A DNA stretch of 50,132 nt from NCBI GenBank assembly GCA_025360715.1, contig JANYBS010000165.1, forward strand, positions 1 through 50,132. Direction: 5' to 3'. Source of the stretch: Candidatus Eiseniibacteriota bacterium (GTDB lineage: Bacteria; Eisenbacteria; RBG-16-71-46). A program made the translations under genes and the position numbers. How positions within the stretch are numbered: position 1 is the first letter of the stretch; every line of letters starts with the position of its first letter. Shown here one piece after another: positions 1 to 50,132 of the stretch. The notes under the pieces are model-generated. The model did no database searches. It had not been told where the DNA came from and saw only the letters and a program-made list of their open reading frames with translations.

Positions 1-528
1 GCCGCCGAGCTCGAGCGCACCGCGCGGCGCATCCAGTCGCTGCTCGCGCAGCTCGAGCGCCGCCGCCGCGACGAGAACGACAAGGCCAAGGGTGAAGGCC
101 GCAATCCCCAGCCCTACGCCGGCGACTTCGCCAAGGGCCAAGGCCAGCTCGACTGGCCCGTTCGCGGCGAAGTCGTCGGGCGCTTCGGTCTGGAGACGCA
201 CCCGCGCTTCGGCACCCAGATCCATAACGACGGGCTCGACATCGCTGTGCCCGTCGGAACCAACGTGCGCGCTGTGGCCAAGGGCCGCGTGGACGTGGCG
301 AACGATGATTTCGAAGGCATGGGCGGCATGGTCGTGATCAACCACGGCGATGGCTACTACACGCTCTACGGCCACCTGTCCGACGTGCTCGTTCACAACG
401 CGCAAGAGGTACAGCCCGGCGCGGTGATCGGGCGCTCGGGTGACGCGGGCTCGCTCAAAGGCCCGATCGTGCACTTCGAGGTCCGCAAGGGATCCTCTCC
501 GCTCGACCCCAAGAACTGGCTGCGCTGA
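1..528 (+). CDS. EnvC/NlpD-like murein hydrolase activator (M23/LytM domain), 5' end outside window
   Basis: Reading frame 1 is open from the first base, so this is the C-terminal 175 residues of a longer protein. It begins with a charged, coiled-coil-like stretch rich in Glu and Arg (about residues 1-30), then a LytM/M23 domain (about 50-170). The zinc and catalytic positions are altered. The usual HxGxD reads N-D-G-L-D, with a His one residue too early, and the HxH of the last strand reads I-V-H before F-E-V-R. E. coli NlpD and EnvC are degenerate at the same places and activate periplasmic amidases instead of cutting peptidoglycan, so the same role is inferred here: recruitment and activation of amidases at division. 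holB follows 31 bp downstream from its own promoter-like box. The missing N-terminus presumably carries a signal peptide and coiled coil. Confidence 0.85.
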   Translation, partial: AAELERTARRIQSLLAQLERRRRDENDKAKGEGRNPQPYAGDFAKGQGQLDWPVRGEVVGRFGLETHPRFGTQIHNDGLDIAVPVGTNVRAVAKGRVDVANDDFEGMGGMVVINHGDGYYTLYGHLSDVLVHNAQEVQPGAVIGRSGDAGSLKGPIVHFEVRKGSSPLDPKNWLR

Positions 529-544
529 AGCGCGAACGAAGTGG

Positions 545-550
545 TATTTT
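545..550 (+). promoter_or_regulatory. Putative -10 box of a leaderless holB promoter
   Basis: TATTTT lies 9 nt upstream of the holB ATG at 560, and there is no purine-rich ribosome binding site between. It belongs to a set of nine TANNNT boxes at this distance from a start codon in the window. No convincing -35 element is visible. Confidence 0.45.
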
Positions 551-559
551 GGGCGCATC

Positions 560-1816
560 ATGCCCGCTCGCACCCTTGCAGGACTCCTCGGTCAGGACGA
601 CGTCTCCGTCTACCTGAGACGCATCGTCGCCAGCGGCCGCTACGGCAACGCCTACCTCTTCCACGGCCCGTCAGGCGTCGGCAAGGGCACCGCTGCATTG
701 GCGTTCGCGCGCGCGGCGCTGTGCGATCACGTGCCCGGCGCGGCGCCGGTGACCACGCGCACGCTCGAAGCGAGTCCGTCGCTCTTCGGCGATGCGGTCG
801 CCGTCCCTTCGCCGGCATCCAAATCGCCGCTTGATCCGCCCGGCGATGACGCCTGCGGCGCGTGTCCGGCCTGCCTGAAGGTCGCCGGCCTCATGCACCC
901 CGATATGCATTTCCTTTTCCCGTTCTCGGGCGAGGAGAAGCAGATGGAGAGCGCGGACAGCGCCTACCACGAGACGCTGCAGTCCCTGCGCGAGGATCCG
1001 CTTCACTATTTCCAGTACGACAAAGCCGCCTCGATCCGCATCTCGCAGACGCGCGAACTCACCAAGTCGCTTGCATACCGGACCTACGAGGCGTCGCGGC
1101 GGCTGGTGGTGGTGCGCGATTGTGACCGCATGCGCGAAGACCAGTTCTCGACGCTGCTCAAGTCCATTGAAGAACCGGGCGCCCGCACCGTATGGGTGCT
1201 CACGACCTCGCGGCTGTCGCGGGTGCCCGCCACGATCCGCTCGCGCTGCCAGCGCGTGCGCTTCTCGCCACTGTCCGAAGCGCTGATTCGCGACACGCTC
1301 ATCGAGGACGCCCACGTGGAGCCCGACGAAGCGCGCATGGTCGCAGCGCTATCGGGCGGCTCGCTCGCAAGGGCGATCGCCACGCGCGACGAAGATCCGC
1401 GCAAGCAGCGCGATGCGGCGCTCGCGCTGCTCGGGCCGGCGCTCAAGGGCGATGCCGCCACGCTGTGGGAGGCCTGCCGCGCGACGATGAACTTCGGCCG
1501 CACGGGCCGCGAAGCGCTGCGGCGCATGATCGAGTACCACGAACTCTGGCTGCGCGACGTGCTGCGCGCGCGCTACGGCGCGCCCGAAGAGACGTTCGTG
1601 AACTTCGACAAGGTCTACGCGATCCGTGAGCTGGCCGCCCGCGTGGACGCCCGCGAGATCCGCCGCCGACTCACGGTGCTGGAAGAGGCGCTGCGATCGA
1701 TCGACGGCAATATCACCGCGGACCTCACCCTCTTCTCCGCGCTCGCCCGCGTTGGCGGACGGCGGCTCGGCGAAGGCGCGTGGCCCGCGCACACCGCCGG
1801 GCGCTGGGACTACTAG
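560..1816 (+). CDS. holB: DNA polymerase III subunit delta' (clamp-loader AAA+ ATPase)
   Basis: This 418-residue protein should be the delta' subunit of the clamp loader that opens and places the sliding clamp during replication. A Walker A motif (GPSGVGKGT) sits at residues 36-44. A zinc module is formed by Cys55, Cys99, Cys102 and Cys105, and the SRC motif (S-R-C-Q) closes the nucleotide-binding region. The zinc module is unusual: about 43 residues separate the first two cysteines, where the family usually has fewer than ten, so a low-complexity loop is inserted there. The ATG at 560 is preferred over in-frame upstream codons because homology begins right after it (LAGLLGQ) and a TATTTT box sits 9 nt before it. 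The downstream order to ricT, metG, tatD and rsmA matches the Bacillus origin-region cluster. Confidence 0.88.
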   Translation: MPARTLAGLLGQDDVSVYLRRIVASGRYGNAYLFHGPSGVGKGTAALAFARAALCDHVPGAAPVTTRTLEASPSLFGDAVAVPSPASKSPLDPPGDDACGACPACLKVAGLMHPDMHFLFPFSGEEKQMESADSAYHETLQSLREDPLHYFQYDKAASIRISQTRELTKSLAYRTYEASRRLVVVRDCDRMREDQFSTLLKSIEEPGARTVWVLTTSRLSRVPATIRSRCQRVRFSPLSEALIRDTLIEDAHVEPDEARMVAALSGGSLARAIATRDEDPRKQRDAALALLGPALKGDAATLWEACRATMNFGRTGREALRRMIEYHELWLRDVLRARYGAPEETFVNFDKVYAIRELAARVDAREIRRRLTVLEEALRSIDGNITADLTLFSALARVGGRRLGEGAWPAHTAGRWDY

Positions 1817-1819
1817 GCC

Positions 1820-2761
1820 ATGCGCGCGGGGTTGTGGCTTCGGCTGCGGATCCCACTTCTGCTGCTCTGCGCGGGCGGCCTGTTCCTGTTCGTGGACCAC
1901 CGTCTGGGCGTGGCCGAACGCCAGCGCGACATCGCCGGCACGATGCTGGCGCACAGCAACGCCGCGGTCATGGAAACCGGCGCGCTCTTCGACTCGCCGC
2001 TCTACTCGGACGCAGCCGAGAAGCACCGCCAGCTCGTCCGACTCGCGACGCCGAAGTTCGTACGCTTCGCGGCGATCGTCGATGCGCAGGGCCGCATCGT
2101 GGACGCGAGCCCGGACTCGCTGCGCGGGCGCTCGCTGGCAAGAGTGCTCGGCGCAGACCCCGACGCACCGGCCGAGATCGAGCGCCGTGTCGAGGGCTTG
2201 CATTCCAAGATGGTCGGCAGCAGCCTCCTGTTCGGCATCGGCCCCATGGGCCCGCGACCGCGCGCCGATGGGCTGCGCATCGCGCTCGCACAAGACGTCC
2301 ACGAGCGGCTGGGCCGCGCCGAACGCGACGCCGCCGAACAGACGCTGCCAGCGGCGTTGGTATTGCTCGTGCTGGTGGGCGGCCTGGCGCTCGTGCTCGA
2401 TCGCTGGCTACACGCACCCGCACGAAGACTGATCGAGACAGCCGAACGCATCACCGCCGGTGACCGCTCCGCGCGCACCGGTCTGAGCGGCGCGCATGAC
2501 CTGGGGCTGGCCGGCGAAGCCTTCGACCGAATGGCGGCCACCGTGGAGCGCAGCGAGCGGGCGTTGGATGAGGCCCGCCACCTGCAGGCCTTGCGCGCCC
2601 GGGACCCGGCGGTGCGCGTGGTGCTTTCGACCGGCTATGCGCCCGAGTCGCTGCCCGAGATGGGCAGCGCCGCTGGTTTCCTGCAAAAGCCGTATGACCG
2701 CACGGAACTGCTGGCCGCGGTCCGGCAAGCGCTCGCCGACGAGCCGGCCCCGGCACGCTGA
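1820..2761 (+). CDS. Membrane HAMP-domain protein fused to a truncated receiver domain (remnant hybrid sensor kinase)
   Basis: A 313-residue protein starting 3 nt after holB. It has an N-terminal membrane helix (about residues 8-26), a periplasmic sensor region (27-172), a second helix (about 176-193), and a HAMP domain (about 197-245). After a short coil, at about residue 255, the sequence switches to what reads as the second half of a response-regulator receiver domain: the strand V-R-V-V-L-S-T-G-Y, then the conserved K-P-Y of the last loop, then the final helix. The DHp, ATPase and first half of the receiver, including the phospho-acceptor Asp, are absent. The frame is open throughout. The simplest reading is an in-frame deletion in a hybrid histidine kinase like the two others here, leaving a non-kinase product. 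A specialised signalling adaptor or an assembly collapse are alternatives. Confidence 0.7.
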   Translation: MRAGLWLRLRIPLLLLCAGGLFLFVDHRLGVAERQRDIAGTMLAHSNAAVMETGALFDSPLYSDAAEKHRQLVRLATPKFVRFAAIVDAQGRIVDASPDSLRGRSLARVLGADPDAPAEIERRVEGLHSKMVGSSLLFGIGPMGPRPRADGLRIALAQDVHERLGRAERDAAEQTLPAALVLLVLVGGLALVLDRWLHAPARRLIETAERITAGDRSARTGLSGAHDLGLAGEAFDRMAATVERSERALDEARHLQALRARDPAVRVVLSTGYAPESLPEMGSAAGFLQKPYDRTELLAAVRQALADEPAPAR

Positions 2762-2953
2762 CGGCACTCCTCGCGCTGGCGTAGTATGGATAGCCTCAGG
2801 CCCCCACCGGCCTTGCCGTCATACAAGCGGCGCTCACCGCGATTCACGCGTGGACGCCCTGTTTCCCGAAATCGAAATTCTCCGCGCCTGCTCGGCCACA
2901 CCGCGAGCGGCGTGCAAGTGCGGACCTCCATCCGTCCGCCATAGAGGACGCTC
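2762..2953 (+). promoter_or_regulatory. ricT upstream region with a candidate -10 box
   Basis: This 192-bp gap has no convincing gene. A TAGTAT box at 2782-2787 is a plausible -10 for ricT and would give a leader of about 155 nt. An overlapping 52-codon frame (2786-2944) exists but its Arg/Pro-rich product looks like chance. The purine-rich AGAGGA just before the ATG at 2954 is the ribosome binding site. Confidence 0.3.
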
Positions 2954-3820
2954 ATGCCGGACATCATCCAGATCTCCCTGCGCGGAGCGCGCCGAGAGTT
3001 CTTCCTGAACTCGCGCAGCATCTGGCTGCAGATGCGTGATCGCGTGATCGTGCAAGGCGAACACGGCGAAGCATTGGGCACGGTCCATCTCAAGGACCCC
3101 ACGCTGATCGCGCTCAAGCGCCCTGGCAACGTGACGCGAGAGATCATCCGCCGCGCCGAAGAAGAGGACCTGGACCAGGACGACCACAATCGAGAGATGG
3201 AGTCCGAGGCGTTCGAGTACTGCCGCAAGCGGATCGAAGTTCGCGAGCTCAAGATGGAGCTCTCCGAAGTCGAACTCGCCTTTCGCCGCAACCGCCTCAC
3301 GTTCTTCTTCACGGCCGAGCATCGCGTGGACTTCCGCGATCTGGTCAAGGACCTGGCGGCTCGATTCCAGACGCGCATCGAGCTGCGGCAGATCGGCGTG
3401 CGTGACCAAGCCAAGCGCTTGGACGGCTGCGGTCCGTGCGGCCGCGCGTTCTGCTGCTCGACGTGGCTCAAGGGCTTCCACCCGGTCACGCTCAAGATGG
3501 CGCGCGAGCAGAGCCTGTCGCTCAACCCCGGCAAGATCTCGGGCGCGTGCGGGAGGCTCATGTGCTGCCTGTCGTACGAACTGGCGCAATACCGCGATAG
3601 CACCGCCAAGATGCCGCCCGTGGGCGCGCAGCTCAAGACCGGCAAGGGGATCTGCACGGTACTGCGTACCGATGCGTCGCAGGGCGCCGTGTGGGTGCGC
3701 GATGACGAGGGCGGCGAGCATCGCATCGCCTACGAAGACCTGCCGCCGGGCCCGTACCACAAGTGCGGCGACTGCAACTGCGGAGCCAAGCAGAAGCCCG
3801 AAGGCGGGGCAGACGCATGA
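2954..3820 (+). CDS. ricT: PSP1-domain regulatory iron-sulfur protein RicT (YaaT)
   Basis: The 288-residue sequence carries the full PSP1/RicT cysteine signature: Cys159, Cys162, Cys167 and Cys168 in CGPCGRAFCC, then the block L-N-P-G-K-I-S-G-A-C-G-R-L-M-C-C with Cys199, Cys204 and Cys205. In Bacillus RicT (YaaT) forms a complex with YlbF and YmcA that binds iron-sulfur clusters and supports RNase Y-dependent mRNA processing. The partners are not in this window. A C-terminal C-G-D-C-N-C-G tail (271-277) adds three more cysteines and may bind metal. The start at 2954 follows an AGAGGA ribosome binding site. Its position after holB is the classic neighbourhood. The stop codon overlaps the next start (ATGA), so the beta-lactamase-like gene is probably translationally coupled. 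Confidence 0.9.
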   Translation: MPDIIQISLRGARREFFLNSRSIWLQMRDRVIVQGEHGEALGTVHLKDPTLIALKRPGNVTREIIRRAEEEDLDQDDHNREMESEAFEYCRKRIEVRELKMELSEVELAFRRNRLTFFFTAEHRVDFRDLVKDLAARFQTRIELRQIGVRDQAKRLDGCGPCGRAFCCSTWLKGFHPVTLKMAREQSLSLNPGKISGACGRLMCCLSYELAQYRDSTAKMPPVGAQLKTGKGICTVLRTDASQGAVWVRDDEGGEHRIAYEDLPPGPYHKCGDCNCGAKQKPEGGADA

Positions 3821-4899
3821 TGCGCGGCATCGCGATGCGCGCGGCCTTCGTACTCCTGCTGGTGCTGGGCGCGCTGGGCGCGGCGAAGTCGCCCGGATAT
3901 CCTGCCGCGCAGCCGCCCGCTGCGGCGATCCTGCGCGACGTGAGCGATCCTGCGCTGCAGACGGCGCTCTCGCGTATCGCCGCGAGCGCGCCGGGCTACT
4001 GCGGCATCGTGGCGCGGCATCTCGAGTCCGGGCGCGTCGCGCGGGTACATGCCGTCGAGCGCATCCCCATGGCAAGCACGTTCAAGCTCGCCGTGGCGGT
4101 GACGATACTCGACGCTGCGGATCATGGGCGCACCTCCCTCACGAAGCGCGTGGCGCTGACCGCACACGACATCATTCCCGGCAGCGGCGGGCTCTCCGAC
4201 CAGTCCCCGCACGGCGGGATCACGCTCACGATCCACGACCTGCTCGATCTCATGCTCACGAGGAGCGACAACACGGCCTGCGATGCGCTCCTGCGCGAGG
4301 CGGGTGGCACGACGAGCGTGCGCCGCACGCTGTCACGCCTGCACGTGGCGGGCTTGCGTGTCGAGCGGACCGAGCTCGAACTGGGCGACGACATGTACGG
4401 CGTCGTCATGTCGCTGCCCTACGAGCAACGCACTCTCGAAGCCATCGCCAAGCAGCGTGACGCGGTGGCGCCCACGGAACGCACGACCGCCGCCGAGGCG
4501 TTCCTGCACGACCCACGTGACACCGGCAGCGCCGAGGCCTTTGCGCAGCTGCTGGCGCGGCTGTGGCGCCACGAGCTGCTCTCGAGTGCATCGACCGACA
4601 CGCTGCTTGCGATCATGCAGCGCAATCACACCGGCGATGCGCGCCTGCGCGCGGGCCTGCCGCCCGGCACGCGCGTGTACGACAAGACCGGCACCTGCGC
4701 CACATGGCGGGACCGCACGCCGAGCGTGAACGACGTGGGGATCATCCGGCTTCCCGGCAGCGGCGGCACCGTCGTCATCGCGGTGCTGGTCCGCGACGTG
4801 CACGGCCCCATCGCCGGCGCCGAACGCACGATCGCCAGCGTGGCGGGCGCGGTCCTCAAGGCGTGGAACGCGCCCGACGCCGTGCGCCAGACGCGCTGA
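3817..4899 (+). CDS. Class A beta-lactamase-like serine hydrolase, secreted
   Basis: A 360-residue protein with a hydrophobic signal peptide (about residues 1-23). The class A penicilloyl-serine hydrolase motifs are all present: S-T-F-K with nucleophile Ser87 and Lys90, S-D-N at 150-152, and K-T-G-T at 290-293. The omega loop reads R-T-E-L-E-L-G (184-190), so Glu186 corresponds to Glu166 of TEM-type enzymes, but the usual Asn170 is Gly190. A stretch of about 30 residues not found in compact class A enzymes follows the omega loop. Function is therefore a periplasmic beta-lactamase or related peptidoglycan/ester hydrolase; the Asn-to-Gly change leaves true beta-lactam turnover uncertain. Start: the ATG at 3817 overlaps the ricT stop. 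The gene converges on the ABC permease gene only 7 bp away. Confidence 0.8.
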   Translation: MMRGIAMRAAFVLLLVLGALGAAKSPGYPAAQPPAAAILRDVSDPALQTALSRIAASAPGYCGIVARHLESGRVARVHAVERIPMASTFKLAVAVTILDAADHGRTSLTKRVALTAHDIIPGSGGLSDQSPHGGITLTIHDLLDLMLTRSDNTACDALLREAGGTTSVRRTLSRLHVAGLRVERTELELGDDMYGVVMSLPYEQRTLEAIAKQRDAVAPTERTTAAEAFLHDPRDTGSAEAFAQLLARLWRHELLSSASTDTLLAIMQRNHTGDARLRAGLPPGTRVYDKTGTCATWRDRTPSVNDVGIIRLPGSGGTVVIAVLVRDVHGPIAGAERTIASVAGAVLKAWNAPDAVRQTR

Positions 4900-4906
4900 G
4901 GGCGCA

Positions 4907-5749
4907 CTACAACGGGCGTTTGGAGAAGCCGCGCAAGGCCACCAGCAACAGCACCACGATGTAGCCCACGGCCCAGTACACCATCGCGATGCTCGGCACC
5001 GAGAGCGGTGAGAAGGGCGTGAGATTCAACTGCGACATGACCGGCGGCTGCATGTGGTGTGCGGCCAGTTGCCAGAGCGACTCGCTGGGCATGATCAAGC
5101 TGGCCACGGTGCCCACGTCGCGAGCGCCCACGTTGCCCGTGAAGCCGCCCACCTGCTCGACCCAGCTGCCGATGAACGCCAGGCCGTAGAGCCCGAATGC
5201 CACGACGCCATTCGTGACCGTGCTCAGACGTGTGCCGCCCGAGATGCTGAGCGTGACCAGCACGATACTCTCGAGGAACATGAGCGCCAGTCCCCGGCCC
5301 ACGCCCGGGAGCTGGAAGTCGGCCAGCAGCCGCGCCTCGAGCAGCACGCCGCCCGCGAGCAACATGAGATATGAACCGACCACCAGTACATACGCGAGCC
5401 ACTTGCCGAGCACGATGTCGCGCCGTGCGATGGGCTTGCTGGCCACCGTCTGCAGCACGCCCGAGGCGATCTCGCCCGAGAGCGTGTCGACAGGCAGCAG
5501 CACTGCGCTCATCACGGTGAGGAAGTTCACCGAATAGAGCCCGGCCAGGGTGAAGAAGTTCAATATGAATCCGCGCCGCAACATGCCCTTGGCGCCTTGA
5601 TGCTCGATGTCGGCGAGCACGAAGTGCTGGCCGATCCCAAAAAGCAGCAGGAACGCGCAACCGCACACGAGCGACGCCAGCAGGATGCGGCGGCGCGCGG
5701 CCTCGTGCAGCGTCATCTCCACGATCGTGAGGATCGCACTCGTCGTCAT
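4907..5749 (-). CDS. ABC-2 type transporter permease (NosY-like)
   Basis: A 280-residue integral membrane protein with about six hydrophobic segments and the layout of ABC-2/NosY-type permeases: a cytoplasmic N-terminal helix rich in Arg, a long first loop, and the conserved D-T-L-S-G-E-I-A-S-G block followed by I-A-R-R-D-I-V-L-G-K-W. The start at 5749 lies one base after the stop of the ATP-binding gene, so both are co-translated. It is the last gene of a minus-strand operon that begins with an ECF sigma factor, so this exporter is probably a target of that sigma system. The substrate cannot be told from sequence. Confidence 0.85.
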   Translation of the reverse strand: MTTSAILTIVEMTLHEAARRRILLASLVCGCAFLLLFGIGQHFVLADIEHQGAKGMLRRGFILNFFTLAGLYSVNFLTVMSAVLLPVDTLSGEIASGVLQTVASKPIARRDIVLGKWLAYVLVVGSYLMLLAGGVLLEARLLADFQLPGVGRGLALMFLESIVLVTLSISGGTRLSTVTNGVVAFGLYGLAFIGSWVEQVGGFTGNVGARDVGTVASLIMPSESLWQLAAHHMQPPVMSQLNLTPFSPLSVPSIAMVYWAVGYIVVLLLVALRGFSKRPL

Positions 5750-5750
5750 A

Positions 5751-6668
5751 TCAGCCCGGCCTCTGTTCGGTGCCCATGACGGCAAGGAAGAGTTGTTCGA
5801 GCGACGCCGGCGCGGCGTCGAGCTCGAACAACGCGGCGCCGGAGTTCACGATCGCCGCCGCGATCTGCGGCAAACGCGAATCGCCGTCCACGCGCAGGCT
5901 CGCGCGATCGCCGTCGCGTACGAACCCTTCGCCCAGCGACGCGAGCGTCACACACAGCGCGTCGCTCATGCCGTGCGCGCGGATGCGTACGTCGCGGTGG
6001 GCCTCGTGCGCTCCCAGCACGTGTTCGTGCACGACGCGGCCCTGTTTCACGAATACCACGCGGTCGCAGGTGGCCTCGACCTCGCCGAGCAGGTGAGAGT
6101 TCAGGAACACGCTGGTGCCCTGGGCACGCAGGTCGCGGATCAAGTCACGCACCAGCAACCGCCCGAGCGGATCCAGGCCCGACGTGGGCTCGTCGAGGAA
6201 CACGAGCTGCGGCTCATTCAAGAGCGCCGCCGCGAGCCCCGCGCGCTGCAGCATGCCTTTGCTGTAGCCCTTGAGCGGACGGTGCGCGGCATCGAGCAGG
6301 TCGACGCGGGCGAGAAGGGCCTCGCTGCGTTCACGCAACAGTGAGCCTCCCAGACCATAGAGCCGACCGTGAAAGTGCAGCAGTTCGCGGCCCGTGAGCC
6401 AATCGGGAAAGCGAAAGTGCTCGGGCAGGAATCCCACCTTGGCCCGTGCGCCCTGATCGCCCAGCGGCTTGCCCAGAAGCAGCCCGTGACCACCGCTGGG
6501 TTCAAGCAGCCCGAGGATCATCTTGAGCGATGTCGTCTTGCCCGCGCCGTTGGGCCCGAGAAATCCAAAGACCTCCCCCGGGCGAAGTGCCAGGGAGAGA
6601 TCCGCGACGGCCAGCTTGTCGCCGAACCGCTTGCGCAGTCCGTGGGTCTCGAGCAGGTAAGAGCTCAT
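5751..6668 (-). CDS. ABC transporter ATP-binding protein
   Basis: A 305-residue ATPase subunit. Walker A is G-P-N-G-A-G-K-T-T (about 39-47), the signature motif is Y-S-K-G-M (canonical SGG replaced by SKG), and Walker B runs into L-D-E-P-T-S-G-L-D, followed by an H-loop (N-S-H-L-L). The C-terminal 90 residues form the extra domain common in CcmA/NosF-like drug and lipid exporters. It sits 13 bp after the anti-sigma-like gene and 1 bp before its permease, consistent with a complete two-gene exporter under ECF sigma control. Confidence 0.88.
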   Translation of the reverse strand: MSSYLLETHGLRKRFGDKLAVADLSLALRPGEVFGFLGPNGAGKTTSLKMILGLLEPSGGHGLLLGKPLGDQGARAKVGFLPEHFRFPDWLTGRELLHFHGRLYGLGGSLLRERSEALLARVDLLDAAHRPLKGYSKGMLQRAGLAAALLNEPQLVFLDEPTSGLDPLGRLLVRDLIRDLRAQGTSVFLNSHLLGEVEATCDRVVFVKQGRVVHEHVLGAHEAHRDVRIRAHGMSDALCVTLASLGEGFVRDGDRASLRVDGDSRLPQIAAAIVNSGAALFELDAAPASLEQLFLAVMGTEQRPG

Positions 6669-6681
6669 GGGAGCGAACAGG

Positions 6682-7683
6682 CTACCGCACCGACTCCGCC
6701 GCCTGCATGAGGTCCACCTCGTTCACGTCGCCCATGAGCGCGTAGACGCGGCCCTGCTCGGTCCAAAGCACGGTGCGGCCGTGACGGCGGCGTTCGCTGT
6801 GGCCTCCGGTGTTCCCGGTGCTGGGCGGCGCATCCGGCTGGCTTTCCATCAGCAACGCGCGCTGGCCGTGCACCGTGACCTCGCGGAAGCTGGTGGCATC
6901 GGGCTGCAGCGGCACCAGCATCGTGCTGTGCCAGTCGATGTGCTGCGCCATGCGATGTGCTTCGCCGCTCTCGAGGCCCAACAGGCGCAGACCCACTTCG
7001 CCGAGGCGCGCCAGGTCGACGCCGGCCGGCAGCGCGATCTCGGGGCTCGCCGACTGCAGGAAGAACAGGTGGCGTTCCCCGGAGACGAAGCGCTGGCCGA
7101 GCGCCGTCTGCGTGCGCAGCGTCACACGCTGGCCATCCAGGCCGTCGGGCACGTGCACATCGGTGATCGCCATGGTCTGCAGCAGGTCGCGCAGGTTCTT
7201 GGTGTCGACCGTCACGCGCGACTCGCTGGCGCCCATCACCACCATGGTATCGGCCGCAAAGCCCGCGGGCAGCGCGCGCGGCACGAGTGGAGTGAAGCCG
7301 GCCGCGGCGCCGGCCGCATGCAGGTCGGTGAACGTCTGTGGCTTGCCGCCATCGACCAGCTTCTCGACCTTGCCGCCCAGCAGCGCTTCGGGGTCGAGCT
7401 TCTGCTTCTCCAGCCGCTCGAGCTGCGCCGCGTTCACCTGCACCACCGCGAACGTGCGCACGCGGAACATGTCGAGCACCTGCTGCGCCGAGGCGCGCAC
7501 GGAAGGTAGCGACAGCAGCGCAACGACCGCAGCGACCGCAGCCACGCCGGCCAGTGCGGGCTGCCACCATGTGGCGCGCGCCGGCGCTTTTTCGGCTTCC
7601 AGCTGCCGCAACCGCTCGCGCAGCGCGCGGGCGTAACCGGGGCGCGGCTGCTCCTGCAGGCTCTTGAGGAATTTCTCGTCCAC
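6682..7683 (-). CDS. Single-pass membrane protein, putative anti-sigma factor
   Basis: A 333-residue protein with a cytoplasmic N-terminus rich in charged residues (1-38), one membrane helix (about 42-61) and a large C-terminal domain outside the membrane. This topology, and its position 24 bp after an ECF sigma factor gene and before an ABC exporter, fits an anti-sigma factor or sensor. I see no zinc-binding HxxxCxxC (ZAS) motif in the cytoplasmic part, so the sigma-binding role rests on context. The start at 7683 follows a strong AGGAGG ribosome binding site. The extracytoplasmic part resembles DUF4367-like domains only loosely. Confidence 0.6.
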   Translation of the reverse strand: MDEKFLKSLQEQPRPGYARALRERLRQLEAEKAPARATWWQPALAGVAAVAAVVALLSLPSVRASAQQVLDMFRVRTFAVVQVNAAQLERLEKQKLDPEALLGGKVEKLVDGGKPQTFTDLHAAGAAAGFTPLVPRALPAGFAADTMVVMGASESRVTVDTKNLRDLLQTMAITDVHVPDGLDGQRVTLRTQTALGQRFVSGERHLFFLQSASPEIALPAGVDLARLGEVGLRLLGLESGEAHRMAQHIDWHSTMLVPLQPDATSFREVTVHGQRALLMESQPDAPPSTGNTGGHSERRRHGRTVLWTEQGRVYALMGDVNEVDLMQAAESVR

Positions 7684-7707
7684 GACAACCTCCTGTATGC
7701 GGCCAGT

Positions 7708-8244
7708 CTACTGCGGCCAGCCGGCGCGCAGAGCCTGCACCGTGCGGTGCAGGATGGTGCCGACGTTGGATTCACTCAGTCCGGTGATCCGTGCGATCTG
7801 CCGGTTGTTCAGCTCCGAGCCGTACTTGAGCGCGATCAGTTCGCGTTCGCGGTCAGGCAAGCCCGCCAGCATCCGAGCGAGCCGCTGCGCATCGTCACGG
7901 CGCTCGGTGAACTCCGCCGGCGTCTCGCCTGCAGACACTCCTTCTGCCTCTTCCAGCGGCGCCATGGGGCGGTGCCGGCGGAAGTGGTCGGTCGCCACGT
8001 TGCGGGCGATCACCAGCAGCCAGGTGCTGAACGCTGCCAGATCCCTGCGGTAGCGGTGGCGCGCCACCCACGCCTTCTCGAAGGTGCGGGAGGTCAGGTC
8101 TTCTGCCAGCGCGTGGTCGCCCACGCGGTAACGGAAGAAGTTCGACACCCGGGGCAACTGGTCCGCGTACAGCTCGTCCCAGTCCCCGTCGCGGGCCGGA
8201 TCCAGCGCCCACAGCCTGCCGATCATCGCGTCGCCGATGGCCAT
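7708..8244 (-). CDS. ECF-family RNA polymerase sigma factor
   Basis: This 178-residue protein has the two-domain ECF layout. Region 2 (about 22-90) includes D-L-T-S-R-T-F-E-K-A-W and the promoter-melting segment with F-S-T-W-L-L-V-I-A-R-N. Region 4 (about 125-175) is a helix-turn-helix ending in L-S-E-S-N-V-G-T-I-L-H-R. It should direct RNA polymerase to its own operon and probably others in response to envelope or drug stress, restrained by the membrane protein encoded next. A TATAGT box lies 8 nt upstream of the ATG at 8244 and there is no Shine-Dalgarno, which supports this start over the in-frame Met seven codons later. Confidence 0.88.
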   Translation of the reverse strand: MAIGDAMIGRLWALDPARDGDWDELYADQLPRVSNFFRYRVGDHALAEDLTSRTFEKAWVARHRYRRDLAAFSTWLLVIARNVATDHFRRHRPMAPLEEAEGVSAGETPAEFTERRDDAQRLARMLAGLPDRERELIALKYGSELNNRQIARITGLSESNVGTILHRTVQALRAGWPQ

Positions 8245-8252
8245 CGTGACGG

Positions 8253-8258
8253 ACTATA
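8253..8258 (-). promoter_or_regulatory. Putative -10 box of a leaderless promoter for the ECF sigma operon
   Basis: On the minus strand TATAGT stands 8 nt before the ATG at 8244. No ribosome binding site intervenes. It is a housekeeping-like box, so basal transcription of the sigma operon may not need the ECF factor itself. Confidence 0.5.
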
Positions 8259-8362
8259 CGCGGCCGCCCGCGACGTATCACATGGGCGCTCCAGGCCCCG
8301 AGCGTTCAGAGGCCGGGAACGATCTATTGTCCCCGCCCGCCAGCGCCGCCTGCCATTTCCGC

Positions 8363-8368
8363 TATACT
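8363..8368 (+). promoter_or_regulatory. Putative -10 box for metG
   Basis: TATACT lies 30 nt upstream of the metG start. Unlike the leaderless set it leaves room for a short leader, and that leader contains the strong ribosome binding site TTGGGAGA. Confidence 0.4.
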
Positions 8369-8398
8369 CCGCGGCCGTCACTCTCTTGGGAGACCATC

Positions 8399-10126
8399 GT
8401 GCCTCGTTTCTATATCACCACCGCCATCGACTACGTGAACGGCAGCCCGCACCTGGGCCACGCCTACGAGAAGGTGCTGGCCGACGCCCTCGCGCGCTGG
8501 CACCGCCAGCAGGGCCATGCCACGTACTACCTGACCGGCACCGATGAACACGGCCAGAAGGTCGCGCGCACCGCGGCGTCGCTGGGGCTCGAGCCCAAGG
8601 CGTTCGTCGACCAGGTCTCGCAGACCTTCGTGAAGGCATGGGCCGCGCTCGACGTGTCGTATGACCAGTTCTTCCGCACGACCGACAAGCGTCACGAACT
8701 GGCCGTGCAGGAGCTGTTCCGGCGGTTGAACGATGCGCTGAGTCCCAAGACCGGTCAGCCGGTGCTCTACGAGGAGTCGTACGAGGGCCTGTACTGCGAA
8801 GGCTGCGAGGCGTTCAAGACCGAGAAAGACCTCGACGAGAACGGCGAGTGCCCGATCCATCACACGAAACCGAAGCAGGTACAAGAAAGCAACTTCTTCT
8901 TCCGGCTCTCGGAATACGACGAGGCGCTGCTCAAGCACCTCGAGGCGCACCCCGAGTTCATCCAGCCCGACTACCGCCGCACCGAGGTCATGAACGTGAT
9001 CAAGGGCGGCCTGCAGGATGTGTCGGTGACGCGGCCCAACGTGCCGTGGGGCATCGCACTGCCGGACGAGATCGAAGGCAGTGCGGGCCACACCGCCTAT
9101 GTGTGGGCGGATGCGCTGCTCAATTACCTGAGCGCTATCGGCTGGCCGGAGCGCAAGTACTCGCTGTGGTGGCTGGCGAAGCCGAATGAGACCGGCGGCC
9201 CCGCGGGCGCGCGCGCCGATGAGTTCGAGCGGCTCGATGGTCAGGGCAAGCCCGGCGCCGCATGGGCCGGTACGCGCGATCCGCAGTACACGAACGCGTT
9301 CCACCTGATCGGCAAGGACATCAGCCGCTTCCACTGCGTGCTGTGGCCCGCGCTGCTGCTGGCGGCGGGCATCCCGTTGCCGAGGCAGGTGTATATCCAC
9401 GGCTTCATCTATGCGCGCGGCGAGCGCCTCTCGAAGACGCTCGGCAACATCGTCGATCCGGTCGAGCTGACGAGCAACTTCGGCGCCGATGCGGTGCGGT
9501 TCTACCTGCTCGACTCGTTCCCCACGGGCAAGGATGGCGAGTTCACGCTCGAACAGTTCGTGGAGCACTGCAATACGCATCTGGCGAACAAGCTCGGCAA
9601 TCTTGCCAGCCGCACGACCACGCTCGTGCACAAGAACTTCGCTGGCCAGGCGCCCAGCGAATGGGCACCCGATGCGTTCACCGATGCCGGTGCGCGCGAA
9701 GGGCTCGATGCCGTGCTCGCCGCAGCGGCCAGCGCCGCGACCGAGGTGCCCAAGGCTTGGGCGGAGCTGCGCATCAATGAGGCGCTCGAACAGACGTGGC
9801 TCGTGGTCGAGCGCGCGAACGAGTTCGTCGACCGTACGAAGCCCTGGGAGTTGGCGAAAGATCCCGCGCGCCGCGCAGAGCTCGCCACCACGCTCTCGGC
9901 GTTGCTCGAGACGCTGCGGCTCGTGGCGATCTGGGCGTGGCCGGCCATGCCCAAGAAGTGCGAAGCGCTATGGACCACACTGGGGCTCGAAGGCTCGCCG
10001 GCGGCGCCGGGCGAGGGCGGTTCCGTGCCCGCCTACGGACCCACTGCGGAGCGCGCGATCGGCGAGACGAAGATCCTGTTCCCGCGCATCGACCTGAAAG
10101 CGCTGGCGGGTGAGGCCAAGGCTTGA
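8399..10126 (+). CDS. metG: Methionyl-tRNA synthetase
   Basis: A 575-residue class I aminoacyl-tRNA synthetase charging tRNA-Met. The HIGH-equivalent H-L-G-H is at residues 18-21 in a textbook N-terminal block (Y-I-T-T-A-I-D-Y-V-N-G). One zinc knuckle is visible (C-x2-C, then C-P-I-H). The KMSKS loop is the variant R-L-S-K-T. The C-terminal half is the anticodon-binding helical domain (W-E-L-A-K near its end); there is no EMAP/Trbp tRNA-binding appendix. The start is GTG at 8399, preceded by GGGAGA at good spacing; the in-frame ATG farther upstream lies before the promoter and lacks homology. tatD starts inside its stop codon, as in the metS-yabD pair of Bacillus. Confidence 0.95.
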   Translation: MPRFYITTAIDYVNGSPHLGHAYEKVLADALARWHRQQGHATYYLTGTDEHGQKVARTAASLGLEPKAFVDQVSQTFVKAWAALDVSYDQFFRTTDKRHELAVQELFRRLNDALSPKTGQPVLYEESYEGLYCEGCEAFKTEKDLDENGECPIHHTKPKQVQESNFFFRLSEYDEALLKHLEAHPEFIQPDYRRTEVMNVIKGGLQDVSVTRPNVPWGIALPDEIEGSAGHTAYVWADALLNYLSAIGWPERKYSLWWLAKPNETGGPAGARADEFERLDGQGKPGAAWAGTRDPQYTNAFHLIGKDISRFHCVLWPALLLAAGIPLPRQVYIHGFIYARGERLSKTLGNIVDPVELTSNFGADAVRFYLLDSFPTGKDGEFTLEQFVEHCNTHLANKLGNLASRTTTLVHKNFAGQAPSEWAPDAFTDAGAREGLDAVLAAAASAATEVPKAWAELRINEALEQTWLVVERANEFVDRTKPWELAKDPARRAELATTLSALLETLRLVAIWAWPAMPKKCEALWTTLGLEGSPAAPGEGGSVPAYGPTAERAIGETKILFPRIDLKALAGEAKA

Positions 10127-10884
10127 TCGACACGCACGTCCATCTGAGTGACAAGCGTTTCGACAAGGACCGCGAGCTCGTGATCGACCGCGCCCACCAG
10201 GTGGGCGTGAAGCGCTTCATCGAGATCGCGTACGCGCCCGAGATCATCACGCGCGCCTTCGCGTTGCAGGCCGAGCACCCCACGATCTCGCTGTGCGTGG
10301 GCATCCACCCGAGCGAATCCGGCCGCGTGCCGCTGGAATATCTGGGCGAGCTGCGCGATCACGCCCGGCATCCGCGCGTGGTGGCGATCGGCGAGACCGG
10401 CATGGACTTCTACCGCGACTATGCGCCGCGCGAAGCGCAAGAGGCGTGGTTCCGCGCCCAGTTGGCGCTTGCCGACGAGGTCGGCCTGCCGGTGGTGATC
10501 CATCAGCGCAGCGCGCTCGAAGACGTGATGAGCATCCTGGAGGCCGCGCGGCCCGCGGCGGGCGGCGTGCTGCACTGCTTCGACCAAGACGTGGCGACCA
10601 TGCGCCGCGCCGATGCGATCGGCTTCAAGTTGGGCCTAGGCGGCGTGCTCACCTATGGCCATGAAGCGCTCGACGTCGCCGTGCGCGAAGCGCCCGAGCA
10701 CATGCTGGTGCTCGAGACCGACGCGCCCTATCTGGAGCCCGAACCACGCTCGCTGCGCCGCAACGAGCCGTCGCTGCTGCCGCGCGTCATCCGGCGCCTG
10801 TGTGAGTTACGCGACTGGACACCCGAGCAGGCGATCGCGATCACCACCGCCAACGCGAAGGATCTCTTCCGCGCGGCTTGGTAG
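10123..10884 (+). CDS. tatD: TatD family metal-dependent deoxyribonuclease/hydrolase
   Basis: A 253-residue TIM-barrel hydrolase. Metal ligands are recognisable: His5 and His7 (D-T-H-V-H), the Glu of I-G-E-T-G-M-D-F-Y, the His of V-I-H-Q-R, the His of L-H-C-F-D, and the Asp of E-T-D-A-P-Y-L-E-P. TatD/YabD enzymes are divalent-metal 3'-5' exonucleases linked to DNA repair and tRNA or DNA turnover. The start codon is TTG at 10123, overlapping the metG stop, so the two are translationally coupled. A hairpin follows the stop codon. Confidence 0.9.
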   Translation: MIDTHVHLSDKRFDKDRELVIDRAHQVGVKRFIEIAYAPEIITRAFALQAEHPTISLCVGIHPSESGRVPLEYLGELRDHARHPRVVAIGETGMDFYRDYAPREAQEAWFRAQLALADEVGLPVVIHQRSALEDVMSILEAARPAAGGVLHCFDQDVATMRRADAIGFKLGLGGVLTYGHEALDVAVREAPEHMLVLETDAPYLEPEPRSLRRNEPSLLPRVIRRLCELRDWTPEQAIAITTANAKDLFRAAW

Positions 10885-10886
10885 GC

Positions 10887-10907
10887 GGCGGGGGCGGATG
10901 CCCCGCC
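10887..10907 (+). terminator. Hairpin terminator of the metG-tatD operon
   Basis: A 7-bp GC stem (GGCGGGG with CCCCGCC) with a 7-nt loop starts 2 nt after the tatD stop. There is no long T run. Confidence 0.5.
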
Positions 10908-11040
10908 ATCGTGCGTCCCGCACGTCGCATGTGCCCGATGCGTGCGTCCTGCAACGCGCGCATTCGCCGTCATATACGCGGGGCAGAGAATCACCTCGCG
11001 CGCTCAAGGTGGCCCCTCTCCGGCCGATGCTAGAGAAGCC
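10908..11040 (+). other. Intergenic region before the HEAT-repeat gene
   Basis: I see no gene here. TAGAGA at 11031-11036 just before the ATG could be read either as a -10-like box or, more likely, as part of the purine-rich ribosome binding site AGAGAAG. Confidence 0.3.
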
Positions 11041-12111
11041 ATGACCATCCCCCCCATCGCTCCTAGCGCGACGGCATTCTTCGCGGCATCTGTGCTGTCG
11101 AGCGTGCTCTTGCTCACGGCGCTTCTCGCACGCGCGGTTCGCCGCTCGGAGCGCCAGGGCCATCAGCGCCGCGCCGCGGGGCTCTTCCAGCTGCTCCTGG
11201 GTCGCATGGCGGGCCATGTGCCGGCGGGCGAGCTCCTAGGTGCCGTGCGAGATGCTCAAGCCGAGAGTTACTGGGCGGCGATCGAAGCCATCACGTCCAC
11301 ACTGCGCCACCGCGAGCGCCGCGAGCTTGCACGCTCGCTCACGCGCAACCCGCACGCGCTCGCCGCGCGTTTCACGCTGCGCCACGACGACGACCCCGCG
11401 CGCCGCGAACAGGCCGCGCGGCGCCTGGGACTACTGCCCTCGCAGAAGTCGCGGCAGGCCCTGCGCCGCGCGCTCGTGAAGGGTCCGGAGTCCGTGCGCT
11501 TCACCGCCGCCCGTTCGCTCGCCGCGCACCGCGACCTGGCGTCGCTGGGCTGGCTCCTGCATCGCCCGGAGTTGCTGGCCTCGCGACCGATCCCCGCGCT
11601 CTCGGGACTCTTTCGTTCGTTCGGCCCCGGCGGCCGTGCGCTGCTACTGGCCGGCCTCGAGCATGGCGTGGCCGTGCCGCGCTTCGAATGCGCGATGATC
11701 GACGCGCTCGGCGTGACGCGCTGTTGCTCTGCGCGCGGCGCGATCGAAACGCGCCTGCGCAGCCCGCACGTGGAAGTCCGCGTCGCCGCCACGCGTGCAG
11801 TCGGACGTCTGGGCATGGGGGAATCGATCCCCGGCCTCATGCTATCGCTGACCGATCAGGCCTGGGCCGTGCGCGCGCAGGCCGCGCAGGCGCTCGGACG
11901 CCTGCAGGCCACGCCGGCGATCGAGCCGCTGCTCGAGCGCGTCTCGGACCGCTCGTGGTGGGTGCGCCATCACGCCGCGTACGCGTTGGCCACGATCGGC
12001 GCCGATGGCCGCGATGCGCTCTGCGAGCTGATCGTGCGCTCGCCCGACGCGTATGCACGCGAGATGGCGCGTGAGGCGCTGGACCACGCGACGCAGCGGC
12101 AGAGCGCGTAG
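11041..12111 (+). CDS. HEAT-repeat protein with N-terminal membrane anchor
   Basis: A 356-residue protein with one N-terminal hydrophobic helix (about residues 11-31), then a cytoplasmic Arg/Ala-rich helical array. From about residue 100 helices recur with HEAT/PBS-lyase hallmarks: V-R-F-T-A-A-R-S-L-A, V-R-V-A-A-T-R-A-V-G-R-L-G, V-R-A-Q-A-A-Q-A-L-G-R-L and V-R-H-H-A-A-Y-A-L-A-T-I-G. Such arrays are protein-binding scaffolds; no enzymatic motif is seen. Membrane-anchored HEAT proteins of this type can neighbour glycosyltransferases in other genomes, but none is adjacent here, so the partner is unknown. The ATG at 11041 follows a purine-rich AGAGAAG. Confidence 0.7.
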   Translation: MTIPPIAPSATAFFAASVLSSVLLLTALLARAVRRSERQGHQRRAAGLFQLLLGRMAGHVPAGELLGAVRDAQAESYWAAIEAITSTLRHRERRELARSLTRNPHALAARFTLRHDDDPARREQAARRLGLLPSQKSRQALRRALVKGPESVRFTAARSLAAHRDLASLGWLLHRPELLASRPIPALSGLFRSFGPGGRALLLAGLEHGVAVPRFECAMIDALGVTRCCSARGAIETRLRSPHVEVRVAATRAVGRLGMGESIPGLMLSLTDQAWAVRAQAAQALGRLQATPAIEPLLERVSDRSWWVRHHAAYALATIGADGRDALCELIVRSPDAYAREMAREALDHATQRQSA

Positions 12112-12175
12112 GAGAAGCTCGGCCTCTGGCCGGCCCCAACACTTCACCGCGCTTTGTTCCCAGCGCCCGCACCCC

Positions 12176-12181
12176 TACACT
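12176..12181 (+). promoter_or_regulatory. Putative -10 box of a leaderless rsmA promoter
   Basis: TACACT followed by six GC bases and then the ATG at 12188. No ribosome binding site is present. Confidence 0.5.
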
Positions 12182-12187
12182 GCGCGC

Positions 12188-13126
12188 ATGTCAGGCCCCC
12201 GAGATCCCAAAGGCATGCGTCCGCACGCATCGAGTTATATCCGCGAACGCGCGTCCTCCGAGGGCAGCGAGTTGCGGCGCGTGAAGGACGCGCTGGCCGC
12301 GCGCGGATTGAGCCCGCGCAAGCGCTTTGGCCAGAACTTCCTCATTCGCGAAGACCTCTGCGAGCGCATCGTCGAGTACGCCCACCTGCACGACGACGAC
12401 GTGGCGCTCGAGATCGGCCCGGGCGCCGGCGCACTGACGCCGCGTATCGCCCGCCGCGTGCGGCACCTGATCGCGGTCGAGAAGGACTTAGGCCTGGTCG
12501 AGTTCCTCAAGGAAGACCTGAGCGAGTTCCGCAACATCGACATCGTCGCCGCCGACTTCCTGGAGTTCGATCTCGCAGCGGCAGCCGCAGCCGCGGGCGC
12601 TGAGAAGCTCGTGGTCGTGGGCAACATCCCCTACAACGTGACCACGCCGATCCTGGAGCGGCTCTTCGACGCGCGAGCGGTCGTGCGCAGCGCGGTGCTG
12701 CTGGTGCAGAAGGAATACGCGCAGCGCCTGGCCGCCGCCGCCGACACGCCCGAGTATGGCGCGCTCACGCTGTTCGCGCGCTACCACTCACACCTCGAGC
12801 CCTTGATGACGCTGAAGGCCGCGAACTTCTGGCCCAAGCCCGACGTGGACAGCATGTTGATCCGCGTGCACCTGCGCGAGAGCCCGCCGGTGGACGCACC
12901 CGAGGCGCTGCTCTTTCGCATCATCCGCGCCGCGTTCCAGATGCGCCGCAAGCAGCTGGCCAACACGCTCGCCGGCGCGCTCGGCACCGACCGCGAACTC
13001 ACCGAGAGCATCGGCCGCCAGGCGAACCTCGACCTGCGCCGCCGCGGCGAGACGCTCACGCTCGACGACTTCGCGCGCCTCGCAAGAGCCGCGGACAGCC
13101 GCGGCCTGACGGGTCCTGCGGACTAG
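12188..13126 (+). CDS. rsmA: 16S rRNA (adenine1518-N6/adenine1519-N6)-dimethyltransferase
   Basis: A 312-residue KsgA/RsmA methyltransferase that dimethylates two adjacent adenines in the 3' hairpin of 16S rRNA during 30S maturation. Visible motifs: the N-terminal K-R-F-G-Q-N-F-L signature, SAM motif I as L-E-I-G-P-G-A-G-A-L-T, the acidic strand A-V-E-K-D, and the catalytic motif IV N-I-P-Y-N-V. An extra N-terminal segment of about 35 charged residues precedes the signature and is longer than in E. coli. The ATG at 12188 is supported by the TACACT box 6 nt upstream. It closes the holB-ricT-metG-tatD-rsmA syntenic block. Confidence 0.93.
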   Translation: MSGPRDPKGMRPHASSYIRERASSEGSELRRVKDALAARGLSPRKRFGQNFLIREDLCERIVEYAHLHDDDVALEIGPGAGALTPRIARRVRHLIAVEKDLGLVEFLKEDLSEFRNIDIVAADFLEFDLAAAAAAAGAEKLVVVGNIPYNVTTPILERLFDARAVVRSAVLLVQKEYAQRLAAAADTPEYGALTLFARYHSHLEPLMTLKAANFWPKPDVDSMLIRVHLRESPPVDAPEALLFRIIRAAFQMRRKQLANTLAGALGTDRELTESIGRQANLDLRRRGETLTLDDFARLARAADSRGLTGPAD

Positions 13127-13165
13127 CCCGGGCTAGGAGCCGCCGATCGTCACGACCGAAAGCAA

Positions 13166-13197
13166 ACAGGCCGCGAGCATCAGCGCTCGCGGCCTGT
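13166..13197 (+). terminator. Bidirectional hairpin terminator between rsmA and the response regulator
   Basis: A perfect 13-bp stem (ACAGGCCGCGAGC with its complement) and 6-nt loop lie between two convergent genes, 39 nt after rsmA and 15 nt after the regulator gene on the other strand. Confidence 0.75.
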
Positions 13198-13212
13198 CTG
13201 CGAATACCTTCG

Positions 13213-13917
13213 TCAGGCGCCGGCGGCAGGCTCGACGAACTTGTAGCCCACCTTGTGCACCGCGACGATGAACGGCTTCTCGAAGCCGTCGCCGAGCTTG
13301 CTGCGCAGGTTCGACACGTGCGTGTCGACCGTGCGGGTGGTGACTCCCAGTTCCTCGTCGACGCCCCAGATCTCTTCGAGCAATTCCTCGCGGCTCACGG
13401 TGCGGCCGCGATGTTCGATCAGGTACTTGAGCAGTTCGAACTCCTTGAACGAGAGCGCGACCTGATTGCCCGTCTTGTAGACCTCGCGTGGCTCGAAGCG
13501 CACTTCGACATCGCCGAACGTGAACGTGGTCGTGGCCGGCGTGCCGGTGTTCATCGGCCCGCGCGCGACCAGGCGCTTCACGCGCGCCATGAGTTCCTTG
13601 ATGCTGAACGGCTTCGTCACGTAGTCGTCCGCGCCCATGTCGAAGCCCTTGAGCACATCGGCTTCGAAGTTGCGTGCGGTCATGACGAGCACCGGGATGT
13701 CGCGGTGACGCTGGCGCAGCTCCTTGAGAACGGTGAAGCCGTCCTTCTCGGGCAGCATGATGTCGAGCAACACCGCGTCGGGCTTCTGCTTGAGCGCGAG
13801 CTTGAGGCCTTCCTGACCATTCTTGGCGGTCAGGACGTCGTAGCCCTCATAGCGGAAGTTATGCGCTAGGCCGTCGAGCAGGCCTTCTTCATCCTCGACG
13901 ATCAGGATCCTCTTCAT
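13213..13917 (-). CDS. OmpR/PhoB-family response regulator
   Basis: A 234-residue two-domain regulator. The receiver domain (1-118) has the acidic pocket V-E-D-E-E, phospho-acceptor Asp52 in L-L-D-I-M-L-P, the Thr of V-M-T-A-R and the Lys of T-K-P-F. A winged-helix DNA-binding domain (about 130-230) follows with E-L-L-K-Y-L and R-T-V-D-T-H-V-S-N-L-R. It acts with the membrane histidine kinase encoded 43 bp upstream. The ATG at 13917 was chosen because GGGAGA sits 7 nt before it; the ATG two codons earlier is too close. The target genes are not shown by the sequence; the Cys-rich secreted protein upstream of the kinase gene is a neighbour on the same strand. Confidence 0.93.
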   Translation of the reverse strand: MKRILIVEDEEGLLDGLAHNFRYEGYDVLTAKNGQEGLKLALKQKPDAVLLDIMLPEKDGFTVLKELRQRHRDIPVLVMTARNFEADVLKGFDMGADDYVTKPFSIKELMARVKRLVARGPMNTGTPATTTFTFGDVEVRFEPREVYKTGNQVALSFKEFELLKYLIEHRGRTVSREELLEEIWGVDEELGVTTRTVDTHVSNLRSKLGDGFEKPFIVAVHKVGYKFVEPAAGA

Positions 13918-13960
13918 CTGCATTCTCCCGGGGCTGCGGCCCCATGATGCCCGGTGGGCT

Positions 13961-15526
13961 TCAGGCTCTCGGGGAGCCATTCGGTTCGGTCCAGATCGGG
14001 ATCAACAGCGTGAAGATGCTGCCTTCGCCCGGCGTACTTGCGACTTCCACACGTCCATGATGCGCCCGGATGAGTTGCTCCACAAGGGAAAGGCCCAATC
14101 CGGCGCCCTTCACCGTATGCACCAATCCGGTCTCGACACGGGCGAACTTATCGAAGATGCGTTTCTGGTCTTCTGCGTCGATTCCGATGCCTCTATCACT
14201 TACGGAGATGCCGACCATTCCGTCCCTCTCACTGGCCCAAAGCCGCACTTCTTTACGTTCCTTGGAATACTTCATGGCATTGTCCAATAGATTGAGCAGG
14301 CAGTGCTGGATGGCGATGGGGTCCGCCTTCACCCGGGGCAGGGCCTCGGGCACGTCCACGCTATAGACGAACCCACCGTCCTCCAGCCGCAGGCGGAAGC
14401 TCTCCATGGCCATCGACACCACGTCCGGCACGCTCACGGACGTGAGCCGCAGGGTCTTCTGGCCGGATTCCAGGCGGGAGAAGTCGAGGATGTTGTCGAC
14501 CAACTGTGCCAGGCGGTCGCTCTCGCGAAGGATGGTGCGCAGGTATTTATCCCCCTCCTCGGGGGTTCGGTAGCGCCGCATCTCGAGCGTCTCGACCGCC
14601 AATTTGATCACTGCTACCGGGGTCTTGAGTTCGTGCGTGACGTTCGAGACGAAGCTCGACTTCACCTGCACGAGCTCGATCTGCCGCAGGATGTAGCGCA
14701 CGCCGATCGCCGTCGACGCGAGCATCACCAACGTGAGCAACGCGATGAGCGAGACCTCGACGATGACGAACCGGCCGGCGAGTGAGACCGGCGCCTGCGC
14801 AGTGGGCGTCACGTGCACGCGATAACCCTCGAATGGTCCGGTCATCTCGGCACCGCGCGTGACCGGCGCGCGCGCGGGATCGCGCACGCGGCCCACCTCG
14901 TTGCCCTGCGTGTCGTAGACCTGCACGCACAGATAGCGTGTGGATTCGATGCCGCCATACATGCGTGGGCTGCTGCTCAGGCGGTCGCGCACGACCGTTG
15001 CGAGCCGCGTGGCGATGAACGCGCGCGGGTTGAACCACCAGCCGCCGGCGCCGGTGACTTCGCCATCGGGCCCTCGCAACACCACGGCGGCGAAGGGATG
15101 CTGGTGACGGCCGGTGGGATCGTCGCCGTAGAGCAGCATGTTCGACTCGACCATGATCACCGAGAGGCCGGCCATGTCTTCGACCGGCACGTAGTGCGGC
15201 GCCTCGAACTGCCGCGAGCGCGACGCGAGTGCCGCCAACAGCGCCGGGCGATCGCCGCCCTCGTGCGCGACGCCCTCGGCGGGCACGACGGCGTCGCGGA
15301 GCTGCGCGATCAGCTCCTGTTCGAAGGCCTCGGTGATCTTGCCTTCGACATAGCCGCAGTAGCGCGTGTTCTCAGCCTGCACCTCGCGCGCCACGCGCAA
15401 CGTGAGCAGCGTCGCGAACGCGGCCAGGATGAGCGCCGGCACGGCGACGGCGCCGACCAGCAGCCCCAACTTGCGCTGGCGCGACTTGGTGAGGGTGGCG
15501 AGGCGTTCGAACAGGGTCACGTTCAT
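13961..15526 (-). CDS. Membrane sensor histidine kinase
   Basis: A 521-residue kinase with a cytoplasmic N-terminus, membrane helix 1 (about 21-45), a periplasmic sensor of about 200 residues, helix 2 (about 252-278), then DHp and ATPase domains with no clear HAMP in between. The H-box is F-V-S-N-V-T-H-E-L-K-T-P with phospho-acceptor His298. The N-box is L-L-N-L-L-D-N-A-M-K-Y-S and the G boxes are D-R-G-I-G-I-D and G-A-G-L-G-L-S. It should phosphorylate the OmpR-type regulator encoded just downstream. The periplasmic ligand is unknown; the sensor region has a conserved-looking G-G-W-W-F-N-P patch. The start is the ATG at 15526, preferred over a TTG four codons earlier. Confidence 0.92.
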   Translation of the reverse strand: MNVTLFERLATLTKSRQRKLGLLVGAVAVPALILAAFATLLTLRVAREVQAENTRYCGYVEGKITEAFEQELIAQLRDAVVPAEGVAHEGGDRPALLAALASRSRQFEAPHYVPVEDMAGLSVIMVESNMLLYGDDPTGRHQHPFAAVVLRGPDGEVTGAGGWWFNPRAFIATRLATVVRDRLSSSPRMYGGIESTRYLCVQVYDTQGNEVGRVRDPARAPVTRGAEMTGPFEGYRVHVTPTAQAPVSLAGRFVIVEVSLIALLTLVMLASTAIGVRYILRQIELVQVKSSFVSNVTHELKTPVAVIKLAVETLEMRRYRTPEEGDKYLRTILRESDRLAQLVDNILDFSRLESGQKTLRLTSVSVPDVVSMAMESFRLRLEDGGFVYSVDVPEALPRVKADPIAIQHCLLNLLDNAMKYSKERKEVRLWASERDGMVGISVSDRGIGIDAEDQKRIFDKFARVETGLVHTVKGAGLGLSLVEQLIRAHHGRVEVASTPGEGSIFTLLIPIWTEPNGSPRA

Positions 15527-15558
15527 GAGCCTACACAAGGGGTGGCTGGAATTGCGAC

Positions 15559-15586
15559 GGGCCGGCCTGTTTTCACAGACCGGCCC
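15559..15586 (-). terminator. Hairpin terminator after the Cys-rich protein gene
   Basis: A 12-bp stem with one mismatch and a four-base loop lies about 30 nt past the minus-strand stop codon. A second perfect 7-bp stem (CGCGAGC/GCTCGCG, 15591-15609) stands between it and the stop, giving a tandem hairpin. Confidence 0.6.
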
Positions 15587-15617
15587 GGTTCGCGAGCTTG
15601 CAGCTCGCGAGCGAAGT

Positions 15618-16502
15618 TCAGCTCTTCACGCGGGCGGCCATCTGGCCCGCGGTCATCGTGTGGATCTTCGAGACGATGTTGCGGTCTGACGAGGTCATGA
15701 GCACCTGGCAGCCGCTGTTGATGTTCACGATCTCGCGGGTCATCTTGCCGCTCGCGAGCGCGCCGCGCAGCTGCTTGCAGTCGGAGCAGAGCTTCCCGTC
15801 GCCGCTGAGCGCCGCCATGATCTTCTCGTTGTGACGGGCGACGGCCTGCTGAAGCGAGCGGATCGCCTCGGAGTTGTCGGCCGTGTAGACCAGCATCGCG
15901 CCATTCTTGAGCGAGACGACCTGCTGATGCGCACCCGTCGCGCGCACGTCGTCTTCGCAGCTCGCGATGTCGACGCAGGCACCGCAGTCCGCGTGGTTCG
16001 CCATCTGGTGCGCATCGCACTTGGCGCCGGCCGCCATCGCCGTGGCGCTACCATGCATCGCGCAGGAGGCGCCGGGCTTGGAGGAAGCAGTCGCCGAGGC
16101 ATTGCCCATGCAGCAGCCGTCTTCCTTCTCCTTGGTAGCCTTCGTGGCGGCCTTCGTGGCAGACGCGGCCGAGGCCGTCGTGCCGTGCATCGCGCAACCG
16201 GCGTTGGCCGCGGTCGCGGTCGTCTTCATGCCGGCGTGCATCGGGCAGTTGGCGGCCGAGGCGGCGGTGGCGCCCTTGGCACACTGCACCTTCATCGCGG
16301 CGGTGCACTGCGCAGCCATGGCGGCCGAGCAGGCCTTGTTCATGCCGGCGGTGGAGGCCGAAGTGGCAGTCGTCTTGCCGGCCCCACAACAGTCGGCGTG
16401 AGATGCCGCAGCCGCCGTCTTGTCGTCGGGACAAGCCAAGGCGAGGGATGCGGCGAAGGCGGTGGCAGCAAGAGCAAGGGCGAGGAGTCGAAGCTGCTTC
16501 AT
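15618..16502 (-). CDS. Secreted Cys/His/Met-rich protein, putative heavy-metal-binding
   Basis: A 294-residue protein with a clear signal peptide (about 1-23, ending A-L-A before C-P-D-D). The mature N-terminal two thirds is low-complexity Ala/Thr/Lys sequence studded with metal-binding-like clusters: H-A-D-C-C, C-P-M-H-A-G-M, C-A-M-H-G (twice), C-C-M-G and C-D-A-H-Q-M. The C-P-M-H element is the core of the heavy-metal-binding domain of copper ATPases and efflux proteins, here repeated in degenerate form. The C-terminal ~90 residues (about 205-294) are a compact domain with two more cysteine pairs (C-S-D-C and an isolated S-G-C). I do not recognise that domain. Periplasmic metal (copper or zinc) buffering is inferred. 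The start follows GGGAGG. It lies upstream of the two-component system on the same strand. Confidence 0.6.
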   Translation of the reverse strand: MKQLRLLALALAATAFAASLALACPDDKTAAAASHADCCGAGKTTATSASTAGMNKACSAAMAAQCTAAMKVQCAKGATAASAANCPMHAGMKTTATAANAGCAMHGTTASAASATKAATKATKEKEDGCCMGNASATASSKPGASCAMHGSATAMAAGAKCDAHQMANHADCGACVDIASCEDDVRATGAHQQVVSLKNGAMLVYTADNSEAIRSLQQAVARHNEKIMAALSGDGKLCSDCKQLRGALASGKMTREIVNINSGCQVLMTSSDRNIVSKIHTMTAGQMAARVKS

Positions 16503-16682
16503 CACCAACCTCCCGGAAAGGTGGTTCGTGTCGCCCTGGAGTAGGGCAGCACCGTTCATGAGCATAGCATCGGCAACAGGGACAAGAAGCGTGTCATTGG
16601 TGTTACCGACCCGTGTCAATGAAGTGCAAAAGCTCCCGGCTAGCGGTTCATGAATGGAGTGGGATACTGTGGCCCCTCCGCC
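16503..16682. promoter_or_regulatory. Divergent promoter region between the Cys-rich protein and YibQ-like genes
   Basis: This stretch is less GC-rich than its surroundings. GGGATACTG at 16661-16669 upstream of the plus-strand gene looks like a -10 box 14 nt before the ATG. No gene is evident in the gap. Confidence 0.35.
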
Positions 16683-17867
16683 ATGCCCAAGCGCCGCGCA
16701 GCTTCCCGATCCGGTCGCACGCCTCTCATCTTAGGCGCGCTGGCCGCTCTCGCCCTGATCGTGTTCCTCGGGGGCGAGCTCTTCGCGTTCCTGGACTCCG
16801 ACACCGGGCGGCTACGCCTGTACCGCCACCTGCACCTGGGAGAGCGGGCGCAGATCACCCGCATCGTCGGCAAGTACCTGCACGGCGCGCTGGCCGCCGC
16901 GCGCGTGCCTGCCGGCGCGCTGACCGAAGAGCCCGGCGCCGCCCAAGGCGCACAAGTCCGCTGGCGCCTGACGCTGCCCCGTGATGGCGCGCCCATGCAG
17001 GTGAACTACGCGATCACCCGCGAACTGGCGCAGGCCGGCGCCGAGGTGATCTCGGGGCACGAGCAGGTCGGCGAGGCCGGCGCGCTCACCGTGCGGCTGC
17101 TCGTTGGATTGCCGAACCTTCCCACGCATGAGGTGCTCATCAGCCGCCCGGGTCGCCCGCGCGAAGATGAGGCCAAGCGCGAGGCGCGGATCGCCCTCGT
17201 GCTCGAAGGCCTGGGCGACGACGCCGAAGCCACACGGATCGCGCTGGCGATCGCCGCGCCCACCGCGGTGATCGCGCCAGCGATCGGCGATGGCCACGAA
17301 GCACTCATGCGCCAGGCGCGCAGCCAGCACCACGAGATCGTGCTCGCGGTCCCCATGGAGCCCGAGAACTACCCGAAGGTGAATCCCGGCACGGGCACAT
17401 TGCTTGTGAGCATGCACCGGGACAGGATCGTGAACGAGGCACGAAAGTTCATCCGCGGCGGCGGCGAGCTGGTGGCGGCCTCCAATCTCTACGGCAGCTT
17501 CGCCACCCAGGACGAACCGTTCATCACCGCTTTCTACAGCGTGCTCAAGGATGCGGGCCTACCGTTCCTGCACCTGCACCCGGTCGCGCGCTCGGTCTGC
17601 AAGCCGCTCGCTTCGCAACTGGGCGTGGCGTATGACGAGCCGGAGTTCGCGCTCGACGCCGAAGCGCGCCTTAAGAAGAGCGACGCGATCGAGAAGACGT
17701 GGAAGCAGGTTCTTTCCTACGCCGGGCGGCGCGGCCATGCGATCGTCGTGGTGCGCGTGACGCCGATGAGCGCCAAGTGGCTGCAGGGCGCCGTGACCGA
17801 GCAGGGTCTGCAAGGCGCCCAGCTCGTGCCGCTCTCGAGCCTGATCCATCACCCGAGCGAGCATTGA
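16683..17867 (+). CDS. Divergent polysaccharide deacetylase (YibQ/DUF610) homologue lacking metal-binding residues
   Basis: A 394-residue protein with an N-terminal membrane anchor (about 13-37), a linker domain, and a C-terminal domain (about 168-330) that aligns with the YibQ family by its landmark phrases. The landmarks are altered. The usual D-D-x-G is E-G-L-G (175-178), the H-L-P-M-E block is A-V-P-M-E (222-226), and N-N-H-M-G-S is S-N-L-Y-G-S (267-272). The Asp and His residues that hold the metal are therefore replaced, and the protein is probably not an active deacetylase; a structural or carbohydrate-binding role is possible. The ATG at 16683 lacks a ribosome binding site, and an in-frame ATG at 16650 is the alternative. 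The next gene, 48 bp away, is another enzyme homologue with lost catalytic blocks. Confidence 0.65.
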   Translation: MPKRRAASRSGRTPLILGALAALALIVFLGGELFAFLDSDTGRLRLYRHLHLGERAQITRIVGKYLHGALAAARVPAGALTEEPGAAQGAQVRWRLTLPRDGAPMQVNYAITRELAQAGAEVISGHEQVGEAGALTVRLLVGLPNLPTHEVLISRPGRPREDEAKREARIALVLEGLGDDAEATRIALAIAAPTAVIAPAIGDGHEALMRQARSQHHEIVLAVPMEPENYPKVNPGTGTLLVSMHRDRIVNEARKFIRGGGELVAASNLYGSFATQDEPFITAFYSVLKDAGLPFLHLHPVARSVCKPLASQLGVAYDEPEFALDAEARLKKSDAIEKTWKQVLSYAGRRGHAIVVVRVTPMSAKWLQGAVTEQGLQGAQLVPLSSLIHHPSEH

Positions 17868-17901
17868 GCATTCCAACACTGGCGCGAACGCGCGCTCGTG
17901 T

Positions 17902-17907
17902 TATGTT
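17902..17907 (+). promoter_or_regulatory. Putative -10 box of a leaderless promoter
   Basis: TATGTT is 8 nt before the ATG at 17916 of the debranching-enzyme-like gene, and there is no ribosome binding site. Confidence 0.45.
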
Positions 17908-17915
17908 GCGCGCCC

Positions 17916-19913
17916 ATGGAAAACGGACAGGGAGTCCCTCTCGATCTTGAACTCGCGAGTCGCCGCGAGTGGTTGATCACCGATGGCGCGGGTGGCTACG
18001 CGGCTGGCACGGCCTCGGGCGCGCCCACGCGCCGCACGCACGCATTGCTCGCGGCCGCGGGCCCGCACGGCGCGCTGACGTCGCTGCTCATGCGCTTCGA
18101 AGAGAAGTTGGTCGTGAACGGCGTCACGCACGACCTGTCGGCAGCATTCACCACACGTCCGGGCGCGCCGCTTCAGAGCCGCGCCGGTGCGCTGGCCGAT
18201 CTCGAGAGCTTCACGGTGGAGCCATTCCCGGTCTGGCGCTGGCGCTTCGGTGACACGCGTATCGAGCGCAGCTTCCGCCTGATCGAGGGCCACCAAGCGC
18301 ACATCGCCACGTGGCGGTTGCTCGAAGGCTCCGAGGCGCGCATCAGCGTCGCCCCGCTGCTCACCTCGCGCGCGCCCTTCGCGCTGCTGCGCGAGACGAA
18401 CGATTTCCGCGGCGCTGCGCATGGCATCCCGGGCCGCGTGCGCATCACCACGTTCGGCGACGACTCCGTGACGCTCTGGCACAACGGCGCGTTCCTGCCC
18501 GCGCGCGGCTGGGCCAAGGGCTTGGCCTATCCGCTCGAGCGAGGCGGCATGGACGGTGGCGAAGCCAACATGGCCACGCCAAGCGAAGACGCCTACCTGC
18601 CCGGCTGGGTGCAGGCGTTGCTCTCGGCGCCGGGTCAGGCGCTGCACGTGGTGCTCTCGCCCGAGGAATCGCTGTTCCGCGCGCTGGCCACCGAAGGCCG
18701 CCTGGGCACACCGCCCGCGCAGACGCTGGCCGATTGCACCGCGGCGCTCGAGCGCAACACGCGCGAGCGCCACAGTGCATGGCGCCGGCGGGCGCTGGCG
18801 GGCGCCGATCTCACCGCGCGCCAGGCCGCTGCCGCTCACGGCGGCGCCGATGAGTCGCTCGCGCGCCGCAGCGAACCCTTGGTGCCCGAACACGACGTGC
18901 TCACGCGCGCGCTCTCGGCCGACCTGCTGGACGGCCTCGTGCGCCGGCATGGCCGGGTGACCGCGGTCGCCGCGTGGCCCGAGGGCCTGGAGCGCGGCAG
19001 TGCGGCCTTGCGCGCCGCGTGCGCGCTGGTCACCTTGCGCGCCTTCGAGCCGGCGCGGGCGATCGCGCGGGGCTACATCGAATACCTGGACGAAGGTTTG
19101 GCGCCGCAGACGTTCGATCCCATCGACGGCACGCCGATCTATGGAGACCCCGAGCCCTCGCTGTGGCTCGTCTACCTGGTCGACCTGCTCGCGCGCCGCC
19201 AGGGTGTGGCCGCCGAGGACGCGTTTCTTCGCGATACCGCGTGGCCTGCGCTCGAGGGCGTGCTCCAGCACCTGCGCCAAGGCTCGCGCCACGGCGTGCG
19301 CTGCGATCGCGACGGCCTGCTGTGGTGCGGTGAAGGCGATGCCGCGTGCGCCAAGGCCGGGCTCAACGCACTTTGGTACCGTGCGCTCATCGGCATGGCA
19401 CAGCTGGGCAAGCAGCTCGGCCGCCGCGAGAACGCCGCGTTCTACATCGCTTGGGCGCACGAGCTGCAGCGCCACTTCAGCGAACGCTTCTGGGACGAAC
19501 AGGCGGGTTCGTTGTATGTCGCACTCACCTCGCAGGGCCCGGTGCGCGGGATCACGCCCGAACAGCTCTATGCCGCGCGCATGGCGCCGTCTCTGCTGGA
19601 GCCCCGCAAAGCGCAACGCTTGGTCGACACGATCGAGGCCGAGTTGTTCGCGCACGACGCGGACCCGCGCCAGATGCACGAATGGCTGGGGCCGTGGGCT
19701 TCGGGCCTGCTGCGTGCGCACGAGCGTTCTGCGCACGCGGAGACGCGCGTGCGCGAGCGCTTCGAGTCGCTCGAGCGCCGCATCGCCGAGCAGGAGCGCC
19801 TGCCGGGAACCGGCAATACGCGCGTGCGGCCCGTGCTCGCTTCCGCCGAGATCCTGCGCGTGTGGATCGAGGACGTGAGCCGCTCCGACGCCGCGCTCGT
19901 CACCGCGAGCTGA
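17916..19913 (+). CDS. Glycogen-debranching-enzyme-like protein (amylo-alpha-1,6-glucosidase family), probably catalytically inactive
   Basis: A 665-residue protein. The N-terminal domain has the family opening (R-E-W-L-I-T-D-G-A-G-G-Y-A-A-G-T and T-R-R-T-H-A-L-L). The C-terminal (alpha/alpha)6 part is recognisable from Y-I-E-Y-L-D-E-G-L-A-P, P-S-L-W and G-L-N-A-L-W-Y-R-A-L. Three conserved blocks that carry the active site in the family are missing. The G-Y-P-W-F-x-D-W-G-R-D block reads A-A-W-P-E-G-L-E-R-G (about 350-360). The W-M-D-A segment before N-A-L-W-Y has been deleted down to about nine residues (about 475-484). The Y-H-x-G-T-V-W-P-W block near the end reads M-H-E-W-L-G-P-W (about 587-594). 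The fold is kept but alpha-1,6-glucosidase activity is unlikely. The start at 17916 is supported by the adjacent TATGTT box. Confidence 0.7.
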   Translation: MENGQGVPLDLELASRREWLITDGAGGYAAGTASGAPTRRTHALLAAAGPHGALTSLLMRFEEKLVVNGVTHDLSAAFTTRPGAPLQSRAGALADLESFTVEPFPVWRWRFGDTRIERSFRLIEGHQAHIATWRLLEGSEARISVAPLLTSRAPFALLRETNDFRGAAHGIPGRVRITTFGDDSVTLWHNGAFLPARGWAKGLAYPLERGGMDGGEANMATPSEDAYLPGWVQALLSAPGQALHVVLSPEESLFRALATEGRLGTPPAQTLADCTAALERNTRERHSAWRRRALAGADLTARQAAAAHGGADESLARRSEPLVPEHDVLTRALSADLLDGLVRRHGRVTAVAAWPEGLERGSAALRAACALVTLRAFEPARAIARGYIEYLDEGLAPQTFDPIDGTPIYGDPEPSLWLVYLVDLLARRQGVAAEDAFLRDTAWPALEGVLQHLRQGSRHGVRCDRDGLLWCGEGDAACAKAGLNALWYRALIGMAQLGKQLGRRENAAFYIAWAHELQRHFSERFWDEQAGSLYVALTSQGPVRGITPEQLYAARMAPSLLEPRKAQRLVDTIEAELFAHDADPRQMHEWLGPWASGLLRAHERSAHAETRVRERFESLERRIAEQERLPGTGNTRVRPVLASAEILRVWIEDVSRSDAALVTAS

Positions 19914-20001
19914 AGGTCGCAGGGATGATTCGCGCTTGCCGCGACCACCCGAGCAAGGCAACGTCGCTCACCGCCCGCTGACGACACCGTTGGAGACGCC
20001 G

Positions 20002-22428
20002 ATGCCGCGAGCCCTCTTGCGCCTCATCCCCACGCCGCGACAACTCCCTGGGTTGCTCGCGCTCTTCGTGGGTTGGATCGTGCTCGCGAAACTCGGCTTG
20101 CTCATGCCGTTCATGAGTGGCCAGGCCTCGCCCATGTGGCCGGCCACGGGGCTCGCGATCGCTGCGGTCTGGATCTGGGGAGACGCCCTCTGGATGGGCG
20201 CAGCGCTCGGGGCATTCGTCGTCGGCTGGTTCGACCACGGGCCTTCGGCCTTCCTCTTCGGCACCGCGCTCGGCACCGGCCTCGAAACGCTGGTTGCGTT
20301 GTGGCTGCTGCGGGCCACGGGCTTTCGCGGCGACTTCGCGCGCGTGAACGATGTGATCGCGTTGATCGCGGTCTCGATCGTCGCCGGCTTCGTGAGCGCG
20401 GCGGCAGGCGTGACGAGCATGCACGCCGCCGGCATGGTCCACGACCCGCAGGTCGCCCAGGCGATGCGCGTGTGGTGGGTGGGCGACTTCATGGGCGCCC
20501 TCGTGGCTGCGCCGCTCGTGTTGCTGGCCGCCCGCTACGAGCCGCGCGTGGACCGGCTGTCGCGGGCCCTCGAGATCTTCGCACTGATCGTGCTGTTCGC
20601 CACCGCCAGCGTGCTCATGTGCCTGCGCAGCGCCAACAGCGGCGGCGTGCCATACCCGCTGGCCTTCCTGTTCTTCCCCGGGATCGTCTGGGTGGCACTG
20701 CGCTTCGGCCCGCTGGGCACCGCACTCACCAACGCGCTCATCACGCTGGCCGCCGTGACCGCGACGCTACTGGGCTTCGGCCCCTTCGTGATCGGCAGCG
20801 CGGTCGCCAGCATGCTCGTGCTGCAGAGTTATCTCGCCGTGCTATGCCTGACGGGCCTCACGCTCGCGGCCGTCATCGCCGAGCGAGAGACGGCCGCAGC
20901 ATCGTTGCGCGAACGCGAACGCGAATTGCGCGCCGCGGCAGCGGACCTCCATGCCGTCGTGCAGTCGGTGCCCGACCGTTACCTGTGGGTCGACGTGGAG
21001 CGCGGGATGGTGCGCCGGCGCATGCAAGCCGGCGCCGACCAGCCGCTGCCACCAGACGGCCTGAGCGTGAGCCAGGTCCTGCAGCCCGAGATCTCGGGGG
21101 CCGTTCGCGAAGCATGCGAGCGGGCGCGGCGCACGGGCGAGGTCGTGTCGATCGAGTACACGAGCGAGGAGTTCGGCGAGGCGCGTCATCACGAGGCCCG
21201 GCACGCGCCGCTGCCTGACGGCGCCGTGCTGATCATCGTGCGCGACCTGACCGAACAACACCGCTTGCATGAGCGTCTGCAGCAATCCCAGAAGATGGAG
21301 GCGGTCGGCCGCCTCGCCGGCGGCGTGGCGCACGACTTCAACAACATGCTCACGGCCATCCGCGGCTATGCCGACCTGCTCAGCGATTCGACCGCGCACG
21401 ACCGTGCCGCGCAAGGCTGGTCGGCGGAACTGCTCAAGGCCATCGAGCGCGCCTCGACGGTCACTCGCCGGCTGCTCACGCTGAGCCGCCGCCAGGTGGT
21501 GAGTGTGCGGCCCTTCGACATGTCGGCGCTGGTCGAGGATATGGGCGACATGCTGCGGCGCCTGGCGACCGAGCGCATCTCGCTCGCGATCGACACCGGC
21601 GGCCGCGAGCACTGGGTGACCGGCGACCAAGCGCAGGTCGAGCAGGTGATCGTGAACCTGGTCGTGAACGCGCGTGACGCCATGCCCGCTGGCGGCACAC
21701 TGCGCCTGCAGCTGGACGCCGAGGTGGTGGACCCCGATCACTGGAACGCCCCGCCGCGTCTGAGCGCCGGCACCTGGGTGCGGCTGCGCGTGATCGACGA
21801 AGGGCAGGGCATGGACGAGGCCACGCTGTCACGCGCGTTCGAGCCGTTCTTCACCACCAAGGGCCCCGAACAAGGCTCGGGTCTGGGCCTGTCGATCGTC
21901 TACGGCATCATCCATCAGGCCGGCGGGGAGATCATGGTCGCGAGCGCGGTCGGCCGCGGCACGACGGTCTCGGTTTACCTCAAGGAGTCCGCGCCGCTGC
22001 GCGAGCGCGTGGCGCCGCAGGTCGCGACCACGGCGCCGGGCGGACGCGGCACCGTGTTGCTGGTCGAGGACGAAGCCATGGTGCGCGGCGTCGTGCTCGC
22101 CACGCTGCGCCGCGCGGGGTACCAGGTGATCGAAGCAGCCGACGGCATGAGCGCACTCCAGCTCGCGAAGTCCGCTGAGACGATCGATCTGTTACTCACC
22201 GACATCGTGATGCCGGGCCTGAACGGCCGCGAGGTCGCCGACCGCCTGCGCGCCTTGCGCCCTGGCCTGCGCGTGCTCTTCATGTCGGGGTACGCCGACC
22301 ACGCGATCTTCGGCGCGGAATCCCTGGGCCCCGAGACGCCCTATCTCGCCAAGCCATTCACCGCGAGCGAGCTCCTGAGCCGCATCCAGCAGACCCTCGA
22401 CGCCCGGATCACTGTCACCCTAGTGTGA
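20002..22428 (+). CDS. MASE1-PAS hybrid sensor histidine kinase with C-terminal receiver
   Basis: An 808-residue hybrid kinase. The N-terminal ~290 residues form the MASE1 integral-membrane sensor with about eight helices; the phrases P-M-W-P-A-T-G-L-A and F-L-F-F-P-G-I-V are typical. A PAS-like region (about 315-415) follows, then a DHp domain with H-D-F-N-N (His444), an ATPase domain (N-L-V-V-N-A-R-D-A-M, G-S-G-L-G-L-S), and a receiver domain whose phospho-acceptor is Asp734 (T-D-I-V-M-P-G). No response-regulator gene is adjacent, so it is an orphan whose receiver may pass phosphate on or serve as an internal brake. TGGAGA before the ATG at 20002 supports the start. Confidence 0.9.
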   Translation: MPRALLRLIPTPRQLPGLLALFVGWIVLAKLGLLMPFMSGQASPMWPATGLAIAAVWIWGDALWMGAALGAFVVGWFDHGPSAFLFGTALGTGLETLVALWLLRATGFRGDFARVNDVIALIAVSIVAGFVSAAAGVTSMHAAGMVHDPQVAQAMRVWWVGDFMGALVAAPLVLLAARYEPRVDRLSRALEIFALIVLFATASVLMCLRSANSGGVPYPLAFLFFPGIVWVALRFGPLGTALTNALITLAAVTATLLGFGPFVIGSAVASMLVLQSYLAVLCLTGLTLAAVIAERETAAASLRERERELRAAAADLHAVVQSVPDRYLWVDVERGMVRRRMQAGADQPLPPDGLSVSQVLQPEISGAVREACERARRTGEVVSIEYTSEEFGEARHHEARHAPLPDGAVLIIVRDLTEQHRLHERLQQSQKMEAVGRLAGGVAHDFNNMLTAIRGYADLLSDSTAHDRAAQGWSAELLKAIERASTVTRRLLTLSRRQVVSVRPFDMSALVEDMGDMLRRLATERISLAIDTGGREHWVTGDQAQVEQVIVNLVVNARDAMPAGGTLRLQLDAEVVDPDHWNAPPRLSAGTWVRLRVIDEGQGMDEATLSRAFEPFFTTKGPEQGSGLGLSIVYGIIHQAGGEIMVASAVGRGTTVSVYLKESAPLRERVAPQVATTAPGGRGTVLLVEDEAMVRGVVLATLRRAGYQVIEAADGMSALQLAKSAETIDLLLTDIVMPGLNGREVADRLRALRPGLRVLFMSGYADHAIFGAESLGPETPYLAKPFTASELLSRIQQTLDARITVTLV

Positions 22429-22472
22429 CTTCCCGGCCCAAGGGGTGCCACTTTAGGCACACCGGGTGACAG
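22412..22472. repeat. Inverted repeat overlapping the end of the MASE1 kinase gene
   Basis: CTGTCACCC at 22412-22420 and its exact complement GGGTGACAG at 22464-22472 enclose a second stem (GTGCC at 22445-22449 with GGCAC at 22456-22460). Bases beyond the 9-bp arms also partly match. The layout could be a terminator, a palindromic repeat element, or a solo end of a lost mobile element. Confidence 0.45.
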
Positions 22473-22827
22473 AATGCGTGCGAATTCGAAACCAGCACCC
22501 GCTCCACATCGATCCCGCCGAACTCCCGCACCCACCGCCATACACTTGCCCGAACGTCAGTTGCACCACCTTCGCGCCGCATCCCCATCGCCCCCCGCGC
22601 CACGGGCACGCGATATGCACGTATTTGCCGCCGAGCAGGTTCTGCGCATGGGCGCACAACGAGGAACCCGCTCGGGGCTCGTACCCTCTGCAAAGCAGGC
22701 CCCCGGTGCGGCAACACTGGGAGCGCAAGCCTTCCCGATGACGAACGCCGCGGAAGCCGAACGGCTCCCGCGGCGTTTCGTCTGAAGTGCCCACCCGGGC
22801 AGACGCGTCAGTGATCCACGCGCGCCC
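22473..22827. other. Long intergenic region with no recognisable gene except a terminator hairpin
   Basis: Several overlapping frames of about 100 codons exist on both strands, but none shows family features or a plausible start. I could not fit a riboswitch or tRNA to it. The only clear structure is the hairpin at 22741-22781, which serves the minus-strand lipoprotein gene. Confidence 0.4.
22741..22781 (-). terminator. Strong hairpin terminator of the DUF4397 lipoprotein gene
   Basis: An 18-bp stem with one bulge and one mismatch, closed by GAAC, lies 46 nt past the stop codon on the minus strand. Confidence 0.65.
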
Positions 22828-23517
22828 CTAGTTGTTGGCGATGATCTTGGCGCCGAGCGCCTGGCCGCCGGCACCGCCGACGAAGCCCTTGGCGAAGACG
22901 GTGTAGATCTTGCCTGCGGTCAGCACGACACCCGGAAGCGGCAGGACCACCGTGCTCGTGCCCGCCAGGCGCACTTCCAGGTTGTACGTGCCGGCGTCGA
23001 CCGGCGTGAAGGCCGAGTAACCCTTGAACGTCTTGTTCGCGAACAGCACCGGACCGGAGGTGACCGCCACGTCGACCGCGGGCGCGTTCGGCGAGAGGTG
23101 CACGAATCGCACATGCGCCTTCCCGGAAGCCGGCGCGGTGAGGTCGTCGGTCAGCACGATCGCGCCGATCTTCGAGACCGAATCACACGCGAAGACGCTG
23201 TAGTTCGATCCGCCCGTGAAGGGAAGGTCGGCATTGATGACCGTGGAGCTCGTGCCCGTCACGTTCACCTTGATGTTGCGCGTACCGCTCGTGACGCCGA
23301 GATAGGCGGTATTGCCCGGGAAGGCCAGGTTGGTGCCGGCGACGGTGTTGTCGACGAGCAGATCGACACCCGGGGCATCGGGCGAGGCGTGCACGACCAT
23401 GACTTTGGCCTGGAGCACCGGAGCGACCGGGTTGCTCTTCTTGCTGTCGCAGCTCACGAGCGCGAGAGCGGCGACCATCGCCAGGGTGACCATCGAGAAA
23501 CGGACGATTCGGACCAT
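22828..23517 (-). CDS. DUF4397-domain lipoprotein
   Basis: A 229-residue exported protein. The N-terminus is a lipoprotein signal peptide ending L-V-S-C at about residue 21-24. The rest is two related beta-rich halves opening with V-V-H-A-S-P-D-A-P-G-V-D and V-H-L-S-P-N-A-P-A-V-D, the hallmark of DUF4397, a surface-associated domain of unknown function. The start at 23517 follows GGAGG. It is divergent from the CarH-like regulator gene across about 320 bp, so light or B12 control is a reasonable but untested guess. Confidence 0.8.
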   Translation of the reverse strand: MVRIVRFSMVTLAMVAALALVSCDSKKSNPVAPVLQAKVMVVHASPDAPGVDLLVDNTVAGTNLAFPGNTAYLGVTSGTRNIKVNVTGTSSTVINADLPFTGGSNYSVFACDSVSKIGAIVLTDDLTAPASGKAHVRFVHLSPNAPAVDVAVTSGPVLFANKTFKGYSAFTPVDAGTYNLEVRLAGTSTVVLPLPGVVLTAGKIYTVFAKGFVGGAGGQALGAKIIANN

Positions 23518-23834
23518 GTTGTCCTCCGCGTGGATCGGCGCCCGGCTCGCTGATCGAATGCCTGCTTTCGATGAACGAACCAGACAGGGTGGGTGCAGCA
23601 TCGGGCGTTTGGATGAACACGCGGCCCGAACTGATTCGATATTTGAAGCGTTATTGAATAGATTACGAAGCATTGACGAACAGTCGGATGAAGACGCGCG
23701 CAACCGGCTGCCTTCTCGCACATCGAAGCCTGCGATAGTTTGGGTAGGTCACAGGATCCTCCGCGGCCCGGCACACGAGTTGTTGCCGCTTTCGAATGCC
23801 GCCTTGGCGCAACAACTTGGAGGGAGATACCGGG
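23518..23834. promoter_or_regulatory. Divergent regulatory region between DUF4397 and carH-like genes
   Basis: The 317-bp gap contains an unusually AT-rich patch (about 23630-23690) and the box TGCGATAGT at 23731-23739, an extended -10-like element for the plus-strand gene. An inverted repeat GTTGTTGC (23779-23786) / GCAACAAC (23809-23816) sits just before the GGAGGGAG ribosome binding site and could be an operator for autoregulation. Variants of TGAACGA recur at several places on the left side. Confidence 0.45.
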
Positions 23835-24779
23835 ATGCCGCGCAGACCGAGCAGCGACGCGCCGGGCCCGGGGTTGTTGTCGATCGGGGCGCTTGCCACT
23901 GCAACCGGGATCCCCGCGCAGACCCTGCGCACGTGGGAACGGCGCTACGGAGCGCTCGAGGCGACACGAAAGCCGTCGGGGCACCGCCTCTACCCGGTGA
24001 GCCTGGTCACGCGGTTGCGCAAGGTCGTCACCCTGCTCGAGCGCGGGCATCGGCCCGGCGAGGTCCTGATGCTCACCTCCAGCGAGCTCGATCCCCTGCT
24101 GGCACTCGCACCCGAGGGTGCCACAGAGTCCGCGCGCGCGAACCGCACCGCGCCCGCGGGTCTTGCTCCGGGCGACTCCGGCGTGGACGAATTGATGCGC
24201 GCAGCCCAGCAACTCGACCGCGCTTCACTGCTCGCCCTGCTGAGGGAGCGCTGGACCCGGCTCGGTCCGCTGGAATTCCTCGAAGAATGTGCCGGCCGCC
24301 TGATGATCGAGATCGGGGCCGCGTGGCGGGCCGGATCGTTCGAGATCCGCCACGAACACTTCGCCACGGCCTGCCTGGCGGGCTTCCTGCGCGAGGTCCG
24401 GGAACCGTTCGACCGGCAGGCGCGAGGCGCACTGGTGATCACCGCCATGCTGCCCGGTGATATCCACGAAGGCGGCGTGCTCATGTCGAGCGTCCTCCTG
24501 GCCGTCCGGGGCTGCCGTGTGCTCAATCTGGGTACCGACATCCCCATCGAACAGCTTGCGGCAGCGGCTCGTGAGCGTAGCGCCGATGCCGTCGCGCTGA
24601 GCGTGTCGTCCGCCGTCGCGCCGCGGCGCGCAGCGAGTGGCGTCACGAAGCTGCGCGCCTTGCTGCCGAGGAGTACCGCGCTGTGGGTCGGCGGCGGCGG
24701 CGCCCCGAAGCCCTCACGAGGCGTGCGGTGTTTCGCGACACTCGCCGACTGGGACCGGATGCTGGCGGCAATGGCCTGA
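23835..24779 (+). CDS. CarH/LitR-like MerR-family regulator with B12-binding (photoreceptor) domain
   Basis: A 314-residue regulator. A MerR-type winged helix (about 14-80: S-I-G-A-L-A, T-L-R-T-W-E-R-R-Y-G, G-H-R-L-Y) is followed by a helical bundle (about 115-190) and a cobalamin-binding Rossmann domain (about 198-314). The adenosylcobalamin photoreceptor hallmarks are present: W-x9-E-H with Trp164, Glu174 and His175, and D-x-H-x-x-G with lower-ligand His211, followed by G-x8-L-G-T. In CarH proteins, tetramers bind DNA and repress in the dark, and light breaks the Co-C bond to release them. Carotenoid genes, the usual targets, are not nearby; the divergent DUF4397 gene and its own promoter are candidate targets. 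The start follows GGAGGGAG. Confidence 0.85.
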   Translation: MPRRPSSDAPGPGLLSIGALATATGIPAQTLRTWERRYGALEATRKPSGHRLYPVSLVTRLRKVVTLLERGHRPGEVLMLTSSELDPLLALAPEGATESARANRTAPAGLAPGDSGVDELMRAAQQLDRASLLALLRERWTRLGPLEFLEECAGRLMIEIGAAWRAGSFEIRHEHFATACLAGFLREVREPFDRQARGALVITAMLPGDIHEGGVLMSSVLLAVRGCRVLNLGTDIPIEQLAAAARERSADAVALSVSSAVAPRRAASGVTKLRALLPRSTALWVGGGGAPKPSRGVRCFATLADWDRMLAAMA

Positions 24780-24782
24780 GCG

Positions 24783-24806
24783 GCCGCCCCGCTGGTGCGG
24801 GGCGGC
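24783..24806. terminator. Bidirectional terminator between the carH-like and AsmA genes
   Basis: A perfect 10-bp GC stem with TGGT tetraloop lies 3 nt after the regulator stop and 5 nt before the AsmA stop on the other strand. Confidence 0.7.
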
Positions 24807-24811
24807 GCCCG

Positions 24812-27427
24812 CTAATGCTTCGTCGTGTCGGGCGGAACGGGCGCAGGCGCAGGCGCGGGCTTCTTGCGGCCGAAGAAGCCGTCGAGCAATCCGCCCGCCG
24901 CCTTCTTGAGGCTGTCCTTCACCGCCTGCACGTTCGGCGCCTTGTGCGTGCTGTCCGCGCCGCCCATGCCCAACTTCTCGGCGAGCGCCTGCTGCGCCGC
25001 CGCCCGCGTGTCCGCAGCAAGCTTGTCGCGCTGCGCCGTGAGCGCCGCCGAAGCGCGCCCCGCGAGGCGATCGCGCATCGCGCCCGTATCCCAGGCGATG
25101 TGCGGCGACTTCGCATTGCCCGTCACCCGAAGGTCGAGCAGCACGCGCCCCGCATCGTCGGCCAGTGCGCCCACGGCGAGCGCCGACTTCGCGTTCAGCG
25201 CCGCGACCGCGTCGGGCGGGAGCGTCACGCTCACCGCGTAATCGAGCGCACCGTCAAAGCCCACAGCGCCCGCGAGCTTCCATTCGCCCGCAGAGCCGTT
25301 CAGGTTCACCGGATCCGTGATCACGCGGCCCTGCTCCACGCGCAGCGGCAGCTTCAGGTCCCGGAAGCGCACCTGCTTGAGCGCCGGCACCTTGACGAAG
25401 CTCGCGAGCGCCTCGAGCGCGGGGCCTGGGCCCAGCTGGCCTTCGCTCAAAGAGGCGAGGCCCACGAGCGTGAGCGTGCGCACAAGATCCTTGGGCTCGT
25501 TGCCTGCGCCCGAGAAGTCCAGGTTGGTGCTCAGCGTGCCCTGCACCAGATCCTTGGCCGGGGTCCAGGCCGACAGCAGCGCATTCGCCTGGACGTTCTG
25601 CACGAGCGTCTTGAGCGCATAGGCCGGCTTGCGCGTATCGGACAGGTCGAACTTGGCGCTGCCCGCGATCGTACCGCCGTAGCCCGACAACGAGAAGCGC
25701 GGCGAGTCGAGCCGCGCGGGCGCCAACGTCACGTCGGCCACCACATTCGACACATCGAGCTTGCCTTGGCGCAGCCGGCCGATCGCGACCTTGCCGCCGC
25801 CTGCCGCGTTCGGCAGGAACGGCGCGCCCGGCGTGGTGGGCAGGAGCTCGGCCAGATCCAGATACGGGCTGCGGAAGTCGAACGTCACGCCCGCCGGCGC
25901 CACGGCGCCCGGCTTGCCCATGAGGGCGAGCGGGTGCGTGATGCGCGCATCGAGCGTGAAGGAACTCTTGCCGGCCGTGGCGGTGAGCTGCTTGGCCGAG
26001 GCAGACGTCTGCGCGAACACGACGGTGCCATTGATGCCGGTGATCTTGCTGGGCAGGTCGGCTTTGGTCACGCTCACCTCGCGCAGGACCGCGGTGCCAT
26101 CCATCAGGAAGGAGTTGGGGTCCGCAGCGCGGCCGCGGCCCTGCACGTCGACGCGCGTGTGGCCGCTGAGTGTGGCGCCCTGCGTGCCGCCGGGCACCAT
26201 GGGACCGACGGCGGCAAGGTCCAGGTCGCCGGTGAGCGCGAACGCGATCAGCGGATCGCCCAGATGCGTCGCGAGCATGCGCGCCGTGAGCGGCTGGCCC
26301 GCCACGCTCGCACGCACGTCATGCACGTTCACGGTATCGGGCGCGAAGTCCGCGCGCAGGGAGAGGTCCTTGACCTCGGCCGGCGCGCCGGCGTAGCGGA
26401 AGCCCGCATCGGCCAGCGTGAGCCAGCCGCGAATGCTGGGCATGGCAGCCGGGGCGCCCGCGGCCGGGGCCGCACCGCGCAGCCCAAGATCGAATGCCAG
26501 TTTGCCGCGCCCGCCGATGCCCTTCACCGCCGGCGCATCGGCCACCGCGACCCAGCTCAGCACGTCGGCCAGATCCACTTGCGAGCCGGTCGCACGCAGG
26601 TCGTAGCGCGGATGCGTGGTCACGGCATCGATGCGGCCAGAAAGTTTCAGCGACGTCTTACCCAGCTGCAGCGCCAGCTTCTCGAGCGCCAGCCGCTGCG
26701 TGGGCGCGTCGTACACGCCGTCGTGCTCCAGATGGAACACGAGCTTGGCAAGGCCTTGCTGCAGGTCGCTTGCGCGCGCCGCGCTCATGGAACCCCAAGC
26801 GAGGTCGCTGACCTCGGTGCTGCCATGCGTCTGGATGCGTTTGCCGCCTTGCTGCGTGGCGAGGCTCATGTCGGCCTTGATCGCGAACGCCGTGCGCGAG
26901 TCCGCACGAGCGTTGTCGAGCAGCACGCGGCCGCCCGTGATGCGGAAGCGCCGGATGTCCAGGTCCAGCGCAGGCGCCGGCGCGTTGGCGGCCGCCGGCG
27001 GCTGCGGCTGCATGATGTCATCCAGGTTCGTGGTGCCGTCGGCGCGCTGCAGCACGTGCAAGGCGGGCTGTTCGATGAGCAACTGCTGCACCTTGAGCTG
27101 GTGAGAGAAGAGCGCGAACACATCCAGGTCCAGGTCCAGCGCGTCGGCGCGAAAGGCGCTGCCATGCGCGAACCCGCCCGGCTCCGCCAACTCGAGCCGC
27201 GTCACCGCCAGGCGCACCGGTGGCCACAGCCGCAGCGACGCGTCGACGTAGCGCACGTCGCGGCGCATGACGTGATGCAACTGTTCGTCGATCGACGCGC
27301 GCAGCTTCGCGGGCGGGAAGATGAGCGCGAGTGCGGCCCAGGCCACGGCGATGAGGAGCGCGGGGACCGCAATCAGCCAGGCCCAGACCGGCAGCCGACG
27401 CGAAGTGACGTTTGATACTGTGGCCAT
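24812..27427 (-). CDS. AsmA family protein (large periplasmic, membrane-anchored)
   Basis: An 871-residue protein with one N-terminal signal-anchor helix (about 13-38) and a long beta-rich periplasmic body. The opening after the anchor (I-D-E-Q-L, D-V-R-Y-V-D, L-R-L-W-P-P-V-R-L) and the C-terminal part (G-L-A-S-L-S-E-G-Q-L, V-P-A-L-K-Q-V-R-F-R-D-L) follow the AsmA pattern. AsmA-like proteins belong to the bridge-like group proposed to move phospholipid between the inner and outer membranes. The C-terminus is a Lys/Pro/Ala-rich tail after G-L-L-D-G-F-F-G-R-K-K. GGAGG 8 nt before the ATG at 27427 decides the start; the frame stays open further upstream without meaning. Confidence 0.85.
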   Translation of the reverse strand: MATVSNVTSRRLPVWAWLIAVPALLIAVAWAALALIFPPAKLRASIDEQLHHVMRRDVRYVDASLRLWPPVRLAVTRLELAEPGGFAHGSAFRADALDLDLDVFALFSHQLKVQQLLIEQPALHVLQRADGTTNLDDIMQPQPPAAANAPAPALDLDIRRFRITGGRVLLDNARADSRTAFAIKADMSLATQQGGKRIQTHGSTEVSDLAWGSMSAARASDLQQGLAKLVFHLEHDGVYDAPTQRLALEKLALQLGKTSLKLSGRIDAVTTHPRYDLRATGSQVDLADVLSWVAVADAPAVKGIGGRGKLAFDLGLRGAAPAAGAPAAMPSIRGWLTLADAGFRYAGAPAEVKDLSLRADFAPDTVNVHDVRASVAGQPLTARMLATHLGDPLIAFALTGDLDLAAVGPMVPGGTQGATLSGHTRVDVQGRGRAADPNSFLMDGTAVLREVSVTKADLPSKITGINGTVVFAQTSASAKQLTATAGKSSFTLDARITHPLALMGKPGAVAPAGVTFDFRSPYLDLAELLPTTPGAPFLPNAAGGGKVAIGRLRQGKLDVSNVVADVTLAPARLDSPRFSLSGYGGTIAGSAKFDLSDTRKPAYALKTLVQNVQANALLSAWTPAKDLVQGTLSTNLDFSGAGNEPKDLVRTLTLVGLASLSEGQLGPGPALEALASFVKVPALKQVRFRDLKLPLRVEQGRVITDPVNLNGSAGEWKLAGAVGFDGALDYAVSVTLPPDAVAALNAKSALAVGALADDAGRVLLDLRVTGNAKSPHIAWDTGAMRDRLAGRASAALTAQRDKLAADTRAAAQQALAEKLGMGGADSTHKAPNVQAVKDSLKKAAGGLLDGFFGRKKPAPAPAPVPPDTTKH

Positions 27428-27544
27428 GAGCGGCCTCCGAGGGCGGCACGTTCCGGGAGCTGGGGAGTTTGGCTGCATCATGCCATAAGGGCGCGCCGCC
27501 CGGCCCCATGCGAGCGGGTTGTGGACGAAGCCCCGTGGCCTGCG

Positions 27545-27550
27545 TAGAGT
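27545..27550 (+). promoter_or_regulatory. Putative -10 box of a leaderless promoter for the aldolase gene
   Basis: TAGAGT lies 9 nt before the ATG at 27560. The same hexamer precedes the penicillin-binding protein and ogt genes at nearly the same distance. Confidence 0.5.
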
Positions 27551-27559
27551 CGCCGCCCT

Positions 27560-28267
27560 ATGACCCCTCCCGCATCTGCGACCCTCGCGCTGCTGAGGCA
27601 GCACCGGCTCGTCTCCGTGATCCGCGCCGCCACCCCCGACGCCGCCTATGGCGCCGCGCTCGCGGTGATCCGCGGCGGCATCCCATTTGTCGAGATCACG
27701 TATTCGGTGCCCGACGCGCCCAGTGTCATGGCGCGGCTGCGCGACTACGGCGCCGAGATGGGTGGCGTTGCGGATAGCAGCGTGGGTGGCAGCGTGGGTG
27801 GCATCGTGGGCGCGGGCACGGTGCTCACCGCCGCCGAAGCGCATGCGGCGCTTGATGCGGGCGCGCGGTTCTTGATCGCGCCCAATTGCAGTCCGGCGGT
27901 GGCGCAGGTCGCGCGCGAGCGCGGCGTGCTCTATTGCCCCGGCGCATACACGACCACCGAGATCATCGCCGCCATGGATGCCGGTGCGCATATCGTGAAG
28001 GTGTATCCGGTCGGCGTCGCGGGCGGCCCCGCGTACATCCAGGTGATCCGCGACCCGCTTCCGAACGTGCCCATGCTCGCGGCAGGCGGCACGAACCTGG
28101 AGAACTGCACGGCGTTCCTCGACGCTGGCGCGCAGGCGATCGGCCTGGGCGCCGCTCTCGCGGATCCCAAGCTCGCGCTGGCTGGCGACTTCGCGGCCAT
28201 CGAAGCACGAGCGAGGGCCTTCGTCGCGCGCGTTGCGCCTTACGCATCGCCGGGCCCCGGCGCATGA
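27560..28267 (+). CDS. eda: 2-dehydro-3-deoxy-phosphogluconate (KDPG) / 4-hydroxy-2-oxoglutarate aldolase
   Basis: A 235-residue class I aldolase that splits KDPG into pyruvate and glyceraldehyde 3-phosphate in the Entner-Doudoroff pathway. Visible motifs: the Glu of F-V-E-I-T-Y, the phosphate/pyruvate loop G-A-G-T-V-L, the Schiff-base Lys of I-V-K-V-Y-P, and A-A-G-G-T near the end. A Gly/Ser/Val-rich insert (D-S-S-V-G-G-S-V-G-G-I-V-G), coded by a short tandem repeat, stands just before the G-A-G-T loop and makes the protein about 20 residues longer than usual. No kinase or dehydratase gene of the pathway is adjacent. The stop overlaps the next start (ATGA). Confidence 0.88.
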   Translation: MTPPASATLALLRQHRLVSVIRAATPDAAYGAALAVIRGGIPFVEITYSVPDAPSVMARLRDYGAEMGGVADSSVGGSVGGIVGAGTVLTAAEAHAALDAGARFLIAPNCSPAVAQVARERGVLYCPGAYTTTEIIAAMDAGAHIVKVYPVGVAGGPAYIQVIRDPLPNVPMLAAGGTNLENCTAFLDAGAQAIGLGAALADPKLALAGDFAAIEARARAFVARVAPYASPGPGA

Positions 28268-29517
28268 CGGCGCGCCGATGGCGGGCCGCGCTCCTCATGG
28301 CGCTCACCATCACGTTGTTCGCCGGTGCGCGGCCCCACTCCGCGCGCGCCGATACGCGCGAATGGAGCAGCGTGAACGTGGCGGTCGAGGAGGAAGACGA
28401 TGAGAACTTCCTGGACCACTACCTCTCGCGCGCGCCGGTGCAGTGGCGCGACACGTGGGAACACAGCACCGGCGGCCTGCGCATCGAACAGGGCTGCCTG
28501 ACCGCGGGGATCTGGTATCAGCAGAACGACTTCAAGGCCCGCGCGCCCTTGGGCGCACACCCGTATCTGGATCTGGCGTGGCAGCAGCGCACCGACGATG
28601 AGCGCGCGTACGAATATCTGCAGCTCGACTTCCGCTTCCCCACACACGCGCATGGTGTATTCGGTGTGCGCTTCCGCCCGAGCTACGACAAGAGCCAGCA
28701 GGACTTTGCGGCGCTGTGGGACTACGGCGATGGCGCGTCCCCGCTACAAGTGCAGGCGTCCTTCACCGTGCGCGACATGTTCAACAAGCTCTGGGCGTTC
28801 CGCCAGACCGTCGTCGGCGGGCATGCAGAACCCTATCGCGCACATCCGTTCGAGCCGGGGATTCACGTGGTGTCCCGTGGCGCGCGACATCGCGTGGAGT
28901 TCGAGAGCGCCTGGCTCACGCCCTCGCGCAAGAAGGTGTTCGATCCGCTCACGGACGCCGATGGCCAGTTCTCGCTATGGGGATCACGCGCGACTCTGCT
29001 GGGCGTGCAGGCGTTCGGAGACTGGGAAGGCGAACTCCGCGGAGCAAACGAGCAGGTACTGAGCGCCACCGAGTTCGCCGGAACGCCCGGTAGTGGCCGC
29101 GTGTTCCGCCGCCGCTGGACGGGCGAAGTCGCCGTGCGCCGCCACCTGACGCCGGCGCTGTTCGCCGAGGCACGCTGGCTGTATCAGGATCGCTCCCAAG
29201 ATTGGCAGCCTCCAGCCGGCCCAGCGAGCTTCCGCGCCTACGACCGCATGCCCGCGCTCGAACTGGACTGGACCATGAAACCCGATATGGTCTGGCGCGT
29301 CGGTGCGCTCTATAACCGGATCGCGATCGACCTCGACGGGCGCCAGCAGTACTTCACCTACGGCGCCCGTAAGGAATCCCGTGCCTGGATCGGCCTGCAG
29401 GCACGATTCGGACGTGTGCAGGTACAAGGCATCGAAGGTATCGAACTCGATGCCGAGCCCTACCCCGTGACTTTTCATCACGACAAGGGGTTCCTGTCCC
29501 TGCAGACCACGTTCTGA
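28264..29517 (+). CDS. Outer-membrane beta-barrel protein of unknown function
   Basis: A 417-residue protein with a signal peptide (about 1-29, ending A-R-A). The body shows alternating polar/aromatic strands typical of a barrel (for example Y-L-Q-L-D-F-R-F, G-V-F-G-V-R-F-R-P, W-I-G-L-Q-A-R-F), and the last residue is Phe within L-S-L-Q-T-T-F, as recognised by the BAM complex. A short acidic cluster (E-E-E-D-D-E) follows the signal peptide. I do not recognise the family. It overlaps the aldolase stop codon, so the two are co-translated, although a functional link is not obvious. Confidence 0.65.
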   Translation: MTARRWRAALLMALTITLFAGARPHSARADTREWSSVNVAVEEEDDENFLDHYLSRAPVQWRDTWEHSTGGLRIEQGCLTAGIWYQQNDFKARAPLGAHPYLDLAWQQRTDDERAYEYLQLDFRFPTHAHGVFGVRFRPSYDKSQQDFAALWDYGDGASPLQVQASFTVRDMFNKLWAFRQTVVGGHAEPYRAHPFEPGIHVVSRGARHRVEFESAWLTPSRKKVFDPLTDADGQFSLWGSRATLLGVQAFGDWEGELRGANEQVLSATEFAGTPGSGRVFRRRWTGEVAVRRHLTPALFAEARWLYQDRSQDWQPPAGPASFRAYDRMPALELDWTMKPDMVWRVGALYNRIAIDLDGRQQYFTYGARKESRAWIGLQARFGRVQVQGIEGIELDAEPYPVTFHHDKGFLSLQTTF

Positions 29518-29565
29518 AGTGCAGCAAAGAAGGCCGCAAGATCCCCCTCGCAGAAAGGAATCGCC

Positions 29566-29964
29566 ATGAAGGGTTTCATGGACTTCCTCAAACAGACGAA
29601 CGCGCTCGCGCTCGCCATCGGTGTGATCATCGGTGGTGCTGTCGGCAAGGTCGTCAGCTCGCTCGCAGGTGACATCCTCATGCCGCTCATCTCTCTGGCG
29701 CTGCCGGCCGGCGACTGGCGTGAAGCGAAGATCGCTCTCACTCACAAAGCAGACGGATCGATCGACAAGGCGATCGCCCTCGGAAGTTTCGGCGGCGCGA
29801 TCGTGGACTTCGTCATCATCGCGTTCGTCGTGTACATGGTCACGAAGAACGTGATGAAGCCCGCACCCGCAGCCCCGGCACCGGCGACGAAGAATTGCCC
29901 GGAGTGCACGGAAGCTGTCCCGGTTGCCGCGAAGCGCTGCAAGTTCTGCGGCAGCGCCGTCTAG
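29566..29964 (+). CDS. mscL: Large-conductance mechanosensitive channel with C-terminal zinc ribbon
   Basis: A 132-residue MscL. Helix 1 carries the pore motif A-L-A-I-G-V-I-I-G-G-A-V-G-K-V-V and helix 2 is V-D-F-V-I-I-A-F-V-V-Y. The channel opens under membrane tension to release solutes after osmotic downshock. In place of the usual charged C-terminal helix bundle there is a Pro/Ala linker and a small zinc ribbon with C-P-E-C and C-K-F-C (about residues 110-130). The start follows AAAGGA. It has its own terminator and appears monocistronic. Confidence 0.93.
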   Translation: MKGFMDFLKQTNALALAIGVIIGGAVGKVVSSLAGDILMPLISLALPAGDWREAKIALTHKADGSIDKAIALGSFGGAIVDFVIIAFVVYMVTKNVMKPAPAAPAPATKNCPECTEAVPVAAKRCKFCGSAV

Positions 29965-29987
29965 ACATTCTCAAAGACGCTTCATCA

Positions 29988-30020
29988 CGGGCCCCGGTGG
30001 AACCCCCCCGCCGGGGCCCG
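29988..30020 (+). terminator. mscL terminator
   Basis: A perfect 10-bp stem (CGGGCCCCGG with its complement) with a 13-nt loop lies 23 nt after mscL, followed by TTGCGTTT. Confidence 0.65.
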
Positions 30021-30209
30021 TTGCGTTTCCGGTGACCTCACGGCGCCCGCGCGTGGAATAACCGCGCGGCCACGGCGTAATGGCTCAGGGACCCGCGCCG
30101 ATCCGGCACCGGCCCCGGCACCCCTGCCGCGTCGCGCCGGAGGAGCTCCGCCCGCGCGAACGACTCCCCGGAGCGCGCTCGTGCGCGAGCGCCCACGCGA
30201 GGTGGATCG

Positions 30210-31529
30210 ATGCGCCTGCTTCCCGCTGTCATGCTCACGCTGTGCTCGCTGTTCGCCACATCGGCACACGCGTTCTGCGGATTCTACGTCGCAAGCGGTG
30301 ACGCCAAGCTCTTCAACCACGCCTCGCAGGTGGCGCTCGTACGCGATGAAGACCGCACGGTGCTCACGATGGCGAGTGACTTCAAAGGCTCCCCCAGCGC
30401 CTTCGCGCTCGTGGTGCCGGTGCCCACGGTATTGCAGCGCGGGCAGATCCACGTCGCCGAACGCGGCGTGCTCGAGCACCTGGACGCGTTCTCGGCGCCG
30501 CGCTTGGTCGAGTACACCGATCCCGATCCGTGTGCGCAGAACCTGCCGCTGGCGGCAGGCCGGCTCATGATGCGCAAGGAAGCAGCCATGGGCGCGGCCA
30601 TGGACCGGGTCAGTGAAAAGAGCCGCGGCGTCACGATCGAGGCGCGCTACACCGTCGGCGAGTACGACATCCTGATCCTGTCGGCGACGCAATCGCAGGG
30701 CCTGACCACGTGGCTGCGCGAACATGGCTACCAGGTACCCGCCGGCGCTGCGCGCGTGCTGTCGATCTATCTCAAGCAAGGCATGAAGTTCTTCGTCGCG
30801 AAAGTGAATCTGGGCGAGCAGGCGCGCCTGGGCTTCTCGTACCTTCGTCCGCTGCAGATCGCCTATGAGTCGCCCAAGTTCATGCTGCCCGTGCGGCTCG
30901 GCATGGCGAACGCCGATGGGCCTCAGGAGTTGTTCGTGTACGCGGTCACCAAGCAGGGCCGCGTCGAGCCCACGAACTACCGCAACGTGCGTATGCCGGC
31001 CGATGCCGAGGTGCCCGAGTTCGTGCAGCAGGGCTTCGCGCACTTCTACCGCGACCTCTTCACGCACCAGACGGCGCTGCAGGGCATGGGCGTGGTCTTC
31101 ACGGAATACGCCTGGGACATGACGTGGTGCGACCCGTGCGCCGCGCCGCCGCTGAGCGCCGATGAGCTACGCCAACTGGGCGTGTGGTGGGTGCAGGAGA
31201 ACGGCCCGACGCCGGTGTTCCTCACGCGACTGCATGCGCGCTATGACCGCGCCTCGTTCCCCGAGGACCTGATGCTGCAGACCACCGCGGATCGCACGAA
31301 CTTCCAAGGCCGCTTCATCGTGCGTCACGAATGGAAGGGCAGCATGGATTGCGCCGCGGCGCGCGCCTATCGCGCCCAGCTCAAGACGCGCCGCGCTCTT
31401 CAGGCGCACACGCTGGCCGCTCTCACGGGCTGGTCGCTCGCGGACATCCGCCAGCACATGGCAGTGGGTCCGGACTTCGCGCTGCCGGGTGAACGCACCG
31501 CGTGGTGGGACGGCCTGTGGACACGCTGA
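30210..31529 (+). CDS. DUF2330 domain secreted protein (first copy)
   Basis: A 439-residue protein with a signal peptide (about 1-21) ending just before the family's start F-C-G-F-Y-V-A. DUF2330 landmarks include K-L-F-N-H-A-S-Q-V-A-L-V-R, F-A-L-V-V-P-V-P, Y-D-I-L-I-L-S-A, F-M-L-P-V-R-L-G-M, and R-Y-D-R-A-S-F-P-E-D-L-M-L-Q. Function of the family is unknown. A Cys-x2-Cys pair (W-C-D-P-C) and other Cys residues could form disulfides. A GAGGTGG ribosome binding site precedes the ATG. It is followed by an RnfD-like membrane protein and then a paralogue of identical length, so all three likely work together. Confidence 0.8.
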   Translation: MRLLPAVMLTLCSLFATSAHAFCGFYVASGDAKLFNHASQVALVRDEDRTVLTMASDFKGSPSAFALVVPVPTVLQRGQIHVAERGVLEHLDAFSAPRLVEYTDPDPCAQNLPLAAGRLMMRKEAAMGAAMDRVSEKSRGVTIEARYTVGEYDILILSATQSQGLTTWLREHGYQVPAGAARVLSIYLKQGMKFFVAKVNLGEQARLGFSYLRPLQIAYESPKFMLPVRLGMANADGPQELFVYAVTKQGRVEPTNYRNVRMPADAEVPEFVQQGFAHFYRDLFTHQTALQGMGVVFTEYAWDMTWCDPCAAPPLSADELRQLGVWWVQENGPTPVFLTRLHARYDRASFPEDLMLQTTADRTNFQGRFIVRHEWKGSMDCAAARAYRAQLKTRRALQAHTLAALTGWSLADIRQHMAVGPDFALPGERTAWWDGLWTR

Positions 31530-31825
31530 GCGCAGCGCGCAGCGGGCGCGATGCACGCGAACAGGAGCGTCACCTTGTCACCACGATGGCGTCACCCGGT
31601 GACACGCCTGCCGCGCCCGTAAGCGCAGAGGGCGCGCTCGAACGCGCGAATGGCGTGCAGTTGTCACCCTGGCGCGCGGCCGCGCGCTTGGCCCGCGGAT
31701 TGCAGAGAGCATTCGAACGCAGCAACCGCACACGGCGCCAGCAGCACCGTTGCGCAGCAGAAGAAGCGCCAACGCGACGCAGGCACACGGCGCCGGAGGT
31801 GCCGTTGTCTGACGAGGAGGGACCC
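31530..31825 (+). promoter_or_regulatory. Intergenic region with repeated GTCACC boxes
   Basis: The 296-bp gap has no convincing gene. GTCACC occurs at 31569, 31577, 31591 and 31663, and the third copy forms the near-palindrome GTCACCCGGTGAC (31591-31603). This could be an operator for the downstream membrane protein. The downstream frame is open through the gap, so an N-terminal extension cannot be wholly excluded. Confidence 0.35.
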
Positions 31826-32764
31826 GTGGCACACACCATGAGCCGCAGCCCTGCAACGCGCGCACTGGACCCGCGCGACCTGCAGATCGTTGCGCTCGCC
31901 TCACTGCTTGCATGGGGGCAAGGTCAGCTGGGGTTCGCGGTCCCTCCGTCTTGTATCGCGGCGACGCTGGGCGCGGCGCTGCTCACCCAGGCTCTCGCCA
32001 GCCGGGTGACGCGGCTGCCCGCGCCCGCGGCGCCCGTATGGGGGATGGCTCTCCCGTTCGAGCCGCGCTCGGCGCTCATCTCGGCGCTATCGCTATGCCT
32101 GCTGCTGCGCACCGCGGCGCCACAGTGGAACGCGCTCGCGGCGATCGTCGCGATCGGCAGCAAGTTTTTGGTGCGCGCGGGCCACAAGCACGTGCTCAAT
32201 CCCACCAATGGCGCCATCGTGATCCTGCTCGCGTTTGGCGCGCCGGTGTGGGTGTCAGCCGGCCAGTGGGGCCAGACCGCATTGCTGGCGATGATCGTCG
32301 CGGGCGCCGGACTCATCGTGGTCACGCGTGCCGCGCGCGCCGACGTGACGCTCGCGTTCCTCGCCGCGTGGAGCGCGGTGCTCTTCGGCCGCGCCGCGTG
32401 GCTCGGGCAGCCATGGATCGCGCCGCAACACCAACTCGCCAATGGCGCGACCATGTTGTTCGCGTTCTTCATGATCTCGGACCCGCGTACCACGCCGGAC
32501 TCGCGCGCGGGCCGCATCGTCTTCGCGGCGCTTGTCGCCCTGGGCGCCGGCGCGGTCCAGTTCCTCCTCTATCGCACGAACGGCCTGCTGTGGAGCCTGT
32601 CCGTGTGCACGTTGGCGGTCCCCCTGATCGACCAATGGCTTCCGGGAAGCCGCTACCAGTGGAACGCGCCCGCTCCAAGTGCGTTCTCGCGCGGAGGAAC
32701 ACATGCTGAACCGCTGGCACTTCGTCTGCCTCTGCCTGCTGGCCTGCGCCGCGCCCGCAGCTAG
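31826..32764 (+). CDS. RnfD/NqrB-like integral membrane protein
   Basis: A 312-residue polytopic protein with about eight to ten helices resembling subunit D/B of Rnf/Na+-NQR electron-transport complexes. Recognisable parts are L-N-P-T-N-G-A-I-V-I-L-L-A and F-F-M-I-S-D-P-R-T-T-P. The usual flavin-attachment S-x-A-T motif is not clear, and no other Rnf subunit is encoded here. It may be a stand-alone membrane component that handles electrons or flavins for the DUF2330 proteins on either side. The GTG at 31826 was chosen because GAGGAGGG precedes it. Its 3' end overlaps the next gene by 62 bp in another frame. Confidence 0.7.
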   Translation: MAHTMSRSPATRALDPRDLQIVALASLLAWGQGQLGFAVPPSCIAATLGAALLTQALASRVTRLPAPAAPVWGMALPFEPRSALISALSLCLLLRTAAPQWNALAAIVAIGSKFLVRAGHKHVLNPTNGAIVILLAFGAPVWVSAGQWGQTALLAMIVAGAGLIVVTRAARADVTLAFLAAWSAVLFGRAAWLGQPWIAPQHQLANGATMLFAFFMISDPRTTPDSRAGRIVFAALVALGAGAVQFLLYRTNGLLWSLSVCTLAVPLIDQWLPGSRYQWNAPAPSAFSRGGTHAEPLALRLPLPAGLRRARS

Positions 32765-34022
32765 CTTCTGCGGGTTCTACGTGGCCACAGGCGACGCGAA
32801 GCTCTTCAATCACGCCGCGCAGGTCGTGCTCATGCGCGACGGCGAACACACCGTACTCACGATGGCGAGTGACTACCGCGGCGACCCGCGGCAGTTCGCG
32901 CTCGTGGTGCCGGTGCCGGTCGTGCTCACGCGCGAGCAGGTACGCGTGGCCGATGCGGCGGCGATCGACGCGCTCGATGCATGGTCGGCGCCGCGCCTGG
33001 TGGAATATCCGGATGCGGATCCGTGTCCACGGCCGGCGGCTCAAGGCCTGCACTTTCGCGGCGGCCGGGCCAACGAAGTGCGGTTCCAGTTCGAAGGCAT
33101 CGAGTCGATGAGTGGGTCGGGTCCCGTTCGCATCGAAGCCCGGTACAAGGTCGACGAATACGACATCGTGATCCTGCAGGCCGACGATGCTCACGCCCTG
33201 CTCGCGTGGATGAGGGCGAACCATTACAACGTGCCGCAGGCCGCCGGGCCGATCCTGCGCGGCTACATGCGCCAGGGCATGCACTTCTTCCTCGCGCGCG
33301 TCGACCTGGGTGAACAAGCACGCCTGGGCTTCCACCGGCTGCGGCCGCTGCAAGTGGCCTACGACTCGCCGCGCTTCATGTTGCCGGTGCGGCTCGGCAT
33401 GGTGAACGCGGACGGCCCGCAGGAACTGGTCGTCTACGCTCTGTCTCACAAGGGCCGGGTGGAGGCGGCGAACTACCGCGATGCCCGGCTTCCCGAGGCC
33501 CTCGAGGTGCCCGACTTCGTCCGCAACGACTTCGCGCGCTTCGAACGCGACCTGTTCGCGCGCACGGCGCAGCGCGAGGGCCTGGGCGTGGTGTTCACGG
33601 AGCACTTCTGGCCCGTCGCGTCGTGCGACCCCTGCGCGGGCCGCACGCTCACGCTCCAGGAATTGCGCGGGCTGGGCGTGAGCGATGTCGCGTCGGGCGG
33701 CACCGTGTATGTGACGCGACTACACGCGAAGTACGACCGCGCCTCGTTCCCGGAGGACCTGATGCTGCAGGAGACCGCGGACCAGCGGCCGTGGCAGGCG
33801 CGCGCGATCCTGCGCCCCGAGTGGCGCGGCGATTGCGGTTGCGAACAGGGCAAGCGCTACGTGGCGTCGCTGCCCGCACGGCGCCGCGCTCAGGCGCTCA
33901 CGTTGGCCGATGCTGCGGGCTGGGACTTGGCCGCGACGCGCTCTCGCATGGGCGTCGACGACACCTGGCGCCGGCGCGAGGAGCCGCACCCGGACCGCTG
34001 GGACATGCGCTGGCCGAAGTGA
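32703..34022 (+). CDS. DUF2330 domain secreted protein (second copy)
   Basis: A 439-residue paralogue of the protein encoded at 30210-31529, colinear over its whole length: signal peptide, then F-C-G-F-Y-V-A, K-L-F-N-H-A-A-Q-V, F-A-L-V-V-P-V-P, F-M-L-P-V-R-L-G-M, and Y-D-R-A-S-F-P-E-D-L-M-L-Q. It keeps the S-C-D-P-C pair and adds a C-G-C near the end. The start follows GCGGAGGAA and lies inside the end of the RnfD-like gene. The duplicated flanking genes suggest a heteromer or alternative partners for the membrane protein. The gene converges on a hybrid kinase gene 21 bp away. Confidence 0.8.
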   Translation: MLNRWHFVCLCLLACAAPAASFCGFYVATGDAKLFNHAAQVVLMRDGEHTVLTMASDYRGDPRQFALVVPVPVVLTREQVRVADAAAIDALDAWSAPRLVEYPDADPCPRPAAQGLHFRGGRANEVRFQFEGIESMSGSGPVRIEARYKVDEYDIVILQADDAHALLAWMRANHYNVPQAAGPILRGYMRQGMHFFLARVDLGEQARLGFHRLRPLQVAYDSPRFMLPVRLGMVNADGPQELVVYALSHKGRVEAANYRDARLPEALEVPDFVRNDFARFERDLFARTAQREGLGVVFTEHFWPVASCDPCAGRTLTLQELRGLGVSDVASGGTVYVTRLHAKYDRASFPEDLMLQETADQRPWQARAILRPEWRGDCGCEQGKRYVASLPARRRAQALTLADAAGWDLAATRSRMGVDDTWRRREEPHPDRWDMRWPK

Positions 34023-34043
34023 GGCCCGTACCGGCGCTGCAGC

Positions 34044-36053
34044 CTAACGCGCCGCGGCGCCGGACTCGGCGGGAGCGCCCAGCGTCTCGCGTACGCGGCG
34101 CGCGAGCAGGTCGATCGCGAACGGCTTGGCCAGAAAGGCATCGCCGGTCTCGCCGCCCTGCGACGTGCTCGGCGTGTAGCCTGACATGAGCAGCACCCGC
34201 AGGCCGGGATGGGTCATGCGCATGCGCACGGCCAACTCGTGGCCGCCCATGCCCGGCATGACGATATCGGTGAGCAAGAGGTGGATCGCTCCCCGGTGAT
34301 CTTTGGCGTGGCGCAGTGCTGCGTCGGCATTCTCCGCCGTGAGCGCCTTGTAGCCGAGCCGCCGCAACATCATGGCCACAAGCGAACGCACGGGTTCGTC
34401 ATCCTCGACCAGCAACACGGTCTCGCGGCCTTCCGGCAGGTCGCCGCGAAGCAGCGTGCGCGTCTGCTCGGGTGCCTCGTGGCGGGGCAGCAGCACGTGG
34501 AACGCAGTGCCCTTGCCGGGCGCGCTGTCGATCGTGATGTCGCCGCCGCACTGCTGGACGATGCCATACACCGTGGCGAGCCCCAGCCCCGTACCGCGGC
34601 CCATGCCCTTGGTGGTGTAGAAGGGCTCGAAGGCGTGACGCACGTTGTCCTGGTCCATGCCCACGCCGGTGTCGCGCACCTCGAGCCGCACGGCATCGAC
34701 ATCGCGCAGCCGGTCGCCATGTACGGCCAACGTGAGCGTGCCGCCATCCGGCATGGCGTCACGCGCATTGAGCACGAGGTTCACGAGCAACTGCTCGAGC
34801 TGGCCCGGATCGGCGAACACCCACGCTGGTCCGTTGGCCGCGGGCCGCAACAACACGATGTTCGCGGGCAACAGGTGCCGCAGCATCGGCGCGAGGCGCT
34901 CGAGGATGGCGCCCAGGTCCTGAGCCGCGGGCTGCACCGGCTGACGGCGTGCGAACGTGAGCAGCTGGCGCGTGAGCGCCGAGGCCTGCTCGGCCGCATC
35001 GAGCGCCGTGCGCAGTTGCGCCTGCTCCTCGGAGCGGTCGGGAAGCGTGCTCGCGACCAGGTCCACGTACCCGATCACCGCCGTGAGCAGGTTGTTGAAG
35101 TCGTGCGCGACACCGCCGGCGAGCCGGCCGATGCTCTCCATCTTCTGCGCCTGCAACAGCTGGGCTTCGAGCCGGCGCCGCGGTGTGACGTCGACGACCT
35201 GCACCAGGCACCCGCCAGCTGCATTCGCAGCCGACATGCTCGAGAAGGTCACCTCGAGAACGCGGCCATCCTTAAGTTTCAGCTCCAGCTCCTGAACGCC
35301 GCCCGATGCGCGCACCGCGTCCGAGGCGGCACGGAGATGTTCGGCCCCCTCGGCCCCCTCGGCCCCCTCGGCCACCTTGGCGCCAACGGCGTCAATGACT
35401 TCGCGGCACTCCCGGCCGAGGACATCGCGCTCGGCATCGAGTCCGAAGATGCCGGTGAAGCTGGGGTTCACGTAGCGGGCCTTGCCGCTCGTATCCATGA
35501 AGAGCACGCCGGCGAGGATGCCCCGCATGAGGTTGCCGAGCAGTTCGCCCAGCCCGCGCACATCATCGGCGGCGCGGCGGCGGTCGATCGCGAGAGCGAT
35601 CTGGTCGGCCACCGCCATGGCCTCGCGCAGGGCCTCGGGGGTGTCGGCGTGCGGCTCGGGGTGGTACAGCATGAGTTTGCCCAGCAACCGGCCCTGCGAT
35701 TGCAGCGGCACGAACGCGAGCGCACGCACGCCTTCTTCGAGCACCACGTCGCGCAGGCTGCCGAGCGAGGTATCGTTGGCGATATCGACGATCACGACGG
35801 GTTTCGCGTCGCGGGTCTCGGGGCGCCAGGGCGTATGGCCTTCGACCGCGTTGCGATAACGCTCGCTCAGGCCGCGCCACGCCTTGAACCGCATGACGCC
35901 GTCGGGATCGAAGAGCAGGATGGCCGCACGCTCCACATCGAGCGCTTGCGATACGCAGTCGAGCGCCGCCTCGTACACCTGCGAGGCGGTCTGTGCCCGG
36001 CTGACCGATTCCATGAGGCCAAGGAAGGCCTGCATGCGGACCATCGTGGTCAT
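34044..36053 (-). CDS. GAF-PAS hybrid sensor histidine kinase with receiver, cytoplasmic
   Basis: A 669-residue soluble kinase. A GAF domain (about 15-175, with A-A-I-L-L-F-D and F-V-P-L-Q-S-Q-G-R-L-L-G) is followed by a PAS domain (about 190-300, V-L-F-M-D-T-S-G-K-A-R-Y-V-N), a DHp domain with H-D-F-N-N (His317), an ATPase domain (N-L-V-L-N-A-R-D-A-M, G-T-G-L-G-L-A) and a receiver domain with Asp596 (T-D-I-V-M-P-G). There is no membrane helix, so it senses a cytoplasmic signal. The PAS region contains four near-perfect tandem copies of a 9-bp unit coding A-E-G. The start at 36053 follows GGGGAG with 7-nt spacing. No partner gene is adjacent; the next gene upstream on the strand is a penicillin-binding protein. 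Confidence 0.9.
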   Translation of the reverse strand: MTTMVRMQAFLGLMESVSRAQTASQVYEAALDCVSQALDVERAAILLFDPDGVMRFKAWRGLSERYRNAVEGHTPWRPETRDAKPVVIVDIANDTSLGSLRDVVLEEGVRALAFVPLQSQGRLLGKLMLYHPEPHADTPEALREAMAVADQIALAIDRRRAADDVRGLGELLGNLMRGILAGVLFMDTSGKARYVNPSFTGIFGLDAERDVLGRECREVIDAVGAKVAEGAEGAEGAEHLRAASDAVRASGGVQELELKLKDGRVLEVTFSSMSAANAAGGCLVQVVDVTPRRRLEAQLLQAQKMESIGRLAGGVAHDFNNLLTAVIGYVDLVASTLPDRSEEQAQLRTALDAAEQASALTRQLLTFARRQPVQPAAQDLGAILERLAPMLRHLLPANIVLLRPAANGPAWVFADPGQLEQLLVNLVLNARDAMPDGGTLTLAVHGDRLRDVDAVRLEVRDTGVGMDQDNVRHAFEPFYTTKGMGRGTGLGLATVYGIVQQCGGDITIDSAPGKGTAFHVLLPRHEAPEQTRTLLRGDLPEGRETVLLVEDDEPVRSLVAMMLRRLGYKALTAENADAALRHAKDHRGAIHLLLTDIVMPGMGGHELAVRMRMTHPGLRVLLMSGYTPSTSQGGETGDAFLAKPFAIDLLARRVRETLGAPAESGAAAR
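35341..35378 (-). repeat. 9-bp tandem repeat within the hybrid kinase gene
   Basis: The unit TCGGCCCCC is present three times followed by a diverged fourth copy. It codes for A-E-G repeats between PAS strands and is a likely site of slippage in steps of three residues. Confidence 0.7.
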
Positions 36054-36175
36054 CGCGCTGCTCCCCGGAGGGCGAATGAGCGGATCACGCATCGTCATGA
36101 CGCGCGTACAAGGCCGGAGCATACGCAGGCGAGAATCGCTTGTCACGTTCAGAAAGTGCCGAATTCCCGCTGCCG

Positions 36176-38560
36176 TCACTTCTGCAGCGGGGGCCCCACG
36201 ATCGCCGCCGAGTCCGCCGCGGCGCCCTCCAGACTGTCGGCGAACGCACTCGCCCGGATGCGCTCCCAGTCGGCGGTGTGGTCTCGCGTGCACGTCGTTC
36301 TGGGGTCGGTGCCCTTGAGGAACGGCACACGCAACGGTGAGGGACAATCCCTGCGCGCCAGCGAACCGGTCCAGGGATCGATCCACGCGAGCGTCTCGTC
36401 GGTGCGCACCGGGAACGGCGTCGCGGGGAAGCCATCCAGAAGCCGCGTCATGACATGCGCCCACACGGGCAGCGCGACCTTCGCGGCAGCAGCGCCCAGG
36501 CTGCGCGGCGTGTCGTAGCCCACCCATACGCCGGCGGCCCACTCGGGCGTGAAGCCCATGAACCACGCGTCGTGATAGTCGTTCGTGGTGCCGGTCTTGG
36601 CGCCGCAGGGCCGCGTGAATCCGTATTCGGCGCGCAGCGGATACGAGATGCCGAAGATCACCACGTCCTCGAGCATGCCACGCGCGAGCGCCGCGGTCGC
36701 CTCGGGCAGTACGTCGATGCGCTTGCGCTCCGGCAGCGGCAGGATCGCGCCGCGCGCATCGCGCACCTCCTGCACGGGCGTGGGCTCGCGCCGCCAGCCG
36801 CCATTCGCGAACACCGTGTAGGCGCCGGTCAGCGCGAGCGGCGTCACCTCGTGCGTGCCCAAGCCGATGCTCGCGACCGCCGCAGGCCGGCCCAGCCCGA
36901 AGCGCTCGGCGTACTCGGCCACCTTGGCCGCGCCGATACGTTCGACCAGGTTCGCGGTCGCCAGGTTGAGCGACTTCGCCAGTGCCTTGGCGAGCGTCAC
37001 GGTCGGGTGGTAGTCGCCTTCGTCGTTCTTCGGCTTCCACGGCCCCTCGGGCGTGGCGAACTCGCGCCGCAGGTCGGGGATGGTGTCGCCGGGCGTGAAC
37101 GCCGGTGCACCGCGACGCGGATCGAGCGCCGCCGAATAGACGACCGGCTTGATCGCCGAGCCCGGCTGGCGCAGCGCCATGGTCGCGCGGTTGAAATCGC
37201 CAGGGCCCGCGTCGACGCTGCCGACCAGCGCGCGGATCTCGGCCGTGGGCGCATCGAGCAACACGAAGGCGCCTTCCAATGGCTCGCCGCGGCGGGGATC
37301 CTCGCTGCGCACGGCTTCGGTGAGCAAGTCCTCGGCCTGTTGCTGCCAGACCGGGTCCACCGTGGTGCGCACGCGCAAGCCCCAACCCTCGAGCGCGCCA
37401 TCGGGCAGGTGGCGCGAAGCGTACTGGCGCACCGCGCCCAGGAACGACGAGAAGCGCTCGGCCGGCGGCAGCTGCGGCGCGAGTACAAGCGGCGCGCCCG
37501 CGGCGGTCGCCATGCGCAGGGAGTCGATCGCGCCGGTCTCGAGCATATCGTGCAGCACCGCGGCGCGGCGTCGCACCGCCTGCGCCGGACGGCGGAAGGG
37601 CGAGTACAGGTTGGGCGCGGGGATCACCGCCACGAGCAGCGCGGCCTGTTCGAGCGAGAGTGAATCGATCGGCACACCGAAGAAACGCTGCGCGGCCACG
37701 CCCACGCCGGCGATACCGCCGGCGGCGTCGCGGCCGAAATAGACGCTGTTCAGGTACATCTCCAGGATCTGGTCCTTGGTGAGCAGCACCTCGAGCCCGA
37801 CGGCGATCGCCATCTCATTGAGCTTGCGGCCGAAGTTGCGCGCATTCCCTAAGAAGAGACCGCGTGCCAGCTGTTGCGTGATCGTGCTCGCGCCCTGCCG
37901 CACGCCGCCCGCGCGCAGGTTGGCCGCCAGTGCGCGCGCGTTGCCGCGCAGGTCGAGTCCCCAGTGCTGGCGGAAGCGCCGGTCCTCGGACGAGATCACT
38001 GCCTGCTGAAGCGCTTTGGGGATCCGCGCGAGCGGCACCCACTCGCGCCACACGCGCGCGGAGTCCGTGGCGACCGCGAGCAGGACGGGCTCGAGCTCCG
38101 GCGGGCGCGAGGTGTCGGGCGGCGCGAATCCGCGCAGGCCGCCCAGGCGCTCGGTCGCGCCCACGCGCGCGCCGGTCAGGCGCACGCGCACACGCTCGGG
38201 GCCACCGCCGAAGCCGCGCAGCAGCAGCTCGAGCCCGCCGGCGCGCTGGCGCCATTGGCCCGGCTCGTCCAGCTCGCCGATGACTTCCCGATAGCCGCGC
38301 GCCGCGAGTTCCGCCTGCAGGTACGCCGCCGGCATGGGTTCGCCGGCGACCAGCGGCAGGCCGGCGGAATAGACGCGCGAAGGGAACGACCACGACGGCC
38401 CGGTCGCACGGCGCGCTGCCAGGGCGCGGACGGCAATGGCGAAACGCAGACCCGAGACCGCGGCCACGGCCAGGACCACGCCGAGCGCCGCGAGCAGCAC
38501 GAGGCGGAGCTGGCGGGAGCGCGACGGGGCCAAGGATGGCGGTGACGGCGGAGCAGGCAT
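36176..38560 (-). CDS. Bifunctional class A penicillin-binding protein (PBP1A/1B-like)
   Basis: A 794-residue peptidoglycan synthase. An N-terminal membrane anchor (about 18-45) precedes a small UB2H-like region (S-R-V-Y-S). Then comes a GT51 glycosyltransferase domain with catalytic Glu192 (S-S-E-D-R-R-F) and G-A-S-T-I-T-Q-Q-L-A-R. The transpeptidase domain has Ser468-x-x-Lys471 (S-A-I-K-P), S-L-N and K-T-G-T near residue 655. It polymerises and cross-links cell-wall strands in the periplasm. The S-R-V-Y-S element points to the PBP1B side of the family. The ATG at 38560 has a TAGAGT box 7 nt upstream and no ribosome binding site, which decides against a TTG two codons earlier. Confidence 0.93.
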   Translation of the reverse strand: MPAPPSPPSLAPSRSRQLRLVLLAALGVVLAVAAVSGLRFAIAVRALAARRATGPSWSFPSRVYSAGLPLVAGEPMPAAYLQAELAARGYREVIGELDEPGQWRQRAGGLELLLRGFGGGPERVRVRLTGARVGATERLGGLRGFAPPDTSRPPELEPVLLAVATDSARVWREWVPLARIPKALQQAVISSEDRRFRQHWGLDLRGNARALAANLRAGGVRQGASTITQQLARGLFLGNARNFGRKLNEMAIAVGLEVLLTKDQILEMYLNSVYFGRDAAGGIAGVGVAAQRFFGVPIDSLSLEQAALLVAVIPAPNLYSPFRRPAQAVRRRAAVLHDMLETGAIDSLRMATAAGAPLVLAPQLPPAERFSSFLGAVRQYASRHLPDGALEGWGLRVRTTVDPVWQQQAEDLLTEAVRSEDPRRGEPLEGAFVLLDAPTAEIRALVGSVDAGPGDFNRATMALRQPGSAIKPVVYSAALDPRRGAPAFTPGDTIPDLRREFATPEGPWKPKNDEGDYHPTVTLAKALAKSLNLATANLVERIGAAKVAEYAERFGLGRPAAVASIGLGTHEVTPLALTGAYTVFANGGWRREPTPVQEVRDARGAILPLPERKRIDVLPEATAALARGMLEDVVIFGISYPLRAEYGFTRPCGAKTGTTNDYHDAWFMGFTPEWAAGVWVGYDTPRSLGAAAAKVALPVWAHVMTRLLDGFPATPFPVRTDETLAWIDPWTGSLARRDCPSPLRVPFLKGTDPRTTCTRDHTADWERIRASAFADSLEGAAADSAAIVGPPLQK

Positions 38561-38567
38561 CCTCAAG

Positions 38568-38573
38568 ACTCTA
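38568..38573 (-). promoter_or_regulatory. Putative -10 box of a leaderless promoter for the class A PBP
   Basis: On the minus strand TAGAGT stands 7 nt before the ATG at 38560 and is preceded by TGC, an extended -10 feature. Confidence 0.5.
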
Positions 38574-38748
38574 GCAAACGCCCGGACCCGCCGCGGGGGT
38601 CGGCCGGCGCATGTGGCCAGTGCGCGCAGCCGCCGACAGGCTTGCCAGAGGCCGTGCGCGCCGCGTAACTTACCCGCTTCGCGCCCTGACCTTTGGCGTT
38701 CCCAAGTCCCACCGACCGGGGCTTTCGCGTCTTCTTCGAGGAGAACCT

Positions 38749-40242
38749 ATGCGTGCGTGTCTTCGGTTCGTCGCGCTGACCCTTGCCGCGATGTTCGTGG
38801 CGGGTGCGGCCGTGGCCGAGCCCCTGGGCTCCCATTGGCAGCTCTCGCCCATGGGCGGCTACACCATCTTCGACTCCCAGCTGCGCTTCCCGGGCAGCAA
38901 CCACCCGGTGCGCGACGACCTCTACATCGGCGGCCGCTTCGGCTGGCAGTCCAACTCGTGGGTCGGCCTCGAAGGCGCGGTGGGCTTCACGCCCACGGCC
39001 GAGGATGCCGTCTCGGGCGCGCGCGACTTCGACTTCACGCACTACTCGGGCAACCTCGTGCTGTCTCCCGCAAAGGGCCGCTGGGGCAATCCCTATGTGT
39101 TCGTCGGTGGCGGCTCCACCACGCTCAAGCCGTCGGTCGGCGAGAAGACCAACACCGGCACGATCGAGTTCGGCGGCGGCGTGAAGCTGTGGATGACCGA
39201 CGCCGTGGGCCTGCGCTTTGAAGCCCGCGACATCTCGTTCAAGCCGCTCAACAACTACGGTGCGCAGAGCAACGAACACAATGTGGTCATGAGCGCCGGC
39301 CTCACGTTCGCGCTGGGCGCCACGCCGCGCGACACCGACGGCGACGGCGTGCCCGATAAGAAGGACAAGTGCCCGAACACGCCCAAGGGCGCCACGGTCG
39401 ATGCGACCGGCTGCCCCAAGGACTCCGACGGCGACGGCGTGCTCGACGGCCTCGACCAGTGCCCGAACACGCCCAAGGGCGCCACGGTCGACGCCAAGGG
39501 TTGCCCCAGCGACGCCGACGGTGATGGCGTGTACGACGGCATCGACAAGTGCGCGGACACGCCCAAGGGCGCCACGGTCGATGCGACCGGTTGCCCGAAG
39601 GACTCCGACAACGACGGCGTCCTCGACGGCCTCGACAAGTGCCCGAACACGCCGGCCGGCGCAAGAATCGACAAGGACGGCTGCCCGATCGACAGCGATG
39701 GCGACGGCGTCTACGACGGCCTCGACAAGTGCCCCGATACGCCCAAGGGCCTCAAGGTCGATGCCGACGGCTGCCCGATCGTGATGATGGAGAAGGAGAC
39801 GGAGATGCTCGATACCGGGCTCATCCGCCTGAACGACATCAACTTCGAGACCAACAAGTCCGACATCCTGGCCGAATCGTTCCCGACGCTCGACGCGGTC
39901 GGTGCGCTCCTGGTGAAGTGGTCGCAGCTCAAGATGGAGATCGGCGGCCATACCGACTCGCGCGGCGGCGTGGCGAAGAACCAGAAGCTCTCGCAGATGC
40001 GCGCGGACGCGGTGAGGACGTACATCACGCAGAAGTACAGCCAGCTCGACGCCACTCAGTACACGGTCAAGGGCTACGGCAAGTCCAAGCCGATCGCGCC
40101 CAACACGACGCCGGAGAACATGGCCAAGAACCGCCGCGTCGAGTTCGTGATCCTGAACAAGGACGTGCTCAAGAAGGAAGTCGAGAAGCGTCGCATGATG
40201 CTCAAGACCGAGAGCGCGCCGGCGGATTCGACCAAGAAGTAG
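38749..40242 (+). CDS. OmpA-family protein with thrombospondin type-3 repeats (first copy)
   Basis: A 497-residue outer-membrane protein. A signal peptide (about 1-23) is followed by an eight-strand-type barrel (about 24-195). Next come five TSP3 calcium-binding repeats (about 197-345), each opening D-x-D-G-D-G-V and ending with a G-C-P, then an OmpA C-terminal peptidoglycan-binding domain (about 355-480: N-F-E-T-N-K-S-D-I, G-G-H-T-D-S-R-G, N-R-R-V-E-F-V). The TSP3 block is a rigid Ca-loaded spacer between barrel and wall-binding domain. A basic tail rich in Lys and Glu closes the protein. GAGGAG precedes the ATG. A close paralogue is encoded at 44235-45686. Confidence 0.92.
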   Translation: MRACLRFVALTLAAMFVAGAAVAEPLGSHWQLSPMGGYTIFDSQLRFPGSNHPVRDDLYIGGRFGWQSNSWVGLEGAVGFTPTAEDAVSGARDFDFTHYSGNLVLSPAKGRWGNPYVFVGGGSTTLKPSVGEKTNTGTIEFGGGVKLWMTDAVGLRFEARDISFKPLNNYGAQSNEHNVVMSAGLTFALGATPRDTDGDGVPDKKDKCPNTPKGATVDATGCPKDSDGDGVLDGLDQCPNTPKGATVDAKGCPSDADGDGVYDGIDKCADTPKGATVDATGCPKDSDNDGVLDGLDKCPNTPAGARIDKDGCPIDSDGDGVYDGLDKCPDTPKGLKVDADGCPIVMMEKETEMLDTGLIRLNDINFETNKSDILAESFPTLDAVGALLVKWSQLKMEIGGHTDSRGGVAKNQKLSQMRADAVRTYITQKYSQLDATQYTVKGYGKSKPIAPNTTPENMAKNRRVEFVILNKDVLKKEVEKRRMMLKTESAPADSTKK

Positions 40243-40263
40243 GCAGACGCTCACAGCAACAGG

Positions 40264-40295
40264 ACGGCCCGGGTCGACGCACCGACCCGGGCCGT
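40264..40295 (+). terminator. Terminator of the first OmpA-TSP3 gene
   Basis: A perfect 13-bp stem (ACGGCCCGGGTCG with its complement) and 6-nt loop lie 21 nt after the stop. Its right arm is part of the direct repeat that recurs at 40943. Confidence 0.75.
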
Positions 40296-40310
40296 TCGCT
40301 TGCCTGCGCC
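40279..40310 (+). repeat. 32-bp direct repeat, left copy
   Basis: This copy matches 40943-40974 at 31 of 32 positions (single G/A difference at position 20). It contains the right arm of the ompA terminator. The two copies flank the nucleotidyltransferase module. Confidence 0.85.
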
Positions 40311-40334
40311 GAGGCGCTATTCGCCCAGCGCCTC
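40311..40334 (-). terminator. Hairpin at the end of the nucleotidyltransferase gene
   Basis: An 8-bp stem GAGGCGCT/AGCGCCTC with 8-nt loop overlaps the minus-strand stop codon and abuts the left direct repeat. Confidence 0.45.
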
Positions 40335-40754
40335 GAGGTCGGCGAGATCACGCGGCCTGCCTACGGCGCGCTTATTCGTGCGCAGATCGGCGATCCCGAT
40401 ATATGCGCAGTCCGCATCGCCGAATCTCCCCGGCACCCTTGCTTCCCAGGCCTGCTCGAAAGTCAGGCCGGTAAGAGAGGTCAACAGGTCGACGCGGCGC
40501 GGCGGCATCCCGATCTGATAGACGACACCGGGAGTCGAAAGGTCTTCGACGGCGAGGTCCTGCAGCGGCGCACCGAATCGCTGCAGCGCGAGCCAGACAC
40601 GCGATGCGTTCTCGGGTGACGGATCGACCCACAGATCGAGATCCCCCGTCGATCGGGGTTGGCTGTGAAACGTGACCGCGTAAGCCCCGACGATCAGGAA
40701 CCGGGCATCAGCGTCGGATAACGCGCTCAACAGATCGGTGAAGTCGGGGTTCAC
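40317..40754 (-). CDS. Nucleotidyltransferase-fold protein, putative toxin-antitoxin component
   Basis: A 145-residue protein (GTG start) with a minimal nucleotidyltransferase signature: F-L-I-V-G-A-Y-A-V followed by S-T-G-D-L-D-L-W-V, in which the two Asp would hold the metal. The rest (R-R-V-D-L-L-T-S-L-T-G, I-G-I-A-D-L-R-T-N-K-R-A) fits the family of small proteins related to AbiEii/MNT and DUF6036. The usual GS motif is G-A-Y. It is the second gene of a two-gene unit inside a 32-bp direct repeat, so a mobile toxin-antitoxin-like or defence module is likely. The preceding small gene overlaps it by about 46 bp. A TTG at 40787 would add 11 residues; AAAGGA before the GTG favours 40754. Confidence 0.65.
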   Translation of the reverse strand: MNPDFTDLLSALSDADARFLIVGAYAVTFHSQPRSTGDLDLWVDPSPENASRVWLALQRFGAPLQDLAVEDLSTPGVVYQIGMPPRRVDLLTSLTGLTFEQAWEARVPGRFGDADCAYIGIADLRTNKRAVGRPRDLADLEALGE

Positions 40755-40920
40755 CTGTCGGCCATCCTTTGAGCTGCCAAAGTTCAAGGCTCAAGCGCCA
40801 AGCGGTCTCGACGCGCTCGGCGGGCGGCACTGCCGACCAGAACTCACGGTCGGAACGCTGCTCCTCTGCACCCATCCTCACGCGGCGCACCGTGACGCCG
40901 GGCCGTAGCGGAGATTCCAT
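40708..40920 (-). CDS. Small protein paired with the nucleotidyltransferase
   Basis: A 70-residue charged protein with no signal or membrane segment. It carries the phrases V-R-R-V-R-M-G, R-E-F-W, P-P-A-E-R-V-E and W-R-L-S-L-E-L-W. I recognise it only as a type that recurs just upstream of small nucleotidyltransferases, so it is probably the partner (antitoxin-like) of that protein. A TACAAT box preceded by TGC lies 6 nt before the ATG at 40920, giving a leaderless promoter that fixes this start rather than an in-frame ATG at 40941. Confidence 0.55.
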   Translation of the reverse strand: MESPLRPGVTVRRVRMGAEEQRSDREFWSAVPPAERVETAWRLSLELWQLKGWPTGEPRLHRSVERVIRR

Positions 40921-40926
40921 CCCTTG

Positions 40927-40932
40927 ATTGTA
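40927..40932 (-). promoter_or_regulatory. Putative extended -10 promoter of the nucleotidyltransferase module
   Basis: On the minus strand TGCTACAAT is a near-consensus extended -10, with the ATG only 6 nt downstream. It lies inside the segment bounded by the direct repeats, so the module carries its own promoter. Confidence 0.55.
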
Positions 40933-40942
40933 GCACGGCACC

Positions 40943-40974
40943 GCACCGACCCGGGCCGTTCACTTGCCTGCGCC
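40943..40974 (+). repeat. 32-bp direct repeat, right copy
   Basis: Second copy of the repeat at 40279-40310. Here the right arm of the terminator is present without its left arm, so this copy cannot form the original hairpin. Confidence 0.85.
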
Positions 40975-41039
40975 CGCGCGCTGCGGCAGGCTGCGCCGCG
41001 TCTGGAACACGCGCCCGACCAAGCTCGAAGGATGGCCCC

Positions 41040-41786
41040 GTGTCGATCGATGGTGAAGAGGATCTGCAGGGCCTGCTGGCGGCGGGGCGCGCGGTGCGCG
41101 CGGCGCTCGAGGCCATGCGCGCCGCGGTGCGCAGCGGCATCACGACGGCGGAGCTCGATCGCATCGGCGAGACCGCGCTGCGCCTGCATGGTGCGCGCTC
41201 GGCGCCGAAGCTCGTGTACGACTTCCCGGGCGCGAACTGCATCAGCGTGAACGATGAGATCGTGCACGGCATCCCGTCGCGCAAGCGGGTGCTTGCGGAC
41301 GGCGACCTCGTGAAGCTCGACGTGACCGCCGAACTCGCCGGCTACATGGCCGACGCAGCCATAACGGTGCCCGTGGGCGTGATCCCGGCCCGCGCGCAGA
41401 AACTCATCGATTGTGCCGAGCAGGCGTTCCACCGCGCGATGCGCGAGGTCCGCCCGGGCAAGCGCGCGTTCGAGGTGGGCCGCGTGATCGAGGACTTCGT
41501 GCGCGAACAGGGCTTCTCGGTCGTGCCCGTGCTGCAGGGCCATGGCATCGGCCGCACGATCCACGAAGAGCCCATGATGCCGAACTGGCCCGACCCCAAC
41601 GCGCGCGGCTGGCTTACCGATGGGCTGGTGATCACGGTGGAGCCCATCATCACGATGGGATCGGGCGATAGCTATGAAGCCGACGATGGCTGGACGATCA
41701 AGTCCACCGATGGCTCGCTGGCCGCGCACTTCGAGCACACGCTCGTCGTGCGCAACGGCCAGCCGTTGTTGCTCACCGCGGCGTAG
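41040..41786 (+). CDS. map: Methionine aminopeptidase, type I
   Basis: A 248-residue metalloprotease that removes the initiator Met. The five metal ligands are in place: Asp of L-V-K-L-D-V, Asp of Y-M-A-D-A-A, His of G-H-G-I-G-R-T-I-H, Glu of I-T-V-E-P-I and Glu of H-F-E-H-T. The substrate His of I-V-H-G-I-P is also conserved. There is no N-terminal zinc or SH3 extension. The start is GTG at 41040, with AAGGATGG just upstream. In many bacteria map lies in the ribosomal spc operon; here it stands alone after an inserted module. Confidence 0.93.
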   Translation: MSIDGEEDLQGLLAAGRAVRAALEAMRAAVRSGITTAELDRIGETALRLHGARSAPKLVYDFPGANCISVNDEIVHGIPSRKRVLADGDLVKLDVTAELAGYMADAAITVPVGVIPARAQKLIDCAEQAFHRAMREVRPGKRAFEVGRVIEDFVREQGFSVVPVLQGHGIGRTIHEEPMMPNWPDPNARGWLTDGLVITVEPIITMGSGDSYEADDGWTIKSTDGSLAAHFEHTLVVRNGQPLLLTAA

Positions 41787-41807
41787 TCGCCACGGCCCGC
41801 CGCGCCC

Positions 41808-43018
<1,211 letters not shown>

Positions 43019-43022
<4 letters not shown>

Positions 43023-43963
43023 TCGCGCAGGTCCTTTCCGGTGAGCGCCAGGAACACGCTCTGCAAGGTGGCGCCGCGGACTTCAAGGTCGCGCACGGCG
43101 AGCTTCTGCTGTTGGAGCGCCGCGAGCAGCGCGGGCAGCTCAGCGGTGACATCGTTCACGGTGGCCGTGAGCGCGAGCCCGCCTGGCTCGAGCGTGAAGC
43201 CCGCTGGCGCGCGACTGGCGGCCTGCGCCAGGTCCACGCGCACGCGCTGTCCCGCAAGCCCGGCGCGCTGGATCATCTCGGGCAGCGTGCCGCTGGCGAT
43301 CGCCTCGCCGTGGTCGATCACCACGATGCGATCGGCGCGGCCCTCGGCTTCCTCCAACTGGTGCGTGGTCAGCAGCAGCGCCGAGCCTTGGGCGCGCAAG
43401 CCGCCGAGCATGTCGTGGATGCGCTCGCGGCTCTGCGGGTCGACGCCCACGGTCGGCTCATCGAGCAACACGACCTTGGGCTCGTGAAGCACGCCGCACG
43501 CCAGGTTGAGCCGCCGCTTCATGCCGCCCGAGTAGCCCGCGACCGGCTCCTTGGCGCGGTCGATGAGCCCGGTCCATTCAAGCGCCCACGCCGTGCGCTC
43601 GCGCAGGCGCTTACCCGAAAGGCCATGCAGCTGCCCGAACAACTCCAGGTTCTCGCGCGCGGTGAGCAGGCCATAGAGCGCCAACTCCTGCGGCACCACG
43701 CCAAGCCCTTCGCGCACGGCGCCGGGGACCAGCACCTTGCCGAACAGGCTGATGCGGCCGGAATCGAGCCGTACGCGGCCGGCGAGCGCGCGGATGAGCG
43801 TGGTCTTGCCGGCGCCGTTGGGCCCGAGCAGCGCGAGCATCTCGCCCTCGCGCAGGTCGAACGAGAGCCCGCGCAGCGCCGCCGTAGCGCCGAACGTCTT
43901 GCGGGCATCCTGGACCTCGAGGACTGCGGGTCGTGTGGTGGTCGTTGCCATGCTGACTGCCAT
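43019..43963 (-). CDS. ABC transporter ATP-binding protein (exporter)
   Basis: A 314-residue ATPase subunit. Walker A is G-P-N-G-A-G-K-T-T, the signature is Y-S-G-G-M-K-R-R-L, Walker B runs [12 protein letters not shown], and the H-loop is T-T-H-Q-L-E-E-A-E. The C-terminal ~90 residues form the extra domain of DrrA/YbhF-like exporters. GGAGGG precedes the ATG at 43963; a second Met four codons later is an alternative. It works with the permease encoded immediately downstream. Confidence 0.9.
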
Positions 43964-44234
43964 ATTCCCTCCGGTCGGCGGGGGCGGCCATCGCCCTGTG
44001 CCGCGTGACACAAGAGAGAATCGCCGCTCGCGCCAGCGCCGGATAGAGCGAGGCGGCGAATGGTCGTTCCGGGGCGGCGAACGGTCATGGTGGGCGGCTG
44101 GCGGGGGCCGGCGCCCGTGCCGGGTCCGCGCCCGGTTGCCGCTCCGCCGCGTTCGTCCTATCGTCCCGGCACTGCTTCGCGCACCTCGCACGACACCGAT
44201 GTCCTGCTCCCATGGCCCACAGGAGGTGGCCCGT
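43964..44234. promoter_or_regulatory. Divergent promoter region between the ABC exporter and second OmpA gene
   Basis: The 271-bp gap separates divergent genes and must hold both promoters. CCTATCGTCC near 44157-44166 could be the -10 for ompA, giving a leader of about 65 nt that ends with a strong AGGAGGT ribosome binding site. I see no small gene. Confidence 0.35.
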
Positions 44235-45686
44235 ATGCGCATGCGATCCCTTACCCCGTTCCTGCTGTTCGCGGCACTCCTCATCCCGAGTGCTCCGGCG
44301 CACGCCGCCCCCGAAGGCTCGTACCGCTGGGTCACGCCGGTCGTCGGCTGGGCGAAGTTCTCCGACCGCCTCCTCTATCCGGCGGACTCCCTCAAGGACG
44401 CGCCGCTCTTCGGGCTGCGTATCGGCCGTTCGTTCCAGGAGAACTGGGCGCTCGAGCTGGCCGGCGCGTATTCGCCCACGAAGGAAGCCGCGTATCCCGA
44501 CCGCGACGTCACCTACATGAACGGTTCGCTGAACCTCATGTACACGCCGGCGCGCTGGAAGGCCGGCGACCTGTACTTCGCCGCCGGCGCCGGCTACTCG
44601 CGCCGCAAGGCGAAAGACTTCACCGACCTTCATGCCGGCACGTTCGAGCAGGCGATCGGCTGGCGCTCGTGGTGGAATGACCACTCCGGCATCCGCCTCG
44701 AGGCGCGCAACAGCCTCAACATGGCGAACCATCGCTGGGAGCGCTCCGACAAGAGCGACCTGCACTTCCTGGCCGGCCTCGACTTCGTGTTCGGCGGCAA
44801 GCCCAAGGATACCGATGGCGACGGCGTGCCGGACAAGAAGGACAAGTGCCCGAACACGCCCACGGGTGCCAAGGTCGATGCGACCGGCTGCCCGACCGAC
44901 GCCGATGGTGATGGCGTGTGGGATGGCCTCGACAAGTGCCCCGACACGCCTAAGGGCGCGACCGTCGACGCGACGGGTTGCCCCAAGGATTCGGACGGAG
45001 ATGGCGTGTATGACGGCCTCGACCAGTGCGGGAACACCCCCAAGGGCGCGATGGTCGATGCAAAGGGTTGCCCGACCGACAGCGACGGTGACGGCGTGTG
45101 GGACGGTCTCGACAAGTGCCCGAATACACCCAAGGGCGCCAAGGTCGATGCCGACGGTTGCCCCACCGACGCCGACGGCGACGGCGTCTTCGACGGTCTC
45201 GACAAGTGCCCCGACACGCCCAAGGGCGCCAAGGTCGATGCCGACGGCTGCCCGATCGTGGTCACGGAGAAGGAGACGGAGCTGCTCGACACGGGCATGA
45301 TCCGGCTGCAGAACGTGAACTTCGAGACGGGCAAGAGCGACCTGCTTCCCGAATCCAAGCCGATCCTCGATGACATCGGTCCGATCCTGCGCAAGTGGCC
45401 GCAGTTGCAGATCGAGGTCGGTGGCCACACCGACTCGCGCGGCACGCAGGCCAAGAACCAAGCGCTCTCCGAGGCGCGTGCGAAGGCCGTGCGGGACTAC
45501 CTCACGCAGAAGTTCCCCGACATCGTCGCGAGCCAGCTCACGTCGAAGGGCTATGGCGAGAGCAGGCCGATCGCTCCGAACAAGGGTGCGGCGAACATGG
45601 CGAAGAACCGCCGCGTCGAGTTCGTGGTGCTCAACAAGGACGTGCTCAAAAAGGAAGTCGAGAAGCGCAAGCTGCTCCAGAAGTAG
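44235..45686 (+). CDS. OmpA-family protein with thrombospondin type-3 repeats (second copy)
   Basis: A 483-residue paralogue of the protein at 38749-40242 with the same order: signal peptide (about 1-25), barrel (about 26-190), five TSP3 repeats (about 194-345), and OmpA peptidoglycan-binding domain (N-F-E-T-G-K-S-D-L, G-G-H-T-D-S-R-G, N-R-R-V-E-F-V). The TSP3 and OmpA parts are very similar between the copies, while the barrels differ strongly, so the two should present different surfaces on the same calcium-stiffened anchor. It has a strong AGGAGGT ribosome binding site and its own terminator. Confidence 0.92.
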   Translation: MRMRSLTPFLLFAALLIPSAPAHAAPEGSYRWVTPVVGWAKFSDRLLYPADSLKDAPLFGLRIGRSFQENWALELAGAYSPTKEAAYPDRDVTYMNGSLNLMYTPARWKAGDLYFAAGAGYSRRKAKDFTDLHAGTFEQAIGWRSWWNDHSGIRLEARNSLNMANHRWERSDKSDLHFLAGLDFVFGGKPKDTDGDGVPDKKDKCPNTPTGAKVDATGCPTDADGDGVWDGLDKCPDTPKGATVDATGCPKDSDGDGVYDGLDQCGNTPKGAMVDAKGCPTDSDGDGVWDGLDKCPNTPKGAKVDADGCPTDADGDGVFDGLDKCPDTPKGAKVDADGCPIVVTEKETELLDTGMIRLQNVNFETGKSDLLPESKPILDDIGPILRKWPQLQIEVGGHTDSRGTQAKNQALSEARAKAVRDYLTQKFPDIVASQLTSKGYGESRPIAPNKGAANMAKNRRVEFVVLNKDVLKKEVEKRKLLQK

Positions 45687-45703
45687 GCGCTTCTCGCAAC
45701 ACC

Positions 45704-45736
45704 ACGCGGCCCGGGGCAGCACGCTCCGGGCCGCGT
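45704..45736 (+). terminator. Terminator of the second OmpA-TSP3 gene
   Basis: A perfect 11-bp GC stem with 11-nt loop lies 17 nt after the stop and is followed by TGCTTTGCC. Confidence 0.65.
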
Positions 45737-45809
45737 TGCTTTGCCCGCTGTGTGGGCTAGGATGCTCGCGATCCCACACCACCCGCTTCCTTCCGCCAGC
45801 GAGGCATGC

Positions 45810-46994
45810 ATGACCATCGCCACTCCGCACTTCACCGGCGCCGATGTCGACGAGCTGATCGCCGTCCGCCGCGACCTGCACCAGCATCCCGAGTTAGGGT
45901 TCGAGGAAGTGCGCACCGCCGGCATCGTCGCGACGAAGCTGCGCGCGCTCGGCCTGGAGCCGCGCACCGAAGTGGGCCGCACGGGCGTGATGTGCACGAT
46001 CCGCGGCGGCAAGCCGGGCCGCACGGTGCTCTTGCGCGCCGACATGGACGCGCTGCCCATCCAGGAAGAGAACGACACGCCGTACCGTTCGCAGAGCGCC
46101 GGCAAGATGCATGCGTGCGGGCACGACTGCCACACGAGCATCCTGATCGCGATCGCGAAGCGCTTGGTCGCACAACAGAAGGACCTCGCGGGCACCGTGG
46201 TGCTGTGCTTCCAGCCCGCCGAGGAGCTCGGCGGCCCCAAGGGCGGCGCCGAGGCCATGATCCAGGACGGCGCGCTGGACCCGAAGCCCGATGCGGCGTT
46301 CGGCCTGCACGTGTGGCAGGACCTGCCGCTGGGCGTGGTCGGCGTGACCGAAGGGCCGTGGATGGCCGCGGTGGACGAGTTCACCGTGACGGTCAAGGGC
46401 AAGGGCGCGCACGCGGCGATGCCGCAGGGCAGCATCGACCCGGTCGTGTGCGCGGCGCACATGGTGACGGCGCTGCAGAGCCTGGTGAGCCGAAACACCG
46501 ATCCGTTCCAGCAGCTGGTGGTGAGCGTGACGCAGCTGCGCGCGGGCTCGGCGTTCAACATCATCCCCGAGACCGCTTGGTTCAACGGCACGATCCGCCT
46601 GTTCGACCGCGAGCTGTGGACGCGCGTGCCGGGCCAGTTCGAGCGCGTGGTCAAGGGCGTTGCTGCCGCCTTCGGCTGCGAAGCGGATATCCTGTACGAA
46701 CGCGGCAACATGCCCACCGTGAACGACAAGGCCATGTGCGCCTTCGCCCGCACCGCTGCCACCGAGGTGGTCGGAGCTGCGAACCTGCGCGACGACGTGC
46801 GCACCATGGGCGGCGAGGACTTCTCTTCTTTCTTGGCGCGCGTGCCCGGCGTGTTCATCGCCGTGGGTTCACGCAACGAGGACAAGGGCCTGGTCCATGA
46901 GCATCATCATCCGCGCTTCGATGTGGACGAAGAAAGCCTGCGCATCGGCGCCGAGATCCTGCTGCGCACCGCGCTGAACTACCTGGCGTCTTAA
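45810..46994 (+). CDS. M20-family amidohydrolase (hippurate hydrolase/IAA-amino-acid hydrolase type)
   Basis: A 394-residue zinc amidohydrolase of the peptidase M20D group, which cleaves N-acyl amino acids. Motifs: R-R-D-L-H-Q-H-P-E-L-G-F-E-E near the start, L-R-A-D-M-D-A-L-P, the metal-binding block M-H-A-C-G-H-D-C-H, F-Q-P-A-E-E, and the dimerisation-domain His of G-K-G-A-H-A-A-M-P. The late ligand His is in the E-H-H-H-P block. No transporter or linked pathway gene is adjacent, so the substrate is unknown. The ATG at 45810 was chosen from homology. A TAGGAT box at 45758-45763 could be the promoter. Confidence 0.88.
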   Translation: MTIATPHFTGADVDELIAVRRDLHQHPELGFEEVRTAGIVATKLRALGLEPRTEVGRTGVMCTIRGGKPGRTVLLRADMDALPIQEENDTPYRSQSAGKMHACGHDCHTSILIAIAKRLVAQQKDLAGTVVLCFQPAEELGGPKGGAEAMIQDGALDPKPDAAFGLHVWQDLPLGVVGVTEGPWMAAVDEFTVTVKGKGAHAAMPQGSIDPVVCAAHMVTALQSLVSRNTDPFQQLVVSVTQLRAGSAFNIIPETAWFNGTIRLFDRELWTRVPGQFERVVKGVAAAFGCEADILYERGNMPTVNDKAMCAFARTAATEVVGAANLRDDVRTMGGEDFSSFLARVPGVFIAVGSRNEDKGLVHEHHHPRFDVDEESLRIGAEILLRTALNYLAS

Positions 46995-47010
46995 GGCCAT
47001 GAGGAATCCC

Positions 47011-48366
47011 ATGCTCGATATGCACCTGCTCTGGCGGCACACCGCCCGTTTCGCACTGATCACCACGCTCACGTTCATGTGCGCCGGAGGTGCACAAGGC
47101 TCCGATGCCGAGCCCGATGCCGCCTATCGTGACGCGCAGTTCCTGCTGCGCGCCGCTATCCGCGACACGGCCGGTCATGGCGACGATTCGGCGCGGCTGG
47201 ACTCGCTCGGCCAAGCGTACTTCCGGCTCGCGCGCCTGAACGATGCCGCCACCGTGCTGCGCCGCGCCGTCGCCGCGCAGCCGCGTGATCACGCGGCGTT
47301 TGCCACGCTGGGGCGCATCGCGCTCTGGCAGGGCCGCACGGCCGAGGCCGACAGCCTGCTCGCTGCCGCTGGCGACGCCGAAGGCGCACCCGACGATCGC
47401 TATGACGCCGCGATCCGCCGCGGCGACTGGAAGGCGGCCGCCGGCCAGGCCGAGGCGATGAACGATGCCGGCCGCCGCGAGCTGCTGCAGAAGCTCGCCG
47501 GTAGCGAGCCCTACAAGCTGCGCGATGGCCGCGAGAGCGGGCGCGTGTTGTTCGAGCGGGCGTGGCCCGTGCCGCTCGTGCCGGTCAAGGTGAATGGCCT
47601 GAGCGTGCTCATGGCGGTCGACCCCGGCGTGCCGGGGTTGATCGTGGATCCCGCGGTGATGCGCTTGCAGCACCTGCTGCCGATCGCGGGTGAGTCGAGC
47701 GTGCTGTGGAACGGCACGCGCACAGGCGTCAAGCACGCGTGGGTGCCGCGATTCGAGATCGCGGGCATGGCGATGACCGACGTGCCGGCCGACGTGCTGC
47801 CGATGCGGCGTTACAGCTTGGACGTGAATCCGCAGGGCGTCACGATCGGCGGGATCATCGGCCTCGCCGTACTCGAACGCTTCGGCGCGACGATCGACTT
47901 CAAGACCCAAGTACTCGAGCTACGCCGTCCGGGCGTGGCGTATGCGCCGCAAGGCCAGCGCGTGACATTCGAGCGCTGGGGTGAGAGCGAGCTCATGATC
48001 TACGGCAGCGTGAACGGCGGCCGTCGCATGGCGCTGCAGCTGGGCACGGGCCTGCCGGGCGCGGCGCTGGGCTCGGCCGAGTCGGTGTTCGACGAACTGA
48101 GCCTCAAGCCCAGCCGCGTCGGCAACCTCATCAAGGGCGCGGGCACGTTCCTGCAGGGCCGTTCGTGGGACGCGGTGCCGGTGCCGACGATCGCGCTGGG
48201 CGCCGTCGTGCGCGACCGCGCGAATGGCTGGTCCGGGGTGATGTCGCAAGGCGAGCTCTGGCGCTACGGCGCGCGGCGCGACGGCCTGCTGGGTGCCGAG
48301 ATGTTCCGCAACCGCCGCGTCACATTCGACTGGGCCAAGCAGGTGCTGGTGTTCGAAGGCGATTGA
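47011..48366 (+). CDS. Retropepsin-like aspartyl protease family protein with TPR N-terminus, active site altered
   Basis: A 451-residue exported protein. A signal peptide (about 1-28) is followed by a helical TPR-like segment (about 35-160) and two retropepsin-like halves. In the first, V-N-G-L-S-V-L-M-A-V-D-P-G-V-P-G has Asp204, but the usual D-T/S-G triad is D-P-G. In the second, the equivalent strand reads M-A-L-Q-L-G-T-G with Gln343 in place of Asp. Proteolysis is therefore doubtful, and a peptide-binding role is possible. GAGGA before the ATG at 47011 favours this start over an ATG at 46999. It follows the amidohydrolase closely, so the two may be one operon. Confidence 0.65.
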   Translation: MLDMHLLWRHTARFALITTLTFMCAGGAQGSDAEPDAAYRDAQFLLRAAIRDTAGHGDDSARLDSLGQAYFRLARLNDAATVLRRAVAAQPRDHAAFATLGRIALWQGRTAEADSLLAAAGDAEGAPDDRYDAAIRRGDWKAAAGQAEAMNDAGRRELLQKLAGSEPYKLRDGRESGRVLFERAWPVPLVPVKVNGLSVLMAVDPGVPGLIVDPAVMRLQHLLPIAGESSVLWNGTRTGVKHAWVPRFEIAGMAMTDVPADVLPMRRYSLDVNPQGVTIGGIIGLAVLERFGATIDFKTQVLELRRPGVAYAPQGQRVTFERWGESELMIYGSVNGGRRMALQLGTGLPGAALGSAESVFDELSLKPSRVGNLIKGAGTFLQGRSWDAVPVPTIALGAVVRDRANGWSGVMSQGELWRYGARRDGLLGAEMFRNRRVTFDWAKQVLVFEGD

Positions 48367-48529
48367 CGCGGCCCTCTCGCCGTTGCTCGTCGATCTCATG
48401 CTCGGGCACGCCTTGCTTGTGATTGGAGCGTGACGATCTGCGGGCGATCGGGCGCCAACGCATCGAACAGGAAAGACCGCCGTGGAGTAGAACGCCGCAC
48501 CGATGTGGCGCCGCGCCCGCGCGCGCCCC

Positions 48530-48535
48530 TATATT
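48530..48535 (+). promoter_or_regulatory. Putative -10 box of a leaderless promoter
   Basis: TATATT, then six GC bases, then the ATG at 48542. The layout is nearly the same as that before rsmA. Confidence 0.55.
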
Positions 48536-48541
48536 GCGCGC

Positions 48542-49216
48542 ATGCGTCCTCTCGTGCTGCCGCGTGTGCTGCGTTCATTCTTGGTGCTGGCGCTCGACGC
48601 CGCGTTGCTCGCGTTGGGCCTGGGCGGGCTGGCCGCGCTGCTGCACGAACCGCGCGCGCTGGCGCTGCTCGCGGCGTGGGGCATCGGCGGCGCGGCGCTC
48701 GCGGCCAAGGCACCGGTGCGCGGCGGCGAGACGGTGGCGGTCGAGAAGGACCCGGGCGTCATGGTGATCCTGTTCTTCGCACCACTACTCACGCCACTGG
48801 TAGCGGCACTCGGCGCGCAGCACCATCTGTGGCGGCTGCCCGGCGCGCCCGCGTGGGGATGGGCCGGCGTGGCGCTCGCGGCCTGCGGCTTCGCGTTGCG
48901 CATCGCCGCCATGTCGCAACTTGGGACGCGATTCTCGCCATTGGTGGCGGTGCAGCGCGAACACACGCTGGAGACGCGCGGGCTCTATGGCGCGATCCGC
49001 CACCCCGGGTACCTGGGCGCACTACTCGGGTGCTTGGGCTCGGCGCTCGCATTCGACTCCGCGCTCGCGCTGCCGCTCTTCGCGATCATGCTGGGCGCGG
49101 AGCTCGCGCGCATGCGCCGCGAAGAGGTGCTGCTCGCGCGGCATTTCGGCGCGCAATGGGGCGCTTACGCCGCGCGCACCGGCGCGCTCTGGCCGCGGGC
49201 GTTCGGCGGGCGCTGA
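48542..49216 (+). CDS. Isoprenylcysteine carboxyl methyltransferase (ICMT)-like membrane methyltransferase
   Basis: A 224-residue integral membrane protein with about five helices. The C-terminal half carries the ICMT/PEMT signature: V-A-V-Q-R-E-H-T-L-E-T-R-G-L-Y-G, then I-R-H-P-G-Y-L-G, and the end E-E-V-L-L-A-R-H-F-G with W-G-A-Y. These residues form the SAM pocket in the family. Bacterial members methylate lipids or other small hydrophobic substrates; the substrate here is not known. The ATG at 48542 is fixed by the TATATT box. Confidence 0.8.
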   Translation: MRPLVLPRVLRSFLVLALDAALLALGLGGLAALLHEPRALALLAAWGIGGAALAAKAPVRGGETVAVEKDPGVMVILFFAPLLTPLVAALGAQHHLWRLPGAPAWGWAGVALAACGFALRIAAMSQLGTRFSPLVAVQREHTLETRGLYGAIRHPGYLGALLGCLGSALAFDSALALPLFAIMLGAELARMRREEVLLARHFGAQWGAYAARTGALWPRAFGGR

Positions 49217-49276
49217 TGCGCGGGCGCGGCCGGGGCGCTCTGCCGGGGCGCTCTGGCCGTCGCGGCCGCTGTGCAC

Positions 49277-49282
49277 TAGAGT
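49277..49282 (+). promoter_or_regulatory. Putative -10 box of a leaderless ogt promoter
   Basis: TAGAGT lies 7 nt before the ATG at 49290, and there is no ribosome binding site. Confidence 0.5.
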
Positions 49283-49289
49283 GTCGCCC

Positions 49290-50096
49290 ATGCGCATCGT
49301 CTACCATGTGATGTCGGCCCCGCAGCCACTCGGCCTGTTGTTCATCGCAGCCACCGAGCGTGGCGTGCGCTATGTGGAATTCATGGACAAGCGCAGCCTC
49401 AAGCGCACGATCGCTGGTCACGCGAGCGAGAACCCCGGCGCGACCTGGGAGCCCAGCGTGCGCGAGATGCGGCCGCTCGCCGAGGCGCTCGAGCAGTACT
49501 TCTGCGGCGCCGAGAGCGATCTGCGCTTTGCGCTCGATCCGGTGGGATCCGCCTTCCAGATCGCCGTGTGGAAGGCGCTGCTCGAGATCCCTTACGGCCA
49601 GACGCGCAACTATGCGCAGATCGCCACCGCCGCCGGCCAGCCCAAGGGCGCGCGCGCGGCCGGCCTGGCGTGCAACCAGAACCCTGTCGCCATCCTGATC
49701 CCGTGTCATCGCGTGATCGGCGCCGACGGCAAGCTCGTGGGCTACAACGGCGGACTGCCGCGCAAGAAGTTCCTGCTGGGATTGGAATCGCGCTTCAAGA
49801 ACATGGCGCCCATGGAAGGCGACAATGTGATCGCCGAGGCCGCCGTGAAGGTGTCCAAGGCGAAGCCGGCCGCGAAGGCGGTCACGAAGAAAGTGCCCGC
49901 CCGTAAGCCAGTGGCGGGTGTCGTGCGCAGCATGGCCAAGCCGGCCAGGAGCACGCCCAAGGTCGCGCCCAGGAGCGTGATCAGGCCGGCCGCGAAGCCC
50001 GCGTCCAAGGCGTCCTCGCGCAGTCGCGCCGCTGCCGCACCGGCCGCAAAGAACCTCAAGCTCTCCGCGTCGCCCGCACGGCGCGGCTCTCGCTGA
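49290..50096 (+). CDS. ogt: Methylated-DNA--[protein]-cysteine S-methyltransferase with histone H1-like tail
   Basis: A 268-residue suicide repair protein that takes alkyl groups from O6-alkylguanine onto its own cysteine. The catalytic domain (about 1-170) has F-Q-I-A-V-W-K-A-L, I-P-Y-G-Q-T-R-N-Y, N-Q-N-P-V-A-I-L-I and the active site P-C-H-R-V-I-G, then G-Y-N-G-G-L. After about residue 180 comes an ~85-residue tail rich in Lys, Ala, Pro, Ser and Arg with A-K-P-A-A-K-A and K-K-V-P-A-R-K-P repeats, as in histone H1-like proteins. It probably gives non-specific DNA binding. The ATG at 49290 is fixed by the TAGAGT box. Confidence 0.92.
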   Translation: MRIVYHVMSAPQPLGLLFIAATERGVRYVEFMDKRSLKRTIAGHASENPGATWEPSVREMRPLAEALEQYFCGAESDLRFALDPVGSAFQIAVWKALLEIPYGQTRNYAQIATAAGQPKGARAAGLACNQNPVAILIPCHRVIGADGKLVGYNGGLPRKKFLLGLESRFKNMAPMEGDNVIAEAAVKVSKAKPAAKAVTKKVPARKPVAGVVRSMAKPARSTPKVAPRSVIRPAAKPASKASSRSRAAAAPAAKNLKLSASPARRGSR

Positions 50097-50132
50097 TCAA
50101 CGCTCAAGACCGCCGACCGGCTCCGCCAGTCG

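What the first reader, a model, noticed from the sequence alone, without database searches (positions are those of the whole stretch)
40279..40974. Nucleotidyltransferase two-gene module inserted in a terminator, flanked by a 32-bp direct repeat
The copies at 40279-40310 and 40943-40974 agree at 31 of 32 bases. Between them lie about 630 bp holding two minus-strand genes, their own extended -10 promoter and a hairpin. The left copy still forms the ompA terminator with its upstream arm; the right copy has only the right arm. The uninterrupted ancestor would be ompA-terminator-map. This looks like a compact toxin-antitoxin or defence cassette that arrived by duplicating its target, and no transposase or integrase is present.
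Basis: partly seen in the sequence, partly recalled or inferred. Interest (0 to 1): 0.6.

Follow-up and report, generated by a model that had tools for sequence, protein, structure and literature searches.

The report
Tiny toxin-like cassette with duplicated target
A 630-base pair of overlapping genes that looks like a tRNA-attacking toxin and its antidote has been inserted cleanly between two ordinary genes, duplicating 33 bases of the target; sister cassettes elsewhere do the same at gene ends, carrying a copy of the neighbour's tail, with no recombinase of their own.

Summary
A 33-bp direct repeat (32/33; 40278-40310 and 40942-40974) flanks a 631-bp minus-strand two-gene cassette between the ompA hairpin and the map promoter. 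The repeat core occurs nowhere else in the genome as a pair, and the right copy holds the -35 box of a map promoter conserved in relatives. Three relatives have an ompA-map interval with no insert; three congeners carry a different gene there. The cassette is a conserved pair: a ~70-aa helical protein overlapping a 145-aa nucleotidyltransferase whose predicted fold is closest to the M. tuberculosis toxin MenT1. Of 141 related modules in Eisenbacteria and Acidobacteriota, about eight carry target-type duplications, most of them copies of the 3' end of the neighbouring gene (cytochrome c, guaA, cbbQ, acyl-CoA dehydrogenase). Some loci are arrays in which toxin-antitoxin-like cassettes of different families are separated by such copies, and the copies differ mostly by synonymous changes, as if brought from another species' intact gene. 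Relatives show empty or differently filled sites.

The parts
38749..40242 (+). ompA-like gene (TSP3 repeats + OmpA C-terminal domain), upstream neighbour
   Evidence: ORF; syntenic with map in L032-L037
40262..40297 (+). hairpin after ompA (terminator-like, no T-run); arms 40262-40276 and 40283-40297
   Evidence: -39.3 kcal/mol, z -6.7; GC-rich hairpins also follow ompA in congeners
40278..40310 (.). left copy of the 33-bp direct repeat (loop + right arm of hairpin + 13 bp)
40317..40754 (-). nucleotidyltransferase, 145 aa, MenT1/AbiEii-like; putative toxin
40708..40920 (-). 70-aa small helical partner, putative antitoxin; overlaps the nucleotidyltransferase gene by 47 nt
   Evidence: partner found in 90 of 92 modules; three helices, low-confidence model
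40927..40935 (-). extended -10 element TGCTACAAT, 6 nt before the start codon
   Evidence: sequence; similar extended -10 at the same place in L002-L006, L008, L009, L013
40942..40974 (.). right copy of the direct repeat; includes the -35 of the map promoter
40964..40992 (+). map promoter TTGCCT-N17-CAGGCT (-35 inside right repeat copy)
   Evidence: TTGC-N17/18-nAnnCT upstream of map in 6 of 7 genomes
41040..41786 (+). map, type I methionine aminopeptidase, downstream neighbour
   Evidence: ORF, homologues in 57 of 59 genomes

Best explanation
The module is a horizontally acquired, compact two-gene cassette encoding a MenAT1-like toxin-antitoxin pair: a nucleotidyltransferase that probably modifies tRNA or another nucleic acid, and a small helical antidote made first from an overlapping, leaderless transcript. 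It was inserted between ompA and map by a recombination event that duplicated 33 bp of target, so that ompA kept its hairpin and map kept its promoter. In related bacteria the same kind of cassette sits at the ends of genes and is followed or preceded by a copy of that gene's 3' end, often from another lineage. The mobile unit is therefore probably 'cassette plus copy of the gene end', integrating by recombination at that end (a recombinase acting in trans, or homologous recombination through the copied end). Shown: repeat, gene pair, empty intervals, parallel duplications, arrays. Inferred: toxicity, circular or linear intermediate, which enzyme.
For: Window repeat and anatomy. Empty intervals in G003, G019 and G012. 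Small partner in 90 of 92 modules. Fold nearest to MenT1/MenAT1, E 4e-4. 3'-end duplications: L004 cytochrome c, L130 guaA, L118 acyl-CoA dehydrogenase with three copies separating a PIN-type and this cassette, L106 phytoene-desaturase-like gene, L136 cbbQ, L299 acyl-CoA dehydrogenase again with three copies. Copies differ by 23 synonymous against 5 non-synonymous codons. At the dehydrogenase site three different cassettes in two species join the copy at the same base +-1, right after their stop codon. Relatives with empty or differently filled sites: G101 at the dehydrogenase locus; G236 and G469 at cbbQ, with PIN or nucleotidyltransferase cassettes in others. Control: only one such locus in 400 kb of G423.
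Against: About 130 of 141 modules show no long flanking repeat. The window's duplicated segment is a hairpin/promoter region, not a coding end, so placing it with the coding-end cases rests on anatomy (X - cassette - copy - next gene). Neutral decay of a within-genome duplicate would also leave some synonymous bias, because the native copy stays under selection. No toxicity data. The small protein has no detectable sequence match to MenA1.
Confidence: 0.66

Rival explanations
1. Homology-assisted transfer without any cassette machinery: a donor fragment bearing the end of the homologous gene plus the toxin-antitoxin pair was joined downstream by homologous recombination on one side and end-joining on the other, so the copied gene end is hitch-hiking flank.
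For: Copies look like gene ends of other lineages. In G101 the nucleotidyltransferase lies directly behind cbbQ, matching the order copy-module in L136. No shared recombinase found.
Against: In the window and in L004, L130 and L299 the copy lies beyond the cassette, not before it. Identical junctions for three cassettes at the dehydrogenase site argue against random breakage.
Confidence: 0.3
2. Ordinary cassettes of an integron or of a tyrosine-recombinase island mobilised in trans, the repeats being attachment sites.
For: A related module in L105 is flanked by attC-like sites (GCCTAAC...GTTAGG). guaA 3' ends are known island sites (own knowledge). Five tyrosine recombinase genes lie elsewhere in the genome.
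Against: The window repeat has no attC core (GTTRRRY) and the repeats differ between loci, each being the local target, which one integrase would not recognise.
Confidence: 0.2
3. The repeat is a local tandem duplication around an old resident module, unrelated to its arrival.
For: Many modules have no repeat.
Against: Relatives have the interval without the module or with another gene; parallel cases at unrelated loci and no comparable repeat in control windows.
Confidence: 0.07
4. Assembly artefact of a metagenome-assembled genome.
For: The window is a whole contig of a 253-contig assembly.
Against: 33 bp is shorter than usual assembly k-mers, both neighbours stay intact, and independent genomes show the same pattern.
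Confidence: 0.02

Closest known systems
MenAT1 toxin-antitoxin system of M. tuberculosis (PMC10435456)
   Same: Nucleotidyltransferase with a small (68-aa) partner encoded upstream; nearest solved fold; invariant T36, D38, D40 and K128 recall MenT1 T39, D41 and K137.
   Different: Toxin about 50 aa shorter; small protein not recognisably homologous to MenA1 by sequence; activity untested.
AbiEii / DUF6036 nucleotidyltransferases (Pfam PF08843, PF19502)
   Same: Weak profile matches in 8-10 of 14 members; PADLOC AbiEii E 0.0012.
   Different: The window protein itself gives no Pfam match; no AbiEi-type partner.
Integron gene cassettes
   Same: Small cassettes, each with a recombination-site-like repeat, sometimes in arrays; one related module is in attC-like sites (L105).
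   Different: No attC in the window; the repeat is a copy of the local target or gene end.
Genomic islands integrating at gene 3' ends (tRNA, guaA)
   Same: Neighbour gene end duplicated and regenerated; tandem insertions at one site.
   Different: About 0.6 kb, no integrase, many different target genes.
pdif modules (XerCD-mobilised resistance and toxin-antitoxin modules; own knowledge)
   Same: Recombinase-less toxin-antitoxin modules between ~28-bp sites.
   Different: Repeats here are not a shared dif sequence.

Membership tests
MenAT-type nucleotidyltransferase toxin-antitoxin system | Nucleotidyltransferase fold of MenT type | tested here: met
   AF2 model pLDDT 88.6; top five PDB hits all MenT1/MenAT1, best E 3.8e-4, TM 0.65; profile hit 8an4 E 6e-5
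MenAT-type nucleotidyltransferase toxin-antitoxin system | Active-site residues (MenT1 T39, D41, K137, D152) | tested here: met
   T36, D38, D40, K128, D136 and D139 invariant in 14 sequences; correspondence judged by motif, not by superposition
MenAT-type nucleotidyltransferase toxin-antitoxin system | Small antitoxin gene directly upstream in an operon | tested here: met
   90 of 92 modules have the small gene, overlap mostly 47-53 nt; that it is an antitoxin is inferred
MenAT-type nucleotidyltransferase toxin-antitoxin system | Antitoxin homologous to MenA1 | tested here: inconclusive
   No MenA1 hit with the small-protein profile; both are short and helical; model low confidence
MenAT-type nucleotidyltransferase toxin-antitoxin system | Toxicity blocked by the partner | not testable with these tools
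   Needs expression
Integron gene cassette | attC site with R' and R'' cores | tested here: not met
   No GTTRRRY/RYYYAAC core in either window copy (sequence)
Integrative island at gene 3' end | Duplicated gene end at both junctions | tested here: met
   Coding ends in L004, L118, L130, L136, L299; in the window it is the hairpin/promoter region
Integrative island at gene 3' end | Integrase encoded in the element | tested here: not met
   631-bp insert fully accounted for by two genes; no PF00589 in the window
IS/transposon | Terminal inverted repeats and transposase | tested here: not met
   No inverted repeats at the cassette ends; no transposase gene inside

The most novel reading that the evidence does not exclude
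A new class of recombinase-less mobile cassette in which a toxin-antitoxin pair is coupled to a copy of a host gene's 3' end; that copy is the recombination site, lets the cassette home to the same gene in other species and builds integron-like arrays of unrelated toxin-antitoxin families at ordinary housekeeping genes.
Probability: 0.35. Interest if true: 0.82.

Novelty: new variant of a known kind. Interest (0 to 1): 0.62.

Why it matters
How chromosomal toxin-antitoxin pairs spread between bacteria without transposases is an old question. Junctions that carry another species' gene tail are a readable fossil of each transfer, give dateable empty and filled sites, and name concrete loci (cbbQ, acyl-CoA dehydrogenase, guaA, ompA-map) where the mechanism can be tested.

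Tried and rejected
(1) Dispersed REP-like repeat: rejected for the window, only two copies in the genome. (2) Integron cassette: rejected for the window, no attC core; true of L105, and L116 looks alike. (3) dif-like Xer site: the stretch after the L118 copies resembles a dif arm but is too short and is better read as hairpin plus promoter. (4) The DUF2892-like gene in congeners G001, G002 and G004 as a second cassette with repeats: no direct repeat found. (5) L089, L104, L115 and L268: long repeats, left unclassified, not counted. (6) L305: 26-bp repeat of the 5' part of a fabG-like gene, not a 3' end; left open. (7) Pfam and NCBIfam on the window proteins: nothing. (8) Empty cytochrome c site: relatives G006 and G007 lack the module but are too diverged to align. 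(9) Paper searches found no description of gene-end-copy cassettes; only a remark on direct repeats as recombination scars around a mycoplasma toxin-antitoxin pair (PMC8562856). The library lacks most subscription journals.

Full report
OBSERVATION. The repeat is real: 40278-40310 and 40942-40974 agree at 32 of 33 bases, 664 bp apart. The core is found twice in the 4.29-Mb genome, besides the opposite hairpin arm and one unrelated site with a mismatch. The same repeat test gives 30 here against at most 13 in mismatched flank pairs and no real hit in 211 control windows of the same geometry. The left copy makes a very stable hairpin with its upstream arm, the right copy does not.

NEIGHBOURS. 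Ahead of map, six of seven genomes have TTGC-N17/18-nAnnCT. In the window the TTGCCT lies at 40964-40969, inside the right copy. So the duplication left the ompA hairpin whole on one side and the map promoter whole on the other. The interval ompA-map is about 77-193 bp without an insert in G012, G019 and G003. In congeners G001, G002 and G004 it holds a different minus-strand gene, a ~70-aa membrane protein of DUF2892 look (named from memory), without repeats. The genome is from a Candidatus Eisenbacteria lineage (record titles of congeners L061 and L062).

THE PAIR. The larger protein (145 aa) has V-G-A-Y-A and P-R-x-T-x-D-x-D motifs, with K128 and D136 invariant. Its own Pfam and NCBIfam scans are empty, but relatives match AbiEii and DUF6036 weakly. 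The profile finds MenT1 (8an4, E 6e-5), and the predicted structure (pLDDT 88.6) has MenT1 and MenAT1 as its five best PDB matches. The MenA1 antitoxin is a 68-aa protein encoded upstream of menT1 (PMC10435456). Here a ~70-aa helical protein is encoded upstream, overlapping by 47 nt. It is present in 90 of 92 modules, with an extended -10 about 6-9 nt ahead of the start codon in most of those inspected. That it is an antitoxin is inference from organisation; sequence homology to MenA1 was not detected.

PARALLEL INSERTIONS. Searches of 59 relatives and related phyla gave 141 distinct modules. The following carry target-type duplications (coordinates in the calls). L004 (G009): 38 bp, end of a cytochrome c gene, peptide DPGPVGPTEKKS-stop against DPGPMGPTEKKS-stop. 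L130 (G290): 29 bp, end of guaA. L106: 29 bp near the end of a phytoene-desaturase-like gene, module convergent as in the window. L118 (G423): three copies of the last 60-75 bp of an acyl-CoA dehydrogenase gene, with an antitoxin-PIN pair between the first and second and this module between the second and third. L136 (G204): end of cbbQ copied between a first cassette and this module. L299 (G497): three copies of the acyl-CoA dehydrogenase end, with this module and a further gene between them. L302: cbbQ, with a weaker copy. With the window this is about eight of 141. In the aligned coding copies 23 codon differences are synonymous (stops included) and 5 are not, against 23% expected at random; AGT to TCG (serine) in L136 is telling. 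A part of this bias is expected anyway because the native copy is under selection, and pairs within L118 are not independent.

EMPTY AND REFILLED SITES. In G101 the dehydrogenase is followed by the PIN pair and then the acetyltransferase, without this module and without copies. The end of cbbQ is a hotspot: empty in G236 and G469 (next gene a monooxygenase-like gene); this module in G468, G474, G101 and G471; a PIN pair in G220, G473 and G290, where G290 has a decayed cbbQ end between two PIN-type pairs and G473 a short remnant ahead of this module. At the dehydrogenase site three junctions in two species, with three different cassettes, begin the copy at the same base +-1, directly after the cassette's stop codon. 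In 400 kb of G423 no other gene-end duplication was seen; the rest were dispersed repeats and an attC-like array.

MECHANISM. The common order is gene X - cassette - copy of the end of X - next gene, with cassettes able to accumulate. This is what integration of a unit 'cassette + end of X' into the end of X would give. The recombinase is not in the cassette. Either an enzyme acts in trans or recombination uses the copied end as homology; fixed junctions favour a defined site but could be inherited once a first copy exists. In the window the copied stretch is the hairpin and the map -35 region, so it fits by order, not by coding sequence. The rival, transfer of a donor fragment with a hitch-hiking gene end, remains possible, chiefly for L136.

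VERDICT. Observation confirmed; insertion with target duplication very likely (about 0.9); toxin-antitoxin pair likely (about 0.75); one common process with the gene-end arrays plausible (about 0.5). The protein pair is a new member near MenAT/AbiEii. The insertion mode looks like a new variant of island- or integron-like accretion. A literature library of open papers showed no description, but most subscription journals are not held.

Noticed in passing
ompA-map interval in L032, L035, L036 (congeners G004, G002, G001): A different minus-strand gene (~70-aa DUF2892-like membrane protein) lies between the ompA hairpin and the map promoter, where the window has the cassette; no flanking repeats.
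   Followed up: partly
L160-L161 (G423:C15, about 93-104 kb): Repeats of about 100 bp every 0.4-1.2 kb that look like an attC (integron cassette) array.
   Followed up: no
L105 1173-1295 and 1959-2081 (module orientation): A related module sits between attC-like sites (GCCTAAC...GTTAGG), so this gene family also travels as integron cassettes.
   Followed up: partly
L227 (G434), downstream of cbbQ: A gene that looks like a Y1/REP-associated transposase lies directly behind the cbbQ hotspot instead of a toxin-antitoxin pair.
   Followed up: no
L150, around 933-1401 and 3482-3950: A stretch of more than 450 bp seems directly repeated 2.55 kb apart on both sides of a related module.
   Followed up: no
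L305 2570-2595 and 3502-3527 (module orientation): 25/26-bp repeat of the 5' coding part of a fabG-like gene flanks a related module; a gene start rather than an end.
   Followed up: partly
window 43737-45686, + strand (ORF): A second OmpA-like gene with calcium-binding repeats, a paralogue of the one at 38749-40242.
   Followed up: no
window 31248 and 33738: A 33-mer repeated at 32/33 identity 2.5 kb apart, nature unknown.
   Followed up: no
L004 1451-1495 and 2139-2183: The two copies keep a short hairpin through a paired C-to-G/G-to-C change; the predicted stems are not more stable than shuffled sequence.
   Followed up: partly
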